Below, one piece after another: positions 1 to 64,000 of a DNA stretch of 64,000 nt. How positions within the stretch are numbered: the stretch's first letter is position 1; every line of letters starts with the position of its first letter. The stretch spans positions 2,976,001 to 3,040,000 of the forward strand of contig NZ_CP012479.1 of assembly GCF_001281315.1 (NCBI RefSeq). The letters are read 5' to 3'. The DNA comes from Arthrobacter sp. ERGS1:01. Lineage in GTDB: Bacteria; Actinomycetota; Actinomycetes; Actinomycetales; Micrococcaceae. A program made the position numbers and the translations under genes. A model generated the notes under the pieces. The model searched no databases and was not told the origin of the DNA. It was given only the letters and a program-made list of their open reading frames with translations.

Positions 1-655
1 AGTCGGGCCAGAAGGCGCGCTCGTCGAGGTCGGTGGGGCTGTACTTCCAATACTTGGTGGGATCCTTCAGCCGGGCGCTGAGCCGGTCGAGCTGTTCGTC
101 GCGGCCAAGGTTCAGCATGACCTTCACCACTGTGGTTCCGGCCGCCGCCAGCTCGGCCTCGAAGCCGTTGATGGCGGCGTACCGGCGGTCAAGCTCGGCC
201 TCATCCGCCCAGCCGTGGACGCGGTGGATCAGCACGTCTTCATAGTGGGAGCGGTCAAAGACGCCAAACATGCCCGGCCCCGGCACTGCGGGCCGGATCC
301 GCCACAGGAAGTCGTGCGCTTTCTCCTCGGCGGTGGGCGCCTTGAACGCCGTGAGCTTGATGCCCTGGGGATCCACGGAGCCCACCACGTGCCCCACAAT
401 GCCGCCCTTGCCCGCGGTGTCCATGGCCTGCAACACCAGCAGGATCGACTTCTTCCCGCCAAAGCGGCTCTCCGCGAACAGTTGCTCCTGGAGTTGGGAC
501 AAGACCGGCGCCCGCGCAGCCAGGGCCGCGGCGCCGTCGGCTTTCTTGCCCGAGAAACCGGGCGAGGCGTTCGTGGAGTGGCCGGCCAGGGTGAAGCCGG
601 GACCCACCCGCAACAGACCGGCGGGATGATCGCTGAAACCAAGGGGCAATGACAC
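1..655 (-). CDS. ppk2: Polyphosphate kinase 2 family protein (partial, C-terminus off the window)
   Basis: About 218 N-terminal residues are visible. The family moves phosphate between polyphosphate and nucleotides in the cytosol. The Walker A-type motif AMDTAGKGG is clear, followed by the family pattern HYEDVLIHRVH. I chose the GTG at 655: AAGGAAAGG lies just upstream, overlapping the TAA of the aminotransferase gene 15 bases away, so the two genes are probably cotranscribed. The direction of phosphate transfer (ADP or AMP as acceptor) cannot be read from this fragment. Confidence 0.9.
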   Translation of the reverse strand, partial: MSLPLGFSDHPAGLLRVGPGFTLAGHSTNASPGFSGKKADGAAALAARAPVLSQLQEQLFAESRFGGKKSILLVLQAMDTAGKGGIVGHVVGSVDPQGIKLTAFKAPTAEEKAHDFLWRIRPAVPGPGMFGVFDRSHYEDVLIHRVHGWADEAELDRRYAAINGFEAELAAAGTTVVKVMLNLGRDEQLDRLSARLKDPTKYWKYSPTDLDERAFWPD

Positions 656-669
656 TGTGGGGCCTTTCC

Positions 670-1887
670 TTAGGGTTTGTACGTGCTCAGGAACTCCGCG
701 ATCCGTCCGATGGCCTCTTCGAGGTCCTTGACGTTGGGCAAGGTGACAAGCCGGAAGTGGTCGGGCCGAATCCAGTTGAAGGCGGTGCCGTGCGAGACCA
801 GGATCTTCTGCTGCTCCAACAGGTCCAGGGCAAACTGCTCGTCACTCTTGATCGGGTAGACCTCGGGGTCAAGCTTCGGGAACAGGTACAGCGCACCGTG
901 GGCCTGGTTGGTGGACACGCCGGGGATCTCGTTGAGCAGCCGGTAGGCGATGTCGCGCTGTTCCTTCAGCCGGCCGCCGGGCAGGATGAGGTCCTCGATG
1001 CTCTGGTGCCCGCCCAACGCGGTCTGGATGGCGTGCTGTCCGGGGACATTGGCGCACATGCGCATGTTGGCCAGCAGGTTGATGCCCTCGAGGTAGTCGG
1101 CGGCCCGGCTCTTGGGGCCGGAAATGGCAAGCCAGCCGGAACGGTAACCGCAGATCCGGTACGCCTTGGACAGTCCGCTAAAGGTCATGCACAGCACGTC
1201 GTCGCCGGTGATGGTGGCCGTGTTGAGGTGCTCGGCGCCGTCGTAGAGGATCTTCTCGTAGATCTCATCCGAGAACACCACCAGGCCGTGCTTGCGGGCC
1301 AAATCCACCATGCCCTGCACAATGTGGCGCGGGTAGACGGCGCCCGTGGGGTTGTTGGGGTTGATGATGACCAGGCCCTTGGTGCGGGGCGTGATCTTCG
1401 CTTCCAGGTCCTCCAGGTCGGGCCACCACTCGTTGTCCTCGTCGCACAGGTAGTGCACGGGACGCCCGCCGGCCAGGCTCACGGAGGCGGTCCACAGCGG
1501 GTAGTCCGGCGTGGGCACCAGCACCTCGTCGCCGGTGTCCAGCAGCGCCATGAGCGACAGCGTGATGAGTTCGCTGACGCCGTTGCCCAGATAGACGTCG
1601 TCGACGTGGATGTTGTGGATGCCGCGCGTTTGGTAGTACTGGACCACAGCGGTGCGCGCCGAGAATATGCCGCGGGAATCGCTGTAGCCCTGGGCATGCG
1701 GCAGATGGCGGATCATGTCGACCAGGATGGCGTCGGGCGCCTCGAAGCCGAACGGGGCGGGGTTGCCGATGTTCAGCTTCAGGATGCGGTGGCCCTCGGC
1801 CTCCAACTTTTGGGCCCGTTCCAGCACGGGACCGCGGATGTCATAGAGAACGTTGTGGAGCTTGCTGGATTGTTTGAAATCTGCCAT
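670..1887 (-). CDS. alaA: PLP-dependent aminotransferase, AlaA-like
   Basis: This is a 405-residue class I/II aminotransferase, normal length for the AlaA/AspC group that interconverts pyruvate and alanine with glutamate. The cofactor lysine is K241 in SGLSKAYR. NPNNPTG at 177-183 and DEIY at 207-210 are the usual PLP-contact motifs, and an arginine for the substrate carboxylate lies in the C-terminal FRLVTLP segment. The ATG at 1887 sits six bases after GATATT, so the transcript may be leaderless. The gene runs into ppk2. The alanine assignment is from family resemblance; exact substrates are not proven. Confidence 0.85.
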   Translation of the reverse strand: MADFKQSSKLHNVLYDIRGPVLERAQKLEAEGHRILKLNIGNPAPFGFEAPDAILVDMIRHLPHAQGYSDSRGIFSARTAVVQYYQTRGIHNIHVDDVYLGNGVSELITLSLMALLDTGDEVLVPTPDYPLWTASVSLAGGRPVHYLCDEDNEWWPDLEDLEAKITPRTKGLVIINPNNPTGAVYPRHIVQGMVDLARKHGLVVFSDEIYEKILYDGAEHLNTATITGDDVLCMTFSGLSKAYRICGYRSGWLAISGPKSRAADYLEGINLLANMRMCANVPGQHAIQTALGGHQSIEDLILPGGRLKEQRDIAYRLLNEIPGVSTNQAHGALYLFPKLDPEVYPIKSDEQFALDLLEQQKILVSHGTAFNWIRPDHFRLVTLPNVKDLEEAIGRIAEFLSTYKP

Positions 1888-1953
1888 GCACCCAATATCG
1901 CATAGCGCGGCGCGGGAGCGCGGATGCTACGCCGCCAGGGGCCGGGCCAATGC

Positions 1954-2904
1954 CTAAGAAGTGGCCTTGAGGAGGCCCATGAGCACCAGCCATGCGTGGG
2001 CCGCCTGGTCCAGGGAGGCGTTGTTGCTGCCGTCGGCAAGGCGGTTCAGGTTGATCAGTTCCTCGTCGCTGAGGGCGGCCGTGACCTTGTTGATCACCGC
2101 TTGGATGTCCGCCGGCACGTTCTTGGTGGACACCAGCGGGACAATGCTTTGGGCCTGGAATACCTGCTTCGTATCCGTCAGGACCACCAGCGCGTTGTCT
2201 TCGATGGCCGGTGAGGAGCTGTGGATGTCAGCGACCTGGATCTTGTCGCGCAACAACGCCAGCAGGAGCTCCTCATTGGTGTTGGGCAGTTCCTCGTAGG
2301 CTTTGGGGACACAGTTGTAGTCCGATCCCAGGGTGGCGAGGCCGTGCTCCTTCGTGCGGAAGTTCTCGGAACCGCCAAAGTCGAGCTTGTCGCATACCTT
2401 GGCCAGGTCGGCGATCGTCTTCAGGTTGTACTTTTGCGCCGTTACCGTGGTGACCACCATGCCGTCATTGTCCTGCGCCTTCGCCGCGTCCAGCATAGAA
2501 ATTTTTGCCGGAAGGGCTGACTTGAGCGCGTCCAGGACCTGGCCGGTGGTGGTGACCTGGGCGTGCGGGTCCAGGACGTCAAGGAACGAACTGGAGTAGC
2601 CGGGCACAAGGTCCACCGCTCCCGTACCCAGTTTGTCGAGCAGGGTGGGATCCTGAGGATCTTCGGCCGCGATGGTCGCCTTTGCCCCGGCCGCGTCCAG
2701 GGCCGCGGCGTAGACGTGGGCCAGCAGCGCCCCTTCCAACGGGTTTGAACCGTCGGGGACGGCCGGGATACCGACCACATAGGCCGGCCCGGCGGTGTGG
2801 GAGATGCTGGGAATGACGACGATGGGGCCGGAGGTGCAGGCCGTAAGGCTCCCCAGTGCCAGTGCAAGCACGCCAAGGGTTGCGGTAAGACGGCGCAGAT
2901 GCAC
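1954..2904 (-). CDS. Glycine betaine/choline-type ABC substrate-binding lipoprotein
   Basis: The product is about 316 residues. The GTG at 2904 is preferred because AAAGGGGAG precedes it and the protein then begins directly with a lipoprotein signal peptide ending in LTAC (lipid-modified C23). The mature part resembles the OpuAC/ProX fold, which binds quaternary amines such as betaine, proline betaine or choline. No permease or ATPase gene lies beside it, so it is an orphan here and must work with a transporter encoded elsewhere, or it is a sensor or a remnant. Upstream in-frame codons reach 2988 but lack a ribosome site. Confidence 0.8.
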   Translation of the reverse strand: MHLRRLTATLGVLALALGSLTACTSGPIVVIPSISHTAGPAYVVGIPAVPDGSNPLEGALLAHVYAAALDAAGAKATIAAEDPQDPTLLDKLGTGAVDLVPGYSSSFLDVLDPHAQVTTTGQVLDALKSALPAKISMLDAAKAQDNDGMVVTTVTAQKYNLKTIADLAKVCDKLDFGGSENFRTKEHGLATLGSDYNCVPKAYEELPNTNEELLLALLRDKIQVADIHSSSPAIEDNALVVLTDTKQVFQAQSIVPLVSTKNVPADIQAVINKVTAALSDEELINLNRLADGSNNASLDQAAHAWLVLMGLLKATS

Positions 2905-3046
2905 GCTCTCCCCTTTGCTGGTGTGCAGCCCGGACGTGGCGGGCGCGGAATTCTCTGAATACGGGATTGCGCGCAAAACGCACCCCACCAGTCAATCCTA
3001 CCGGTGGGGCGCGTGAGCGATTACGAGGTGGCGTGTGTGGGCGTCG

Positions 3047-4939
3047 TCAGCCCAAGTCCTCCACGTGGGTGGAGCCGACGGAGCCGAGCTTGGCCTCTTC
3101 CAGCAGCTGCGCGTGCGTGCCTCCGTGTTCGAGTTCCAGCACGGTGAGCGTGTTGGTGCCGGCTTGGAGCAGCGGGGCCGGAACGTAGAGGGTGATCTGC
3201 GGGCCGATTTCCCAGAACCTGCCGAGCAGAAATCCATTGAGCCAGACGACGCCCTTGCCGAAGCCGGGCAGGGCCAGGTAGGTGTCTGCCGGTTCTGTGA
3301 CGGCGAATTCGCCGTGGAAGTATCCGGCGTCGCTGTCATTTCCGGCGGCCGCGGCCGTTCCCGCCCCCACGGTGAGGAGCTCGGTGAGCGGCTGCTCCAG
3401 GTTGATGGGGCGCTGTTCCCAGTGGAAGACGAAGCGCTGGTTGATGAGCACGCCGTCGAGGATTCCCTTGCCCTGGCCAAACAGGGGGCCGTAGTTGATG
3501 CGGCCCTGGTTTTCCACCAGGATTTCCAGCTCCACCAACTCGCCGGTGCCGGGGTACTTCAGGCCGTCCGCGCCGTTGCCGTCGGTCAGCACGCCGGCGT
3601 AATCGCCGTTGACCCAGACGTAGGCGCGGTCATGGAGGCCACGCACCTTGATGGTTGCCTCGCCGTTGGGCAGCACCGCCTTGGCACTGTAGTGCACCAG
3701 CCCGCGGTCGAGTCCGAGCTTTTCAAAGGACAGCGGCTTGACGCTGCTGACGGGGGCAATGGCGCGGACGAAGTCCAGCAGCGCGGTGCCGCGGGTCAGT
3801 GAAATCGATGCGGTCGGGAGCACCGGCGCGGGGGCCGCCAGGTGTGCGGGAACGGGCGTGAGTTCGCGCCCGGACGCCGCGTAGAAGGCCTCGCGCATGG
3901 CGTGAAACTTCTCCGTGAGCCTGCCGTCTTCGGCGATGGGGGCGTCGGAGTCGTAGCTGGTGATGGTCGGCTGGATGACGCCGTCGTGGTTGGCGCCGGC
4001 GCCGAGCCCGAAGTTCGTGCCGCCATGGGCCATGTACAGACAGACCGAGCCGCCAACGTCAAGGATCTTGGTGACTTCCGCGGCCGCTTCCGACGCCTGG
4101 CGGGTGTGGTGGTCCTCGCTCCAGTGGTCAAACCAGCCGTTCCAGAATTCCACGTTGAAGAACGGTTCGCCGGGACGGCGGCGTTCCCAAACGGCGTCGG
4201 CCTCGTCACCGCGGGAGCCGAGGGTCGCCGTCGCCCACGTATCGGGCAGGGCGCCGCCGTCGAGGAAGTAGTCGGTGCCGCCGTCGGCCGTGAACAGCAT
4301 TTCGGTGATGCCGCGGGCCTGCAGGGCCGCCCGGTTCCAGCGCAGGTATTCCTTGTCGTCGCCGTAGCTGCCGTATTCGTTCTCGATTTGCACGGCGATG
4401 ACCGGTCCGCCGTGGCGGGCCTGCAGCGGCTCGATGACGGGCAGCAGTACGTCAAACCATTCCTCGACGACGCCGGTGAAGAGCGGGTCGGAGGAGCGCA
4501 GCACCATGTCCGGGTCGGAGACGGCCCAGGACGGGAATCCGCCGTTGTCCCATTCGGCGCAGATGTAGGGTCCGGGCCGGACAATGACGTCCAGGCCCGC
4601 GTCGCCGGCCAGCGTGATGAACCGGGCCAGGTCCCGCCAGCCGGTAAAGTCGGGGGCGGTTTCCTTGGCCGGCTGGTGGAAATTCCAGGCGACGTAGGTG
4701 TCGAGGGTGTTCACGCCCATCGCCACCAAGCGCTCGATCCGGTCCTGCCACTGGTCCGGATGGACGCGGAAGTAGTGGATGGCGCCGGCAATGATGCGGT
4801 GCGTCTGCCCGTTCTTGAACAGCGTCCGGTTGGCGTAGCTCAGGGCCGGGGCGGAGCCGGGGACCGTCGTGACGGGAAGGCCGTCTGGTTCTGCGGGAAG
4901 GTCCCGTTCAACTCCGGACAAGATGGCGTGCGTAGACAA
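3047..4939 (-). CDS. GH35 beta-galactosidase
   Basis: This 630-residue glycoside hydrolase of family 35 cleaves terminal beta-galactosides. The N-terminal TIM barrel carries the acid/base Glu in ENEYG (E188) and the nucleophile Glu in NVEFWNGWF (E264). Jelly-roll domains follow; the last contains VWLNGFLLGRFWEIGPQ. There is no signal peptide, so it probably acts on imported oligosaccharides. The start is TTG at 4939 with AGGAG six bases upstream. It diverges from a LacI repressor, with two 14-bp dyads between them, so sugar-inducible control is likely. Confidence 0.93.
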   Translation of the reverse strand: MSTHAILSGVERDLPAEPDGLPVTTVPGSAPALSYANRTLFKNGQTHRIIAGAIHYFRVHPDQWQDRIERLVAMGVNTLDTYVAWNFHQPAKETAPDFTGWRDLARFITLAGDAGLDVIVRPGPYICAEWDNGGFPSWAVSDPDMVLRSSDPLFTGVVEEWFDVLLPVIEPLQARHGGPVIAVQIENEYGSYGDDKEYLRWNRAALQARGITEMLFTADGGTDYFLDGGALPDTWATATLGSRGDEADAVWERRRPGEPFFNVEFWNGWFDHWSEDHHTRQASEAAAEVTKILDVGGSVCLYMAHGGTNFGLGAGANHDGVIQPTITSYDSDAPIAEDGRLTEKFHAMREAFYAASGRELTPVPAHLAAPAPVLPTASISLTRGTALLDFVRAIAPVSSVKPLSFEKLGLDRGLVHYSAKAVLPNGEATIKVRGLHDRAYVWVNGDYAGVLTDGNGADGLKYPGTGELVELEILVENQGRINYGPLFGQGKGILDGVLINQRFVFHWEQRPINLEQPLTELLTVGAGTAAAAGNDSDAGYFHGEFAVTEPADTYLALPGFGKGVVWLNGFLLGRFWEIGPQITLYVPAPLLQAGTNTLTVLELEHGGTHAQLLEEAKLGSVGSTHVEDLG

Positions 4940-4985
4940 CTAAACTCCTGGCGCTTGTTTTCCCTGGATGCGGATATGGACATAC

Positions 4986-4999
4986 TGTTATGGATAACA
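4986..4999. promoter_or_regulatory. Candidate LacI operator O1 (GH35/lacI)
   Basis: TGTTATGGATAACA has perfect six-base arms around GG. It lies between the divergent GH35 and LacI genes and overlaps a plausible -10 (CATAAC) for the GH35 gene on the minus strand. The size and symmetry fit LacI-family operators. Its assignment to the neighbouring regulator is inference. Confidence 0.55.
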
Positions 5000-5062
5000 A
5001 GAATAGCCTCACCAACCAGCGTTTTTGAACCCGACCCGCCAAGACTTGACGTTTTCATGGCA

Positions 5063-5076
5063 TGTTACAAGGAACA
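5063..5076. promoter_or_regulatory. Candidate second LacI operator O2
   Basis: TGTTACAAGGAACA keeps the TGTT-N6-AACA frame of the dyad at 4986 but has weaker inner arms. It lies 77 bp (about seven helical turns) from O1, just downstream of TTGACG at 5046, so it may serve autoregulation of lacI. Confidence 0.35.
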
Positions 5077-5152
5077 ATTACACTGGTGCCAGGATAAAAT
5101 CCACCGGTCAGCTCCGGCGGTCCGCCACTCCCAAGCAGCAAGGACGTACATC

Positions 5153-6169
5153 ATGGAACGCAAGTTCAGCAGGGGTCCTGCCATGCGGGACGTCGCCGAT
5201 GCCGCGGGCGTTTCCGCCCAGACGGTGTCCAGGGTTCTTAGCGACCACCCCAACGTCCAGGAAGGCACCCGGCGCCGCGTGCTGGCAGCCGTGGAGGAGT
5301 TGGGCTACCGGCGCAACAACACGGCGCGTGCCCTGGTGACGGGCCAGTCCAAAACCATCGGCGTGCTGACGCTGGCCACCAACAACTACTCACGCTCCTC
5401 CCTGGCGCTCGGTGTGGAGCTTGGCGCCCGCGAGGCCGGCTACACCGTCAACTCAGTGACATCCGTCTTGAGCGTCGACGCTCTGACCGACGCCGTCAGC
5501 CGGCTGGTGCACCAGGGCGTGGACGGCATCATCATTGCCGCACCGTTGCAGGACGCCGCCGCAAAGGTGGGCAAGCTGACGTCCCGGATCCCCACCGTGA
5601 ATACCGACGGCTCCTCCGGGGCCGGCAACAGCCTGGTGGGCGTGGACCAGGACATCGCCGCGGTCCTGGCAACCAAGCACCTGCTCGATCTTGGCCACAA
5701 AACGGTCTGGCATGTGGCCGGCCCCAGCGACTGGTCCGACGCCTCCAGCCGCCTGGAAAGCTGGCGCCGCACGCTTGTTGAATCCGGCCGGGAGGTTCCC
5801 CCTGAACTCCACGGCGACTGGAGCCCGGAGTCCGGCTACCGCAACGGGCTGATCCTGGGCCGCATGCCCGAGGTCACCGCCATCCTGGTGGCCAGCGACG
5901 AAATGGCGTTCGGCGTCATTCGCGCCCTCAGCGAGCTGGGCCGGCGCATCCCCGAGGACGTGTCCGTGGTGGGCATCGACGACATCGACCTGGCCGCATA
6001 CTCCAACCCGCCGCTGACCACCATCCGCCAGTCCTTCGAGGACACCGGGCGCAGGGCCGTGTTCCGCCTCGTGGCACAGATCGCCAACCCGGAGATGGAA
6101 AGCCTGCCCGACCTCGTGGCGCCGACCCTGGTGGTGCGTGGCAGCACGGCCCCGCCGCCGTCCGCCTAG
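5153..6169 (+). CDS. LacI-family transcriptional repressor
   Basis: The product is 338 residues, standard for LacI/GalR. An N-terminal helix-turn-helix ([19 protein letters not shown]) and hinge ([19 protein letters not shown]) precede a periplasmic-binding-like sugar domain ending in [20 protein letters not shown]. The ATG at 5153 follows AAGGA by about nine bases. The reading frame stays open upstream to 3842, but that part is antisense to GH35 and has no family match. It probably represses GH35 and itself through the 4986 and 5063 dyads, and perhaps the GH20 gene at 28.9 kb. It overlaps the sugar kinase gene tail to tail by four bases. Confidence 0.9.
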
Positions 6170-7092
6170 CGCGGCGCCAGGCGCTCCTGGTTTTCCACCA
6201 GGAGCGGCACGCCAAAAATGGGGTCCTGGTCCAGGATCCGCACATCGGTGATCCCGGCCGCGGCCAGGTGCTTGACGAAGGCCTGTTGCAGGGCCGGGAC
6301 GTTGCTGCCCAGGCCGCTGCCCAGCACGATGGGCCCGGCAATCCCCAGCTGGCGGGCCACCTGGCCGGCCATTCCGGCGAGGTCGGCCCCGGCCTGGTCC
6401 ACCAGGTGCAGGGCGTGCGCATGGCCGTTGGCGGCGGCGGCAAAGATCACGGGTGAGGCCGCGGCCCAGTAACGGCGCGTGGTGCCCTGGTGGAAATGGC
6501 CGATGAGTTCGCCGGGGGTCGCCAGGGCGCAGTAGTCCAGCAGCCCGCGGGTCAGCTCGTCGGGTTCGGCGCCGAGGTCCATCTGGTGGAGGCTGTGCCG
6601 GACGGCTTCGCGCCCCAGCCAGTAACCGCTGCCTTCATCCCCCAGCAGGTATCCCCAGCCCCCCGCGCGAGCCTCGTCGCCGGCGGGATTCGCACCCCAG
6701 GCCGCCGATCCGGTTCCGGAGATCACGGCAACGCCGGTTGACGCGCCGCCGGCGGCGAGCAGCAGCCTGGTGTCGTGGACCACCGTGATCCTGGCGCCCG
6801 GCACGAAGGGGGCGATCAAGTCGCGGAGGGCGGCGGCGTCGTCGTCCGTGTCCACTCCCCCGGCCCCGGCAAACACCACGCCGGCCCGCGTGTCGCCGAG
6901 CTGGGCGAAGAGTTCGGCCAGGTTGGCGGCGGCCGTCTCGGGGCTGACGTTTTGCACGTTGGCGCTGCCCGCGCTGGCGTCCGCCACGACGGCACCGTCC
7001 ACCCACAGGATTCCGCGGGTTTTTGAGCCGCCAATGTCCAGGCCCACCACGGCGTCCGACGAGGTCACATGATTGAAAGTGTTGAAAGTCAC
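6166..7092 (-). CDS. BadF/BadG-family sugar kinase, N-acetylglucosamine kinase-like
   Basis: This 308-residue protein has the actin-like ATPase fold: phosphate-1 loop GLDIGGSKTRG near residue 18, ISGTGSAAWG (phosphate-2) mid-protein and a glycine-rich VLGSGLGSN late. Bacterial relatives phosphorylate GlcNAc or other hexosamines. With a beta-galactosidase and repressor next door and a hexosaminidase elsewhere in the window, a role in amino-sugar use is reasonable but not shown. The start is GTG at 7092 with no clear ribosome site; a GTG ten codons later (HVTSS) is an alternative. Its stop overlaps the lacI stop. Confidence 0.75.
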   Translation of the reverse strand: MTFNTFNHVTSSDAVVGLDIGGSKTRGILWVDGAVVADASAGSANVQNVSPETAAANLAELFAQLGDTRAGVVFAGAGGVDTDDDAAALRDLIAPFVPGARITVVHDTRLLLAAGGASTGVAVISGTGSAAWGANPAGDEARAGGWGYLLGDEGSGYWLGREAVRHSLHQMDLGAEPDELTRGLLDYCALATPGELIGHFHQGTTRRYWAAASPVIFAAAANGHAHALHLVDQAGADLAGMAGQVARQLGIAGPIVLGSGLGSNVPALQQAFVKHLAAAGITDVRILDQDPIFGVPLLVENQERLAPR

Positions 7093-7103
7093 TCATCTAG
7101 ACT
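7073..7103 (+). promoter_or_regulatory. Leaderless-type promoter of the nitronate monooxygenase gene
   Basis: TTGAAA (7073) and TAGACT (7098-7103) are separated by 19 bases. The ATG at 7110 follows after six bases, with no ribosome site. Transcription would start at or beside the start codon. Confidence 0.5.
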
Positions 7104-7109
7104 AATGGA

Positions 7110-8150
7110 ATGTTCTCCTCCCCCATCATTGCCGCACCCATGGCCGGGGGCACGACGACGGCGGCCCTTGCGTTGGCTGCCGACCGCGCCGGGGCGTTTC
7201 CGTTTGCGGCCGCCGGCTACAAGACCGCCGAGGCCCTCGCCGAACACCTTGCGCCGTTGCGGGCCGCGGGCACCGACTTTGGCGTCAACCTGTTCGTGCC
7301 GCGCCGCGAACCGCTGGCGGCCCCGGACGCTGCCGCACTGCTGCGTTACCGGGACGAGCTGGCCGCCGCGGGCTACGACGGCCTGCCGGGCGGCGCCGGG
7401 CCAACCATCACGAATGAACAATTAACCGACTTTTGGGATGAGAAGATCCAGCTGCTGCTGGCCGATCCCGTGCCGGTGGTCAGCCTTACCTTCGGCCTTG
7501 CTCCGGAATCCGTGGTTCAGGCGCTTCACCGGGCGGGCACGCGGGTGGTGGCGTCGGTGACCAGCGTTGCGGAGGCCGTGGCCGCCGCGGCAACAGGCGT
7601 GGACGCCCTGGTGGTGCAGCACGGCAACGCCGGCGGGCACAGCGCGGCGTTCCTGCCCGCGGTTTCACCCGGCCCCGGAGCTTCTCCCGGCCCCGGCGGC
7701 GTGGTGGAGCTGGTCGCCGCGGTGCGTGCCGCCGTCGTTCTTCCGCTGGTGGGGGCCGGCGGGATCGGCGATGCCGCAACAGCCAAGGCGGTGCTGTCCG
7801 CGGGAGCCGTTGCGGTTCAGCTTGGCACGGCGCTTTTGCGGTCCGAGGAGAGCGGGGCCAGGGCCCTGCACAAGGATGCGCTGGCGGACCCCGCGTTCAC
7901 CGCGACGGCCGTCACGCGCGCCTTCACGGGCAAGGCCGCCCGGGCGCTTGTCAATGACTTTGTGAGCCGCCATTCAGCTGGCGCGCCCGAGGCCTATCCG
8001 GAGGTCCACTTCCTCACGGCGCCCCTGCGCGCCGCGGCCGCTGCTGCCGGTGACCGCGAGGCGCTGAACCTGTGGGCGGGCACCTCATGGCGCCAGGCGC
8101 AGGACGGACCCGTGGCGGACATCATCGAGGGGTTCCTGAAGGGACTCTAG
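7110..8150 (+). CDS. Nitronate monooxygenase (2-nitropropane dioxygenase family)
   Basis: This 346-residue FMN-dependent TIM-barrel enzyme oxidises alkyl nitronates such as propionate-3-nitronate, a toxic plant and fungal metabolite. N-terminal IIAAPMAGG, the catalytic His in QHGNAGGHSA (H177) and the FMN phosphate loops LVGAGGIGDA and AVQLGTALL are all present. The first ATG after a leaderless-type -10 was used. The stop overlaps the LysR gene stop on the other strand by four bases. Confidence 0.88.
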   Translation: MFSSPIIAAPMAGGTTTAALALAADRAGAFPFAAAGYKTAEALAEHLAPLRAAGTDFGVNLFVPRREPLAAPDAAALLRYRDELAAAGYDGLPGGAGPTITNEQLTDFWDEKIQLLLADPVPVVSLTFGLAPESVVQALHRAGTRVVASVTSVAEAVAAAATGVDALVVQHGNAGGHSAAFLPAVSPGPGASPGPGGVVELVAAVRAAVVLPLVGAGGIGDAATAKAVLSAGAVAVQLGTALLRSEESGARALHKDALADPAFTATAVTRAFTGKAARALVNDFVSRHSAGAPEAYPEVHFLTAPLRAAAAAAGDREALNLWAGTSWRQAQDGPVADIIEGFLKGL

Positions 8151-9130
8151 ACAGGCTCATCAGCAGGTGGAGCCTTGAGCCGGGCGGCGGACGCGGCAAG
8201 CAGCTGTTCCTTGCCCTCGCCAAGCACCATGGCCTTGAAGCGGCCCACCTGTTCGGGTTCGTCGCCGCGGTTTCGCCACACCAGGCCGATGTCGCGGTGA
8301 GCCGGCGGGAATTCAATGTCCAGCTCCCGCCACCCCAGCGGACCCGACGCCGGTTCGGGGTTGACGCTCTCGGCCGGCGGCACGACGCCCACGCCCAGGC
8401 CCGCGGAGACGAGGCCGCGAATGGTGTGCGCGTCCTGCGCCTGGAACGCCACCCGGGGCCGGAACCCGGCGCTCTTGCACAGTTGCTCCACGATGCCGCG
8501 CATGCCGTAACCGGGTTCGAGCACCACGAAGCGTTCGCCGCGGACCTCCTCAAGGCGGACGCTTTCCCGCCCGGCCAGCCGGTGCCCGGCCGGCACCACA
8601 AGCTTCAACGCCTCCCAATACAGCACCTCCGCGTTGATCGAACGGCTCGGGGCCGGCGGCGGCGCCACGATCGCCAGGTCCGCGCCGCCCGCGGCCAGCG
8701 TCTCGAGGCAAAACGCCCGGCTCCCCTGCTGCAGCTCAAACGTCACGCCAGGGTGGTCGCGGGTGAACTGTTGGAGCAGGAGCGGCAGCACCGCCTCGCC
8801 AAAGGTGTGCTGGAACGCCAGGCTGATCCGGCCAAACGAGCGCCCGGACTCCTGCCGGGCCTCGGCCAGCCCCGCCTGCACCTGTTCAAGGGCGGCGGTG
8901 ATGCGCGGGATCAGAACCAGCGCGGCGGGGGTCAGCTGGATGCCGCGGCCCTTGCGGGCCACCAGCGGCGTGCCGACGACGGCGGCCGCCCGGGACAGTG
9001 CGCGGCTCACGGTGGACTGTGGGATTTCCAGGATCTCCGCCGTGGCGCTCACATGGCCGCTAACCCCCAGCTCGGCAAGGATGGGCAGGATCGGCAACAG
9101 TTTGGCCAGCTCGGATTGTTCCTCACGCAT
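8147..9130 (-). CDS. LysR-family transcriptional regulator
   Basis: The product is 327 residues. An N-terminal winged helix-turn-helix (SGHVSATAEILEIPQSTVSRAL) precedes a periplasmic-binding-like effector domain with GLVSAGLGVGVVP. Start ATG 9130. It diverges from an MFS exporter and most likely controls it; a TGC-N7-GCA dyad of the T-N11-A type lies between them. The effector is unknown. Confidence 0.88.
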   Translation of the reverse strand: MREEQSELAKLLPILPILAELGVSGHVSATAEILEIPQSTVSRALSRAAAVVGTPLVARKGRGIQLTPAALVLIPRITAALEQVQAGLAEARQESGRSFGRISLAFQHTFGEAVLPLLLQQFTRDHPGVTFELQQGSRAFCLETLAAGGADLAIVAPPPAPSRSINAEVLYWEALKLVVPAGHRLAGRESVRLEEVRGERFVVLEPGYGMRGIVEQLCKSAGFRPRVAFQAQDAHTIRGLVSAGLGVGVVPPAESVNPEPASGPLGWRELDIEFPPAHRDIGLVWRNRGDEPEQVGRFKAMVLGEGKEQLLAASAARLKAPPADEPV

Positions 9131-9194
9131 GGTTCACTGAACCACACATTAACCCGGATTCACATCCGAAATGAGCATGATTTAGGTATCATTT

Positions 9195-9209
9195 ATGCAT
9201 TAGACGCAT
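9195..9209. promoter_or_regulatory. Candidate LysR (T-N11-A) box
   Basis: ATGCATTAGACGCAT has four-base outer arms and contains T-N11-A, the usual LysR-type motif. It sits 28 bases before the MFS start. A second dyad, TGAT-N6-ATCA, lies just upstream at about 9178-9191. Both are inferred sites. Confidence 0.4.
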
Positions 9210-9236
9210 GACTCGGCGAGTTCTACCGTTGATGTT

Positions 9237-10514
9237 GTGACTCCCATCCTCAACCCAGCACCCGCGAACACTGCACCAGCGAACCCTGCCCCCGCGTGGA
9301 ACGGCCACCCGCCGGGCAGCCGCGGCTACCGGCGCATCATGGCGGCGCTGGCCTGCGCGGGGGTCGCCACCTTCGCCCAGCTGTACTCGGTGCAGGGCCT
9401 GCTGCCGCTGATGTCCCGGGAGCTTGGGGTCAGCGCGGCCCAGGCATCGCTGGCTATTTCCGCGGCCACGTTGGGGCTGGCGGTTGCCGTGCTGCCCTGG
9501 TCCTTCGTGGCCGACCGTTTTGGCAGGGTCCGCACCATGGGGCTGGCGGTCATCCTGGCCACGATCCTGGGACTGCTGGTGCCCGCGGCCCCCAACTTTG
9601 AGGTGTTGATCGTCCTGCGAGCGCTGGAGGGTGCCGCGCTGGGCGGGATTCCGGCGCTTGCCATCGCCTACCTCAACGAGGAAATCAACCCACTGCATGC
9701 GGGAGCGGCCGCCGGCGCGTACGTGGCCGGCACCAGTTTGGGCGGGCTGTCCGGGCGTTTGCTGGCCGGGCCCGTGTCCGATCTTGCCGGCTGGCGAACG
9801 GCCACCCTGGTGGTATCGCTGACGGCGGCCGTCGCGGCCGCGGGTTTCCTGTGGCTGGCCCCGCGCTCCCGCGGCTTCGTTCCGGTGTCGGGAGGAGGGT
9901 TCGGAGCCCTGCTGTCCCGGCTGGGCCCCCCGCTGCGCAACAAGAAGCTGGTGGCCCTGTATGCCCAGGCCTTCCTGCTCATGGGTTCGTTTGTCAGTGT
10001 CTACAACTACCTCGGCTTCCGGCTGGAGGCGCCGCCCTACCTGCTGCCGGCAACCGCCGTGGCCTTGCTGTTCCTGGCCTACCTGGCCGGGACGGCGTCG
10101 TCCCGGATGGTGGCGGGCCTGGCCGCCCGCTTTGGCAGACGGACGGTGTTGCTGGGTTCCATCGCGGCCATGGTGGCCGGGCTGGCCGTCACCCTGGCGT
10201 CGCCGCTGCCGGCGGTTTTGGCGGGGTTGGTGTTGTTCACGGCCGGGTTCTTCGGCGCCCACGCAATTGCCTCGGGCTGGACCGGCGCCATGGTCGCCTC
10301 GGGCCGGGCGCAGGCGTCCTCCCTGTACAACCTCAGCTACTACGCCGGCTCCAGCGTGGTGGGCTGGAGCGCGGGATTCCTCTTCCAGGGGTTTGGCTGG
10401 TCCGCGCTGGCCGGCGCACTGGTGGCGCTGGCCGTGATTGCCGCCGTCGTCGCCGTGGCCTTGCTGCCCGGCGGGCGGGGCGTACCCGCGGCCGTGACGC
10501 CAGCGGCGAGTTGA
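9237..10514 (+). CDS. MFS transporter, YnfM-like efflux permease
   Basis: This 425-residue protein has twelve predicted membrane segments after a Pro/Ala-rich N-terminus. The MFS loop-2/3 signature is seen as DRFGRVRTMG. It resembles the YnfM/arabinose-efflux subfamily, usually paired with a divergent LysR gene as here. The GTG at 9237 has no clear ribosome site. A perfect hairpin follows the stop. Substrate unknown. Confidence 0.85.
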   Translation: MTPILNPAPANTAPANPAPAWNGHPPGSRGYRRIMAALACAGVATFAQLYSVQGLLPLMSRELGVSAAQASLAISAATLGLAVAVLPWSFVADRFGRVRTMGLAVILATILGLLVPAAPNFEVLIVLRALEGAALGGIPALAIAYLNEEINPLHAGAAAGAYVAGTSLGGLSGRLLAGPVSDLAGWRTATLVVSLTAAVAAAGFLWLAPRSRGFVPVSGGGFGALLSRLGPPLRNKKLVALYAQAFLLMGSFVSVYNYLGFRLEAPPYLLPATAVALLFLAYLAGTASSRMVAGLAARFGRRTVLLGSIAAMVAGLAVTLASPLPAVLAGLVLFTAGFFGAHAIASGWTGAMVASGRAQASSLYNLSYYAGSSVVGWSAGFLFQGFGWSALAGALVALAVIAAVVAVALLPGGRGVPAAVTPAAS

Positions 10515-10516
10515 GC

Positions 10517-10554
10517 GCAAACTCTGCGCCACTGCGAAAGTGGCGCAGAGTTGC
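10517..10554. terminator. Bidirectional hairpin terminator
   Basis: Perfect 14-bp arms (AACTCTGCGCCACT and its complement) close a five-base loop, extended by a GC pair beyond a bulged A. It lies between the convergent MFS and Cys/Met lyase genes. There is no U-run, so it may need Rho or act as an intrinsic hairpin of the actinobacterial type. Confidence 0.7.
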
Positions 10555-10590
10555 GGGACAACCGTGCGCAGGAATGACGTGCGACGCCGC

Positions 10591-11763
10591 TCAGCCCGCG
10601 GCCGCGGCGGCCTCCACGGCCCGGACCAGGTCCGCAATGATGTCGTCGGGATCCTCGAGCCCGATGGAAACCCGCAGCATGGTGGCGTGCGGCTTGGCCT
10701 CGGCGGCCACGGGCCGGTGGGTCAGCCCGGCCGGGTGTTGGATCAAGGTGTCGATCCCGCCCAGGGACACGGCATGGGTGGCAAGTTCCACGTGGGCCGG
10801 AATGGCTTCGGCGAGCTCGGCGGTCTCCACCTCAAAGGACAGCAGTGAACCCGGGCCCAACATTTGCGTACCCACCAGCCCCATCGGATCGCACTCGGCC
10901 AGGCCCGGGTAGAGCACGCGGGTGACGGCTTCGTGGCCGGCCAGGGCCATGGCTACCTTGTGGGCGGCATCCTGCTGGGCCCGCACGCGTACCGGCAGGG
11001 TGGCCAGTCCGCGGTGCAGCAGGTACGCCGGCCACGGTGTGAGCAGGCCGCCGGTGATGGCGCGGACCTGCCGCAGCCGCGACGCCCACTCCGGGTCCGT
11101 GGCAACCACCCCGCCCATCGCGTCGCCGTGCCCGCCCAGGAACTTCGTGGCACTGTGCAGCACCAGCGCGGCACCCAGCTCCAAAGGACGCTGCAGCACG
11201 GGTGTGGCGAAGGTGTTGTCAATCATGACGGGGACGCCGTCGGCCTCGGCCACCAGGGCCTTGATGTCCAGCAGGCGCATGTCCGGGTTGGCCGGGGTCT
11301 CGGCCAGGACCAGGCCGGTGTCCGGGCGCAAGGCCGCACGAACCCCGCCGGGGCCCACGAACGTGACCCGCGTGCCCAGCAGCCCCGTGGCCAGCACATG
11401 GTCGGAACCGCCGTACAGCGGCCGGACCGCCACCACGTGGGGCTTTCCACCGGCGACGGCGGCCAGCAGCACCGCGGTCAGCGCGGCCATGCCGGTCGCA
11501 AAGGAAACGGATTCGGCGGCACCCTCCAACGTCGAAACCCCGGCCTCGAAGCGGGCCACGGTGGGGTTCCACAACCTCTGGTAGACGGTGCTTTGCCCGG
11601 GGCCGGGGACACCGCCGGTGGCCAGCAGTTCGTAGGCGTCTCCGCCCTCGGCCACGGTTGTCAGCGGCGCCGTCGTGGACAAGTCCAGCGGCAGGGCGTG
11701 CACACCCAACCCGGCCAAATCCTCACGCCCGGCGTGAACCGCCCTTGAATCCCATCCCACCAT
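10591..11763 (-). CDS. Cys/Met metabolism PLP enzyme (cystathionine or methionine gamma-lyase type)
   Basis: About 390 residues from the ATG at 11763 (MVGWDSRAVHAGRED); the open frame continues upstream to 11820 without support. The fold-type I Cys/Met family is shown by SFATGMAALTA, the PLP aspartate in MIDNTFATP and the PLP lysine in LHSATKFLGGHGDAMGG. Family members cleave or form C-S bonds in methionine, cystathionine or homocysteine. The divergent Lrp regulator parallels the known pairing of methionine gamma-lyase with an Lrp-type activator, so a degradative gamma-lyase is my preferred reading. The exact reaction is not proven. Confidence 0.82.
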   Translation of the reverse strand: MVGWDSRAVHAGREDLAGLGVHALPLDLSTTAPLTTVAEGGDAYELLATGGVPGPGQSTVYQRLWNPTVARFEAGVSTLEGAAESVSFATGMAALTAVLLAAVAGGKPHVVAVRPLYGGSDHVLATGLLGTRVTFVGPGGVRAALRPDTGLVLAETPANPDMRLLDIKALVAEADGVPVMIDNTFATPVLQRPLELGAALVLHSATKFLGGHGDAMGGVVATDPEWASRLRQVRAITGGLLTPWPAYLLHRGLATLPVRVRAQQDAAHKVAMALAGHEAVTRVLYPGLAECDPMGLVGTQMLGPGSLLSFEVETAELAEAIPAHVELATHAVSLGGIDTLIQHPAGLTHRPVAAEAKPHATMLRVSIGLEDPDDIIADLVRAVEAAAAAG

Positions 11764-11796
11764 TGGACACCCGCTTTCCCGGCACCTTTGCCGGTC

Positions 11797-11810
11797 ACAA
11801 AGAACTTTGT
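11797..11810. promoter_or_regulatory. Candidate Lrp-type operator
   Basis: ACAAAGAACTTTGT has six-base arms around AA. It is 33 bp upstream of the lyase start, between that gene and the divergent Lrp gene. Binding by the Lrp protein is inferred from position. Confidence 0.4.
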
Positions 11811-11914
11811 TTGGAAGCAAGTATGGCTCAGAAGTGCAGATATTTGGTAGGATTTCGAACTATTAGCTGAACCATTCGGCGGGTTCGCATTTTTGTATCA
11901 AAGCGGAGGACACA

Positions 11915-12427
11915 ATGGCGTCAATATCGAAGAACGTTCGACGCGATCAGGCGGCGGCCCCGTCGCCGGAGCCGCTCGACGCCGTCGACCGTCAAATCAT
12001 CGACGCACTCGTGGCGGATGCGCGCATCACCAACCGGGACCTGGCCGACGCCGTGGGAATTGCGCCGTCCACGGCCCTCATGCGCACCCGGTCCCTGATG
12101 GAACGCGGGGCCATTGAAAGCTTTGAGGCGAAGCTGAACCTGTCCGTCATTGGGCGGGCCGTGCAGGCGCTAATCGCCGTCCGGCTGCGCGCCCACGACC
12201 GCGACCAGATCGACGCCTTCACCTCCCGGGTCCCGCACCTGCCCGAGGTCCTGGCCACGTTCCACACCTCGGGCTCGGTGGACTACCTGCTCCACATTGC
12301 CGTGCGCGACACCGACGCGCTGCGGGACTGGGTGCTGGACAACCTGACCACCGATCCCGTGGTGGGCCACACGGAAACCACCCTGGTGTTCAAGCACATG
12401 CCCGGGCACGCCGGTCCGCTGGACTGA
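11915..12427 (+). CDS. Lrp/AsnC-family transcriptional regulator (next to Cys/Met lyase)
   Basis: The product is 170 residues, typical of the family. An N-terminal helix-turn-helix (LDAVDRQIIDALVADARITN onward) is followed by the RAM ligand-binding domain (SGSVDYLLHIAVRDTDALRD). A strong GGAGG precedes the ATG. It diverges from the lyase gene and probably senses an amino acid substrate of that enzyme. It converges on an MFS gene eight bases away. Confidence 0.9.
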   Translation: MASISKNVRRDQAAAPSPEPLDAVDRQIIDALVADARITNRDLADAVGIAPSTALMRTRSLMERGAIESFEAKLNLSVIGRAVQALIAVRLRAHDRDQIDAFTSRVPHLPEVLATFHTSGSVDYLLHIAVRDTDALRDWVLDNLTTDPVVGHTETTLVFKHMPGHAGPLD

Positions 12428-12434
12428 ACGCGCA

Positions 12435-13691
12435 TTAGGACGCGGCGGGCTGCGTTCCGGCGGACCGGGAGCGGCGGTGCGCCACGACGGCCAGCACGGC
12501 GCAGGCGGCCGCAATGGGAATCGCGAAACCCGTGACCGAGACCTGCAGCCCCCATGCCTTCACGGCCAGGCCGAGCCCCAGGACGGGGATGGCACTGCCC
12601 AGGTACGTCACGATGTACACGGCGGAAATGATCTGGGCGTGCCGCGACGGGTCCACGGCCGAGGCGACGTCGTTGAACACCACCCGGAACGCGGCACCCT
12701 GCCCCAGCCCGGCGCAGATGCTGGCCAGTACCAGCAGCAGCGGCGAATGCGCCGTGCCGGCCGCCGCAATCAGCAGCACCGAGACGCCCAGCAACACGAG
12801 CCCGGCGGGCACCAGGAATCGGCCGCGCAGCGACAATAGCTGGCTCAGGGCCGAGCATCCCAAGGTGACGGCAGCCAGCAGGCCGATCAGCGGCCGGGAA
12901 TCGGCGTGCATGATCTGGGCAAAGTATCCCGGCGCCAGGGACAGGCAGAAGCCAAAGACCGCGAAGCTGACGAACCCCGTGACGGCCGCCAACCAGAATG
13001 TGCCGCGCGCGTTGCGCTCCAGTGCGGGCACGCGCGGGCGCAGGTAGTTCCGGCCCTGGCCGGCCGGTGCCGGGTTGATGGCCGGGCGGGCGTCGAGCAA
13101 CAGCAACGGCACCAAAAGCAGGAGCAGGATCGCGGAGTGCACCAGGAACGGCGCCTGCGTGTGGTCCGGCAACATCGACAACAGGCCGCCAATGACGGGC
13201 CCGGCGGCCACGCCGCCCGAGGAGCACAGGAGCGTGAAACGCGAGGCCCACTCCGGTTTGCCGGGCATCAGGTCCCGCAGGGCGGCGGCGCTGGCGCCCG
13301 TGCCGATGGCGACGGCCAGGCCCTGCAGGGCACGCCCCGCCACCAGTTCCGGCAGGGCGCCGGCTGTGGCGAAGACAAGCCCGCCGGCCAGTCCGACGAC
13401 GACGGCGAGCACCAGGGCGGCCCGCCTGCCGATGTGGTCGGACCAGTGGCCAAAGGCCACCAGCCCGCCAATCAGCGCCCCGACGTATGCGGTGAATGCG
13501 ACGGTGACGCCCACTGAGTCAAACCCCATCCGCGCCTGGAGCAGCGGATACAACGGGGTGGCCAGGTTGGCGCCCACCAGCAGGGTGAAGATGACGGTGC
13601 CGGCCAGAAACAGCCGGGTTGCCACGGATGCGTCCCAGGACCACCGGTGGGCGGGCGAGGGGCGCATGGCCAGTTCCTGCAGGACCGTCAC
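12435..13691 (-). CDS. MFS transporter
   Basis: This 418-residue permease has about twelve membrane segments. The signature loop is GHWSDHIGRRAAL. The start is GTG at 13691 with GAGGAGGGG directly upstream; an ATG eight codons later is possible. A divergent Lrp-type regulator suggests control by an amino acid or related ligand, and the transporter may export it. Substrate unknown. Confidence 0.85.
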   Translation of the reverse strand: MTVLQELAMRPSPAHRWSWDASVATRLFLAGTVIFTLLVGANLATPLYPLLQARMGFDSVGVTVAFTAYVGALIGGLVAFGHWSDHIGRRAALVLAVVVGLAGGLVFATAGALPELVAGRALQGLAVAIGTGASAAALRDLMPGKPEWASRFTLLCSSGGVAAGPVIGGLLSMLPDHTQAPFLVHSAILLLLLVPLLLLDARPAINPAPAGQGRNYLRPRVPALERNARGTFWLAAVTGFVSFAVFGFCLSLAPGYFAQIMHADSRPLIGLLAAVTLGCSALSQLLSLRGRFLVPAGLVLLGVSVLLIAAAGTAHSPLLLVLASICAGLGQGAAFRVVFNDVASAVDPSRHAQIISAVYIVTYLGSAIPVLGLGLAVKAWGLQVSVTGFAIPIAAACAVLAVVAHRRSRSAGTQPAAS

Positions 13692-13800
13692 GGCCCCTCC
13701 TCTTCAAGTTCTTTGGGCGGCGTGTGCCGCGATTTAGCCGAGCGCCACCCGTCACGCCGGCCGCCGCAAATGCTTCTATAGAATGATGGAGACAGCCCGC

Positions 13801-13833
13801 TTTGATTCGTTTTTTACTTCTGTTTGAATCAAA
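13801..13833. promoter_or_regulatory. Inverted repeat between MFS and Lrp genes
   Basis: TTTGATTC (13801) and GAATCAAA (13826) form perfect eight-base arms 17 bases apart. The right arm also sits in the small palindrome TTTGAATCAAA. A separate perfect palindrome, TTCTATAGAA, is at 13774-13783. These are likely operator and promoter elements for the divergent pair. Confidence 0.45.
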
Positions 13834-13875
13834 ATGATCAAGTATTGCCCTCAACCTGAACCCGGAGTGATCCCC

Positions 13876-14346
13876 ATGAGCATCCTGGACCCCCTTGACG
13901 TGCGCCTGCTGCTGGCGCTGATCGCGGATCCGCGCGCCCAAATCGGCGAACTGTCCGATTCGCTCGGGGTCGCCCGCAACACCGTCCAGGCCCACCTGCG
14001 CCGGCTGGCCCGGACGGGCGCCCTGCGCCAGGGGGGACGGGACGTTGACCTGGCGTCCATCGGCTACGACGTCGTCGCCTTCGTCACGATCGAGGTCACC
14101 CACCGGGACCTCGACGGCGTCATTGCCGCCATGCGCGCCGTCCCGCAGATCCTGGAGGTGTATGAAATCTCGGGCCGCGGCGATGTGTGGTGCCGGCTCG
14201 TGGCCAGGGACGTCCAGCACCTGCAAAGTGCGTTGCGGCAGTTGCTGCGCATCAAGGGCGTGATCCGCACCGAAACGTCCCTGGCACTCCACGAGCACAT
14301 CCCGTACCGCCTCCAGCCGCTCCTTGAGGGCATGAGCCACGGCTGA
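13876..14346 (+). CDS. Lrp/AsnC-family transcriptional regulator (next to MFS gene)
   Basis: About 156 residues from the ATG at 13876, which follows GGAGTG; an earlier in-frame ATG at 13834 overlaps the inverted repeat and is less likely. The helix-turn-helix (GELSDSLGVARNTVQAHLRRL) and RAM domain are clear. It diverges from the MFS gene it probably controls. Confidence 0.88.
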   Translation: MSILDPLDVRLLLALIADPRAQIGELSDSLGVARNTVQAHLRRLARTGALRQGGRDVDLASIGYDVVAFVTIEVTHRDLDGVIAAMRAVPQILEVYEISGRGDVWCRLVARDVQHLQSALRQLLRIKGVIRTETSLALHEHIPYRLQPLLEGMSHG

Positions 14347-14372
14347 CGTGCAGGGCGCCCGCCGCCAGCACC

Positions 14373-14378
14373 CATAAT
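14373..14378 (+). promoter_or_regulatory. Leaderless-type -10 of corA
   Basis: CATAAT lies six bases before the GTG start and no Shine-Dalgarno sequence is seen. Confidence 0.45.
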
Positions 14379-14384
14379 GGGCTT

Positions 14385-15380
14385 GTGACCATCATCGATA
14401 ACGCCGTCTACGTCAACGGCCGGCGCTTCGCCGAACCCAGCAGCCTCGATCAAACCTTTGAGGTCATGGCCTCCTGCAACGGCATGGCCTGGATTGGCAT
14501 GTTCCGGCCCGATGCCGCGGAAATGGCCACGCTCGCGTCGGAGTTCTCGCTGCACGAACTGGCCGTTGAGGACACCATCATGGCCCACCAGCGCCCCAAG
14601 CTGGAGAAGTACGACAACGTCCTGTTCACCGTCCTGCGCCCGGCCCGGTACCTCGACGAACAAGAGGCCGTGGAGTTCGGCGAACTCCATATCTTCACGG
14701 GGGAGGACTTCGTCGTCACGATTCGCCACGCCGAAACCCCCGGGCTGGCCTCCACCCGGACCCGGCTGGAAGCGGATCCGGAATTGCTGGCCATGGGCCC
14801 GGAGGCCGTGCTCTACGCCATCCTCGACCAGGTGGTGGACGACTACCAGCCGGTGGTCAACGGGCTCGAGAACGACATTGACGAGATCGAGGACCAGCTG
14901 TTTGCCGGCGACCCCAACGTCTCCCGGCGCATCTACCAGCTCTCCCGCGAGGTGATCCATTTTCAGCGCGCCATCCACCCGCTGCAGGAAATTCTCCACC
15001 AGCTCAAGGGCGGTTTCGCCAAGTACGGCGTGAACGTGGAGCTCCAACGCAACCTGCGCGACGTGGAGGACCATGTGGAGTCCTTGACGGTGCGTGCGGA
15101 TTCCTTCCGACAACTGCTGCAAAACGCCCTCACGGTGGACGGCACCCTGACCGCGAACCGGCAAAACGAGGCCAATGCGGCACAGAACGAGGAATTGAAG
15201 AAGATCTCCTCCTGGGCCGCCATCTTGTTCGCCCCGTCGTTCGTGGCCGGTATCTACGGCATGAACTTCAAGGTCATGCCGGAGCTTGAGTGGCCGTGGG
15301 GCTACCCGTTCGCCATCGGCCTAATGCTGCTGGTGGGCTTCGTCATGTACGTGATTTTCAAGAAGAAATCCTGGTTGTAG
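14385..15380 (+). CDS. corA: CorA-type magnesium/cobalt transporter
   Basis: The product is 331 residues. A large cytoplasmic alpha/beta and helical domain precedes two C-terminal membrane segments. The selectivity signature GMN is at 292-294 (GIYGMNF) and the protein ends in a basic KKKSWL tail. Family members are pentameric channels for Mg2+, Co2+ or Ni2+. GTG start with a -10 box six bases upstream. No riboswitch is visible ahead of it. Confidence 0.93.
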   Translation: MTIIDNAVYVNGRRFAEPSSLDQTFEVMASCNGMAWIGMFRPDAAEMATLASEFSLHELAVEDTIMAHQRPKLEKYDNVLFTVLRPARYLDEQEAVEFGELHIFTGEDFVVTIRHAETPGLASTRTRLEADPELLAMGPEAVLYAILDQVVDDYQPVVNGLENDIDEIEDQLFAGDPNVSRRIYQLSREVIHFQRAIHPLQEILHQLKGGFAKYGVNVELQRNLRDVEDHVESLTVRADSFRQLLQNALTVDGTLTANRQNEANAAQNEELKKISSWAAILFAPSFVAGIYGMNFKVMPELEWPWGYPFAIGLMLLVGFVMYVIFKKKSWL

Positions 15381-15474
15381 CGGCCCTGTCTGCCCCTCGT
15401 TGCCCGCAGTTGCGGCATTTGGCTGACACAATGGTTGAAATTTTGTTGTTACGCCAAGCCCCAAGGAGCCTGCA

Positions 15475-16320
15475 ATGGGCAGACACGCCAAGATCAACAC
15501 CGTCACGCTGAACAACGGCGTTGCCATGCCGCAACTCGGGTTCGGCGTGTGGCAGGTGCCCAACGAGGAGTCGACGGCGGCCGTCACCGCAGCCCTGCAG
15601 GCCGGGTACCGCAGCATCGACACCGCCGCCGTCTACGGCAATGAGGAGGGCGTTGGCGAGGCCATCGCGACGTTCCTGGCCGAATCCGGCACACCCCGTG
15701 AGGAATTGTTCATCACCACCAAGCTGTGGAACACCGACCAGGGTTACGAAAAGACGCTGCTCGCGTTCGATGAGAGCCTGCGCAAGCTCGACCTGGACTA
15801 CGTGGATTTGTACCTGATCCACTGGTCGACACCGGAAAAGGACACCTACTTGGACACTTGGCGGGCGTTTGAGGAGATCCTGGCCGGCGGCCGGGCCAAG
15901 GCCATTGGCGTCTCCAATTTCGAGCCCGAGCACCTCCAGCGCATCATCGACCTCGGCGGCACCGTCCCGGCAGTCAACCAGGTGGAACTGCACCCCCGCC
16001 TGCAGCAGTCGGTGCTCCGGGAATTCAACACCGCCCACGGCATCCACACCGAGGCCTGGAGCCCCCTGGCCCAGGGCCAGCTGCTCGAGGACCCCGCCAT
16101 CACGGCCATCGCCGCCGCGCACGGCAAGGCCCCGGCCCAGGTGATCATCCGCTGGCACCTCCAGCTGGGCAACATCGTGATCCCCAAGTCCGTCACGCCG
16201 GAGCGCATCGCCGCCAATTTCGACGTCTTCGACTTTGAGCTCACCGACGCCGACATGGCAGCGATCGCAGCCCTGGACAACAACGGCCGCGTGGGGCCCC
16301 ACCCGAACCAGTTCAACTGA
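15475..16320 (+). CDS. Aldo/keto reductase (2,5-diketo-D-gluconate reductase type)
   Basis: The product is 281 residues, normal for AKR5 enzymes that reduce aldehydes and ketones with NADPH. The motifs GYRSIDTAAVYGNEEG (catalytic Asp and Tyr), the lysine in ITTKLW, the histidine in LIHWSTP, and the NADPH-binding IPKSVTPERIAAN are all present. AAGGAG precedes the ATG. The physiological substrate cannot be told from sequence. Confidence 0.9.
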   Translation: MGRHAKINTVTLNNGVAMPQLGFGVWQVPNEESTAAVTAALQAGYRSIDTAAVYGNEEGVGEAIATFLAESGTPREELFITTKLWNTDQGYEKTLLAFDESLRKLDLDYVDLYLIHWSTPEKDTYLDTWRAFEEILAGGRAKAIGVSNFEPEHLQRIIDLGGTVPAVNQVELHPRLQQSVLREFNTAHGIHTEAWSPLAQGQLLEDPAITAIAAAHGKAPAQVIIRWHLQLGNIVIPKSVTPERIAANFDVFDFELTDADMAAIAALDNNGRVGPHPNQFN

Positions 16321-16360
16321 TCTCCAAGCCCTGCGGCCCGGCTCGCGGCCCGCAAGCTCT

Positions 16361-16466
16361 GGGGGCGCAGGCTGGTGTTTGCGTAGGTGACGTAAAGGAG
16401 ACACCTAAGGCCGCCCGCGGCCGTGGTGTCGGATAGTCACCGAGCAAATGCCGGCCTGCGCCCACC
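16361..16466. repeat. Large nested inverted repeat (about 105 bp) between convergent genes
   Basis: Arms of roughly 50 bases pair in register: GGGCGCAGGC with GCCTGCGCCC (16363/16454), then TTTGC with GCAAA, GGTGAC with GTCACC, GACACC with GGTGTC, and a central GGCCGC-CC-GCGGCC (16409-16422). It lies between the aldo/keto reductase and bioD ends, so it could be a two-way terminator. It is much longer and more elaborate than a usual terminator and has no flanking coding content. Confidence 0.75.
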
Positions 16467-16473
16467 ATCCGGC

Positions 16474-17169
16474 TTAGGTCCGGTGGGGTAGATCCAGCCA
16501 TTGCGGGGCCAGCCGTTGGAAGTCCCTCGGGTCCAGCAGGGCCGCCCCTTCGGGGATGCTCCCAAGGAACGGTTTTCCCCAGGCGCGCAGGCTGTCCCGG
16601 TTGCTGAGGTCGATGTCCGACGGCGCAGCGGGCCAGGAGCCGACCACGAGGGCCGGTGCGGGCAGCCCGCGGTGCTGCAACGCCTCGAGGGTCAGCAGGG
16701 TGTGGTTGAGCGTGCCGAGCCCGCTGCGGCACGTCACCACGATGCCCGGGCGGACTCCGCCGGGCGTGGCCGCGGCCAGATCGGCGATGGTGTGCCCGGC
16801 GTCGTCGAGTTCAACGAGCAGTCCGCCGGCGCCCTCCACCAGCACGTGGTCGTGCCCTTGCGCCAAGTCGGCAATGTGCGCCACATGGTCCGCGAGCTTG
16901 GGCAGCGTCCGGTTTTCGCGCAGCGCCGCGGCCGCGGGCGCCATCGGGTGCAACAGCCGGACCCCTTCGCGGACCGTCGCGACTCCGCAAAGCCGGACCG
17001 CCTCGTCCATATCCCCGTGCCCGTCCGGGGCAACGCCGGTCTGGGTCGGTTTGTAAACGGCCACGGTGGCGCCGCCTGCCAGCAGTGCCGCGGCGAGGGC
17101 CGCCGTCGTGATGGTCTTGCCGACGTCGGTGTCCGTGCCGGTGACATAGGTGATGGCGGGCAGTTTCAT
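16474..17169 (-). CDS. bioD: Dethiobiotin synthetase
   Basis: The product is 231 residues. It closes the ureido ring of dethiobiotin from DAPA, CO2 and ATP. The P-loop variant GTDTDVGKT is at the N-terminus, VEGAGGLLVEL mid-protein and the nucleotide-base loop VGSWP later. The ATG at 17169 overlaps the P450 stop as ATGA, which marks translational coupling and fixes the start. It is the last gene of the biotin operon. Confidence 0.95.
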   Translation of the reverse strand: MKLPAITYVTGTDTDVGKTITTAALAAALLAGGATVAVYKPTQTGVAPDGHGDMDEAVRLCGVATVREGVRLLHPMAPAAAALRENRTLPKLADHVAHIADLAQGHDHVLVEGAGGLLVELDDAGHTIADLAAATPGGVRPGIVVTCRSGLGTLNHTLLTLEALQHRGLPAPALVVGSWPAAPSDIDLSNRDSLRAWGKPFLGSIPEGAALLDPRDFQRLAPQWLDLPHRT

Positions 17170-18254
17170 GGAGATCCCTCGTTCGGGTGGTGTGCGGTCA
17201 CGGTCAGCGGTGATTGGAAGGACAGCAGCCGCAGCCACCCGGGATCGGGCCCAAAGGGTTGCAGGCGCGGCAGGGCGCGGGCGGTTTCCTCGACCACCAG
17301 GGCGGTTTCCAGCTCGGCCAGCTTGGCGCCCAGGCAACGGTGCAGGCCGTGGCCAAACGCGAGTGAATACGCCGTGGGCGCTGCGTCGGCCGGGTGCCGC
17401 CCCGTCAGCTCCAGCAGGATCTCCGCCCCGGCGGGGACTTCCAGGGTGCCCACGCGGGTGTCCCGGAGCGCGGCCCGCCGCCAGGTGTGGACCGAGGATT
17501 CCGTGGCCAGCACCGCGCGTACATGGGCGCGGGCTGCGTCCGGTTCCGCCAGCAACGCCCAGCCGTCCGGGGCGTGGAGCCCGCGGTACAGCGCCGTGTT
17601 GATCAGCTGCGCCGTGGTCTCCTGGCCCGCAATGACCAGGAAGTAGCCCAGCGAACAGACCTCGGCCTGGCTGAGCCCGGCGGCGTCGAGCACGCCAAAC
17701 AGCGAATCCGTGCCGCGGGCCGCCGCGGCCTCGTCACGGAGCCACCCGTAGAATTCCGCGGCACTGCGGGCCAACACCAGTTGCCGCTCCGGATCGGGCC
17801 AGCCCCAGAACAGCTCCAGTGAGTCCTGGCTCCAGCGCTTCAACAACTCCAACTCCGGGGTTGCCTGCCCCGTCAGCTCCGCCATGACGACGGGCGGGAT
17901 GTGCCGGCCCACGGCGTCGGCCAGGTCCACATGGCCGCGTTCAAGGGCGACGCCGGTCGCGGCCAGCCGCTGCCGGGCCAGCTCCCGCACGCGGGGCGCC
18001 ACGGCGGACACCTTGGCGGGCGTGAAGAACCGGGCCACCATGGTGCGGACGGCACGGTGCCGGTCCCCCGTGGCCGAGGCCAGGACGGGCGGCAGGGCAA
18101 AGCGCGCCTTGCTCAGGATCCGCAGGGTGGCCGGTGCCAGCGGAACTACCGAGGTGAGCGCGTTGGTGGGGGCAAAGTCCTCCGTGCGGCGCATGATGTC
18201 CCGGACCTGCCCGGGATCGCCGATGACCGCATAATCCATGCCTGCGTAGTTCAT
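17166..18254 (-). CDS. Compact cytochrome P450 in the biotin operon (possible BioI-like role)
   Basis: The product is 362 residues and starts at an ATGA overlap with bioF. It has a C-helix HRAVR, an I-helix AGQETT (209-214) and a heme loop FGHGLHRCLG (300-309, ligand C307). The K-helix ExxR motif is absent: the aligned positions read AVLA (247-250) before TESSVHTWRR. The following meander (F-x-P-x-R) is also shortened. About 40 N-terminal residues usual for P450s are missing. In Bacillus, the P450 BioI in the biotin operon cleaves acyl-ACP to give the pimeloyl group; a similar role here is inference from position. Confidence 0.85.
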   Translation of the reverse strand: MNYAGMDYAVIGDPGQVRDIMRRTEDFAPTNALTSVVPLAPATLRILSKARFALPPVLASATGDRHRAVRTMVARFFTPAKVSAVAPRVRELARQRLAATGVALERGHVDLADAVGRHIPPVVMAELTGQATPELELLKRWSQDSLELFWGWPDPERQLVLARSAAEFYGWLRDEAAAARGTDSLFGVLDAAGLSQAEVCSLGYFLVIAGQETTAQLINTALYRGLHAPDGWALLAEPDAARAHVRAVLATESSVHTWRRAALRDTRVGTLEVPAGAEILLELTGRHPADAAPTAYSLAFGHGLHRCLGAKLAELETALVVEETARALPRLQPFGPDPGWLRLLSFQSPLTVTAHHPNEGSP

Positions 18255-19396
18255 GCCGGGACCTCTTGGAGCCCGGATTCCAGCGCCCGGTTCACCGAGG
18301 CAGCGGCCCGCCGGAGCTCCGCATCCGTGAGGTTGGCCCGGGCCGTGAGCCGCACCCGGGACACGCCGTCGGGCACGCTGGGTGGCCGGAAACAGCCGAC
18401 GGCAACACCGGCTGCGCGCAAGGCGGCGGTCACGGTTGCGGCGCGCTCGGGCGAACCGACGGGGATGGACTGCACGGCCCCGGCCGACGGCTCCGTGCCG
18501 CACGCGAGCGCCAGCACCTGCGCGTTGCGGAGGACGCGGTGGGCGAGTTCCGGTTCGGCCAGCACGATCCCGGCCGCCTCGGCCGCTGCCGCCGCGGCCG
18601 CCGGTGCCAGGGCGGTGTCGAAGATGAAGGTCCTGGCCGTGTTCACCAGGTGCTCACGCAACAGGGTTGAGCCCAGGACGGCGCCGCCCTGCGAGCCAAG
18701 CGCCTTGGACAATGTAGCCGTGACGGCAACATGGCGCGTACCGGCCAGCCCGGCCGCATGCACCGCACCGCGGCCGTCCCCCGCGACACCGATCCCATGG
18801 GCCTCGTCCACCAGCAGGAGCGCATCGAACTCCGCGCAGAGTGCTGCCGCCTCGGCCAGCGGGGCGGCGTCGCCCAACACCGAATAGATGGATTCCAGCA
18901 CCACGACGGCCCGCGGCTGGCCGCGTGCGGCCAACGCCGTCGCAACTGCGGCCAGATCGTTGTGGGGCACCTCGACGGCCTCGGAACGGGACAGCCTGAT
19001 GCCATCCAGCAGGGAGGCATGGACGTGGGCATCGTAAATGAACAAGGTGCCGGGTCCGCCCAGCGCCGTCAGCACGCCAAGGTTTGCCGTGTATCCACTG
19101 GAAAATGCCAGGGCCGCATCCTGTCCGGTGAGCCGGCACAGCGCCCGTTCGAGTCCCTGGTGGGCGCCGGTGGTGCCGCACACCACCCGGGACGCGCGGG
19201 CTCCCGTGCCGTGTTCGTCCGTCGCCCGGGCGGCGGCGGCCGCAAGGCGGGGATCGCCGGCAAGGCCCAGGTAGTCGTTGGAGGCGAGGTCGATCAGCCC
19301 GGCCTGCGGTTCCGTGCGGCGCACGAGTCCGCGCCGCACCCGGACCGCGGCCCGTGAGCGCAACCAGGAATCCATGGCCGTTTCCGTGACCGCCAT
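18251..19396 (-). CDS. bioF: 8-amino-7-oxononanoate synthase
   Basis: The product is 381 residues. It condenses pimeloyl-CoA or pimeloyl-ACP with alanine to form KAPA, using PLP. SNDYLGL, DEAHGIG and the PLP lysine in TLSKALGSQGG are present. The ATG at 19396 overlaps the bioA stop (TGATG), and its own stop overlaps the P450 start (ATGA). The frame continues far upstream, but only as the antisense-like shadow of bioA. Confidence 0.95.
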   Translation of the reverse strand: MAVTETAMDSWLRSRAAVRVRRGLVRRTEPQAGLIDLASNDYLGLAGDPRLAAAAARATDEHGTGARASRVVCGTTGAHQGLERALCRLTGQDAALAFSSGYTANLGVLTALGGPGTLFIYDAHVHASLLDGIRLSRSEAVEVPHNDLAAVATALAARGQPRAVVVLESIYSVLGDAAPLAEAAALCAEFDALLLVDEAHGIGVAGDGRGAVHAAGLAGTRHVAVTATLSKALGSQGGAVLGSTLLREHLVNTARTFIFDTALAPAAAAAAAEAAGIVLAEPELAHRVLRNAQVLALACGTEPSAGAVQSIPVGSPERAATVTAALRAAGVAVGCFRPPSVPDGVSRVRLTARANLTDAELRRAAASVNRALESGLQEVPA

Positions 19397-20769
19397 CAGC
19401 CGTGCACCCGGGCCACCGCGGCGTGGATTCCGGCACCGATCGCGGCGATGTCCTCGGCCGTGCTCACGTACGGCGGCATCGTATAGACCAGGTTCCGGAA
19501 GGGGCGCACCCACACGCCATGCTCCAGGGCTGCGCGGGTCACGGCCGGGACATCGACGGGGCCGGACAGCTCGACGACGCCCACGGCACCGAGCGTGCGC
19601 ACGTCCCGGACGGAAGCCAGCCCGGCGGCCGGAGCCAGCGCGGCGGCCAGCCCCTCCCCGACCCGGGCAACCTGGCCCTGCCAGCCGGCCGAAGCCAGCA
19701 GTTCCAGGGACGCGCCCGCCACGGCGCAGGCCAGCGGGTTGGCCATGAACGTGGGGCCGTGCAGCAGGGAACGCAGCGGCGAGGCGGTGACGACGTCGGC
19801 CACGGCCGCAGAACACAGCATGGCGGCCAGCGTCAGGTAGCCGCCCGTCAAAGACTTGCCCACGCACATGATGTCCGGGACAACGGCGGCCCATTCGACG
19901 GCAAACAGCGTCCCGGTGCGGCCAAACCCGGTCGCGATCTCGTCGCAGATCAGCAGCAGGCCGTTGTCGCTGGCCACGCGCCGGGCGGCGGCGAGCGCGG
20001 CGGGTGCGTAGATGTACATGCCGCCGGCGCCTTGGAGTATGGGCTCCAGGACTATGCCGGCAAGCTCGTCGCGGTGGCGGGCCACCGTTTCCTCGAGGAT
20101 CCCGATCCAGGCCGCCACCTCTGCGGCGTCGGCCACGAGTTCGCCGTCCACCAGCCGGGCGGCGGGCGGGCGGGGCAGGAAGAGTTGCTGGGGAATCACG
20201 GACGGGAAGGCGGCATGCATGCCGTCCACGGGGTCGCACACGCCCATGGCCGCAAAGGTGTCGCCGTGGTAGCCGCCGCGCAGTGCAAGGAAGCGGGTGC
20301 GCCGGGGCCGGCCCATGCCTAACTGGTACTGAAGCGCCAGCTTCAGGGCAACCTCCACGGAAATGGACCCGGAGTCCGCCAGGAACACGTGCGCCAAGCC
20401 CTCCGGTGCCAGGTCGACGAGCCGTTCGGCCAGGTGTACGGCGGGTTCATGCGTGAGGCCGCCGAACATGACATGGCTGAACCGGCCGGCCTGGTCCAGC
20501 AGTGCACGGTCCAGGGCCGGGTGCCGGTAGCCGTGGATCGCCGACCACCACGAACTCATGGCATCAACGGCCTCAAAGGCGGTGCCGTCAGCAGCGGTGA
20601 GGCTCAGCCTCGTGCCCTCCGCTGCGTTCACGGCGAAGGGGGCATCGCCGTCGAGCGGTGAATAAGGGTGCCACAGCAGCCCGCGGTCACGGGCGATGAG
20701 GGACGCGGGAGTCGTTGCCTGTTCCGAGACGGCGGACTCCGGATGCGACAGGAGTGCTCCCCTAGGCAT
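19396..20769 (-). CDS. bioA: Adenosylmethionine-8-amino-7-oxononanoate aminotransferase
   Basis: About 457 residues. It converts KAPA to DAPA with S-adenosylmethionine as amino donor and PLP as cofactor. [25 protein letters not shown], the PLP lysine in VGKSLTGG and [13 protein letters not shown] are typical. I chose ATG 20769, which overlaps the end of bioB by eight bases; the recognisable family region begins about 25 residues later ([12 protein letters not shown]), so a shorter product from a non-ATG codon is possible. Second gene of the operon. Confidence 0.93.
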
Positions 20770-21844
20770 TGGGGGCCATGGCCGTGCCGGCCCCGCGGCG
20801 ACGGATGGCAAGGGACCCGCCCGGGGAGGCGACGGCGTCGTCCGGGTCCTGAGTGCCGGGCTCCCGGCTGCCCAGGACGGTGAAACCGTTGTCCGCAATC
20901 ATCTCGAGGTCGGCCTTGGCCGCCTGGCCCTCGCTGGTCAGGTAGTCGCCCAGGAACAGCGAATTGGCCACCTGCAGGGCCAGCGGCTGGAGCGTGCGCA
21001 GGTGCATCTCGCGCCCGCCGGCCATGCGCAGCTCGGTGTCGGGGCGAGCGAAGCGGACCATGGCCAGGATGCGCAGGCAGGCGGCGGGGGTCAGCAGCCA
21101 AGTCCCTTCCAGGGGGGTGCCGTCGAAGGGCATCAGGAAGTTCACGGGGATGGATTCGCTGCCCAGTGCCCGCAGTGCGAAGACGGCGTCGACGAGGTCG
21201 TTATGGCTTTCGCCCATGCCCACGATGACGCCGGAGCAGGGCGAGAGGCCGGCGTCCTTGGCGTGCTCCACGGTGCGCACGCGGTCGGAAAATTCATGCG
21301 TGGAGCAAATGTCGGCGTACATGGATTCGCTGGTGTTGAGGTTGTGGTTGTAGGCGTCCACCCCCGCGGACTTCAGGCGATCGGCCTGGCCGTCCTTGAG
21401 GATGCCCAGGCAGGCGCACACCTCGACGTGGGGGTTGCCGTCCTTGAGCTCGCGGACCATCCCGGCCACGCGGTCCACGTCGCGATCGCTGGGGCCCTTG
21501 CCGCTGGCCACCATGCAGATGCGCGATGCCCCGGCGCCGATGCCGGTGGCGGCCTGGGCCAGCGCCTCCTCCGGCTTGAGCCAGGTGTACTTCAGGATTT
21601 GGGCGGCGGAGCCCAGGCGCTGCGAACAGTAGGTGCAGTCCTCCGGGCAAAGCCCCGATTTCAGGTTGACGAGGTAGTTCACCTTGACGGTGTTGCCGAA
21701 GTGGGCGCGACGCAAACGTGCAGCGGCCGCCACCACCTCCAGCAGTTGGTCGTCGGTGGATTCGAGGACGGCGAGCGCCTCTTCACGGGTCAGCTCGGCA
21801 CCGGACAGCTGCCGGTCGGCAAGGTCGTTAAAGTAATTGAACAC
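20762..21844 (-). CDS. bioB: Biotin synthase
   Basis: The product is 360 residues. This radical SAM enzyme inserts sulfur into dethiobiotin. The [4Fe-4S] triad CPEDCTYC is at 66-73, with [19 protein letters not shown] and [17 protein letters not shown] further on. The GTG at 21844 lies six bases after CACACT, and the regulator box is centred on the start codon, so the message is probably leaderless. It heads the operon bioB-bioA-bioF-P450-bioD. No bioC or bioH homologue is seen nearby, leaving the pimelate source open. Confidence 0.96.
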
Positions 21845-21851
21845 TGTTCAA
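21837..21851. promoter_or_regulatory. BioQ operator over the bioB start codon
   Basis: TTGAACACTGTTCAA has seven-base arms around one central base. It contains TGAAC-N3-GTTCA, close to the BioQ box described in corynebacteria and mycobacteria. It covers the predicted transcription start and the GTG of bioB. Confidence 0.75.
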
Positions 21852-21879
21852 GTGTGTGAGGCGGCGGCCCCGCTGTCAA
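21851..21879 (-). promoter_or_regulatory. bioB promoter
   Basis: TTGACA (21879-21874) and CACACT (21856-21851) are 17 bases apart on the minus strand. The GTG follows six bases after the -10. Confidence 0.6.
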
Positions 21880-21954
21880 TCGGGGCACCCCGGCATGGGG
21901 GAAGATAAAGGGGCGCCGCAGGGGCGCTAGGACTTTGCCGAAGGGGAGCTGGCC

Positions 21955-22503
21955 ATGGCGCTGACACGCGAACAGATCGTCGACGCCGCCCTGGGAATCC
22001 TGCGCGAATACGGGCTCGCTGACCTCTCCATGCGCCGCCTGGCCCGGGACCTGGACGTCCAGGTCGGCGCCCTCTACTGGCACATCAAGAACAAGCAGGA
22101 CCTGCTGACGGTGCTGGCCGGGCGGATTCTGGCACCCGTGGGCGAGGCGGCCACGCTGCGCGAACTGGCCGTGTCGATCCGCACCGCCCTCTTGGCCGTC
22201 CGCGACGGCGCCGAGGTGGTGGCCCTGGCCCATGTGCTGGCGCCGGCGGGGCCTTCCGCCCTGCTGCGTGTACGGGGCCTGTTGGACGCGCAGGGCCTGA
22301 CGGACCAGGAGGGGCGGTGGGCCGCCGACGCGGTGGTCAACTACATTTTGGGCGCCGTCACGCAGGAGCAGACCCGCGCCGGTTTCACCCGGGCGGGCCT
22401 GCTGGACGCCATGGACTCCGACACCGATGCGGCGTTCGGTTACGGCCTGGAGCTGTTCCTCGCCGGGCTGGCCGGCGAGGGCAGCGGCCCCCGCACGGCC
22501 TGA
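21955..22503 (+). CDS. bioQ: TetR-family biotin regulator, BioQ-like
   Basis: The product is 182 residues. An N-terminal TetR helix-turn-helix (LADLSMRRLARDLDVQVGALYWHIKNKQ) is followed by a TetR_C-type ligand domain. AAGGGGAGC precedes the ATG. It diverges from bioB, and a BioQ-type box lies at the bioB start, so repression of biotin synthesis is the likely role. In known systems the biotin signal acts indirectly or through an unknown ligand. Only one box was seen, about 105 bp upstream of this gene. Confidence 0.82.
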   Translation: MALTREQIVDAALGILREYGLADLSMRRLARDLDVQVGALYWHIKNKQDLLTVLAGRILAPVGEAATLRELAVSIRTALLAVRDGAEVVALAHVLAPAGPSALLRVRGLLDAQGLTDQEGRWAADAVVNYILGAVTQEQTRAGFTRAGLLDAMDSDTDAAFGYGLELFLAGLAGEGSGPRTA

Positions 22504-22505
22504 GA

Positions 22506-23813
22506 CTAGGCCGCGGTGCGCTGGGCCAGGTGTCCGCGCAGGGTGGTGGCCGTGTACTCCGTGCGGAACAATCCGCGCCGCTGCAGTTGCGGCACCACCA
22601 GCGTCACGAAGTCCTCCAGAGATTCGGGCAGCAGCGGCGGCATCAGGTTGAAACCGTCCGCACCGCCCTCCTCAAACCATTGCTGCATTTGACCGGCCAC
22701 CTCGGCCGGGGTGCCCACCATGGTGGCGTGGCCGCCGCCGGCCGCCAGCCGGCCCAGGAGTTGGCGCACCGTTGGCTGCTCGGTCTCGATGATCCGCAGG
22801 ATCGTGGCGTAGCGGCCCGCCGGCCCCGTGAAGTCCGACGCCGGCACCAGGGCCGGCACGGGAGCGTCAAGCTCCCAGCCGCTGCAGTCGCGTTGGACGA
22901 ACCGGCCCAGTTGGGCCAACGAGGTCTCCACCGGCAGGGCGGCGTCCACGGCGGCTTGCTTGGCCAGCGCCTCCTCCCGGGTGGCGGCAACATAGGTGAC
23001 CAGACCGGGCATGATGGCGACGGCGTCGGGATCCCGCCCGGCCTCGGCGATGCGGCGCTTGACGTCGGCGTAGTACGCCTGGGCGCTGGGCAGGTCATAG
23101 GCCACCGCATACACGCCCTCGGCATAGCTGGCGGCGAGTGCGCGGCCGGGCTCGGAAGCTCCGGCCTGGAACAGCACGGGCCGGCCCTGCGGCGAGCGCG
23201 GCACGTTCAACGGCCCGTCAACACTGAAATGCGCACCTTGGTGGAGCACGGGGCGCACCAGGGACGGATCCGCGTAACGCCCGGCCCGGTCCCGCAGCAG
23301 GGCGTCGCCGTCCCAGGAGTCCCACAGACCCTGTGCAACGTCAATGAATTCGGCGGCCCGGGCGTAGCGCTCCTCGTGCGGCGGCATGGCGGGCATCCCG
23401 TGGTTGCGGGCCTCGGCGTCGAACATGGACGTCACCACGTTCACGCCCATGCGACCGCCGCTGATGTGGTCCAGCGACGCCAGCATGCGGGCGGCGTGGA
23501 ACGGCTCATAGAACGTGGAGGACACCGTGCTGACCAGCCCGATCCGATCGGTGGCCCGGGCAATGGCCGCCAGCATGGTCAGGGGTTCCAGGTGCCACAG
23601 CGGACCACTTGCCGGATCGCCGGCGGACTGGCCGTCGGCGAAGAAGACCGCGTCGAAGAGCCCGCGTTCGGCCACTTGGGCCAGCCGTTCGTAGAAGCGG
23701 ATGTCGCCCAGCTCCGCAATCGGCGAGTCGGGCAGCCGCCAGGCCGCTCCGTGGTGGCCGCAGCCGTGCAGGAAAACGTTCAGGTGCAGTTGCCGGGCGG
23801 ACGTGCCGGGCAT
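22506..23813 (-). CDS. LLM-class flavin-dependent monooxygenase (NtaA/SnaA/DmoA type)
   Basis: The product is 435 residues. The family uses FMNH2 supplied by a reductase to oxidise small organic substrates (nitrilotriacetate, dibenzothiophene sulfone, dimethyl sulfide). LHLNVFLHGCGHHGAAWR at the N-terminus, DAVFFADGQ, SGGRMGVNVVTS and QAGASEPGRALA are the familiar blocks. The ATG at 23813 overlaps the upstream SDR stop (TGATG), so the two are coupled. The transcript carries a TPP riboswitch, which suggests a thiamine-related substrate or need. The actual substrate is unknown. Confidence 0.88.
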   Translation of the reverse strand: MPGTSARQLHLNVFLHGCGHHGAAWRLPDSPIAELGDIRFYERLAQVAERGLFDAVFFADGQSAGDPASGPLWHLEPLTMLAAIARATDRIGLVSTVSSTFYEPFHAARMLASLDHISGGRMGVNVVTSMFDAEARNHGMPAMPPHEERYARAAEFIDVAQGLWDSWDGDALLRDRAGRYADPSLVRPVLHQGAHFSVDGPLNVPRSPQGRPVLFQAGASEPGRALAASYAEGVYAVAYDLPSAQAYYADVKRRIAEAGRDPDAVAIMPGLVTYVAATREEALAKQAAVDAALPVETSLAQLGRFVQRDCSGWELDAPVPALVPASDFTGPAGRYATILRIIETEQPTVRQLLGRLAAGGGHATMVGTPAEVAGQMQQWFEEGGADGFNLMPPLLPESLEDFVTLVVPQLQRRGLFRTEYTATTLRGHLAQRTAA

Positions 23814-24577
23814 CAGTTCATCACCAGTCCGCCGTCGACCATGAGGTTCTGGCCGGTCACCGACCGGGCCCACGGCGAGGCGAAGAACAGCACGGCGTCG
23901 GCGAGCTCGGCCGGCGTCGTGACCCGGCGCAGCGGCGTGGCTGCGGCAATGTAGTCGAACACCTCATCGGGGGTTGCGGCGCTCGCGTCGGTGGTGCGCA
24001 GCAGGCCGCTGGAGACCATGTTGACGCTGATGTTTTCCGGGCCGAGGTCCGCGGCCAGCGTGCGGGTCAGGGACAGCAGCGCCGCCTTTGCCGCCGTGTA
24101 GTCGTGGTACGGCACCACGGGGTTGTGGAACAGGTTGGTGCCGATGTTCACGACCCGGCCAAAGCCGTGCGCTTTCATGCCGGGCAGGGCCGCCTGCGTG
24201 GTGTTCAAGGCACCGCGGACGCTGCCGGAGAACTGGGCGTCAAAGTCGGCCCAGGCGATCCCGGCGGCGGTGGCGCGGGCGTCGCCGTTGAAGGAATACG
24301 CGGCCAGGGCGTTGTTCACGACGGTCGTGACGGGGGCGCCAAAGTGCTGCTCCGCCGCCGCGAACATGGCCGCCACCTCCTCCGGGCTGGTGACGTCACC
24401 CTGCACGGCCAGCGCCCGGTCCGGCCCGGCCTCGGTGGCCAGTTCCCGGGCACCGTCGGCGCTGCTGCGGTAGTTGAGCACCACCTTGGAGCCGGCACCC
24501 AAAAACGCCCGGGCGATGTGGGTGCCCAGGCCGCGGCCGGCACCCGTGACGAGCACTGTTTGTTCTGAAAACTGCAT
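23813..24577 (-). CDS. Short-chain dehydrogenase/reductase under TPP riboswitch control
   Basis: The product is 254 residues, a classical SDR. The cofactor loop TGAGRGLG, NNALAAY, and the catalytic tyrosine and lysine in YTAAK are present; the C-terminus ends MVDGGLVMN. AAGGTGGAG precedes the ATG. It is the first gene after the TPP riboswitch and is coupled to the monooxygenase. It would be annotated by homology as a 3-oxoacyl-ACP reductase, but the control suggests a thiamine-linked role. Confidence 0.88.
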   Translation of the reverse strand: MQFSEQTVLVTGAGRGLGTHIARAFLGAGSKVVLNYRSSADGARELATEAGPDRALAVQGDVTSPEEVAAMFAAAEQHFGAPVTTVVNNALAAYSFNGDARATAAGIAWADFDAQFSGSVRGALNTTQAALPGMKAHGFGRVVNIGTNLFHNPVVPYHDYTAAKAALLSLTRTLAADLGPENISVNMVSSGLLRTTDASAATPDEVFDYIAAATPLRRVTTPAELADAVLFFASPWARSVTGQNLMVDGGLVMN

Positions 24578-24657
24578 GGTACTCCACCTTGAAATAAGGC
24601 GAAAAGATGGGCACGGCGATGCTGCGCCGCGAAAGGCGGGCGCACAAAAACCGGCGG

Positions 24658-24733
24658 GACATCCCTTCGCTAGTGCTAACTAGATCAGGTTCAACGGGTG
24701 TGATTCTCAGCCCCGCAAGGGGCACCCCGTGTC
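24658..24733 (-). promoter_or_regulatory. TPP riboswitch (THI element)
   Basis: On the minus strand the conserved core is complete: GGGGTGCC, CTGAGA, ACCC, GAACCTGATCT, GTTAGCAC and GCGAAGGGA in order. P1 ends GACA/TGTC close it and CCCC-TTGC-GGGG forms the P3 arm. It lies about 80 bases before the SDR start. A GC-rich hairpin at roughly 24628-24647 may be part of the expression platform. Binding of thiamine pyrophosphate is expected to lower expression. Confidence 0.95.
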
Positions 24734-24743
24734 ACTGCCAGCG

Positions 24744-24749
24744 AGTCTA
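24744..24749 (-). promoter_or_regulatory. -10 box of the riboswitch transcript
   Basis: TAGACT on the minus strand lies about ten bases before the riboswitch core. No good -35 is seen. Confidence 0.45.
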
Positions 24750-24771
24750 GCCGAAGCCCGCCGCCGCGCCG

Positions 24772-24840
24772 TTGCTGCGTTCAGCTTGTTACGTCCGGCT
24801 TGGTGCGTTCAGCTAACTATGTCCGGCTCGCTACGTCCGG
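24772..24840. repeat. Imperfect 28-bp tandem repeat
   Basis: Two units of the form TTGsTGCGTTCAGCTnnnTA, each followed by yGTCCGGC, occur at 24772-24799 and 24800-24827, with a partial third reaching into the end of the GNAT-AAA gene. It lies upstream of the riboswitch promoter. Function unknown. Confidence 0.6.
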
Positions 24841-26132
24841 GCCAGGGCGTCGATGTCCTCGAGGAAGTCCGCGGCCACGGCCTCGCTGACGGTGGCCCGG
24901 GTGTCGGCAATGGTCTCCAGGTAGTCGGCGGTGACCGGACCGCGCGGGTCGGTGAGAGGCCCGCCCACCCCGGCATCGACGTCGTACACGGCCTTTTCCA
25001 GGGCACGCTGGGAGGCGCTGCGTGCGGCAAACTCGATATCCGCCGGGGAGAAGCCGCTGCTGGCTGCGACCAGGCCGGCCACATCCACGTGTTCGAGCAC
25101 GGTGTCCGGGATGAAGCGGCACCACATGGCGGTGCGGGCCTCGGCGTCGGGCAGGCCGATGGGGATGACGTAGTCGAAACGGCCGTGGCGCAGGAACGCC
25201 GAATCCAGTGAGCGGATGAAGTTCGTGGCGCACACCAGCAAGCGCCCGGGCTGGTCCCGGAAGGCCGGGATGATCTTCAGCAGCTCGTTGGTCACGCCCT
25301 GCATGGGCGAGGGCGGCTCCCCGGAGCGCTGCGAGGCGATCTCCTCCACCTCATCGATGAACACCACGGCGTGCTCCAGCTCGGCAATGTCCAGGAAGGT
25401 TTGGCGCAGCGCACCGGCCAGGCCGCCGGGCTCCCCCGCCAGCCGGGACGGAAAGACCTCCACGAACGGCCATTCCAGCCGGGACGCGATGGCCTTGGCG
25501 AAGGTGGTCTTGCCGGTGCCGGGCGGGCCGAACAGCACGACGGCGCGCGGCGGCACCACGCCGAACTCCTCGGCGAGCTCGGACTCGGCCAGCGGCAGCA
25601 CGAGCCGGCGTTCCAGCAGTTCCTTCTCCGCCGTCATTCCGGCCACCCGGTGCCACAAGTCCCGCGGCAGCAGCCGGCCGCCCAGCTCTTCCAGGGCGCC
25701 CAGTTCGGCCCGCTGGACCGGGATGCGCCGCTCAAAGTAGCGCAGGTTCTTCTTCACCACGAAGCCGCGGTTGGAAAACGCCTCCACCCGGTTCTCGGTG
25801 TCCGGCATCAGGGCGGAGAGCTTGTTCAGCCCGTGCGCGGCCATGCGGTTTTCGACGGCGGCCAGCAGCGACGTGCCGATCCCCCGGCCGCGGAACTCGG
25901 GCAGCGTGGACAGGAACACGATCCAGCCCTGGTCGTGGGCGGCCCGGCCGACGGCGGCACCCACGATCTGTTCGCCCTGGACGGCCACCACGGCGTGGTC
26001 CTTCTCGCAGGAGGCCAGCACCTCGGACAGGTCATAGACGGGTTCCACCCCGCTGGCGCGCAGGGATTGCCACAGGGACAGGATCCCCTCCACGTCCTGC
26101 GAGTGAAAATCCCGGATCTTCCACGATGTCAT
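24831..26132 (-). CDS. GNAT acetyltransferase fused to an AAA+ ATPase
   Basis: The product is 433 residues with two parts. Residues 1-135 are a GNAT domain with the acetyl-CoA loop RGRGIG (81-86) and NRGFVVKKN. Residues 165-400 are an AAA+ module with Walker A GPPGTGKTT (202-210), Walker B VVFIDEVEEI (D260, E261), sensor-1 ATN and the arginine-rich HGRFD. A C-terminal helical lid follows. The AAA part resembles FtsH/CDC48-type modules. The fusion suggests ATP-driven remodelling coupled to protein or small-molecule acetylation; the target is unknown. ATG at 26132 begins a good family N-terminus. Confidence 0.85.
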   Translation of the reverse strand: MTSWKIRDFHSQDVEGILSLWQSLRASGVEPVYDLSEVLASCEKDHAVVAVQGEQIVGAAVGRAAHDQGWIVFLSTLPEFRGRGIGTSLLAAVENRMAAHGLNKLSALMPDTENRVEAFSNRGFVVKKNLRYFERRIPVQRAELGALEELGGRLLPRDLWHRVAGMTAEKELLERRLVLPLAESELAEEFGVVPPRAVVLFGPPGTGKTTFAKAIASRLEWPFVEVFPSRLAGEPGGLAGALRQTFLDIAELEHAVVFIDEVEEIASQRSGEPPSPMQGVTNELLKIIPAFRDQPGRLLVCATNFIRSLDSAFLRHGRFDYVIPIGLPDAEARTAMWCRFIPDTVLEHVDVAGLVAASSGFSPADIEFAARSASQRALEKAVYDVDAGVGGPLTDPRGPVTADYLETIADTRATVSEAVAADFLEDIDALART

Positions 26133-26221
26133 TGCCCAGCGCTCCTTTGCGTTGCCGTGCTAGGCATCATGGCACGGCCCGCCCGCGTGGGTCGAGGGGT
26201 GTCCACGGGCGGCCGTTCCCT

Positions 26222-26254
26222 TATGCGCACGGGTGGCCCGGGGCGCTGCGCATA
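26222..26254. repeat. Inverted repeat with TATGCGCA arms
   Basis: TATGCGCA (26222) and TGCGCATA (26247) are perfect eight-base arms around a GC-rich loop. The TTATGCGC core recurs three more times in the next 150 bp. Confidence 0.6.
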
Positions 26255-26270
26255 TGCCAAGGCGTCCGCA

Positions 26271-26347
26271 CTTATGCGCCGAACCCCCGGCGGGTCCGGC
26301 GCACGCACCACACGGGCGCCAGACCCAGTTCGGGTTTGGCGCATAAG
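26271..26347. repeat. Long nested inverted repeat
   Basis: Sixteen-base outer arms (CTTATGCGCCGAACCC at 26271, complement at 26332-26347, one mismatch) enclose a second stem (GGGTCCGGCGC 26293 with GCGCCAGACCC 26316). It lies in the 287-bp gap between the DHA2 exporter 3' end and the GNAT-AAA start. No gene is visible in this gap. It may be a terminator or a REP-like element. Confidence 0.7.
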
Positions 26348-26419
26348 GTGGACGGCCCGTGAAACTCTGCATCGAACTCACGGCGAATCGGTCGCATAAA
26401 GGAAAGTGGCCACGCCCGG

Positions 26420-27838
26420 TTACCGGGCCTGCACCGCTTCGCCGGCCGTGCGGTGCATGAGCAGTGCCTCCACCACCGGATAGAGCATGAGCACCCCGAG
26501 CACGGCGAAGGTCCACTGGTAGGCGGTCACCGGCGTCGTGCCCTGGACCGGGGCCAGCAATGTCTCGGCGGCGCGGAGGATCAAGGCGCCAACGGCCACG
26601 CCCAGCCCGGTGGCGATCTGCGCGATTGTGGACGAGAGCGTGTTGGCGCCGGACATCCGGGCCCTCGGCACGTCGGCGAACTGCAGCGTGTTGTAGGCGC
26701 TGAAGCCGATGGAGCGCAGCACGCCGCTGGCAAACAGGACGGCGGCAATGACGGGCAGCGGCGTGGCGGGCTGCAACAGGGCGCACGCCCCGAGCACCAG
26801 CGCGCCGCCGCCGGCGCTCAGCAGCACGATTGCACGGAAGCCGAACTGCCGGATCAGCGGCGTCGTGGCGGGCTTGATGAGCACGTTGCCGGCAAAGACG
26901 GCCATGGTCATCAGCCCGGCTTCAAATGCGCTCCAGCCAAAACCGAGCATGAACATCAGCGGCAGCAGGAACGGCACGGCGTTGATGACGAGCCGGTACA
27001 GGGCGCCGCCGCCGTTGCCGATCCGGAACGTGGCAATGCGCAGCGCCCGCAGGTCCAGCAGCGGGTGGCGGGAGTGCCGGAACCACCACAGCGCCCCGCC
27101 GCCACTCGCCACCGACACACCAAGGAACAGCACGACGGCGACCCAGGGCGTGGGTGCCGCGCCAATCTGTTCGAGGCCGATCACCAGCGAGGCAAGGGCC
27201 ACGCCACACAACACAAAGCCCGTCCAGTCCGGCGGCGGCACCTTGTGCGCGCGGATGTCCGGCACCACGCGCAGGGCCGTCACGAAGGCGATGATGCCGA
27301 GCGGCACGTTGATAAGGAAGATCCAGTGCCAGCTCGCATAGGTGGTCAGCAGGCCGCCCAGCGCCGGTGCGATGACGGGGGCCACGAGTGCCGGCCAGGT
27401 CAGGAACGCGATGGCGTCCAGGAACTCCTTCCTGTCGGCATCCCGGAGCACCACCAGCCGGCCCACCGGCACCATCATGGCCGCGCCCATGCCCTGGAGC
27501 ATGCGGGCGCCGCACAGGAACGCCAGGTTGGGGCTCAGCGCACACAGCAACGACGCAAGGGTGAAGACCGCAATGGCGGCCGTGAACACGCGGCGCGCAC
27601 CGTACCTTTCGGCCAGCCAGCCGCTGATGGGGATGCCCACTGCAAGGGTGATAAGGTAGGCCGTCATGGCCAGGTTGATATCCACGGGCCGGACGTGCAA
27701 ATCGGCGGCCATGCCGGCCGCGGCGGTGGAGATGATGGTGCCGTCCAGGATCTCCATGAAGTAGGTGCCGGCCACCAAAAGGGCCAGGGCGCGGCTGAAG
27801 GAGGAGGCACGGGCCGGCGTCGAACTTGAATTTCCCAC
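26420..27838 (-). CDS. DHA2-type MFS drug exporter (EmrB/QacA-like)
   Basis: The product is 472 residues with about fourteen membrane segments. The family motifs are seen as LDGTIISTA in segment 1 and WLAERYGARRVF in the first cytoplasmic loop. These proteins export drugs and other small molecules by proton antiport. The GTG at 27838 follows TAGGCT by six bases, so the message is probably leaderless. Substrate unknown and no dedicated regulator is adjacent. Confidence 0.87.
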   Translation of the reverse strand: MGNSSSTPARASSFSRALALLVAGTYFMEILDGTIISTAAAGMAADLHVRPVDINLAMTAYLITLAVGIPISGWLAERYGARRVFTAAIAVFTLASLLCALSPNLAFLCGARMLQGMGAAMMVPVGRLVVLRDADRKEFLDAIAFLTWPALVAPVIAPALGGLLTTYASWHWIFLINVPLGIIAFVTALRVVPDIRAHKVPPPDWTGFVLCGVALASLVIGLEQIGAAPTPWVAVVLFLGVSVASGGGALWWFRHSRHPLLDLRALRIATFRIGNGGGALYRLVINAVPFLLPLMFMLGFGWSAFEAGLMTMAVFAGNVLIKPATTPLIRQFGFRAIVLLSAGGGALVLGACALLQPATPLPVIAAVLFASGVLRSIGFSAYNTLQFADVPRARMSGANTLSSTIAQIATGLGVAVGALILRAAETLLAPVQGTTPVTAYQWTFAVLGVLMLYPVVEALLMHRTAGEAVQAR

Positions 27839-27958
27839 CGCCCAAGCCTAGCGAGCACACGGCTGCGTGACACAACTCACGGCCGGGATGGAAACAAAAC
27901 GTCGCCCGCCGGCGCTGAACCACTACGAAAGCAAATTCTTCGAAGAAAGTGTGAAAGC

Positions 27959-28588
27959 ATGAGCGTCGACATCGCCACCGAAATCAACCTGCAGGACGAA
28001 CTCATCTTGGATGCGGATGCTGCGGCGGCGTTGTTCCTGGATGCGCGTACGGCCAACAGCTGGGCCGACGACGAGATCTCGGACGAGACGCTGCAGGCCG
28101 TGTACGCGCTGACCAAGATGGGCCCGACCGCCTTCAATATGCAGCCGCTGCGCATCAGCTGGATCCGTTCGGCCGAGGCCCGCGAGCGCCTGGTGGCCCA
28201 CATGGGCGACGGCAACAAGGCCAAGACGCTGACCGCCCCGGTGGTTGCGCTGCTCAGCTACAACAAGGACTGGCACGAACTCCTGCCCACCACGGCACCG
28301 CACATGGCCGGCATGATTCCCATGTTCGAGGAGAACGTCGCCGTCCGCCACGCGATGGCCGCGAACAACGCCCACCTGCAGGCCGGCTACTTCGTGATGG
28401 CAGCCCGTGCGGCAGGCCTGGCCGCCGGCCCGATGACCGGTTTCGACATGGAAGGCATGGACGCCGAGTTCAACGCCGACTCCACCCACCAGGTGTTCAT
28501 GGTGGTCAACCTGGGCAAGCCCAACGGCGTCGTGGACCGCGACCGCCTGGCCCGCCTCGAGTTCGATGTGGCCACCGAGACCCTCTAG
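27959..28588 (+). CDS. Malonic semialdehyde reductase/nitroreductase, RutE-like
   Basis: The product is 209 residues in the FMN-dependent nitroreductase fold. RTANSWADDEISDETL, the FMN-contact segment KMGPTAFNMQP and AARAAGLAAGPMTGFD match the RutE/HadB group. RutE reduces malonic semialdehyde in pyrimidine breakdown, but no other rut gene is nearby, so it may be a general quinone or nitro reductase. The ATG at 27959 has only a weak purine-rich leader. Strong hairpins follow the stop. Confidence 0.82.
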   Translation: MSVDIATEINLQDELILDADAAAALFLDARTANSWADDEISDETLQAVYALTKMGPTAFNMQPLRISWIRSAEARERLVAHMGDGNKAKTLTAPVVALLSYNKDWHELLPTTAPHMAGMIPMFEENVAVRHAMAANNAHLQAGYFVMAARAAGLAAGPMTGFDMEGMDAEFNADSTHQVFMVVNLGKPNGVVDRDRLARLEFDVATETL

Positions 28589-28592
28589 AGAA

Positions 28593-28627
28593 TTTATTTC
28601 GCCAAATAAGTCCCGGCGAAAAATAAA
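28593..28627 (+). terminator. AT-rich hairpin after the nitroreductase gene
   Basis: TTTATTTCGCC pairs with GGCGAAAAATAAA, with a two-base bulge and an 11-base loop. It lies directly downstream of the stop codon. Confidence 0.45.
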
Positions 28628-28639
28628 CTTTCAGCACTA

Positions 28640-28681
28640 AAGCGCCGCCCTCCGCACAATGTCGGAGGGTGGTGCTTTTTT
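28640..28681 (+). terminator. Rho-independent terminator
   Basis: AGCGCCGCCCTCCG pairs with CGGAGGGTGGTGCT (G-T pairs allowed) around an eight-base loop and is followed by a run of six or seven T. This is the clearest intrinsic terminator in the window. Confidence 0.85.
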
Positions 28682-28848
28682 GCTGTTATGGCTCCCATGG
28701 CCGCCGGAATATAGCATATTCACCCTCGGCGAAGCTGGCTGATTTTCAGGAATTCACCGGCCACCCGTACCAAAGAAGCCCTGAAATTCGGGGCTCAAAG
28801 CCCGTCAAACCGCGCCAGTGCGCGTCAATCACCCTTTCCAATCCCATG

Positions 28849-28862
28849 TGTGATCGATAACA
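28849..28862. promoter_or_regulatory. Candidate LacI operator upstream of GH20
   Basis: TGTGATCGATAACA matches the dyad at 4986 (TGTTATGGATAACA) at 12 of 14 positions and has the CG centre usual for LacI sites. It lies 49 bp before the GTG of the hexosaminidase gene. Confidence 0.5.
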
Positions 28863-28910
28863 TCGAAGTCGTGTGATTTATGTCTCCCGATTCGAAAAAA
28901 GGATGAACAC

Positions 28911-31900
28911 GTGCACTCCATGTGGAAAAAGACTTTGGCGATGGCGGTGGTTGCCCCGGCCATGTTGCTGACCATGACGGCGGCACCCGTCGTCGCGGCG
29001 CCCGGCGACCCCGTCAGCAAGAACGTGGCCCTGGCCAGCGCCGGCGCCACCGTGACCGCCTCGGGCAATGAGCAGGTTGGCGTCCACCAGATGGGCGACG
29101 CGATCGACGGCGACGCCACCTCGCGCTGGTCCTCGAACACCTCGGACACCGCGTCACTGACCGTCAAGCTGGCCCAGCCGACCCTCATCAGCAAGGTCGT
29201 GATCAAGTGGGAGGCCGCTTGCGCCGCCAAGTACAAGCTGCAGGTCTCCACCAACGGCGTCGACTTCATCGATGCCACGGATGTCCAGAGCCGTCCCGAT
29301 TGCGCCGCTGCGGCCAACGACGCCCCTGCACTGAACGCCGGGATCTCCACCACCAAGTACCAGTACGTGCGCATGCAGGGCATTGACCGCACGCCGATTG
29401 GCGGTGCCAAGTGGGGCATCTCCCTGTTCGAGTTCGAGGTGTGGGACACCCCCGCCGCCCCTGCCGCAAACGTGGCCCTGGCCGCCTCCGGCGCCACCGT
29501 GACCGCCACGGGCCAGGAAGTGGCCGGCCAGTGGGGACCGGCACTGGTCATCGACGGCGACGCCGACCGCTCCAAGCCGAACGCCTCGCAGTCGCGCTGG
29601 TCCTCCAACACCGCCGACAACGCCGCCATCACGGTCAAGCTGGCCCAGCCCACCCTGATCGACCACGTGACCATCGATTGGGAAAAGGCCTGCGCCGCCC
29701 AGTACAAGCTCCAGGTCTCCAACGACGGCAACAATTTCACCGATGCCACCGACGTCATTTCCCCCACCTGTGACGGGCGGGACAGCCAAAAGATCAAGGC
29801 GGCCCTGGCAGCCACCCCGTACCAGTACATCCGCATGCAGGGAATCGCCCGCACGCCCATCGGCGGGGTCAAGTACGGCATGTCCATGTGGGAATTCGAG
29901 GTGTGGACCGGCCCCGAGCCCGTCCCGGTGGTTCCCGCCGCCGGCATCAACCTGATCCCGATGCCCGTGAACATGACTACCCCGGACAAGGCGCCTTTCG
30001 TCCTTGGCGCGGGCTCACGCATTGTGGCCAACAACGCCGAGACGAAGGCCACCGGCAACTACCTGGCCGGCATCTTCCGCGCCTCCACCGGGCTGGCCCT
30101 GCCCGTCGTCGACGGCACCACCGGCGACAGCGACGACATCGTGCTCTCCCAAACCCCGGGCGACATCGCCAACCTTGGTGCCGGCCTGCAGTCCGAGGCC
30201 TACTCGCTCAGCGTTGACCCCGTCACGGGCACCAAAATCACCTCCGCCACCTCCGACGGCGTGTTCGACGGCGTGCAGACCCTCCGCCAGCTCTTCCCGG
30301 CGTTCATCGAGTCCAAGCAGAAAGTCATCGCCGACTGGACCGCGCCCGCCGTGCAGATCACCGACGCACCCCGCTTCGACAAGCGCGGCATGATGCTCGA
30401 CGTCGCCCGCGACTTCAAGCGCCCCGACGAGGTCAAGCACGTCATCGACTCGCTCGCGGCCTACAAGATCTCCACGCTGCACATCCACCTGGCCGACGAC
30501 CAGGGCTGGCGGATCCAGATCACCAACGACGGCAAGGTCGCCGGCGACACGATCGACTATTCGCTGCTGACCGGCGTGTCCGGCAAGACGGCGGCCACCC
30601 GCAACTCCAGCGGCGGCGCCATGGGCTTCCAGGACGAACTGGGCCACACGGGCTTCTACACCCAGGACGAATACAAGGACATCGTCGCCTACGCCGCGTC
30701 CCGGCACATCGAGGTCATCCCCGAGATCGACGTGCCGGGCCACACGAACGCCGCCCTGCATGCCATCCCGCAGCTGAACACGGCCGCATCCAAGCCGGGC
30801 AAGGACGAAAGCGGCGTGGTGCCGGCCAACGGTACCGGCGACGTCGGCTATTCCACCCTTGATGTTGCCGAACCGGCCACCTGGAACTTCCTCACGCACG
30901 TCTACACCCAGATTGCCGCGATGACCCCGGGCAAGTACATCCACGTTGGCGGCGACGAATCCCACGCCACCCCACACGACGACTACGTCAACTTCATCAC
31001 CAAGACCGTGAAGATCATCCACGACCTCGGCAAGCAGCCGATCGGCTGGAACGAGGCCGCCGTGGGCGGGCTGCAGGCCGGCGACGGCATCCAGTACTGG
31101 ACCGGCGGCACGGCGGACACCCTCTCCGCCATCAACACCAAGGGCGCCAAGCTCATGGTCTCCAACGGCTCCACCTCCTACATCGACATGAAGTACAACG
31201 CCAAGACCCCGATCGGCCTGACCTGGGCCGGCACGGGGGACTTCCCCAAGTACTACGACTGGGATCCGGCCGCCACCGTGCAAAACGCCGGCGCCAACCT
31301 GCCCGACGCCAGCATCCTCGGCGTCGAGGCGGCCCAGTGGTCCGAGACGATCCGCGGCGGGGACCAGGCCGAGTTCATGGCCTTCCCCCGCGTGGTCTCC
31401 TTCGCCGAGATCGGCTGGACCCCGCAGGCCAAGCGCAACGTGAACGACTTCAAGGTCCGCATGGCGGCCATGGGCCAGCGCATGCTTACCTCGGGCACCA
31501 ACTTCTACGACGGAAACAACGCCAAGTGGAGCTGGTCGATGGCCGGCTCCCCGGTGGCCGTTGCTCCCGGCAAGGCACTGAACCTGGCCGTGGGCCAGCT
31601 CGCGGCACCGGGCACGAAGGTCGCCGCCAACGGCGCAACCATTGCGGTTGACTCGGTCGACGACGCCGACGGCGTCAGCGCCTCCACGGTCGCCGGGAAC
31701 CTGGGCGTCACCGTCAACTGGGGTGACGGCACTGCCGCAACGCCGGCAACCTTCGCAGCCAAGCGCGACCGCACCTCACTGTCAGCAGGCAGCCTCTACA
31801 CCCTCAAGTCGACCCACAGCTACGCGGCGGCCGGCAACTTCAACGGCACCCTGACGGCCAGCGACGGCACGGTGGCCAAGTTCACCGTCACGGTTGCGGC

Positions 31901-33401
31901 CGGCACCGCCGATCCGCAGGAACCCACCCCGTGGGACACCTCGCAGACCGCGGCCATGACGGCTGCCCCGACCACCAAGGCCGGCGACCGCCTGCAAACC
32001 GCGCTCAGCGGCTTCGAGCCCGGCAAGTACGTCACCATGGCCGTGGGCACGAACGTGGTTGGCACGGTCCTGCCCGACGCCAACGGCACCATCACCTTCC
32101 AGCTGCCAGTACCCCCCAGCATCTACTCGGGCAGCTACGCGTTGACGGCAACCCAGGGCACCCGGGTGGCCACCGGCAACGTGGCGGTGACCTCCACCCT
32201 TGTTCCGCTGGCCAACAAGATCCCGCAGAACCAGCTCACCATCAAGTCCGTGGACTCCCAGGAAATGACGGGCGAGCCCGCTCCCAACGGCCCCGCCGCG
32301 GCAGCCCTCGACGGCGATCCCAACACGTACTGGCACACCCAGTGGTCAGGGAGTTCCGACCCGTTCCCGCACTCCCTGGTCCTGGACCTGGGCAAGAGCT
32401 TCAACGTCACCGGCTTTGAGTACACGCAGCGCCAGTCCAACACCAACGGCAAGATGAAGGATTACGAGATTTACGTATCCGACAGCCTCACGGACTTTGG
32501 CACCAAGGTTGCCTCGGGTACGTTCCTTGACGTGAACCGTGCGCAGGTTGTCACGATTTCCGGCGGCAAGGTTGGCCGGTACGTGAAGTTCGTCGGCCTG
32601 AACTCTATGGCCGGCAACGCCTTTGGCGGAGCTGCCGAGCTCAATGTTGGCGGCATCGCACCGGGCGCCACGGTTCCCGATGTCAGCGCCAACGTTGGCA
32701 CCATCAAGGCCGGCGGCACGGTGGACCTGTCCCTGAAGGGCTTCGCGGCCAACACGCCGGTCAGCCTGTCCCTGCACTCCACCCCCGTGGACCTGGGCAC
32801 GGTGACCACCGACGCAAACGGCGCCGCCACCAAGACCGTCACGATCCCGTCGACGATCGAGGCCGGCAACCACACGATCGTCGCCACCGCCGGCGCGATC
32901 ACGGCGTCCTTCGCACTGACCGTGGCCCCGGCCGACGTTCCCACCACCGAGCCGACGACGGAGCCGACCTCAACCCCGACGACGGACCCCACGGAGACCA
33001 CGACGCCGACAACCGATCCCACAACGGATCCGACGGATTCCGCCACTCCCACCACGGATCCGACGGATTCCGCCACTCCCACCACGGATCCGACCGAGTC
33101 GACCACCCCGACGATCGACCCGACAACGAACCCGACGTCCGACCCGACGGGTTCCACGGCGCCGACGACGTCCGGCACGTCACCGGCCGCAACGAAGTCC
33201 GCCACCGGCACGCCGCCGGCAACGTCTTCGGCCGCCGCCCCGGCCGGCACGCCATCGGCTACGAGCGCCCCGTCAACTGACCACGAGCTGGCCAGCACGG
33301 GTGCGAACACCACTCCGTTCCTATTGGGCGGATTGGTCCTGGTCCTGGTCGGCGTGGTGAGCTTCACCAGCCGCCGCAAGCGGAAGTCCACCCACGCCTA
33401 G
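28911..33401 (+). CDS. Cell-wall-anchored GH20 beta-N-acetylhexosaminidase with discoidin domains
   Basis: The product is 1496 residues. Signal peptide 1-29; two F5/8-type (CBM32-like) domains at about 35-180 and 183-335; GH20b about 345-480; GH20 barrel about 490-860 with catalytic D682-E683 in HVGGDESH; a PKD-like domain about 890-1000; a third discoidin domain about 1100-1250; two further beta modules; a Thr/Pro-rich TDPT linker 1344-1455; then LASTG (1460-1464), a membrane segment and KRKSTHA. It should remove terminal GlcNAc or GalNAc outside the cell. The GTG at 28911 has AAGGA seven bases upstream; an ATG three codons later is possible. Confidence 0.93.
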   Translation: MHSMWKKTLAMAVVAPAMLLTMTAAPVVAAPGDPVSKNVALASAGATVTASGNEQVGVHQMGDAIDGDATSRWSSNTSDTASLTVKLAQPTLISKVVIKWEAACAAKYKLQVSTNGVDFIDATDVQSRPDCAAAANDAPALNAGISTTKYQYVRMQGIDRTPIGGAKWGISLFEFEVWDTPAAPAANVALAASGATVTATGQEVAGQWGPALVIDGDADRSKPNASQSRWSSNTADNAAITVKLAQPTLIDHVTIDWEKACAAQYKLQVSNDGNNFTDATDVISPTCDGRDSQKIKAALAATPYQYIRMQGIARTPIGGVKYGMSMWEFEVWTGPEPVPVVPAAGINLIPMPVNMTTPDKAPFVLGAGSRIVANNAETKATGNYLAGIFRASTGLALPVVDGTTGDSDDIVLSQTPGDIANLGAGLQSEAYSLSVDPVTGTKITSATSDGVFDGVQTLRQLFPAFIESKQKVIADWTAPAVQITDAPRFDKRGMMLDVARDFKRPDEVKHVIDSLAAYKISTLHIHLADDQGWRIQITNDGKVAGDTIDYSLLTGVSGKTAATRNSSGGAMGFQDELGHTGFYTQDEYKDIVAYAASRHIEVIPEIDVPGHTNAALHAIPQLNTAASKPGKDESGVVPANGTGDVGYSTLDVAEPATWNFLTHVYTQIAAMTPGKYIHVGGDESHATPHDDYVNFITKTVKIIHDLGKQPIGWNEAAVGGLQAGDGIQYWTGGTADTLSAINTKGAKLMVSNGSTSYIDMKYNAKTPIGLTWAGTGDFPKYYDWDPAATVQNAGANLPDASILGVEAAQWSETIRGGDQAEFMAFPRVVSFAEIGWTPQAKRNVNDFKVRMAAMGQRMLTSGTNFYDGNNAKWSWSMAGSPVAVAPGKALNLAVGQLAAPGTKVAANGATIAVDSVDDADGVSASTVAGNLGVTVNWGDGTAATPATFAAKRDRTSLSAGSLYTLKSTHSYAAAGNFNGTLTASDGTVAKFTVTVAAGTADPQEPTPWDTSQTAAMTAAPTTKAGDRLQTALSGFEPGKYVTMAVGTNVVGTVLPDANGTITFQLPVPPSIYSGSYALTATQGTRVATGNVAVTSTLVPLANKIPQNQLTIKSVDSQEMTGEPAPNGPAAAALDGDPNTYWHTQWSGSSDPFPHSLVLDLGKSFNVTGFEYTQRQSNTNGKMKDYEIYVSDSLTDFGTKVASGTFLDVNRAQVVTISGGKVGRYVKFVGLNSMAGNAFGGAAELNVGGIAPGATVPDVSANVGTIKAGGTVDLSLKGFAANTPVSLSLHSTPVDLGTVTTDANGAATKTVTIPSTIEAGNHTIVATAGAITASFALTVAPADVPTTEPTTEPTSTPTTDPTETTTPTTDPTTDPTDSATPTTDPTDSATPTTDPTESTTPTIDPTTNPTSDPTGSTAPTTSGTSPAATKSATGTPPATSSAAAPAGTPSATSAPSTDHELASTGANTTPFLLGGLVLVLVGVVSFTSRRKRKSTHA
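33031..33090 (+). repeat. Perfect 30-bp tandem duplication in the TDPT linker
   Basis: Two identical 30-base units (33031-33060 and 33061-33090) encode repeated TDPTDSATPT. Perfect identity suggests a recent or unstable duplication, so linker length may vary among strains. Confidence 0.9.
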
Positions 33402-33434
33402 GGGCAGGGACACCGCAACGGCAGCATAAAGATC

Positions 33435-33479
33435 AAGGGGCGGGTTGGCCAGTGAAATTCACCGGCCAACCCGCCCCTT
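33435..33479. terminator. Strong hairpin terminator after the hexosaminidase gene
   Basis: Perfect 16-base arms (AAGGGGCGGGTTGGCC and complement) enclose a loop that itself pairs GTGAA with TTCAC. It also lies downstream of the small membrane protein gene on the other strand, so it may work both ways. Confidence 0.8.
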
Positions 33480-33595
33480 CGTATTTCCTTGCGACAAAGC
33501 GCGGCTAAAGCGGCAGCGTGGCGTAATTCGATGTGTCCGGCAGACCGGGCATGGCCGGTCCCCTCGGTCAGTGGCGCTACATCAGTCGGGATTGC

Positions 33596-33763
33596 TTAGG
33601 CTTCGCGGTCCGCGTCTTCGGCGCGTGCCGCTTGGAGATGGCGCAGTTTGTCCTGCCGTGCCCGGTTTCGTCCACGGGCAGCGCCCATCATGAACATGAC
33701 GATGATGGCCACGGCAAGAAGCCACGCCACCACAATGATGGCAATAAGCAGCCAAAGCGGCAT
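33596..33763 (-). CDS. Small single-pass membrane protein
   Basis: The product is 55 residues: PLWLLIAIIVVAWLLAVAII begins a long hydrophobic helix, followed by a charged tail rich in Arg, Ala and Asp. GAGGAG lies eight bases before the ATG at 33763; a longer frame upstream has no such site. No family is recognised. It diverges from mdh. Confidence 0.6.
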   Translation of the reverse strand: MPLWLLIAIIVVAWLLAVAIIVMFMMGAARGRNRARQDKLRHLQAARAEDADREA

Positions 33764-33897
33764 CCGTTCAACTCCTCGAGGAACAGCCATGTTATAGACC
33801 CCAACGCAGACGATTATACAGACGCGTTGTTGGGAATCGCATGGACATGCGCTGGGAACATGCCGAAAATACTCCCGACCCCCCAAACCCCTGGCGT

Positions 33898-34905
<1,008 letters not shown>

Positions 34906-34925
34906 CCGACGCTGGAATCCTGCCC

Positions 34926-35702
34926 ATGATGAACAACTCCACGCTGCCTTGCATCGACCTGAACGCCGATGTCGGCGAATCCTTTGGCCGGTGGCCGCTC
35001 GGCGATGACGCGGCCGTCATGGCCTCCACCTCAAGCGCCAACATCGCCTGCGGTTTCCACGCCGGCGACCCCTCCGCCATCCGCAAGGCGTGCGCCGCAG
35101 CGGCGGCAGCCGGCGTCGTCGTGGGCGCCCACCCCGGCTACCGCGACCTGGCCGGATTTGGCCGCCGCTTCATCGACATGGAGCCCGCCGAACTGCGCGA
35201 CGAGACCATCTACCAGATAGGCGCCTTGCGAGCGCTGGCCGCGGCCGAGGGCGTCACCGTCAGCTACGTCAAGCCGCATGGCGCCCTGTACAACGCAATC
35301 GTGCACCACGCCGGACAGGCGCAGGCCGTGGTCGACGCCGTCCTCGCCACGGACCCGGCGCTGCCGCTGCTGGTGGCCCCGAACTCGGAGGTGGCCCGGC
35401 TGGCCGGAGCGGCGGGACTGCGCGTGGTCACGGAGGCGTTTGCCGATCGCGGCTACAACGCGGGCGGCACGCTGGTCTCCCGCATGCTCCCCGGCGCCTT
35501 GCTCACCACCATCGATGCCGTGGTGGCCCAATGCCTGGACATCGCCCTGCGCGGGGAGGTCAGGGCCGTCGACGGCAGCAAGGTGGCCGTGTCCGCGGAA
35601 AGTATCTGCCTGCATGGGGACACCCCCGGCGCCGTCGCCATGGCCGCGGCCGTGCGGCGGGCCCTTGTCGAGGCCGGCGTGGCCATCCGCAGCTTCGCGT
35701 AA
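34926..35702 (+). CDS. pxpA: 5-oxoprolinase subunit A (LamB/YcsF family)
   Basis: The product is 258 residues. PxpA works with PxpB and PxpC to open 5-oxoproline to glutamate with [48 protein letters not shown] and VKPHGALYN are the family signatures. Start is ATG 34926 or the next codon. The stop is followed nine bases later by the fused BC gene, forming one operon. Confidence 0.93.
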
Positions 35703-35711
35703 CGGAACCGG

Positions 35712-37301
35712 GTGACTTTCTTGCGCTTCTTACCCATGGGCGAGGCCGCCGTCCTGGTGGAACTCGAACACCCTTCCGATGCCACGGGCCTGCAGCTGCT
35801 GCTGCGCAATGCGGCCCTTCCCGGGGTCATCGATGTGGTGGGTGCCGCCCAAACAGTGCTGGTCACGGCGGAGACACCGGCGGCGCTGCGGGCGGCGGTG
35901 CGCTGGATTCGGCGGGCAGACCTCGGCGTCGCGGCGCCGTCTTCCGCTGGAGCGACTCTCACGCTGGAGACCGTGTACGACGGCGATGACCTCACCGACG
36001 CCGCGCGGCACGCGGGCGTATCCAGCGATGCATTGGTGGCGTGGCACTCCGGGCAGGAGTGGGTGGCCGCGTTTGGCGGGTTCGCACCCGGTTTCATGTA
36101 CCTCTCCCCCACGCAAACACCGATCTCCATGCCGCGAAGGGCATCCCCGCGCACCGTGGTGCCTGCCGGTTCCGTGGCGTTGGGCGGCGGGTTTTCGGCC
36201 GTGTATCCCGGCCCGTCGCCGGGTGGCTGGCAGTTGATCGGGCGGGTTGGCGAGTCGCTGTGGGATCCGGAGCGCACCATCCCGGCGCTGGTGCAGCCCG
36301 GGGACCGCGTGCGGTTCCGCCCGGTGCGCGAGGTGGCCGTGGTGTCCCGACACAGGGCCACGCCCGTTGCCGAAGCGGGGCGCGGTGCCGCGGCGGAGCG
36401 TGACTCCGCGGGGCATCGCTTGCGGGGTTTCCGGGTTCTGTCGCCGGGACCGCACACCACGGTGCAGGACCTGGGCCGTCCCGGCCTTGCCCATCTTGGC
36501 CTCACAGCCTCCGGCGCCCTTGACCGGGCCGCCCTGCGCCGCGCCAACCGGTTGGTGGGCAATCCGGGAGTGGGCACCGGAGACGCCGGTTTGGAAATCG
36601 TTGCCGGCGCCCTGGCGCTGCAGGCCGTCGGGAGCCAGATCGTGGCCGTGACGGGCAGCGGCACACAATGGGTGACCGTCTCGGGCGGGCTGGAAAACGC
36701 CACCCCTTCGGGCACGCCCATCCAGCTCCGCGACGGCGACACCCTGCTCATGCGTCCCGATGCGGCAACCGGATTCCGGAGCTACCTGGCCGTCCGCGGC
36801 GGGCTGGACGTCCCGGCCGTCCTTGGCAGCCGGTCCACCGATGCCTTGTCCGGCACGGGCCCGGCACCACTTTCGGCGGGCATGTTCCTGCCGGTGGCCG
36901 CGGCCCATGCCGGCGCGGTGGGATTCCCCGAGCCCGAGCCGCCGCCGGGGGACGGCGTTACGGTGCTCCGATTTATCTCCGGCCCCAGGGAGGACTGGTT
37001 CACCCCCGATTCCGTGGCCGCCTTCCGGAGCCAGGACTGGACCGTCACGGCGCAGTCCAACCGCGTGGGGCTGCGGCTCGACGGCGTCGCCCTTGAACTT
37101 GCCCGGAAGGGGGAACTGCCCAGTGAGGGCATGGTGGCCGGCGCCATCCAACTGCCGCCGTCCGGCCTGCCGGTCCTGTTCCTGGCCGACCACCCCGTCA
37201 CCGGCGGCTATCCGGTGATCGGGGTGGTCCTTCGGGCGGACCTGGACAAGGCGGCCCAGCTTGCGCCGGGTGCCAGGATGGCGTTTCGGGCGGTACCCTA
37301 G
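35712..37301 (+). CDS. pxpBC: 5-oxoprolinase subunits B and C fused
   Basis: The product is 529 residues, about the sum of the two usual proteins. Residues 1-205 match PxpB/allophanate hydrolase subunit 1 (FAPGFMYL, PRTVVPAGSVALGG, GGWQLIGR). Residues 225-529 match PxpC/subunit 2 (VQDLGRPGLAHLGLTASGALD, YLAVRGGLD, SNRVGLRLDG, LFLADHPVTGGYPVIG). A low-complexity linker joins them. GTG start at 35712. The fusion gives fixed 1:1 stoichiometry. Confidence 0.93.
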   Translation: MTFLRFLPMGEAAVLVELEHPSDATGLQLLLRNAALPGVIDVVGAAQTVLVTAETPAALRAAVRWIRRADLGVAAPSSAGATLTLETVYDGDDLTDAARHAGVSSDALVAWHSGQEWVAAFGGFAPGFMYLSPTQTPISMPRRASPRTVVPAGSVALGGGFSAVYPGPSPGGWQLIGRVGESLWDPERTIPALVQPGDRVRFRPVREVAVVSRHRATPVAEAGRGAAAERDSAGHRLRGFRVLSPGPHTTVQDLGRPGLAHLGLTASGALDRAALRRANRLVGNPGVGTGDAGLEIVAGALALQAVGSQIVAVTGSGTQWVTVSGGLENATPSGTPIQLRDGDTLLMRPDAATGFRSYLAVRGGLDVPAVLGSRSTDALSGTGPAPLSAGMFLPVAAAHAGAVGFPEPEPPPGDGVTVLRFISGPREDWFTPDSVAAFRSQDWTVTAQSNRVGLRLDGVALELARKGELPSEGMVAGAIQLPPSGLPVLFLADHPVTGGYPVIGVVLRADLDKAAQLAPGARMAFRAVP

Positions 37302-37311
37302 CGTTCGGGCA

Positions 37312-37800
37312 TCAGCCTTCCAGCAGGTCGCGCAGCTTCTCCATCTGGCTTCCCCAGCCCAGGATGGAATTGGAGAAGTCGAAGTTGTCCACGTCAAAGT
37401 GCTGCACAACCGTCATGGTGGTGCGGCCATCGAGTTCCTCAAAGGTGGCCGTCATGGTCACGGCGAACGGGAAGATGTCGCCGGCCTCTTCGCGCATTTC
37501 AAAGCCGCGGGGAGGGTCGATGCTGATGAACTTTGCCGTGCTGGGGAACTCCATGCCGGTTTCCTTCATGACCATGGTGGCCGTCCAGGTGCCGCCCACG
37601 GTCGGATCGACGGCGACCTTTTCCCGCGGCGTGTACAGCTCCTTCGGTCCCCACCACTGGGCGAGCTGGTCGGGGTCGGTCCAGGCGGCGAAAACCAGTT
37701 CCCGGGGCGCGTTGAAAACACGCACGATCGTCAGCGTGTTCGCGGCGGCATCCATGCTCTCGCCGGTGCGTTGGGAATCGGTGGTGGGTTCGTTGCTCAT
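37312..37800 (-). CDS. SRPBCC/AHSA1-domain protein
   Basis: The product is 162 residues. A START-like AHSA1 domain covers residues 25-160 (FNAPRELVFAAWTDPDQLAQWWGP, then GGTWTATMV). The ATG at 37800 overlaps the ArsR stop (ATGA), so both are cotranslated. ArsR-AHSA1 pairs are common in actinobacteria; the ligand or function is unknown. Confidence 0.88.
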   Translation of the reverse strand: MSNEPTTDSQRTGESMDAAANTLTIVRVFNAPRELVFAAWTDPDQLAQWWGPKELYTPREKVAVDPTVGGTWTATMVMKETGMEFPSTAKFISIDPPRGFEMREEAGDIFPFAVTMTATFEELDGRTTMTVVQHFDVDNFDFSNSILGWGSQMEKLRDLLEG

Positions 37801-38132
37801 GATTTGTCCTCTGTCTGGATCTGTTCCAAGTGGCGTTCGAGCCGGTTGAAGCTGTCGTCCCAAAAACGGCGGTACTTCTCCATGTATGCGGTGACTTCCG
37901 CAAGTGGTGCGGCTTCGAGTCGGCTGGATCGCCATTGGGCGGTCCGGCTGCGGGAAATGAGTCCGGCGGTTTCAAGCACCTTCAGGTGCCGTGAGATGGC
38001 CGGGAGTGAGATGCTGAACGGCTCCGCCAATTCGTTAACCGTGGCCTCGCCCTCGCTCAAACGGGCCAGAATGGCCCGCCGGGTGGGGTCCGCCAGGGCT
38101 CCGAAGATCAAGCTGAGCCGGTCCGTTGCCAT
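37797..38132 (-). CDS. ArsR-family transcriptional regulator
   Basis: The product is 111 residues. The winged helix (ALADPTRRAILARLSEGEATVN, then ISLPAISRHLKVLETAGLI) is clear; there is no cysteine metal site, so it is not a metal sensor. It heads the operon with the AHSA1 gene and probably regulates it through the AT-rich dyad just upstream. Confidence 0.9.
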   Translation of the reverse strand: MATDRLSLIFGALADPTRRAILARLSEGEATVNELAEPFSISLPAISRHLKVLETAGLISRSRTAQWRSSRLEAAPLAEVTAYMEKYRRFWDDSFNRLERHLEQIQTEDKS

Positions 38133-38136
38133 TTCC

Positions 38137-38174
38137 TATTTAACCAATCTGTTATTTAGCTGATTTGTTAAATA
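38137..38174. promoter_or_regulatory. Candidate ArsR operator
   Basis: TATTTAAC (38137) and GTTAAATA (38167) are perfect inverted arms 22 bases apart, in an AT-rich stretch starting five bases before the ArsR start. This stands out from the GC-rich surroundings. Confidence 0.45.
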
Positions 38175-38219
38175 TAGATCCGCAGGGCATACCTGTCCAG
38201 TCGCTTCACAAAAATTTTC

Positions 38220-38633
38220 CTAAAGTCCCGGGCGGCGGTCCGGGTCAGCCTTGAGTTTCCGCCAGCCGCCGGCGCGGTTGTTGGCGATGATGGCGCGGAA
38301 CATGGCCAGCAGGGCGCGCTCGTTGATGGGCTCCCCCTCCCGGAATGCTACGGTGCGCGCTGTCGCGTTGTCGTGGCCCGCCGTAATGATGCCCTCCGGG
38401 TCGGGGACCATGGCGCCGTCGTACAGGAAGACGTTCACGTGGTCCCGGGCGGCGAGCAGCGCGCACACATTGCCGTCGAGCACAAAGTACGGCTGGACGG
38501 TGCGCTTGATGGTCTCGACCACCGCGGGATCGGCGTCGTGGATCAGTCCCCTGACGCGTTCGCAGATCTCCTGCTGCCAGGCCGGCAGGGCGCCGATGTA
38601 GTCATCGACCCGGGGATCCCTGGCGAAAGTCAC
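38220..38633 (-). CDS. DUF1801/YdhG-like protein
   Basis: The product is 137 residues. VDDYIGALPAWQQEICERVR and the central YFVLDGNVCAL resemble the DUF1801 family, whose founder YdhG/Fra is related to frataxin-like iron handling; the function in most members is unknown. The GTG at 38633 begins five bases after the stop of the upstream membrane protein gene, so they are coupled. Confidence 0.75.
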   Translation of the reverse strand: MTFARDPRVDDYIGALPAWQQEICERVRGLIHDADPAVVETIKRTVQPYFVLDGNVCALLAARDHVNVFLYDGAMVPDPEGIITAGHDNATARTVAFREGEPINERALLAMFRAIIANNRAGGWRKLKADPDRRPGL

Positions 38634-38638
38634 GGCGG

Positions 38639-38857
38639 CTACTTCTTCCGACCCCACACAAAGTACGCGATGGGTCCGGCAAAGTTGATGAACGACGCCG
38701 CCACCCAGGCCGGCTTGGGCCCGTTGACTTCCAGCGGCTTGCGTCGGGACAGGTCCCGCAGGGCGGCCAGTTGGAGTGCTATCTGGACGCATCCTCCCAC
38801 CACGATCCGGACCTTGGCCCGTTTGCTCAGATTGCTCCAGCGTTGCTTGGCTGCCAT
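38639..38857 (-). CDS. Small PLDc_N-type membrane protein
   Basis: The product is 72 residues with two hydrophobic stretches. The C-terminal part (NGPKPAWVAASFINFAGPIA, then YFVWGRKK) matches the phospholipase D nuclease N-terminal membrane module that occurs alone in many Gram-positives. AGGAG precedes the ATG at 38857. Function unknown. Confidence 0.7.
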   Translation of the reverse strand: MAAKQRWSNLSKRAKVRIVVGGCVQIALQLAALRDLSRRKPLEVNGPKPAWVAASFINFAGPIAYFVWGRKK

Positions 38858-38895
38858 CGTTTCTCCTGACGGAAGGTGGTGCGGATGTGGCCAGT

Positions 38896-39624
38896 CTAGC
38901 GCCCTGGGCCCGGGTTGCCCGGGGTTGATTCGAACACCCACGGCAGGGCCGTCATGGTCAGCCGGTGGCGCGCACCCACCGGTGCGTGGCCGGGGTACTC
39001 CGCATCCCCGTGCCACATGATGCCGGCCTGCGCCCCGGACGCGGACGCTCCGGCGTCGCCCTCCACCAGGAGGCTCTCATACGCAAACGGCACGGATGCG
39101 GCGGCCTGGGCCAGGGCGTCGCCTGCGGTGCCGAATTCCGCGAGGTGGTGCAGGGTGACCCAAGTGGGCGGCGCCAGGGTCATGGACCCTGCCGCGTGCC
39201 GTCGCAGCGCCTCGGCCGGTGCCAGCCATGCGAAGTTTTCGTGCTCACCGGGGTTCAGCACCACCTCCGCGCCGGGGGCCGCGGCGATCAGGAACCAGGT
39301 GCGGAAACGGCGGGGCAGCCGCTGCATGGGCGTCCATTGCGAAAGCCACACCAGGCTTTCGGGCGCGAGTCGCAGACCCGTTTCCTCGGCGACCTCGCGA
39401 AGTCCCGCAACGTGCGCCGCCGGGAGGTCGGCCAGCTCGGCACCGTCCGCGCCAACACGGTCCTCCGGATCCACCTTGCCGCCGGGAAAAACCCAAGCCC
39501 CGGCGAAAGAACTGCTGGTGCCGGGGCGTTCAAGCATCAACACCTCAAGGGCTTCGGCACCGTCGCGCAACAGCACCACGGTGCAGGCATCTTCCAACGG
39601 CGCCAACGGCTTTTCAGTCTCCAT
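38896..39624 (-). CDS. Nudix hydrolase
   Basis: The product is 242 residues. The Nudix box starts GGK at 48-50 and ends REVAEETGL at 76-84, with about ten extra residues in the loop, as in the NUDT7/NUDT19-like branch that acts on CoA-type compounds. RWFPGG is replaced by WVFPGGK. The ATG at 39624 lies six bases after TAGGCT. Substrate is a guess from the loop insertion. Confidence 0.85.
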   Translation of the reverse strand: METEKPLAPLEDACTVVLLRDGAEALEVLMLERPGTSSSFAGAWVFPGGKVDPEDRVGADGAELADLPAAHVAGLREVAEETGLRLAPESLVWLSQWTPMQRLPRRFRTWFLIAAAPGAEVVLNPGEHENFAWLAPAEALRRHAAGSMTLAPPTWVTLHHLAEFGTAGDALAQAAASVPFAYESLLVEGDAGASASGAQAGIMWHGDAEYPGHAPVGARHRLTMTALPWVFESTPGNPGPGR

Positions 39625-39756
39625 GGGCCAAGCCTATTCCCCAGCGGCACCCTAACCTCGTGCCTCGGCCAGGGAACCCTGCCGCTGTGGGCCCAACCAG
39701 CACATCCGACCTCGTTCCTCCCCACCCCCTCCCACCGCTCGCAAGCTCGGCGCGCG

Positions 39757-40380
39757 TCAGGAAGTGCCGGCTTGCTCCACCTGGGCGGCCATTTGGGCGT
39801 GGCCGGTTCCCTGGAGTCCCGCGACAACGCCCGCGATATCCTTGGCCGGCCGGTTCTGGCTGAGTTTTGTCTTTGCCTCGATCCTGGTGATGACGAGCTC
39901 GATTCCAACGATCGCCCTGAGCTGGCCGGAGATGAAGCGTTCGGGCGCGTCATCCACCGCCCAGGGGTGTTCCGAACCGGTTTCATTGAGGACGGTTAGC
40001 GCGCGGACGTGCCGGCCCAGCCAGTCGACGTCGTCGTGGATCGCGAGGTGGCCGTACACGTGGGCTGTCGTGTAGTTCCAGGTTGGCACCACCCGCCCAT
40101 GGTCGGCTTTCGATGCGTACCAGGTGGGCGAGATGTAGGAGTCCGGGCCTTGGATGATGGCCAGCGATTCACCAATGGCAGCTTCCGACCATTGGGTGTT
40201 GTTGCGTGCAAGGTGGGCGTGCAGGGCTCCGTGCTCGCCGATCGTGGGGTCGTAGACGAACGGCAGCAGTGTTGCGAGCAAGCCGCTGGCGCTCATGGTG
40301 ACCAAATTGGCGGCGGACGGACCGCTGAGGAGGTCCTGAATGGCGGCGGGGCCGGCGGTGAAGTGCTCCGGGATGTACAT
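39757..40380 (-). CDS. FMN-binding negative regulator, PaiB family
   Basis: The product is 207 residues. MYIPEHFTAGPAAIQDLL at the N-terminus, HLARNNTQW, SYISPTWY, VPTWNYTTAHVYG and ELVITRIEAKTKLSQNR are diagnostic of PaiB. In Bacillus PaiB represses sporulation and protease genes; here it is probably an FMN-binding protein of unknown role. AAGGAG precedes the ATG. It follows the DMT exporter gene closely. Confidence 0.9.
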   Translation of the reverse strand: MYIPEHFTAGPAAIQDLLSGPSAANLVTMSASGLLATLLPFVYDPTIGEHGALHAHLARNNTQWSEAAIGESLAIIQGPDSYISPTWYASKADHGRVVPTWNYTTAHVYGHLAIHDDVDWLGRHVRALTVLNETGSEHPWAVDDAPERFISGQLRAIVGIELVITRIEAKTKLSQNRPAKDIAGVVAGLQGTGHAQMAAQVEQAGTS

Positions 40381-40412
40381 GGCAATGCTCCTTCGGAAGG
40401 GGATGCGGGTGG

Positions 40413-41354
40413 CTAGAGGCTCCTCGGCGCCCCTGCCGGACGGAGTCGGACGCGGACGGCGGCGCCCGCGCACAGGATGACGGCGAGGCCGCCGAGGATC
40501 GTGGTCCAGGTGAGGGTCTCGCCCAAAAGAAGCCAAGCCCAGCAAAGACTGAGGACGGGTTGGACGAGTTGAATTTGGCTGACCTGGGCCATGGGGCCGA
40601 TGGCCAGGCCGCGGTACCAGGCGAAGAAGCCCAGGAACATGCTGATCACGCCCAAATAGGCGAACGAGGCCCATTGCACGGGGGTTGCCGATGGCGGCTG
40701 CTGTGCCACGGCGAGTCCGACAAGGATGACCATCAGTGGCGAGGAGAGGACCAGCGCCCAGGACACGGTCTGCCAGGCGCCGAGCTCGCGGGCCAGCAGG
40801 CCTCCTTCGGCGTACCCGATGGCGGCGGCGATGACCGCACCGAAGAGCAGCAGGTCGCTCCAACCAAGCGTGCCGAACCCTCCCGATTGGAGGAATGCGA
40901 AGCCGATTGCGGCCAATGCTCCCACCATGGTGGCTGCCCAAAAGGCCTTGGATGGGCGTTCGCGGCCGCGAAGGACGGCCGCGGTTGCCGTTGCGGCAGG
41001 AAGCAGGGCAATTACGACGGCGCCGTGGCTGGCGGGAACAGAGGTGAGGGCGAAGGAGGTGAGCAGCGGAAAGCCCACCACGATCCCGCCGGCGATCACC
41101 GCGAGCCGCAACCACTGCCTTCCCTGAGGCAGGCGCGCCCGGGTGAGGGCAAGTGCAAGTGCGGCCAAAACGGCTGCGATCACGGCCCGCCCGGACCCCA
41201 CAAACAATGGCGACAACCCGCCGACGGCGACCCGGGTGAGGGGTACCGTGAAGGAGAATGCCGCTACACCAAGCAGCCCCCACCACAGGCCGGTCGGCGC
41301 CTGATGCGGTATTGCTGGGCGAATTTCAACAGTAGCGCTATCATTGGTTCTCAT
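40413..41354 (-). CDS. EamA/DMT-family exporter
   Basis: About 313 residues with ten predicted membrane segments in two EamA repeats (the second has FLGFFAWYRGLAIGPMAQVSQ). Members export amino acids or related metabolites. I used ATG 41354, which overlaps the divergent MocR start; codons further upstream lie inside the MocR gene. Divergent MocR regulators often control such exporters. Confidence 0.85.
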   Translation of the reverse strand: MRTNDSATVEIRPAIPHQAPTGLWWGLLGVAAFSFTVPLTRVAVGGLSPLFVGSGRAVIAAVLAALALALTRARLPQGRQWLRLAVIAGGIVVGFPLLTSFALTSVPASHGAVVIALLPAATATAAVLRGRERPSKAFWAATMVGALAAIGFAFLQSGGFGTLGWSDLLLFGAVIAAAIGYAEGGLLARELGAWQTVSWALVLSSPLMVILVGLAVAQQPPSATPVQWASFAYLGVISMFLGFFAWYRGLAIGPMAQVSQIQLVQPVLSLCWAWLLLGETLTWTTILGGLAVILCAGAAVRVRLRPAGAPRSL

Positions 41355-41367
41355 GAACAACGATAGC
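41337..41367. promoter_or_regulatory. Dyad spanning the two divergent start codons (MocR/DMT)
   Basis: GCTATCATTG on the left and its near complement ending GATAGC on the right (41362-41367) form an inverted repeat centred on the overlapping CATG. TATCAT on the plus strand and TATCGT on the minus strand inside the arms could be -10 boxes for two leaderless messages. Confidence 0.5.
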
Positions 41368-42765
41368 AGTTCCCGTATTGTGGCGCGACTGAAAGATCGA
41401 ATCTCCACCTCCGCACCGGGATCCCGGCTGCCGTCAACGAGGTCTTTGGTCAATGAGTTCCAGGCCAGTCCCGTCACCGTTCAGAAAGCCCTGCAGACCC
41501 TGACCATGCAAGGGCTCATCGAAAGCCGGCCAGGCGTGGGGACGTTCGTACGCGCCGTACGAACAGCCCGCCCGTCGGACTACGGCTGGCAAAGTGCCGC
41601 TCTGGGCTCCCCCCGGGCGGTGCTGCCCACCACTTCCTCCACCATGCGCAGCGTTTCGAACGAAGCCATTTCCTTCCACTCCGGCTATCCCGACAGGGAG
41701 CTGCTGCCCGAACGCCTCGTCCAGGCGGCGCTGGCCAGGGCTGCACGGGGCGACGCGGCACTCTCCCGCCCACCCGTTGCGGGCCTGCCGGAGCTGCAGT
41801 CCTGGTTCGCCCGGGAACTCGGCGCCGTGACACCCGCAGGGATCAACCCTCCGACACCGAGTGACGTGATCGTGCTGCCGGGAAGCCAAAGCGGTCTCAG
41901 TTCCATCTTCAGCGCCCTGGTCGGTCGCGGGCAGCCCCTGCTCATCGAATCCCCCACCTACTGGGGTGCCATCCTGGCCGCGCGCAACGCCGGCGTCCGG
42001 CTCGTCCCCGTGCCGAGTGGTCCCGACGGCCCCGACCCCGCCGAACTTGCCAGGGCCTTCGAAGAGACCGGCGCGCGCATGTTCTACGCGCAGCCCCACT
42101 TCGCCAATCCCACGGGGGCGCAATGGTCTCCGGAACGCGGCAGCCAAGTGCTCGACGTCGTCCGTGACCACGGCGCGTTCCTGGTCGAAGACGACTGGGC
42201 CCACGACTTCGGGATCACCACCACCCCCGCCCCGATTGCCGCACGGGACGATTCCGGCCACGTCATTTACCTGCGATCCCTGACGAAGAGCGTTTCCCCG
42301 GCCATACGCATCGCGGCCGTTATTGCCCGCGGCCCGGCCCGGGAGCGGATCCTCGCCGACCGGGGTGCCGAAACCATGTATGTCAGCGGCGTCCTGCAGG
42401 CCGCAGCCCTCGACGTCGTCACTCAACCGGGTTGGCAAACCCACCTGCGCAATCTCCGCCACCAGCTTCAAACCCGCCGCGACCTGCTGATCGGCAGCAT
42501 CCGGGAGCACGCACCCCTGGCCCACATCGAAAGCGTCCCCAAGGGCGGGCTCAACCTGTGGTTGCGACTGCCGGATGGCACCAACCTTGAACGGCTCACC
42601 AATGAATGCGAGAGCGCAGGGGTCATCATCGCCGCAGGCAACGAATGGTTCCCCGCCGAGCCGACCGGACCCTTTGTCCGGCTCAACTACTCCGGAGCGA
42701 ACCCCGGAGCCTATCCGCAGGGGGCCCGGGTCCTGGGCCAAGCACTCACACAAAACCACCGATAG
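41353..42765 (+). CDS. MocR-type regulator (GntR helix-turn-helix plus aminotransferase domain)
   Basis: The product is about 470 residues. An N-terminal GntR winged helix (SRLPSTRSLVNEFQASPVTVQ) is joined to a class I aminotransferase-like domain with the PLP lysine in SLTKSVSPAIRIA and ANPTGAQWS. MocR proteins use PLP, often with an amino acid, as effector without needing catalysis. It diverges from the DMT exporter and most likely controls it. Confidence 0.9.
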   Translation: MNNDSSSRIVARLKDRISTSAPGSRLPSTRSLVNEFQASPVTVQKALQTLTMQGLIESRPGVGTFVRAVRTARPSDYGWQSAALGSPRAVLPTTSSTMRSVSNEAISFHSGYPDRELLPERLVQAALARAARGDAALSRPPVAGLPELQSWFARELGAVTPAGINPPTPSDVIVLPGSQSGLSSIFSALVGRGQPLLIESPTYWGAILAARNAGVRLVPVPSGPDGPDPAELARAFEETGARMFYAQPHFANPTGAQWSPERGSQVLDVVRDHGAFLVEDDWAHDFGITTTPAPIAARDDSGHVIYLRSLTKSVSPAIRIAAVIARGPARERILADRGAETMYVSGVLQAAALDVVTQPGWQTHLRNLRHQLQTRRDLLIGSIREHAPLAHIESVPKGGLNLWLRLPDGTNLERLTNECESAGVIIAAGNEWFPAEPTGPFVRLNYSGANPGAYPQGARVLGQALTQNHR

Positions 42766-42804
42766 CGGTTCACCCCTGGAGCGCGTCGACGGGCTTTGTC
42801 ACGA

Positions 42805-43788
<984 letters not shown>

Positions 43789-43864
43789 TCAGTCAGCATA
43801 CGCCCTTCGTGTCATGAACTGACAGCTTCTGCTGAAGGTGACGAAATTGGACTAGGATTGACGA

Positions 43865-44467
43865 GTGACGAACCTGAAAAGTGAGGGCAAGGCCGGGCTG
43901 CGCGACGTGGCCCGGGCTTCCGTGCGCGCCCACGTCGCCGAAAAGGCGCTCCAGCTGTTCGACGAGCACGGCTTCGACGCAACCACGGTCGACGACGTTG
44001 CCGCGGATCTGGGGATCTCCGCCCGCAGCTTTTTCCGTTACTTCCCGGCAAAGGAAGACGTGGTCATTGGCGACCCCCTGCCCGTCGGTCGGCAGGTCAG
44101 GGATGCGGCCGCTTCCAGGCCCGGCACCGAACCGGTCTGGACAGTCCTGCGGCGGGCCTTCGACCCGATCGAGCTCGACACGCCGGAGGACGTCACCAGA
44201 GGACTGCGCACCATGCGCGTCATGATGAGCACCGCCTCGCTCCGTGCCCGCAATCTTGAAAAACACATCGCCTGGGCCGCCATGCTCGAACCCGTCATCA
44301 TCGACCGGCTCGACGGCGACAAGGATACCCGCAGCTTCCGCGCGCAGACCCTGATCCACACAGCCCTGTCCTGCCTTGACGTCGCCCTCGCCGAGTGGAC
44401 CCGCCGGGAAGGATCCACCCCCGTCCAAACCCTGCTCGACGACGCATTCACCACGATCGGCCGCTAG
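43865..44467 (+). CDS. TetR-family transcriptional regulator
   Basis: The product is 200 residues. The helix-turn-helix (FDATTVDDVAADLGISARSF, FRYFPAKEDVV) is standard and the C-terminal domain is not assigned to a ligand. GTG start six bases after TAGGAT, so leaderless. It likely represses the divergent aldo/keto reductase gene. Confidence 0.88.
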   Translation: MTNLKSEGKAGLRDVARASVRAHVAEKALQLFDEHGFDATTVDDVAADLGISARSFFRYFPAKEDVVIGDPLPVGRQVRDAAASRPGTEPVWTVLRRAFDPIELDTPEDVTRGLRTMRVMMSTASLRARNLEKHIAWAAMLEPVIIDRLDGDKDTRSFRAQTLIHTALSCLDVALAEWTRREGSTPVQTLLDDAFTTIGR

Positions 44468-44678
44468 GGTCCCGGGCCACGGGGAGCCTCCTTTCGGGGC
44501 TGGCGTGACTGCCGATGGCGCCGCCCTGAGGCACTTCGCAGCCTCACCGTCGAATCCGCGAGCGTCCCGGCGTGGCGGCAGGTGCGTCACCTCACCGCTT
44601 GAGACTCTTTGCCATTCGCGGAACCCACCTTAGACTCGGGTCCAGACCGCGCGGGACAAACGCTTGGAGGGGCCGCTC

Positions 44679-45119
44679 ATGCCGGGAACGATTCGATTCG
44701 ACCACGTCGGTGTCACTGTTCGGGACCTGGACCGGGTGACGGCGTTTTTCCTCGGACTCGGTCTCGAGGTCGAGGGCCGGGCGTTCGTGGAAGGCGAATT
44801 TATCGACACGGTCATTGCGATCCCGGATTCCCAGACGGAAATCGTCATGTTGCGGCCGCCGGGCGGCGGTACGAGTGTAGAGCTTTCCAGCTTTGTTCGC
44901 CCCGACCCCGAACAGGGATCGCCCGCCGCCATGGCCAACGAGCTGGGGCTTCGCAGTTTGTCCTTCGAAGTCGAGGATCTCCAGGCACAGGTAGACCGGA
45001 TGGCCACGGAGGGGTACGGGCTTGTCGGTGGCGTCGGCGAGTATGAAGGCGTCTGGCGCATGGCCTATGTGCGCGGCCCGGAGGGAATCATCGTGGCCCT
45101 GGCTGAACGGCTCGGCTGA
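44679..45119 (+). CDS. VOC-family protein (glyoxalase/dioxygenase fold)
   Basis: The product is 146 residues. Two beta-alpha-beta modules with FDHVGVTVRDLDR, SLSFEVEDLQAQVDRM and YVRGPEGIIVALAE match the methylmalonyl-CoA epimerase-like branch. Metal ligands would be H8, the Glu in VELSSF and the final E. GGAGGGG precedes the ATG at 44679. The 210 bp upstream hold only a small hairpin at 44527-44546 and a TAGACT at about 44632. Confidence 0.82.
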   Translation: MPGTIRFDHVGVTVRDLDRVTAFFLGLGLEVEGRAFVEGEFIDTVIAIPDSQTEIVMLRPPGGGTSVELSSFVRPDPEQGSPAAMANELGLRSLSFEVEDLQAQVDRMATEGYGLVGGVGEYEGVWRMAYVRGPEGIIVALAERLG

Positions 45120-45163
45120 CCGCGGCCACGGCGCTGCGCCAGTGCACCGGCGTCGACCTTTGC

Positions 45164-45715
45164 TCAGTTGTGGCCGCTGGGCAGGGCAGGCCAGGTCATC
45201 CAAACTGAGTCGCCGCGCACGGGATCGGGATCAACCTTTCCACTGTCGACGAAGCCGACCTTCTCCAGGACGCGAAACGATGCGAGGTTCCACGCGCGAA
45301 CCGTGGCCCAGAGGCGGGTTCGCCCCGTGTCTTGGGCGGCTGAGAGGACCGCGCGTGATGCTTCCGTCGCATATCCGTTGCCGTGTGCGTGCTTGAACAA
45401 CTCGTACGCGATCTCGGGCTCGTCCAGGGTCGAATTGCCAACGACCAAGCCGCAATAGCCGATGAATTCGCCGTCGTGCTTCGTCTCGATGGCGAGCAGC
45501 TCCAGTCCGTTCAGCGCTGATTCCGCGAGTTGGTTTTCGATGTTGGTGCGAAATTCCTCGACCGTGGGCCGCCCATCCGAGTCGATCCGACGAAGTGCGC
45601 GTGGATCACGTTCTTCCCAGAGCCGGCGAATCGACGTGCTGTCGGCAGGGGTCCACGGCCGCATACGAAGGCGCGCGGTCTCCAGGTTATTGGCAAGCGG
45701 GCGAAATTTCGGCAT
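45164..45715 (-). CDS. GNAT acetyltransferase (RimJ/RimL type)
   Basis: The product is 183 residues. ETARLRMRPWTPAD at the N-terminus, IGYCGL, GNGYATEASRAVL (acetyl-CoA loop) and NLASFRVLEKVGF are typical. The ATG lies six bases after TAGGCT. The acceptor is unknown. Confidence 0.87.
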   Translation of the reverse strand: MPKFRPLANNLETARLRMRPWTPADSTSIRRLWEERDPRALRRIDSDGRPTVEEFRTNIENQLAESALNGLELLAIETKHDGEFIGYCGLVVGNSTLDEPEIAYELFKHAHGNGYATEASRAVLSAAQDTGRTRLWATVRAWNLASFRVLEKVGFVDSGKVDPDPVRGDSVWMTWPALPSGHN

Positions 45716-45809
45716 GCCACCAGCCTAGTCCGGGCGAAAGGAGTCGTTATTGGTCGCTGTCGCAGGGTTTCCACATGGCAATGCAGTCCGGGCGACTAGC
45801 CTCGTAGCT

Positions 45810-46499
45810 ATGAAGAGACTGGTTGTAGTTACCGGAGCAGCTCGGGGATGGGGCAAGGCGCTCGTTGATGAGTTCTCGGCGTCGGGCTGGGTTGTTGTTG
45901 CTGCCAGTCGGTCGCAGCCCGACCCATTGGCGTGGACGTCGCCTGGCATGGTTGAGACAGTGATGCACGATGTCCGGGCGGATGACTTCCATGAGCTCCA
46001 TGCCGTCATTGGCGAGCGTCCGGTTGACCTGCTGATCAACAATGCCGCCCAAGGCGCAGAGCATCAAGGGCTGGGATCCATATCTACCGACGGCGTGATG
46101 AACGCTGTGGATGTCAATGTGGGAGGGCCCCTGCGCCTGGTGCAAGCGCTCCTTCCGAATCTATTGGCTGCATCGGAGCCGATCATTATCAACGTGACCT
46201 CGCGCCTTGGCTCCGTATCAGCCCAGGCGAGGGATGATTTTTCCGACCTTTCAACCAGTTACGCCTACAAGATCTCCAAGGCGGCGCAGAACATGCTCAC
46301 GATTTCCCTGGCCCAAGAGCTTCAGGGGCGGATCAGGGCCTGGGCCGTCCACCCCGGGAAGCTGTCCACGGGCATGGGCCAGCCCGATGCATCCAAGGAC
46401 CCCCGCCTTGCGGCACGGCAGCTACGGGAATTGGTCGATTCCGGGGACCCGACTTCGCCGCGATTCTGCTCACTGGGCGAGACAGACCTCGCCTGGTGA
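45810..46499 (+). CDS. Short-chain dehydrogenase
   Basis: The product is 229 residues. VVTGAARGWGKAL is the cofactor loop, NNAAQGAE the structural Asn motif, and YAYKISK contains the catalytic Tyr and Lys. The ATG lies seven bases after TAGCCT. Substrate unknown. Confidence 0.85.
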   Translation: MKRLVVVTGAARGWGKALVDEFSASGWVVVAASRSQPDPLAWTSPGMVETVMHDVRADDFHELHAVIGERPVDLLINNAAQGAEHQGLGSISTDGVMNAVDVNVGGPLRLVQALLPNLLAASEPIIINVTSRLGSVSAQARDDFSDLSTSYAYKISKAAQNMLTISLAQELQGRIRAWAVHPGKLSTGMGQPDASKDPRLAARQLRELVDSGDPTSPRFCSLGETDLAW

Positions 46500-46536
46500 C
46501 GCCGCCGTGCGTACCCTGGAGTCGTCCACTTGGGGC

Positions 46537-47676
46537 TCAGCGGAGCAAGGGCTTGTCGAGCAGGTCCCAGCCGTACGACGCCGCAACCCGGCCCTGGATT
46601 TCCGCCATCACTGACCCGCCGTTGTCGCCGTTTGTCATGATCACCACACCGTAGCCCTTGGCGACGTGCCCGATGGCTTGAGCCTTGTAGCCCCAGTTGT
46701 CGCCGTCGTGCTCGAAGTACCAGCCCTCACCCTTCCTGGACACGAGGAAACCGACAGCAAACGGGCCCACACCAACCGGCGTGATCAGGTTTCGCGCCGT
46801 CGCGCGGTCCAGCACCAGAGATGACCGGCCGGACAGTGTCCTCTGGACGTCCACCACAAATTTGGCCACGTCTCCCGGCGTCGTCCACAAGCCTGCAGCA
46901 GCCTGCTCCGGATAGACGTGCCACGGTGCGCCCATCGCCGCACCCGATACGTCGTGGGCGCAGGCGGCCCGGTCTTCGAGTCGGGCCGGTAGCGGCTGTT
47001 CGAAGGTGCTGCTGGTCATCCCGAGCGGCTGAAGGACCCAGTCGTGCATGATCTTCGCAAAGGGCGCTCCCACGGTGTCGGTGAGCATGAGTTGTTCGAT
47101 CTCGATGGCGCCGCCGGAATACTGGTAGGCCGTCATGGCTGGGCGTGCCAGCCGAACCGCGGGCAGGGGTGAGGGCGCCTGCCCATCAAGGATCTGCAGG
47201 ATGGTCGGCAGAGGTTCACCCGGTTCATATCCGGGGAACCCAAAGCCATCTCCAAGCCCGGAGGTGTGGCTCATGAGCATCCGCGGCGTAACGACGGCGC
47301 CGCCACCGAATGGTTCATCCGGCAGCTTCCAGCTCTTCAAGATCGTATTGACGTCTTGATCGAGACCGAACAACCCGAGCTGGGACGCCTTCAGGGTTGC
47401 CATGGCCGCCACCGGTTTGCTGATCGAGGCTGCCTGGTAGAGCGTTTCATCGGTCGCAGGCGCACCGGACTGCGCGTCGGCCATGCCCCACGATTTGGTC
47501 CATGCGACCTCGAAGTCGTCAATGACGGCAACGCTGACCCCTGGAACCCGAAAGTGGTCCAGCAACTGCGCAAGGGTCAGCGCATCAGCTCCCTGACGGT
47601 CAGGAACTTGCACGCCCTCGATCTCCGCGATCCTCGCGGCATGCGTCTTTGATGATTTGGGCCCGCTGAGTGACAT
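46537..47676 (-). CDS. Beta-lactamase-fold serine hydrolase
   Basis: The product is 379 residues. The nucleophile motif SxxK is seen as SISK and the second motif as YQYSGG; HDGDNWGYK stands in the position of the third. Members include esterases and D-aminopeptidases. No signal peptide, so probably cytosolic. ATG 47676 lies seven bases after TAGGTT; a GTG two codons earlier is possible. Confidence 0.85.
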   Translation of the reverse strand: MSLSGPKSSKTHAARIAEIEGVQVPDRQGADALTLAQLLDHFRVPGVSVAVIDDFEVAWTKSWGMADAQSGAPATDETLYQAASISKPVAAMATLKASQLGLFGLDQDVNTILKSWKLPDEPFGGGAVVTPRMLMSHTSGLGDGFGFPGYEPGEPLPTILQILDGQAPSPLPAVRLARPAMTAYQYSGGAIEIEQLMLTDTVGAPFAKIMHDWVLQPLGMTSSTFEQPLPARLEDRAACAHDVSGAAMGAPWHVYPEQAAAGLWTTPGDVAKFVVDVQRTLSGRSSLVLDRATARNLITPVGVGPFAVGFLVSRKGEGWYFEHDGDNWGYKAQAIGHVAKGYGVVIMTNGDNGGSVMAEIQGRVAASYGWDLLDKPLLR

Positions 47677-47801
47677 GTCCACGAACCTACCAGCATGCTC
47701 CGTTGGCCACGGTCACGATGCTGCCCAATCGAAGGAAAGAGGAGCTGGAGCGGCTAAGAGCCGGGTACCGGCCGAGAAGGACCGCGACGCCCGCCCGGAT
47801 C

Positions 47802-48104
47802 CTAGGACGCCAGCCGATCGGCCCGTTGGTCCGGAACCTGGCCGAACCTGGACGCTTGCGCCGGCGGGTTGATTGCGGACCAAACCTCGTCGAGGGAGAG
47901 ATCGAGGACGGTCGCGATCGCTGCAATCGTCGAGAACGCGGGAGTGGCCACGCGGCCCGTCTCAATCTTCCGGAGTGTTTCCGGTGAAATATCCGCGGCA
48001 ACAGCCACCTCGAGAATGGAGCGGTTCTTTCTCGCATGGCGCAGGAGTGCGCCCAAATGTTGTCCGCGTTCTATCTCGGCGGCGGTGAGCGGGAGTCTGA
48101 CCAT
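47802..48104 (-). CDS. XRE-family transcriptional regulator
   Basis: The product is 100 residues. The helix-turn-helix covers residues 14-70 (GALLRHARKNRSILEVAVAA, then ISPETLRKIETGRVATPAFS). The ATG is seven bases after TATAGT. It diverges from an aminopeptidase gene, and a conspicuous dyad lies between them, so self-control and control of the aminopeptidase are likely. Confidence 0.88.
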   Translation of the reverse strand: MVRLPLTAAEIERGQHLGALLRHARKNRSILEVAVAADISPETLRKIETGRVATPAFSTIAAIATVLDLSLDEVWSAINPPAQASRFGQVPDQRADRLAS

Positions 48105-48110
48105 GCTTCC

Positions 48111-48145
48111 AACTATAGTACCGGTATTGTTTTACCGGTATAGTT
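48111..48145. promoter_or_regulatory. Dyad between XRE and aminopeptidase genes
   Basis: AACTATA at 48111 and TATAGTT at 48139 are inverted outer arms. Inside them the palindrome TACCGGTA occurs twice (48119 and 48133), 14 bp apart. It overlaps the XRE -10 and is a likely operator. Confidence 0.55.
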
Positions 48146-48171
48146 ATTGGAAACTGTGGAAGGACGGTCGC

Positions 48172-48935
48172 ATGATCGAATTATTCAGCCCCATGGAGCT
48201 AGAGAATGCCAAGCGGAGCGGAAGCTTCATTGCGACAGTTCTGCGGACCTTGCGGGAACGGGTCCGGGTCGGCACTAACCTCCTGGAGATCGACCAGTGG
48301 ACGCGCGAGATGCTTGCGGAGGCAGGCGCCAAATCCTGCTACGTCGACTACGCTCCCTCATTTGGTGACGGGCCCTTCGGCCACTTCATCTGCACCTCGG
48401 TGAACGACGCCGTACTGCACGGAATGCCCTACGATTACGCCCTCAGGAATGGTGACCTCCTCACCCTTGACCTGGCCGCTTCCCTCCACGGAATCGTCGC
48501 CGATGCCGCCGTCAGCTTTATCGTCGGAGTGCCCGCCAACCCGACAGATGCGGCGATGATCGAGACGACCCAGCGGGCGCTGGACGCCGGCATCGCGGCC
48601 GCCACCCCGGGGCCCGCATCGGGGACATCTCCCATGCAGTCGGAACCGTCCTTGCAGCGGCCGGATACCTGATCAACACCGATTTCGGCGGGCACGGCGT
48701 CGGGACCACGATGCACCAGGATCCCCACATCCCCAACGCGGGCCGTCCCGGCAGGGGCTACCAACTTCGACCCGGCCTGCTGCTGGCCATCGAACCATGG
48801 GTCATGGCGGGCACTGCCGACCTCGTCACGGACCGGGACGGCTGGACACTGCGAAGTGCCACGGGAGCCCGCGCCGCGCACAGTGAGCACACCATCGCCA
48901 TCACCGACGACGGCCCCATCATCCTGACGATCTGA
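48172..48935 (+). pseudogene. map: Type I methionine aminopeptidase, split by an apparent -1 frameshift
   Basis: The first frame ends at 48672 after about 147 matching codons; the match then continues one base back to 48935. Joined at 48612 it gives 254 residues with all five metal ligands: two Asp (TLDLAAS, VADAAV), His in GGHGVGTT, Glu in AIEPWVM and Glu in HSEHTIA. The junction reads ACC-CCG-GGG-CCC, in which C-CCG-GGG is an X-XXY-YYZ heptamer in the right frame for -1 slippage. A one-base deletion in the C4G4 run or a sequencing error explains it equally well. GGAAGGA precedes the ATG. Confidence 0.8.
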
Positions 48936-49013
48936 GCATTCGCGCTCCGGGCCACCGGTTCAACGCTGCCAGTTCAACGACGACGGCGGTCAGGGACGGG
49001 TTCAGCGGCCCTA

Positions 49014-50192
49014 CTATCCCAGCCACTCGCGGGCTGCGGCGACCAGTGCCGCGACTCCCCGATCAAGGGTCGGTTGGATTTCCGGAGCGAAATAGGGCGA
49101 GTGATTCGAGGGAATGTCGCGATCGAGGGTCCCCGCCGTCGCGGCTGCGAGGTACTTTTCCTGGTTTGCACCACCGAGTATCCAGTAGACCAGGGGCACG
49201 CCCACCGCCGTCGCGAGCAGACCAACGTCCTCGCTGCCGGAGACGGGGCCGGGGTCGAGCACCGATTCTTCGCCGAACGCCGACCGGAATGCGGCCATCG
49301 TGCGTTCGGTGGCACCGTGATCGTTGACAGTCACCGGGAAGGATTCGGCGAATTCGACGATTGCCTCGGGTGCTCCCGACGCCGCGGACTCGGCGTTGGC
49401 GATCCGCTTGATCGCGGCGATGATGCGCTGGCGCATGTCCTCGCTGTAGGCGCGCACGCTCAGCCCCAGCTCGGCGGACTCCGGGATGATGTTGTTCTTC
49501 GTGCCGGCGTTGATCCGCCCGACGGTCACAACGGAGGTTTCCTGCGGTGCAATCTCACGGGAGACGATCGTCTGCAGCCGGCCCACGACGGCCGCCGCAA
49601 TGACGATCGGATCGATCGTGGTCTCGGGCCGGGAGCCGTGGCCGCCGCGTCCACGCAGCGTGATGTCGATGCTGTCGGCCGAGGCAAAGGCCGCGCCGGG
49701 GTGGGCGCCGAGCATCCCGGCAGGCGCCGGACCGACGTGCTGGCCGAGCACCACGTCCGGCACCGGCACCTTCTCATACAGGCCGTCCTCGATCATCGCC
49801 TGGGCGCCGCCGCCGGCTTCCTCGGCCGGCTGGAACACGGCGACAACCGTGCCGGCCCAGTCCGCTCGCGTGGCGGCAAGGTTCCGGACCGCGCCGATCA
49901 GGCACGCGACGTGCACGTCGTGCCCGCACGCATGCATGACCCCGTTCTCGGTGCTCGCGTACGCGAGGCCGGTAGCCTCCGTCACGGGCAGCCCATCCAT
50001 GTCGGCCCGCAGCAGTACGGTCGGTCCGTCACCGTTGCGAAGCACCCCGGCCACCCCGGTGATCCCAATGCCCTCGATGACATCGAATCCCGCGGCACGG
50101 AGTTCGACGGCGGCGATTGAGGCTGTGCGAGTCTCCTGAAAGGAGAGTTCCGGATGGGCGTGCAGGTCGCGGTACAGTTCGTCGATGGTCAT
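49014..50192 (-). CDS. M20-family amidohydrolase
   Basis: The product is 392 residues. The metal-binding motifs ELSFQETRT, GVMHACGHDVHVA, FQPAEE and the dimer-domain GRGGHGSRPE fit IAA-amino acid/hippurate hydrolases. It likely removes an acyl group from an amino acid conjugate in the cytosol. Start ATG 50192. Confidence 0.9.
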   Translation of the reverse strand: MTIDELYRDLHAHPELSFQETRTASIAAVELRAAGFDVIEGIGITGVAGVLRNGDGPTVLLRADMDGLPVTEATGLAYASTENGVMHACGHDVHVACLIGAVRNLAATRADWAGTVVAVFQPAEEAGGGAQAMIEDGLYEKVPVPDVVLGQHVGPAPAGMLGAHPGAAFASADSIDITLRGRGGHGSRPETTIDPIVIAAAVVGRLQTIVSREIAPQETSVVTVGRINAGTKNNIIPESAELGLSVRAYSEDMRQRIIAAIKRIANAESAASGAPEAIVEFAESFPVTVNDHGATERTMAAFRSAFGEESVLDPGPVSGSEDVGLLATAVGVPLVYWILGGANQEKYLAAATAGTLDRDIPSNHSPYFAPEIQPTLDRGVAALVAAAREWLG

Positions 50193-50303
50193 GGACCCAT
50201 CCTGCCGTGCGCCGCTCCCCCGACACAACAGCGACTCGAACGGCCGCCCCGTCGATCGCAGCATTTATGCGGCACCGGGCCCGATTGGTGGTTAGCTGGT
50301 CGG

Positions 50304-50912
50304 GTGAGTTCGCACTTTTATCGCCCCGCCGAGGGCCACCGTCTTCCGCATGACCCGTTCAATGCAATTGTCGGGCCGCGTCCGATCGGATGGATTGGCA
50401 CCCTTTCCCCTGCGGGGGTTCGCAATCTCGCTCCGTACAGCTTCTTCAACGCGTTCTCCTACGAGCCTCCGCTCATTGGCTTCTCAAGCACCACGCCCAA
50501 GCACACCGCCCGCAACGCCCGGCTGAGCGGGGAGTTCACCTGGAACCTTGTGACGCGCGACCTCGCCGTGCAGATGAACGCGACGTCGACGACGGCCGAC
50601 GTCGACGAATTCCTCGCCGCAGGACTGGCGGCCGCGGATTCCGTTGATATCGGCGCACCCCGCGTCGCTGCCTCTCCTGTGAGTTTTGAGTGCCGGGTCA
50701 GCGATGTCATTCCCCTGCGCGGCGCAGACGGGCGCCCTTCTGCCGGTGTGCTCACGATCGGGGAGGTCGTCGCGGTGCACATCGATGAGGCCATGCTTTC
50801 CGACGGGATCTACCAGACGGCCCTCGCGCACCCGGTCCTGCGCGCAGGAGGGCCGACCGCCTACTTCGAGATCCTCGCCGAGGGCCGCTTCGACCTCGTG
50901 CGGCCGCGGTAG
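50304..50912 (+). CDS. Flavin reductase-like FMN-binding protein
   Basis: The product is 202 residues. VGPRPIGWIGTLSPAGVRNL, APYSFFNAFSYEPPLIGF and GEFTWNLVT match the flavin reductase/DIM6 fold. The GTG at 50304 is preceded by TTAGCT-N6. It diverges from the M20 gene. Whether it feeds reduced flavin to the distant LLM monooxygenase is unknown. Confidence 0.85.
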   Translation: MSSHFYRPAEGHRLPHDPFNAIVGPRPIGWIGTLSPAGVRNLAPYSFFNAFSYEPPLIGFSSTTPKHTARNARLSGEFTWNLVTRDLAVQMNATSTTADVDEFLAAGLAAADSVDIGAPRVAASPVSFECRVSDVIPLRGADGRPSAGVLTIGEVVAVHIDEAMLSDGIYQTALAHPVLRAGGPTAYFEILAEGRFDLVRPR

Positions 50913-50955
50913 AACGACGTCGGACTGGCTCGCCTCAGTGGAAGGCACAATATAC

Positions 50956-51675
50956 CTAGATGTGTCGCAGGAACTGCTCGGGCCGGTCCATGAATGACTT
51001 CCAGTTCGTCACCAGGTCCAGGCCTTCCCAACGCTGTGGGCGAAGGCCCCATGGCCCGACTTCCAGGATTTGGGCGCCGGGCAGAGCGGCCAGAAGTGGC
51101 GAGTGCGTCGACAGGATCACCTGGGACTTGCCGGTAGCCAGAAGGTCCTTGAGGACGGCGAGCAGGGAAAGGCATCCCGAAAAGGACAACGCGGACTCCG
51201 GTTCATCGAGGACCCAGAGCCCGGCTCCGCGGAATCGATCGACGGCCAGTTCCAGAAATGACTCACCATGGGACATGCGGTGGAACTCAAGGTCACCGTT
51301 TCTGCCCGGATTGTCCTCCAGATAGCTGAAGAATCCGTGCATGGTTTCGGCCCGCAGGAAGTACCCCCGCCTTGTTGTTCCGGCATTCTTGATCAACTGC
51401 AAGTGGTCGGCGAGGACCGATTCGGTGGACCTCGTGGTGTGGCGGGCACCCGTGGATCCGCCTTCGGGTGACAAACCATAGGCGATCGCGATCGCCTCAA
51501 CGAGGGTTGACTTGCCCGAGCCGTTTTCGCCGACGAGGACGGTGGCGGCAGTCAAATCCAGTCCGTGATCAAGCACCTGCGCGACGGGCGGCATGGTTGC
51601 CGGCCATTGGGCACGGTCAAGGACATTGCTGGGGTCCTCCGACAGCCCCCGGACCGGATAATACTGGAACGCCAT
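50956..51675 (-). CDS. AAA ATPase (ABC/SMC-like)
   Basis: The product is 239 residues. Walker A GENGSGKST, signature-like MSHGESFL, Walker B LWVLDEPES and H-loop STHSP show a complete ABC-type ATPase with no transmembrane partner. Such stand-alone ATPases occur in DNA repair and defence contexts, but none is evident here. ATG 51675 is six bases after AACAAT. Confidence 0.85.
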   Translation of the reverse strand: MAFQYYPVRGLSEDPSNVLDRAQWPATMPPVAQVLDHGLDLTAATVLVGENGSGKSTLVEAIAIAYGLSPEGGSTGARHTTRSTESVLADHLQLIKNAGTTRRGYFLRAETMHGFFSYLEDNPGRNGDLEFHRMSHGESFLELAVDRFRGAGLWVLDEPESALSFSGCLSLLAVLKDLLATGKSQVILSTHSPLLAALPGAQILEVGPWGLRPQRWEGLDLVTNWKSFMDRPEQFLRHI

Positions 51676-51966
51676 ACGCCCATTGTTGCAGGCCCAAGCT
51701 CGTGCCCTGGAAGGTCCGGCCGGTTGATCCGTTGAGCCCACGTGGCATGCCGTCGTGTCTTCTCTGCGCGCTGCTCGGTTTGCTCATCGGCGCCACATTG
51801 CACCTGGTTGAACTTCGACGTCGAACGCCGCGACCGGACGATCTCCCCCGCTAAGGCCGGCCCGCCAAGCGTTCAAATGCAGGGCGCAAAATACTCGGGC
51901 GCATGCCGTGCCCCCTCGGCGATAGCCCATGCTGTACCCTCTAGTGAAATCGACATTGGGGGAAAA

Positions 51967-52611
51967 ATGACGGACTCGCCAAACGACGCGGTTCTGGATT
52001 CCGAGTGGGATCCGGACCCCATGGGGCCTGGCTGGTATCCGGACCCAACCGGCTCAAACCGCTCACGGTGGTGGGACGGCATCACCTGGACCAACCACTA
52101 CCGTGCGGCCCCAACTCCAACCGCACCGCATGTCCTCCCTGCCCGTCCACTCATCAGCCCACAGACTCCGGTCCTCAACCCGTTTATCTGGCTCATGGTC
52201 CTGATTCCGCCGCTCTCAAACCTGCTTCTGTTTGCTTGGAACCCGGCCTTTGGTGGCGGAACCTTCGACACCGGCCAAGTTCCGCTCGCAGACGCAACGA
52301 CCATCTTCAATCCGGTGTATTTTTTGCTGCTTACAGCTTCATTCGTCATCACCGGCCTCTGCGTGTTCTTTGCCTACCGTGACTGGCAGAGGCTCCGACG
52401 CGATGGCGTGGTCCGCCCGTTTCACTGGGGCTGGGGATTTCTGCCCGGGGTCTACATTATTGGCCGCACAGTCGTCGTCCATAAGATTGCCCCCGGCCGC
52501 GGGCTCGAACCACTCTGGGCATTTGTGGCCGTCATCCTGGTTTTCACGATCAATTTCGTGATCAAGATGAGCGCACTTTACTCAACGGTCGCGCCAACGG
52601 TTCCCAGGTAA
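51967..52611 (+). CDS. DUF2510-domain membrane protein
   Basis: The product is 214 residues. The N-terminal GWYPDPTGSNRSRWWDGITW is the DUF2510 module. Four hydrophobic segments follow from residue 70. GGGGG precedes the ATG. Function unknown. The 291-bp gap upstream (51676-51966) has no convincing gene. Confidence 0.82.
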   Translation: MTDSPNDAVLDSEWDPDPMGPGWYPDPTGSNRSRWWDGITWTNHYRAAPTPTAPHVLPARPLISPQTPVLNPFIWLMVLIPPLSNLLLFAWNPAFGGGTFDTGQVPLADATTIFNPVYFLLLTASFVITGLCVFFAYRDWQRLRRDGVVRPFHWGWGFLPGVYIIGRTVVVHKIAPGRGLEPLWAFVAVILVFTINFVIKMSALYSTVAPTVPR

Positions 52612-52660
52612 AAACTTTGCCCAAGCGGGTGAACCATACGATCCATGGAAAAGGAACAGG

Positions 52661-53737
52661 ATGCACCCGGCATCTCGCCGAAGCGCTGCTGGAGAACCGG
52701 CTGGTGCCACTGATGCGGAGACATTGCCGATGCCGGGAACCGCCTGCGCCGCGACGCCGTCGTCGTCGTCCCAGGTCACCCTCAAAGTCCTGGTGCTTAA
52801 CGCCTGGCACGGCGGCACGAAGGTCCCCGGCGGGGTTGGCATGATCGCGGACATCATCAGGGAATCCGGCGCCTCCCTGGTCCTTATCCCGGAGGCCACG
52901 GAGACGACGCCGGACATCGTGGCCACACTCAACGCGCACGGACTGAACTTCCAGCACGGAACGACCGGGGACAGCGCGATTATTTCGGCCTACCCGATCG
53001 GCGAAGCGACCCCGCTTCCGGGCATGACCAAGGCGATCGTGAGGGTAGGTGCTGTTGAGATCGCGGCCTATGCGGCCCATTTGGAATACCGGTGGTACGC
53101 AACGTACCTGCCCCGCGGTTATGGCCCGGGGGCACCCAGTGGAGAGTTTTCCGAGCACGGCTGGGCCAAGATTCCGAGCGGTCCGGTGACCGACACGGCG
53201 AGGGTTGCCCGGGTCAATGAAGATTCCGGTCGGCCACAGGCGATCGCCCAGTTCCTCGAGGATGCTGACAACGAGCGGCGGCATGGCCGCGTGGTCATCA
53301 TGGGCGGCGATTTCAACGAGCCCTCGGCGTTGGATTGGACGTCCCGCACGGCGCAGCTGTTCGACCACAATGGGGTGGTTCTGCCGTGGGCGTCGACGCA
53401 GGCGCTGGGCGATGCCGGGTTTGTGGATGCCTACCGGCACCAACACCCGGACCCCGCCACTCATCCCGGATTCACGTGGCCCGCGAGCAATCCCCTGGTT
53501 GAAGCCAACGAGCTGAGCTGGGCAAGGGAGGCCGACGAGCGGGACCGGATTGATTTTGTTTTCCACCATCCCGATCACCGATTGCGGCTGACGGATGCAC
53601 GGCTCGCGGGCCCGCGAGAATCAATTGTGCGAAGTCAGCGGGTGGTTGAGTCCGGGAAGGATTCATTCGTGCTGGCCGAAATGCCCTGGCCGACGGACCA
53701 CAAAGCTGTCCTGGCGATTTACACGGTGCATGGGTAG
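52661..53737 (+). CDS. Endonuclease/exonuclease/phosphatase-fold hydrolase
   Basis: The product is 358 residues. LKVLVLNAWHGGTK, EATET, MGGDFNEPSALDW, DRIDFVFHH and TDHKAVLA are the EEP motifs (Asn, Glu, Asp, His). Relatives are phosphodiesterases or phosphatases. ATG 52661 has AAAGGAAC upstream; the first 35 residues are low-complexity and not a convincing signal peptide, so ATG 52730 is possible. Confidence 0.85.
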   Translation: MHPASRRSAAGEPAGATDAETLPMPGTACAATPSSSSQVTLKVLVLNAWHGGTKVPGGVGMIADIIRESGASLVLIPEATETTPDIVATLNAHGLNFQHGTTGDSAIISAYPIGEATPLPGMTKAIVRVGAVEIAAYAAHLEYRWYATYLPRGYGPGAPSGEFSEHGWAKIPSGPVTDTARVARVNEDSGRPQAIAQFLEDADNERRHGRVVIMGGDFNEPSALDWTSRTAQLFDHNGVVLPWASTQALGDAGFVDAYRHQHPDPATHPGFTWPASNPLVEANELSWAREADERDRIDFVFHHPDHRLRLTDARLAGPRESIVRSQRVVESGKDSFVLAEMPWPTDHKAVLAIYTVHG

Positions 53738-53834
53738 GGCTTCGCGCCGCGCCAACCTCGCCCCTCTGCCCTATTGTGATCAAGCTATGTCAAGAGTTAT
53801 TGCCCCGGACCGGGCCGTCCAATTCTGCGCGAAC

Positions 53835-54473
53835 CTAGCTCTTGTTGCCGGTGAGTGCCAGCGCGCCGCCCAAGCCGATCATCACCACTCCGCCGCTGGC
53901 ACCCATGCGGGAGAGGCGTTTCGGGTTGCGGGCAAACCATTCTCGTGCCGTGCCGGCCGTGAGTGCCCACATGCTGTCGCTAGCGAGGGCGATCCCGAAG
54001 AAGATCATCCCGAGCGTTGCCATCTGAAGCGGGATGCCGCCGTGCCCGTAGTTGACGAACTGAGGCAGCACGGCGACGAAGAAAACGATCGTCTTGGGGT
54101 TGGTTATTCCGACGAAGAATCCCTCACGGATGAGGCGGAACGACGACGGTCGCCCGCGTCGCGAGGCGATAGTTCCGGTGTGGTCGTTGCGGTGCCGGAT
54201 CGCCTGCACTCCGAGGTAGATCAGGTAGGCGGCTCCGACGAATTTGATGATGACGAAAACGACCACGGATTCGGCAACAATGGCACCAACGCCGAGTGAG
54301 ACGAGAGCTATGGCCGGGAGCATTCCAAGTGCATTCCCCAGCACGCTGAGAAAGCCCCCTTTGCGACCCAGGGAGAGCGACCGGCCGATGACAAAGAGCA
54401 CGCTCGGGCCGGGAATGACGATGAGGGCGAAGGCTGCGAGGGCAAAAGCCCAGCCGCTGGCCGCAGGCAACAT
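53835..54473 (-). CDS. LysE/RhtB-family amino acid exporter
   Basis: The product is 212 residues with six membrane segments. VIPGPSVLFVIGRSLSLGRK, KFVGAAYLIYLGVQAIR and VGITNPKTIVFFVAVLPQF are diagnostic. Members export amino acids such as lysine, threonine or homoserine lactone. Substrate not assigned. Confidence 0.9.
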   Translation of the reverse strand: MLPAASGWAFALAAFALIVIPGPSVLFVIGRSLSLGRKGGFLSVLGNALGMLPAIALVSLGVGAIVAESVVVFVIIKFVGAAYLIYLGVQAIRHRNDHTGTIASRRGRPSSFRLIREGFFVGITNPKTIVFFVAVLPQFVNYGHGGIPLQMATLGMIFFGIALASDSMWALTAGTAREWFARNPKRLSRMGASGGVVMIGLGGALALTGNKS

Positions 54474-54521
54474 GTCGACTCCACTTCATTGCGCGTTGTT
54501 GGCACGAATCTATCGGACGGA

Positions 54522-54830
54522 CTACAAACCCAAAACCGCCGATGCCATGCCTGCCGCGAAAATCCAGAAAATGCTCAAGCCGGCCAGCAAAAGGTAGTCC
54601 CGGCTGGCTCCGGGCTGCCGGATTCGGTTGCCTCGTGCCGCAATAACCAGGACAACGGCGGGAGGAGCCCACAGGATGGCGGCCACGGCAAAACGATACA
54701 GCTGCCACTGGGCCGGCATTTCGGCGTCCAACCCCATCCAAAGCCGGACGTAGAACCAGGCTCCGATCACCATCAGCGCTACAAGGCTCCCGGCAACAGC
54801 ACCAATTCTGGCCAGCACGACACTATTCAT
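54522..54830 (-). CDS. Small membrane protein of unknown function
   Basis: The product is 102 residues with three hydrophobic segments (AGSLVALMVIGAWFYV, AAILWAPPAVVLVIAA, LLAGLSIFWIFAAGMASAVL). ATG 54830 is six bases after TACATT. No family is recognised. Confidence 0.65.
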   Translation of the reverse strand: MNSVVLARIGAVAGSLVALMVIGAWFYVRLWMGLDAEMPAQWQLYRFAVAAILWAPPAVVLVIAARGNRIRQPGASRDYLLLAGLSIFWIFAAGMASAVLGL

Positions 54831-54868
54831 AGGCTGAATGTACCGGCCGTCGATCAAAACCCGGGGAT

Positions 54869-55342
54869 TTACTGATTGATGTAATTTGCCGTCTTGCTGC
54901 GGACGGACGGCAATTGTTGGAACACCCACCCAAGAACCACTGCCCCCGCGACGGTGGCGATGACCGACGTCCAGCCGGCGCCCCCATAGAGAATCGATGC
55001 GTTATCAAGAATGGCTTGCCTCAGCGGCGAGACTTGTTCATGGGGATAGTAATCCGCGTAGCGAGGGACAGGCATGATCAATAGGCCCACCTTCGCTACC
55101 AGTGCCAGTATCGACACCGCGGACAGGACGAGCCACCAGAGAACAAGTCGACGAGCCACTCCCTGTCGGAGGATCGAGCTGCAGGTGGGGAATCCCAACG
55201 CCAGAGTGAGGGCCGCGAGCGCCGCCCCCACCAGGGCCGTCAATGGCATCAGCAGCGCAAGAACTGCGAAAAGTGCAGACAACCAGGACGCTGTACGCCA
55301 CAGGAACATGCGTGGTGATGCGATGCGTATTGGCTCAGACAT
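54869..55342 (-). CDS. Membrane protein of unknown function
   Basis: The product is 157 residues with four hydrophobic segments. The start at 55342 is the first ATG. It lies 38 bp upstream of the small membrane protein gene on the same strand and may be cotranscribed. No family is recognised. The 55343-55534 gap upstream holds nothing convincing. Confidence 0.65.
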   Translation of the reverse strand: MSEPIRIASPRMFLWRTASWLSALFAVLALLMPLTALVGAALAALTLALGFPTCSSILRQGVARRLVLWWLVLSAVSILALVAKVGLLIMPVPRYADYYPHEQVSPLRQAILDNASILYGGAGWTSVIATVAGAVVLGWVFQQLPSVRSKTANYINQ

Positions 55343-55534
55343 TCAGAATCCCCCGGATTTTTTCTACGATCACTACAAAACTGGTGCGTTCAAAAATGAT
55401 TGTTCTTCTTGTCAGTCAATCACAGGGGCTTTGGAATCGACCGAAGTAAGGGGCTTCATGGTCCACTTCAACGACCCATCCGGCGGCTGCTCTCTGCAGG
55501 TAGTCGAATTTAGCTGGAAAGTGCGCCTGCTTGC

Positions 55535-56326
55535 TTAGAACAGCGCTGTCAGCACGCCTCCGTCGACGCGCACCGCTGATCCGTTCGTCGCAGATGCGGC
55601 AGGGCTTGCCAGGAACGTCACCATATTCGCGATCTCACTCGGTTCGATAAACCGTTCGAGCAGTGAGGTTTGGTTCGTGGCGATGATCGCCCTTTTCATA
55701 TCGGCCACTGCCATGGCGGATTGATGAGCAAGTGTCTCGACTGTTTGAGCGACGCCGTCTGAGTACGTGGGACCCCCAAGAACCGAGTTCACGGTGACGT
55801 CGGTGCCCTTGGTGAGCTTCGCCAAGCCGTTTGCAACCGCCACCAACGCCGTCTTTGACGCGCCGTAGTGGATCATTTCGGCCGGGATGTTGACACCCGA
55901 TTCACTGCTCACGAAAATAATCCGGCCCCACCCTCGATCCAGCATTGCCGGCATTGCACGCTTGGAAAGGCGCACACCACTGAGCACATTGACCTCAAAG
56001 TACATTCGCCAATCGTCGTCCGAAATGAGGTCAAAGGGTTTCAACTCGAAGAGTCCCACGTTGTTGATCAGGATGTCGATGTCGGAAAGGTCGGCGCATA
56101 GCCGGTTCACCTGGGCAGGATCGGAGAAATCGGCCGCGATACCCTCGATGGAAGCCCCGGGTACGTCGAGGCGCAGCGATTCGACTGCTGTTGACAGCTT
56201 CGCCTCCTCACGTCCGTTGAGCGTCACGTCGACGCCCTCTTGGGCCAATGCTTTTGCGATCGCGTAGCCGATTCCTTGGGTTGATCCGCTGATGAAAGCC
56301 TTCTTGCCATTGAGTTGCAGATCCAC
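55535..56326 (-). CDS. Short-chain dehydrogenase
   Basis: The product is 263 residues. SGSTQGIGYAIA, INNVGLFE, and YGASK with the catalytic Tyr and Lys are present; the C-terminus ends VRVDGGVLTALF. GTG 56326 has AAGGAG six bases upstream. It diverges from a SARP-type regulator. Confidence 0.88.
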   Translation of the reverse strand: MDLQLNGKKAFISGSTQGIGYAIAKALAQEGVDVTLNGREEAKLSTAVESLRLDVPGASIEGIAADFSDPAQVNRLCADLSDIDILINNVGLFELKPFDLISDDDWRMYFEVNVLSGVRLSKRAMPAMLDRGWGRIIFVSSESGVNIPAEMIHYGASKTALVAVANGLAKLTKGTDVTVNSVLGGPTYSDGVAQTVETLAHQSAMAVADMKRAIIATNQTSLLERFIEPSEIANMVTFLASPAASATNGSAVRVDGGVLTALF

Positions 56327-56452
56327 TCATGTCTCCTTCACATCGCACAATAAAAACTGCGATCACTTCCGATGCCGGGAATTCCAGCACGGGTTCAAGG
56401 CGATCATGCCCCACCTGGATCAGCGCCCGATCAGCCGGCCATGCCTGCGAAC

Positions 56453-56458
56453 TAGACT
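56453..56458 (+). promoter_or_regulatory. Leaderless-type -10 of the SARP gene
   Basis: TAGACT lies exactly six bases before GTG 56465. Confidence 0.5.
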
Positions 56459-56464
56459 GGGCGG

Positions 56465-58347
56465 GTGAGCAAGCTTCGAGTCCGTGTTCTAGGTCCTATC
56501 GGTGCGGAGATCGACGGCCACTCTCTTCCACTCTCCAAAGCACGACACCGCGAGATCCTGGGCATCCTGGTGGCTGCTCACGGCAGGACGGTGTCGACGG
56601 GCAGGCTGGTCGACGAGTTGTGGGAGGACCCCCTGCCGGCGCGGTGGGCGCCGTTCGCACCTTCGTCGGTGAGCTGCGCCGGATCCTCGAGCCGGAGCGT
56701 CCTGCTCGCACGCCCCCCGCGAATCTCATCACCATGGGTGACGGCTATGCTCTCAACCTCACGTTGACCGCCGTCGACCTCTGGCGGGTCGAGCGGGCTG
56801 TTCAGACCGCGGATGGAATGAGCTTGGGCACGCGCGAATCGCTGTTGACTGTTGCACTGGAGGAGTGGCGCGGGGTCGCTTTCGAGGAGTTCGGCACGCG
56901 CCTCTGGGCCCAGAGCGAGAGGGTCCGGATCGCTGAACTCCGGGCCGGAGTGGCCGAACACCTGGCAGAAACCCGGCTTGCGCTCGGGCGGCCGAAGGAC
57001 GTCGTCACGCTTCTCAATGACCACATCGGTGAACATCCTTGGCGAGAGGAAGGTTGGAGGTTGCTCGCACTCGCCCTATATCGGTCCGCGCGCCAGGGAG
57101 ATGCGCTCGGTGTGCTCTCCCAAGCTCGTGCCACCCTCAGGCAAGAACTAGGCCTTGACCCCAGTGACCGGCTGGCTGAGCTGGAGCACGGTATCCTGCG
57201 TCGTGATCCCTCACTCGAACTCGCCGACGACGGGGAAACGATCCTCTCCCAGACCGTTGCCGCGCTTTCAGGTGCACGATCCCAATTGGAGAGCGTTACC
57301 GCACTCCTTCCGCTGCTCGCGGTGTCCGGCTCGGTCCAGTTCGCGGATGAACAACGATTGGCCGCTATCGCCGCTGCCGAGCAATTCGGTGACCCGGAAT
57401 TAACAGCCCGCGTCATAGGCGGGTTTGCCGTGCCCGGCTGCTGGACCCGATCCGACGATCCCGAGCGGTCGGCAGCGATCGTTGACGCAGCTTTGCGGAC
57501 GATCGCGGCCTTGCCATCCGGGACGTCGGACCGGGTACGGGCGACGCTCCTCGCCACCGTTGCCATGGAATCACGTGGCACCGCCAACCGGCACGCTGAG
57601 GCTGTCGAGGCAGAACGAATTGCCAGGCGACTCGTTGATCCGGCATTACTGTGCTTCGCGCTCAGCGCTCTCTACCTGCAGGAATTTGAAACGGCCGGCC
57701 GGGCAGGAACACGCGAATCCATCGGCTCCGAGATCATAGCTCTAGCCATGGACGCAGATTTGCCGACCTTCGAGATCCAGGGGCGCTTGATCAGGATGCA
57801 GGCCCTCTGCGCCCGGGACAATGTCATTGCCGCCTCGGACGAGGCCGGGCGGATCGACTTACTTGCAGCCCGATTCGATCGGCCCCTTGCATCCGTCCTC
57901 ACCGCCTGGTTTCGCTGGGTCTTCACCGATGGACCTGCTCCGCCGGGAGGAAGCGAGATGCCTGGATTCAGGATCGGGCTCCGCGAACTGACGAGACTCT
58001 CCGACGCTGTCCGAGCTGGAACTGCGCTTCCTGACGGACATTTTGGGCCATACGAGTCGTGGGTGCGCCCCCTTCTTCTTGCCCGAGGCGGGCGCCGGGA
58101 GGATGCCATGGCAGCTCTCGACACTCTTCCAGATCCGCCGCACGATCTGATGCTCGAAGTTTCATGGTCCCTCATCGGACTTGCCGCGATCGACTGCGGA
58201 CACGGGGCCGCAGGGCGACGTGCGTTCGACGCTCTCCGGCCGGCGGCGGGAGAGCGTGCCGCCGGCAGCGGGGCTGTCGACCTCGGAGCAATCTCAGCGC
58301 TGCTCACCGACCTAGCCCGGCTGCATGCCACCAAGGATCAAGGCTAG
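56465..58347 (+). pseudogene. SARP/AfsR-type regulator, split by an apparent -1 frameshift
   Basis: The first frame (from GTG 56465) gives the OmpR-type DNA-binding domain up to LVDELWEDP. The match then continues from about 56632 one base back (PPAGAVGAVRTFVGELRRIL) through the BTAD domain to a TPR-like C-terminus ending at 58347. The joined protein is about 627 residues. The break is in a run of five C (56629-56633). It does not form a canonical slippery site, so a deletion or sequencing error is more likely. SARP proteins often switch on secondary metabolism, but no such cluster is seen. Confidence 0.78.
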
Positions 58348-58425
58348 GTCGGACACACGATGAGGAGGGTCACGCTTCACATACGCACGTGTCACCTCCC
58401 CGCGTAGCGATAGCTTCAGTTTTAT

Positions 58426-59109
58426 CTAGCTGCCCAAAAGGCGCCGTTCGTACGCAAACGCAACCAGCTGGAGCCGGGTGCGGAGTTCAAGCTTGTCCAG
58501 CACGCTGCGCAGATGGGTCTTGATGGTCGCTTCCGAGACAAACAAGCTCTGCGCCATTTCACTGTTACTTAGTCCCTTCGCCGCGAGGACAAAAATATCC
58601 CTCTCCCTGACGGAGAGGACGTCGAGGACCGAGAGGTCAGGACCCATGGAGGGGACGTTCCGGGCAGCATGCTCAAAGAGCGTGTGAATGGATCCGGGCG
58701 CGATGACGGAATACCCGGTATGAACCGTGCGAATGGCGGCCAGGAGAAACTCCGGCTCGGCACTCTTGAGCAGGTATCCGCTAGCACCGGCTTGAACCGC
58801 CTGGACCACGGCCTGATCCCGGTTAAAGGTGGTTAGCGCGATGATCCTGGGCTTTTCGGCACCGGCCGCATCTGCCTCCTGAACGATCCTTCGGGTCGCC
58901 TCCACACCGTCCATGACAGGCATTCGCAGATCCATCAGCATGACGTCCGGACGTTTGGCGGACGCCAACGCAATGGCGAGTTCTCCATTACCGGCCTCCC
59001 CAACAAATTCCATGTCCTCCTGGCTGTCGATGAGCATGCGTATTCCCGCAATGAACATCGGCTGGTCATCAACCATGGCCACGGAAATGGCCAAATCAGC
59101 ATCACCCAC
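58426..59109 (-). CDS. NarL/FixJ-type response regulator
   Basis: The product is 227 residues. The receiver domain has the acidic pair in MVDDQP, phosphoacceptor D60 (MLMDLRMPVMDG) and lysine in GYLLKSAEP. The C-terminal LuxR helix-turn-helix (LSVRERDIFVLAAKGLSNSE) follows. GTG 59109 overlaps the end of the upstream kinase gene, so they form a two-component pair. Confidence 0.9.
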   Translation of the reverse strand: MGDADLAISVAMVDDQPMFIAGIRMLIDSQEDMEFVGEAGNGELAIALASAKRPDVMLMDLRMPVMDGVEATRRIVQEADAAGAEKPRIIALTTFNRDQAVVQAVQAGASGYLLKSAEPEFLLAAIRTVHTGYSVIAPGSIHTLFEHAARNVPSMGPDLSVLDVLSVRERDIFVLAAKGLSNSEMAQSLFVSEATIKTHLRSVLDKLELRTRLQLVAFAYERRLLGS

Positions 59110-60476
59110 GGTAAAACGTCGTCCCTTCAGTTCCTGCCGACTGCGGCAGTCCCACACCGGCAAGGGCGGGAGTCCCGTCAATTCCCGCCATGGCGGCAAC
59201 AGGTGCCCAGGCCGCAACCAGGGCGTCGTCATCGTCGGGGCTGCTTTCCAGCACTCCGTAAGGAACGAAGACCGTCACGCGGAAGTGCTCGCCATCAGGG
59301 CCGGCCGTCAGCCAGCCGCCAGCCATATAGGCGCGTTCTCGCATTCCCGGCAGCCCACGGCCTACACGGGTCGGGCGGAATCGCCGTGAACGTCGGGTTC
59401 GGGGGAAACCATGGCCGAGGCGACATGGAGGGTAAGTCCGGGACCGGACCAGTCGAAATGGAGCCTGACGTCAGTACCCCGGCCGCCATGTTTGAGCGCG
59501 TTGGTCAGGCACTCCTGGACGATACGGAAAACGGCCACTTCCTGACCCGACGAAAGTTTCACCGCTTTCCCGGATTCGCCGGAATTGATCTTCAAACTGC
59601 CGCGTTGCATGCCGTCGATAAGTGCCGGGATGTCACTTAGCTGTGGCTGCGGTGAAGCCGTCCCGTCGTCGCCGATACCCTCAATGACCCGCTGGGCGTC
59701 AACCAATGCATGACGTGCGGCCTTGGAAATGGTCTCCAGCGCGTTGACTACCGACGTGGGCTGATCCTTGCTCAGATAGCGTGTCCCGTCAGCCTGCGCT
59801 GCGATGACGGCGAGCGAGTGGGCCAAAACGTCATGGAGGTCCCTGGAAATACGCGTTCGTTCCTGCTCCACGACCAAGTTGACTTCAGCCTCCAGGAGAC
59901 TGCGCTGGGCCAATTCCTTTGCACGGAACAGGCGTCCTCGTTCCTCATATTGCGCCAGGAGAAGACCAACAGCGGCGCAGCCCGCAGCGATGAGGAGCAG
60001 GAGTGCAAAAAGCTGCCATCCATAGGCCCTGAGCATCGGCATGTCCCCGTAATACATTGGCTGGTACCAGCCGACGCCGTCGCTGTACCTCCACGAAAGC
60101 ATCAGGAAGGCCATCACCGCAGCGGCCGCCACATTGATCCCCGCAGCGATCCAACGCACCCTGCGCGATCCGCTCCACAAGATGAAGGCGAGGGCGAAGA
60201 ACGAACCAATATAGATCGCCCAATGGTTGGATTCCATGACCGGTACGACATGCGTCAACTGGCCGACAAGAAGCACCACCGTGAAGCCGATTGACACCAC
60301 CGGCAGCCAAGAAGCCGTCGCAATCGCAAGGGTCATCAAGACCAGCGGCCAGCCACCCTCCCAGACAAGAAAGGATCCGTTCATCCTGCCGGCTTCACCC
60401 ACGCACCACAGGGAAAAGAAAACGATCGCCACCAAAGGGCGCCCCAACGCTTCGCTAACTTAAGAACTGTTTCCAT
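59102..60476 (-). pseudogene. NarL-type sensor histidine kinase with two apparent frameshifts
   Basis: Membrane segments form an N-terminal sensor. The HisKA_3 box is ERTRISRDLHDVLAHSL with the phosphoacceptor His, and the N-box is QECLTNALKHG. A TAG at 59362 interrupts the frame just before the G-box; the match continues in the -1 frame (VGRGLPGMRERAYMAGG) to the stop at 59102. A second break is likely near 60442-60445 (G4 run): ATG 60476, seven bases after TAGGGT, starts METVLKLAKRW, which joins to GRPLVAIVFFSLW only after a one-base shift. Without that break the start would be TTG 60447. Confidence 0.75.
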
Positions 60477-60583
60477 GGCTGCAACCCTATCCACGCCAAC
60501 CGCCCCACCCCGACCGAATGCTGCGATCTCAGCCTCAAAGCCAAATAGTTCAGACTTTGAGCCAGAATCAGCCGGCAGCGCGT

Positions 60584-61027
60584 TCAGGCCAATTGGTGGT
60601 AGACCTCGGTCCATACCTTGGCGGGATCGTCGTTGTGGGGTCCGTAAACCTCCCACAGCGTGCCGGACCGTTGTCTTCCCTGTGCGGCGCACCAGTCAGT
60701 CACGGCACGGTGCGCGGCGCCCAGGCCCGAGTACGGCCCATGGTGAACGGTCATCGCCACTTGTCCGGCCGGCAGCGCTGATGCCACCACCCGCCCGGTG
60801 AGCGGGCACGGCACGAGCAACTCGACCCCAACCTCAACGTTGGGAACATCGTCCAGATACAGCATGACGACGCGGCAGCCCCCGGAGATCCCACCCGCGC
60901 GCAGGCACGCCCACACCTCATCGCTCAATTCCCGCCACAACGTCGGGAACTCCTGCCAGGTGGTCGTCGCCGGCACCACCGCCGTGGGACGAGCCGCGAC
61001 ATCCTTCACCGTCACCTGATAGCGCAT
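60584..61027 (-). CDS. GyrI-like/AraC effector-binding domain protein
   Basis: The product is 147 residues. YQVTVKDVAARPTAVV and VAMTVHHGPYSGLGAAHRAV fit the GyrI-like small-molecule-binding fold, here without a DNA-binding domain. ATG 61027 is seven bases after TACAGT. It may bind a drug or metabolite. Confidence 0.8.
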   Translation of the reverse strand: MRYQVTVKDVAARPTAVVPATTTWQEFPTLWRELSDEVWACLRAGGISGGCRVVMLYLDDVPNVEVGVELLVPCPLTGRVVASALPAGQVAMTVHHGPYSGLGAAHRAVTDWCAAQGRQRSGTLWEVYGPHNDDPAKVWTEVYHQLA

Positions 61028-61244
61028 ATTTCCAACTGTAGCGGCATCGGCTTCGGGCGGATATTGCCTGCCGGAACCCAGGCAATTCACCCGCACATCG
61101 TGGGCGGCCGAGGGCAACCGCGGGGCACCGATACCCAAAGTCAATGGTGCGCGGCGGCACTCACCCTTCCCGGCGCCGTCGTCCTTGAATGCCAATCAAA
61201 GATAACCATTGCCAGTGGCTATACAGGCGAGTAGTCTCCTATAC

Positions 61245-61913
61245 ATGAGTACAGCCCAGGAGGATTTGACCGGTCGGGCCCGGTTGCGGGATGCCGCGAT
61301 CGAGTGCTTCGCCGCGCGGGGTTTTGACGAATCCCTGCGGACCATTGCGGCTCGGGCCGGCGTCAGCGCCGGGCTGGTCCGCCACCACTTCGGGTCCAAG
61401 GAAGAGTTGCGGGCCGAGTGCGATGCCACAGTCCTTGAACGGTACCGGACCCTCAAGGTGGACAGCATGAATGTCGAACCGGGGTTGCTGTTTTCCCGGC
61501 TCCCATCCTCGCGGGAGAGCGGAATCCTGATGGTCTACATCCTGCGCAGCGTCCGCGACGGCGGCCCGGCCGGGCGGGAGTTCGTGGAAAACATGATCCA
61601 GGAAGCCCTCGAATTCACCCTCGACGCCGTGGCCCGCGGCCTCGTCGTGCCCAGCCGGGATGAGGAGGCCCGGGTGCGCTACCTGATCCACCAATCCATC
61701 GGCGGCCTGATCGTCCGTTTTGCCATGCGCCCCGACATGCCCCTGGACGATTTCCAGGCGGTCACGGAACAAATCTATGCCGACACCATGCTGCCAACGC
61801 TTGAGGTTTACACGGAGGGCCTGTTCACCGACAGCTCCTACCTCGACCAGTACCTGGCGTACGTGGCCGGCACCGAACGCCATCCCGCGGGTCTCGCGGG
61901 AGCACCTGAGTAA
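61245..61913 (+). CDS. TetR-family regulator of the ABC exporter
   Basis: The product is 222 residues. The helix-turn-helix (LRTIAARAGVSAGLVRHHFG) is clear. ATG 61245 is seven bases after TAGTCT; an earlier frame from 61209 has no support. The ABC genes follow 16 bases later on the same strand, a common TetR-exporter layout, so it probably represses its own operon. Confidence 0.88.
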   Translation: MSTAQEDLTGRARLRDAAIECFAARGFDESLRTIAARAGVSAGLVRHHFGSKEELRAECDATVLERYRTLKVDSMNVEPGLLFSRLPSSRESGILMVYILRSVRDGGPAGREFVENMIQEALEFTLDAVARGLVVPSRDEEARVRYLIHQSIGGLIVRFAMRPDMPLDDFQAVTEQIYADTMLPTLEVYTEGLFTDSSYLDQYLAYVAGTERHPAGLAGAPE

Positions 61914-61929
61914 CGGTTAGGAAGACATC

Positions 61930-62868
61930 ATGAGCCCAAATACTCCGGCCATTGAGGTTAGCGGCCTGCGCAAGAATTTCGGCCAGACCACGGCCCTGGA
62001 CGGCCTGAACCTGCTCGTGGAGCAGGGAAACGTCGCAGGCTTCCTTGGCCCCAACGGGGCGGGGAAGTCCACCACGATCCGGGTCCTGCTCGGGTTGTTG
62101 CGGGCCGACGGCGGAAGCGCGAAGCTGCTGGGCGGAGACCCCTGGCACGACGCCGTGGCGCTCCACCGCCGCCTGGCGTACGTGCCCGGGGATGTGAGCC
62201 TGTGGCCCAACCTCACCGGCGGGCAGGCCATCGATATCCTGTCCCGGCTGCGTGGCGGCGTCGACAACGTCAAGCGGGACATGCTGCTGGAGCGGTTCGA
62301 GCTGGATCCCACCAAGAAGGCGCGCAGCTATTCCAAGGGCAACCGGCAAAAGGTGGCGCTGGTGGCAGGCCTGGCCTCCAATGCCGAGCTGCTGATCCTG
62401 GACGAACCCACCTCCGGCCTGGACCCCCTGATGGAGGAGGTGTTCACCGACTGCATCCGGGAGGCCAAGGCCGAGGGCCGCAGCGTGCTGCTCTCCAGCC
62501 ACATCTTTGCCGAGGTGGAAAAGCTGTGTGACACCGTGACCATCATCCGCGAGGGCCGGACCGTCGAATCCGGCCGGCTGGACGAACTCCGCCACCTGCA
62601 CCGCACCACGGTCTCCGTGGTGCTGGACCGTGACGGCGCCGTCCTGGCCTCGGTCCCCGGGGTCAACGACCTGGTGGCCGACGGCGCCAAGGCCACCTTC
62701 ACCGTGGGAGAAGCGGAGCTGGGCGGCGTGCTGGCAGCCATTTCCGGATACTCGCCGCGGCAGCTGGTCTCCAGCCCGCCGTCGTTGGAGGACCTGTTCC
62801 TGCGCCACTACGGCGGCGTTTCCACCGGCACCGGGACAGTGCCCGTGCAGACCGCGGGTGCGCGATGA
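61930..62868 (+). CDS. ABC transporter ATP-binding subunit
   Basis: The product is 312 residues. Walker [10 protein letters not shown] (40-48), a degenerate signature [10 protein letters not shown], Walker [11 protein letters not shown] and H-loop SSH are present. It resembles the drug/polyketide exporter ATPase group. The stop overlaps the permease start (ATGA). Confidence 0.92.
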
Positions 62869-64000
62869 GCGTCGCAACCGCCCGCCTGCACACCGCGGCG
62901 GCTCCGTCCGCCACCGGCACGCTGTCCGGATTCGGCTTGTCCGTACGGTTCATCCTGCGCCGCAACTGGCTGCGCCTGCTCATCTGGGCGGCCGTGCTGG
63001 CGTTGATGATCCCCGTGGTCTACAACTCCCAGCAGGCGACCTTCCCCACGCAGGCGGACCGCGACGCCTACGCCAATGTGGCCAACACCCCGGCCATTGC
63101 CGCCATGACGGGCCTGCCGTACGCGGCCGGCAGCCTGGGCGGGATCCTGGTTATCAAGATCTGGATGACCCTCGCCGTCGCCCTCGGATTTGCGTCGATC
63201 TTCCTGGTCACCCGCAACGGCCGCGCCGACGAGGAGGCTGGCCGCACCGAGCTGCTGCGCGGCTCGGCGCTGGGCCGGCATGCGTTCAGCCTTGCCAATT
63301 ACGCGGTGGTGGGCGGGCTCAGCGTCGTCTCGGGCCTGTTGATCACCCTGCTGGCCCTGGCCGAGAAGCTGCCCACGGCCGGCTCCTGGGTCCTGGGCGG
63401 CTCGATTGCCGGCGTCGGGCTTGCGTTCGTGGGCATCGCCGCGATCTGCGGGCAGGTCAGTTCCACGAGCCGCGGCGCGAACTCGCTGGGCGTGGCCGTG
63501 CTGGCCGTTTTCTACCTCATCCGGGCCATCGCCGACGTGAACGCCCACAGCACGAACGTCACGGCCCTGAGCTGGTTCTCGCCGATCGGTTGGGGCCAGA
63601 ACATGCGCTCCTTCGAGCAGGACACGTGGTGGCCGTTCCTGGCCCTGATTGCCCTGGCCGTCGGCGGCTGCGTCCTGGCGCTGCGCATTGAAACCCGCCG
63701 CGACCTTGGCATGGGACTGGTGCCGTCGCGCCGCGGGCCGGCACGCGCCACCGCGTTCCTGGCCTCGCCGCTGGGCCTGTCCCTGCGCCTGCAGCGGGCC
63801 ACGCTCATCTCCTGGCTGTTGGGCGCCGTCGTGGCCGGGCTGTTCTTCGGCAGCGTCGCGAAGGCCATGACCTCGGTCCTGGACCCGTCCAACTCCTTCG
63901 CCAAGGCATTCCTCGGCGATTCCCAAAACGTGCTCAACGGCATCCTCGGCACGTTCGTGCTGTTCAACGCCATGCTGGCCGGTGCCTTCGCGATCCAAAG
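62865..64000 (+). CDS. ABC exporter permease (partial, C-terminus off the window)
   Basis: About 378 residues are visible, with at least six membrane segments. It begins [16 protein letters not shown] and continues as an exporter of the polyketide-antibiotic type ([31 protein letters not shown]). ATGA overlap with the ATPase gene fixes the start. The frame is open to the end of the window. Confidence 0.88.

Follow-up and report, generated by a model that had tools for sequence, protein, structure and literature searches.

An SDR oxidoreductase gene and an LLM FMN-dependent monooxygenase gene of Arthrobacter sp. ERGS1:01 lie behind a complete TPP riboswitch, and the pair is almost certainly a member of the thiamine (TPP) regulon. 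We see about an even chance that it is a TPP-repressed two-gene unit that recovers 4-amino-5-hydroxymethyl-2-methylpyrimidine (HMP). The riboswitch, the gene pair, their conservation, the thi neighbors in some relatives, and the link with the absence of thiC were seen directly. The window that we analyzed is a stretch of 64,000 nucleotides, and the following features, all on its minus strand, bear on the argument.

24645..24739 (-): TPP riboswitch aptamer RF00059 (cmscan 69.4 bits, E 1.4e-11, full model).
24660..24670 (-): aptamer 3' strand GCGAAGGGATG, one arm of a proposed switch helix (11 bp formed with 24599-24609, a score attained by 1% of shuffles).
24599..24609 (-): candidate anti-aptamer segment CATCTTTTCGC, which stops some 22 nt upstream of the SDR start codon (pairing compared with shuffles).
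24582..24590 (-): plausible Shine-Dalgarno region AAGGTGGAG of the SDR, which can pair with TTTCGCCTT, the end of the anti-aptamer segment.
23813..24577 (-): SDR oxidoreductase, 254 aa, NF006393/PRK08642 (NCBIfam 422.7 bits, cut-off 292).
22506..23813 (-): LLM FMN-dependent monooxygenase, 435 aa, NtaA/DmoA subfamily TIGR03860 (NCBIfam 528.6 bits, cut-off 279.7).

A covariance search (Infernal/Rfam) bore out the complete THI element of the preliminary description: RF00059 matched at 24739-24645(-) with 69.4 bits against a gathering threshold of 54.3, over the complete model (positions 1-105), and it was the sole gathering-level Rfam match that cmscan found in the whole 64-kb window. The gap between the aptamer and the SDR ATG at 24577 is 67 nt. 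The two coupled genes, described there as an SDR and a flavin monooxygenase, were recovered as such by their family scores, and they overlap by one base: in the sequence TGATG, the A that completes the stop codon of the SDR is also the first base of the LLM gene. The -10 box that had been reported before them found no counterpart, as a sigma-70 scan of 24560-24860 returned 0 promoter-like sites, although in an actinobacterium a scan of this kind carries little weight.

The leader between the aptamer and the SDR gene offers two competing pairings. A downstream partner for the aptamer 3' strand beat shuffles (P <= 0.05) in 26 of 41 leaders from the host's family, the helix having P > 0.05 in the other 15, and in 19 of those 26 the partner (often CATCTTTTCGC or GCATCCTTTCGC) stops 20-27 nt short of the SDR start. 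An alternative partner for the anti-aptamer segment lies near the Shine-Dalgarno sequence: the pairing of AAGGTGGAG with TTTCGCCTT had P 0.014 in the window leader, and among 21 leaders examined, P was <= 0.05 in 12 and > 0.05 in 9. All of these P values come from base shuffles and are uncorrected for multiple tests. Because the two pairings of the segment are mutually exclusive, the leader suits a translational OFF switch, as judged from its sequence. The folding energy of the whole leader was unremarkable (z -0.20). One terminator-like hairpin with a weak T run lies at 24631-24612 (0.2 expected), and since it overlaps the anti-aptamer stretch, a transcriptional share in the control is possible.

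We propose that when TPP is bound, the aptamer 3' strand would be closed and the leader segment CATCTTTTCGCCTT would mask the Shine-Dalgarno sequence of the SDR gene (OFF), and that when TPP is absent, CATCTTTTCGCCTT would pair with the aptamer strand and translation of the SDR could start. Translation of the LLM would be coupled to that of the SDR through the TGATG overlap. The direction of this switch bears on the breakdown of thiamine for carbon, nitrogen, or sulfur, which was on the list of roles in the preliminary description. Several relatives of the LLM are catabolic enzymes (NtaA, EmoA, DszA/BdsA, and RcaE), as such a pathway would lead one to expect, but an OFF switch silences genes when thiamine is abundant, so a breakdown pathway would be shut at plentiful thiamine; the leader anatomy fits OFF control, and the pair has thi gene neighbors in relatives. 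We consider breakdown for nutrition highly improbable. Salvage, which stood on the same list, is retained and can be narrowed to the pyrimidine half of thiamine, which is favored by the absence of thiC, the neighboring genes, and the OFF-type leader.

The association between the riboswitch and the SDR is widely conserved. The SDR is found in 42 of 149 genomes of the host's family (43 copies), and a TPP core on the same strand precedes 41 of the 43 copies at a distance of <=350 nt. The names of relatives point to Micrococcaceae as this family, the nearest organism-named protein being from Specibacter sp. (91%). Both remaining copies belong to genome G035, where the TPP element is about 2.4-2.6 kb upstream and is separated from the SDR by thiM, thiE, and thiD (L048) or by thiE and thiD (L049), which were identified by clustering with Pfam-checked genes. 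A model, R1, was built from 20 riboswitch elements of this family. The genus that includes Rhodococcus ruber IEGM 1391 (L146, G192) carries the SDR in 36 of its 37 genomes, in each case with a TPP match <=400 nt upstream. From 577 confirmed genome-contig stretches, ranked by their match to a Marinobacter protein, we also took the best 80 as named loci; 68 of these have a TPP element immediately upstream of the SDR, a proportion that describes a top-ranked subset and not a random sample. A pattern search supplemented with Rfam gave the same 68. Gamma-, Beta-, and Alphaproteobacteria account for about three quarters of these best 80 of 577, and Actinomycetota for the remainder; L145, which is titled Sporosarcina and counted among the 80, has 66% GC and a bioB-like neighbor and looks like a contaminant. 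The 12 of these 80 loci (best 80 of 577) without a TPP element before the SDR comprise L107, L110, L144, L157, L159, and seven Achromobacter-type loci, which retain the LLM and have a divergent TPP-symporter unit. Three plasmids (from Pseudochrobactrum, Rhodococcus, and Mesobacillus) among 210 LLM-matching plasmid records each carry the SDR, the LLM, and the riboswitch (65.7-82.0 bits); in 205 of the 210 records the LLM match was <60% identical.

The preliminary description had named a lack of conservation of the element with these genes in relatives as a reason to abandon it, and conservation was instead the rule in the family, in the Rhodococcus genus, in the named loci, and on all three plasmids. 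The same counts (41/43 in the family, 68/80 among the best 80 of 577, and 36/36 in the Rhodococcus genus) rule out a chance placement of the riboswitch, since the host genome has only four TPP matches and yet 41 of the 43 family copies are TPP led. The genes that flank the pair often differ from genus to genus, which indicates that the module stays together as a unit.

Within the module, the SDR is the constant part. Our 123 loci represent about 120 distinct ones (L135/L058, L148/L039, and L160/L037 are the same contigs), and tblastn located the LLM in 113 of the 123, nearly always directly 3' of the SDR. In L041 the LLM lies ~2.7 kb upstream, with a TPP element of its own before it, and in G234 it lies elsewhere in the genome (68% identity), again preceded by a separate TPP element. 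When whole genomes were searched at E <= 1e-90, no LLM was found in G079, G145, G155, G183, and G235, where the SDR is still TPP led, or in G233, G191, G197, and G198, where the SDR is without a TPP element; G233 and G235 are metagenome-assembled genomes. The LLM is degenerate, with only pieces at the locus, in G034 and G119, and it is also in pieces in both G035 copies. Given the copies without an LLM, the SDR may have a role of its own. The divergence of the two proteins was correlated (Mantel r 0.79, with 0 of 999 permutations as high) over 102 loci, a set that excludes three duplicates, truncated copies, and stop-containing copies.

Most SDR carriers have no thi gene adjoining the pair, and the exceptions place it among genes of thiamine metabolism. 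In L041, the SDR is followed directly by genes that Pfam searches identified as ThiM (hydroxyethylthiazole kinase), ThiE (thiamine phosphate synthase), and ThiD (phosphomethylpyrimidine kinase). In L067, the same searches placed these three around a gene that reads as MFS-like, in a group that comes after the LLM and has a second TPP element before it, and in L071 they showed that the LLM is followed by a YkoE-type gene (PF09819). A symporter cluster, which belongs to the Pfam family SSF in all three members scanned, is near the pair in 46 of the 123 loci and frequently has its own TPP element. The host genome (4.94 Mb) contains four TPP matches, three of them above the cut-off. The fourth, at 48.0 bits, precedes a thiO-thiG unit (thiG, an oxidoreductase of the DAO family that would fit ThiO, and a divergent ThiE), and the others precede a YkoE-type gene, a ThiD-TenA fusion (TenA part by Pfam, ThiD part by reading of the sequence), and the SDR-LLM pair. 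With thiG present and no thiC match in its genome, the host should, on its gene content, make thiazole and depend on pyrimidine from outside.

The distribution of thiC and thiG extends this observation to relatives. Among the 149 family genomes, thiC was found in 55 and thiG in 97. In the thiG-positive genomes, the SDR was present in 26 of the 47 without thiC and in 9 of the 50 with thiC (Fisher P 1.5e-4), and this inverse relation survived permutation within genera (P 0.008); the SDR was absent from the other 21 thiG-positive genomes without thiC, which counts against a simple rule, as do the named carriers with thiC described below. When all 149 genomes were compared, 9 of 42 SDR carriers had thiC, versus 46 of 107 others (P 0.015). 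We conclude that the pair probably serves salvage on the pyrimidine side.

On the thiazole side, the pair would turn an oxidized or altered hydroxyethylthiazole (e.g., thiazole acetaldehyde) into HET for ThiM. The location of thiM in the same cluster or divergent from it in several genomes fits such a role, as do the seven SDR-positive family genomes from which thiG is absent, which would need HET. However, the SDR tracks the presence of thiG (35 of 42 carriers versus 62 of 107 others; P 0.004, kinship uncorrected) as well as the absence of thiC, and its greater frequency with thiG is evidence against this role. All 37 genomes of the Rhodococcus genus have thiG, yet 36 of them keep the SDR. 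A thiazole-side function is thus unlikely.

The same Rhodococcus genomes, none of which has thiC (0/37), and the inverse relation to thiC within genera are also what one would expect if the pair acted with host metabolites to make HMP de novo, as an O2-dependent replacement for ThiC. Against this, R. ruber ZM07, a strain of a species within the SDR-rich Rhodococcus genus whose genome lies outside our comparison, is reported to be a thiamine auxotroph (PMC10269752), which makes salvage likelier than de novo synthesis. In addition, 33 of 50 named SDR-positive genomes (taken from the best 80 of 577 loci) retain thiC, and many loci have transporter-type genes near the pair. The proposal that the pair replaces ThiC de novo is too strong in view of the auxotrophy of ZM07 and of these thiC-positive carriers, and we regard it as very unlikely. 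Elsewhere in Rhodococcus, R. equi and R. parequi are reported to have lost thiC and to be auxotrophs, and R. erythropolis to have thiC (PMC2947987 and PMC11893733).

The pair could alternatively modify or detoxify antivitamins or damaged thiamine and so guard TPP enzymes instead of supplying HMP. Both proteins are redox enzymes of broad families, their spread is patchy (42 of 149 family genomes) and includes plasmid copies, and the carriers belong to many soil and marine genera, all of which would suit a protective function. The association with the absence of thiC and the neighboring ThiD, ThiE, ThiM, YkoE, and sodium symporter genes, in contrast, indicate supply, and we consider protection an improbable role.

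The proteins themselves have no established role in thiamine metabolism. Public records label the SDR "3-oxoacyl-ACP reductase" by name only, and its PDB relatives are 24-36% identical among the matches listed. It retains Tyr160 and Lys164 (Tyr-x3-Lys), has Thr147 in place of Ser (Ser occurs in only 1 of 12 aligned sequences, and 5t2u likewise has Thr), and in alignments of relatives has Ser, Thr, or Val at the position of the catalytic Asn. The classical tetrad Asn-Ser-Tyr-Lys is therefore not preserved, Asn being absent and Thr standing for Ser. The best match to the predicted fold of the LLM is CmoJ (6ask; 40% identity, TM 0.82), and the riboflavin lyase RcaE (5w48) is 32% identical; the solved structures closest to the model are CmoJ/YtnJ, BdsA, a nitrilotriacetate monooxygenase homolog, and RcaE. 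A thiamine compound appears in the title of 0 of the 50 structure matches listed for the LLM model. As the LLM is ~31-40% identical to full-length relatives, its substrate is not fixed by homology, and the name nitrilotriacetate monooxygenase would serve here as a family label. The family spans C-N, C-S, and other oxidations.

For recovery of HMP by the pair, we suggest the following chemistry. The LLM, with O2 and reduced FMN, would cut a thiamine-derived or thiamine-like compound at its pyrimidine-CH2-X bond, for example by C-N cleavage at the methylene, and this step would yield the pyrimidine 5-aldehyde. The SDR would reduce the aldehyde to HMP, which could feed ThiD/ThiE. The SDR alone could still use external pyrimidine aldehyde, which fits the loss of the LLM in some carriers. 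This scheme, with its substrate, its aldehyde intermediate, and its reduction by the SDR, is a hypothesis that we put forward as possible while thinking it more probably wrong in some part. Equally tentative is the broader suggestion that the pair could constitute an unrecognized O2-dependent route to HMP from thiamine-derived compounds, which might have spread between phyla together with its riboswitch and might make ThiC dispensable where such compounds are available.

HMP auxotrophy is described as the commonest thiamine auxotrophy and as affecting many marine microbes (PMC11452348). How auxotrophs get the pyrimidine is an ecological question, and a widespread TPP-controlled pair tied to the absence of thiC makes that question testable. 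An assignment to salvage would displace the name 3-oxoacyl-ACP reductase for the SDR and would suggest how many thiG-positive, thiC-negative actinobacteria cope. Among the matches listed in our literature search, which covered titles and the beginnings of abstracts, we found no paper on the SDR-LLM pair, and the search found no paper with both "oarX" and "thiamin." The main text of PMC3766115 contains "dehydrogenase," "monooxygenase," and "oarX" 0 times each, and among the passages listed from it and from PMC10470507 none bears on the pair.

Comparison with known systems places the pair as follows. The TPP riboswitch (THI element) of the window is of the known kind and complete, and in relatives it stands in a setting where thiamine-related genes (thiM, thiE, thiD, or ykoE) share the SDR cluster; the difference lies in the unusual genes that it controls. 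The THI-element survey of Rodionov et al. (2002, J Biol Chem 277:48949) reportedly included a thiamin-regulated short-chain oxidoreductase with the gene name oarX, which may belong to the same family as the window SDR. The SDR may already have been tabulated in THI regulons, and because an earlier survey reportedly listed THI-regulated oxidoreductases, the pair is not categorically new. The TIGR03860-type LLM family is known for cleavage of C-S and C-N bonds with FMNH2 and O2, and NtaA/EmoA and riboflavin lyase cleave C-N bonds; the window LLM shares the family score and the predicted fold with these enzymes (NtaA/EmoA, CmoJ/YtnJ, DszA/BdsA, DmoA, and RcaE). The HMP transporter ThiV of SAR11 is a TPP-controlled sodium:solute symporter (PMC11452348). 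The symporters found next to the pair at 46 of the 123 loci are in the same Pfam family, SSF (three scanned), and the likeness is at the family level.

A parallel in function is the salvage of thiamine degradation products by ThiXYZ, YlmB, and TenA, in which TenA acts as a hydrolase. FAMP is one such product that is used (PMC10470507). TenA also belongs to the TPP regulon of the host, as part of the ThiD-TenA fusion, and its presence there was counted against the overall reading. Mutual exclusion of the SDR and TenA was considered and dropped, as TenA is found in 32 of 42 SDR carriers and 68 of 107 other family genomes (P 0.18, no significant relation). The SDR-LLM pair would likewise return a pyrimidine product to HMP, and the two systems differ in their chemistry: salvage of FAMP by TenA is hydrolytic, whereas the pair in the window consists of an FMN monooxygenase and an SDR.

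At the Achromobacter-type SDR loci (L109, L114, L117, L122, L123, L126 and L128), both the SDR-LLM pair and a divergent, TPP-controlled symporter gene are retained, and no riboswitch was found ahead of the SDR gene. The SDR copies of Pseudoxanthomonas, Stenotrophomonas and Luteimonas (L144, L157 and L159) also have no riboswitch, and no LLM gene was detected at E <= 1e-90 anywhere in these genomes. These three copies suggest that the SDR family may possibly have a second role.

The module, complete with its riboswitch, is located on large plasmids in Pseudochrobactrum, Rhodococcus and Mesobacillus (L169, L170 and L171). Locus L145 comes from a record titled Sporosarcina beigongshangi, has a GC content of 66%, and lies in a neighbourhood that looks actinobacterial; its contig is likely to be a contaminant.

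In the window, degenerate short repeats (gcgttcagct... tacgtccggct...) at 24765-24845 lie between the riboswitch and the gene upstream of it:

24831-26132 (-), GNAT-AAA fusion gene, combining a GNAT acetyltransferase domain with a proteasome-activating-type AAA ATPase

Biotin-type genes were also identified by reading, with a further ORF among them:

16474-21844 (-), bioD-, bioF-, bioA- and bioB-like genes
17166-18503, cytochrome P450-like ORF

Genes resembling bioB adjoin the module at L036, L038 and L145 as well.
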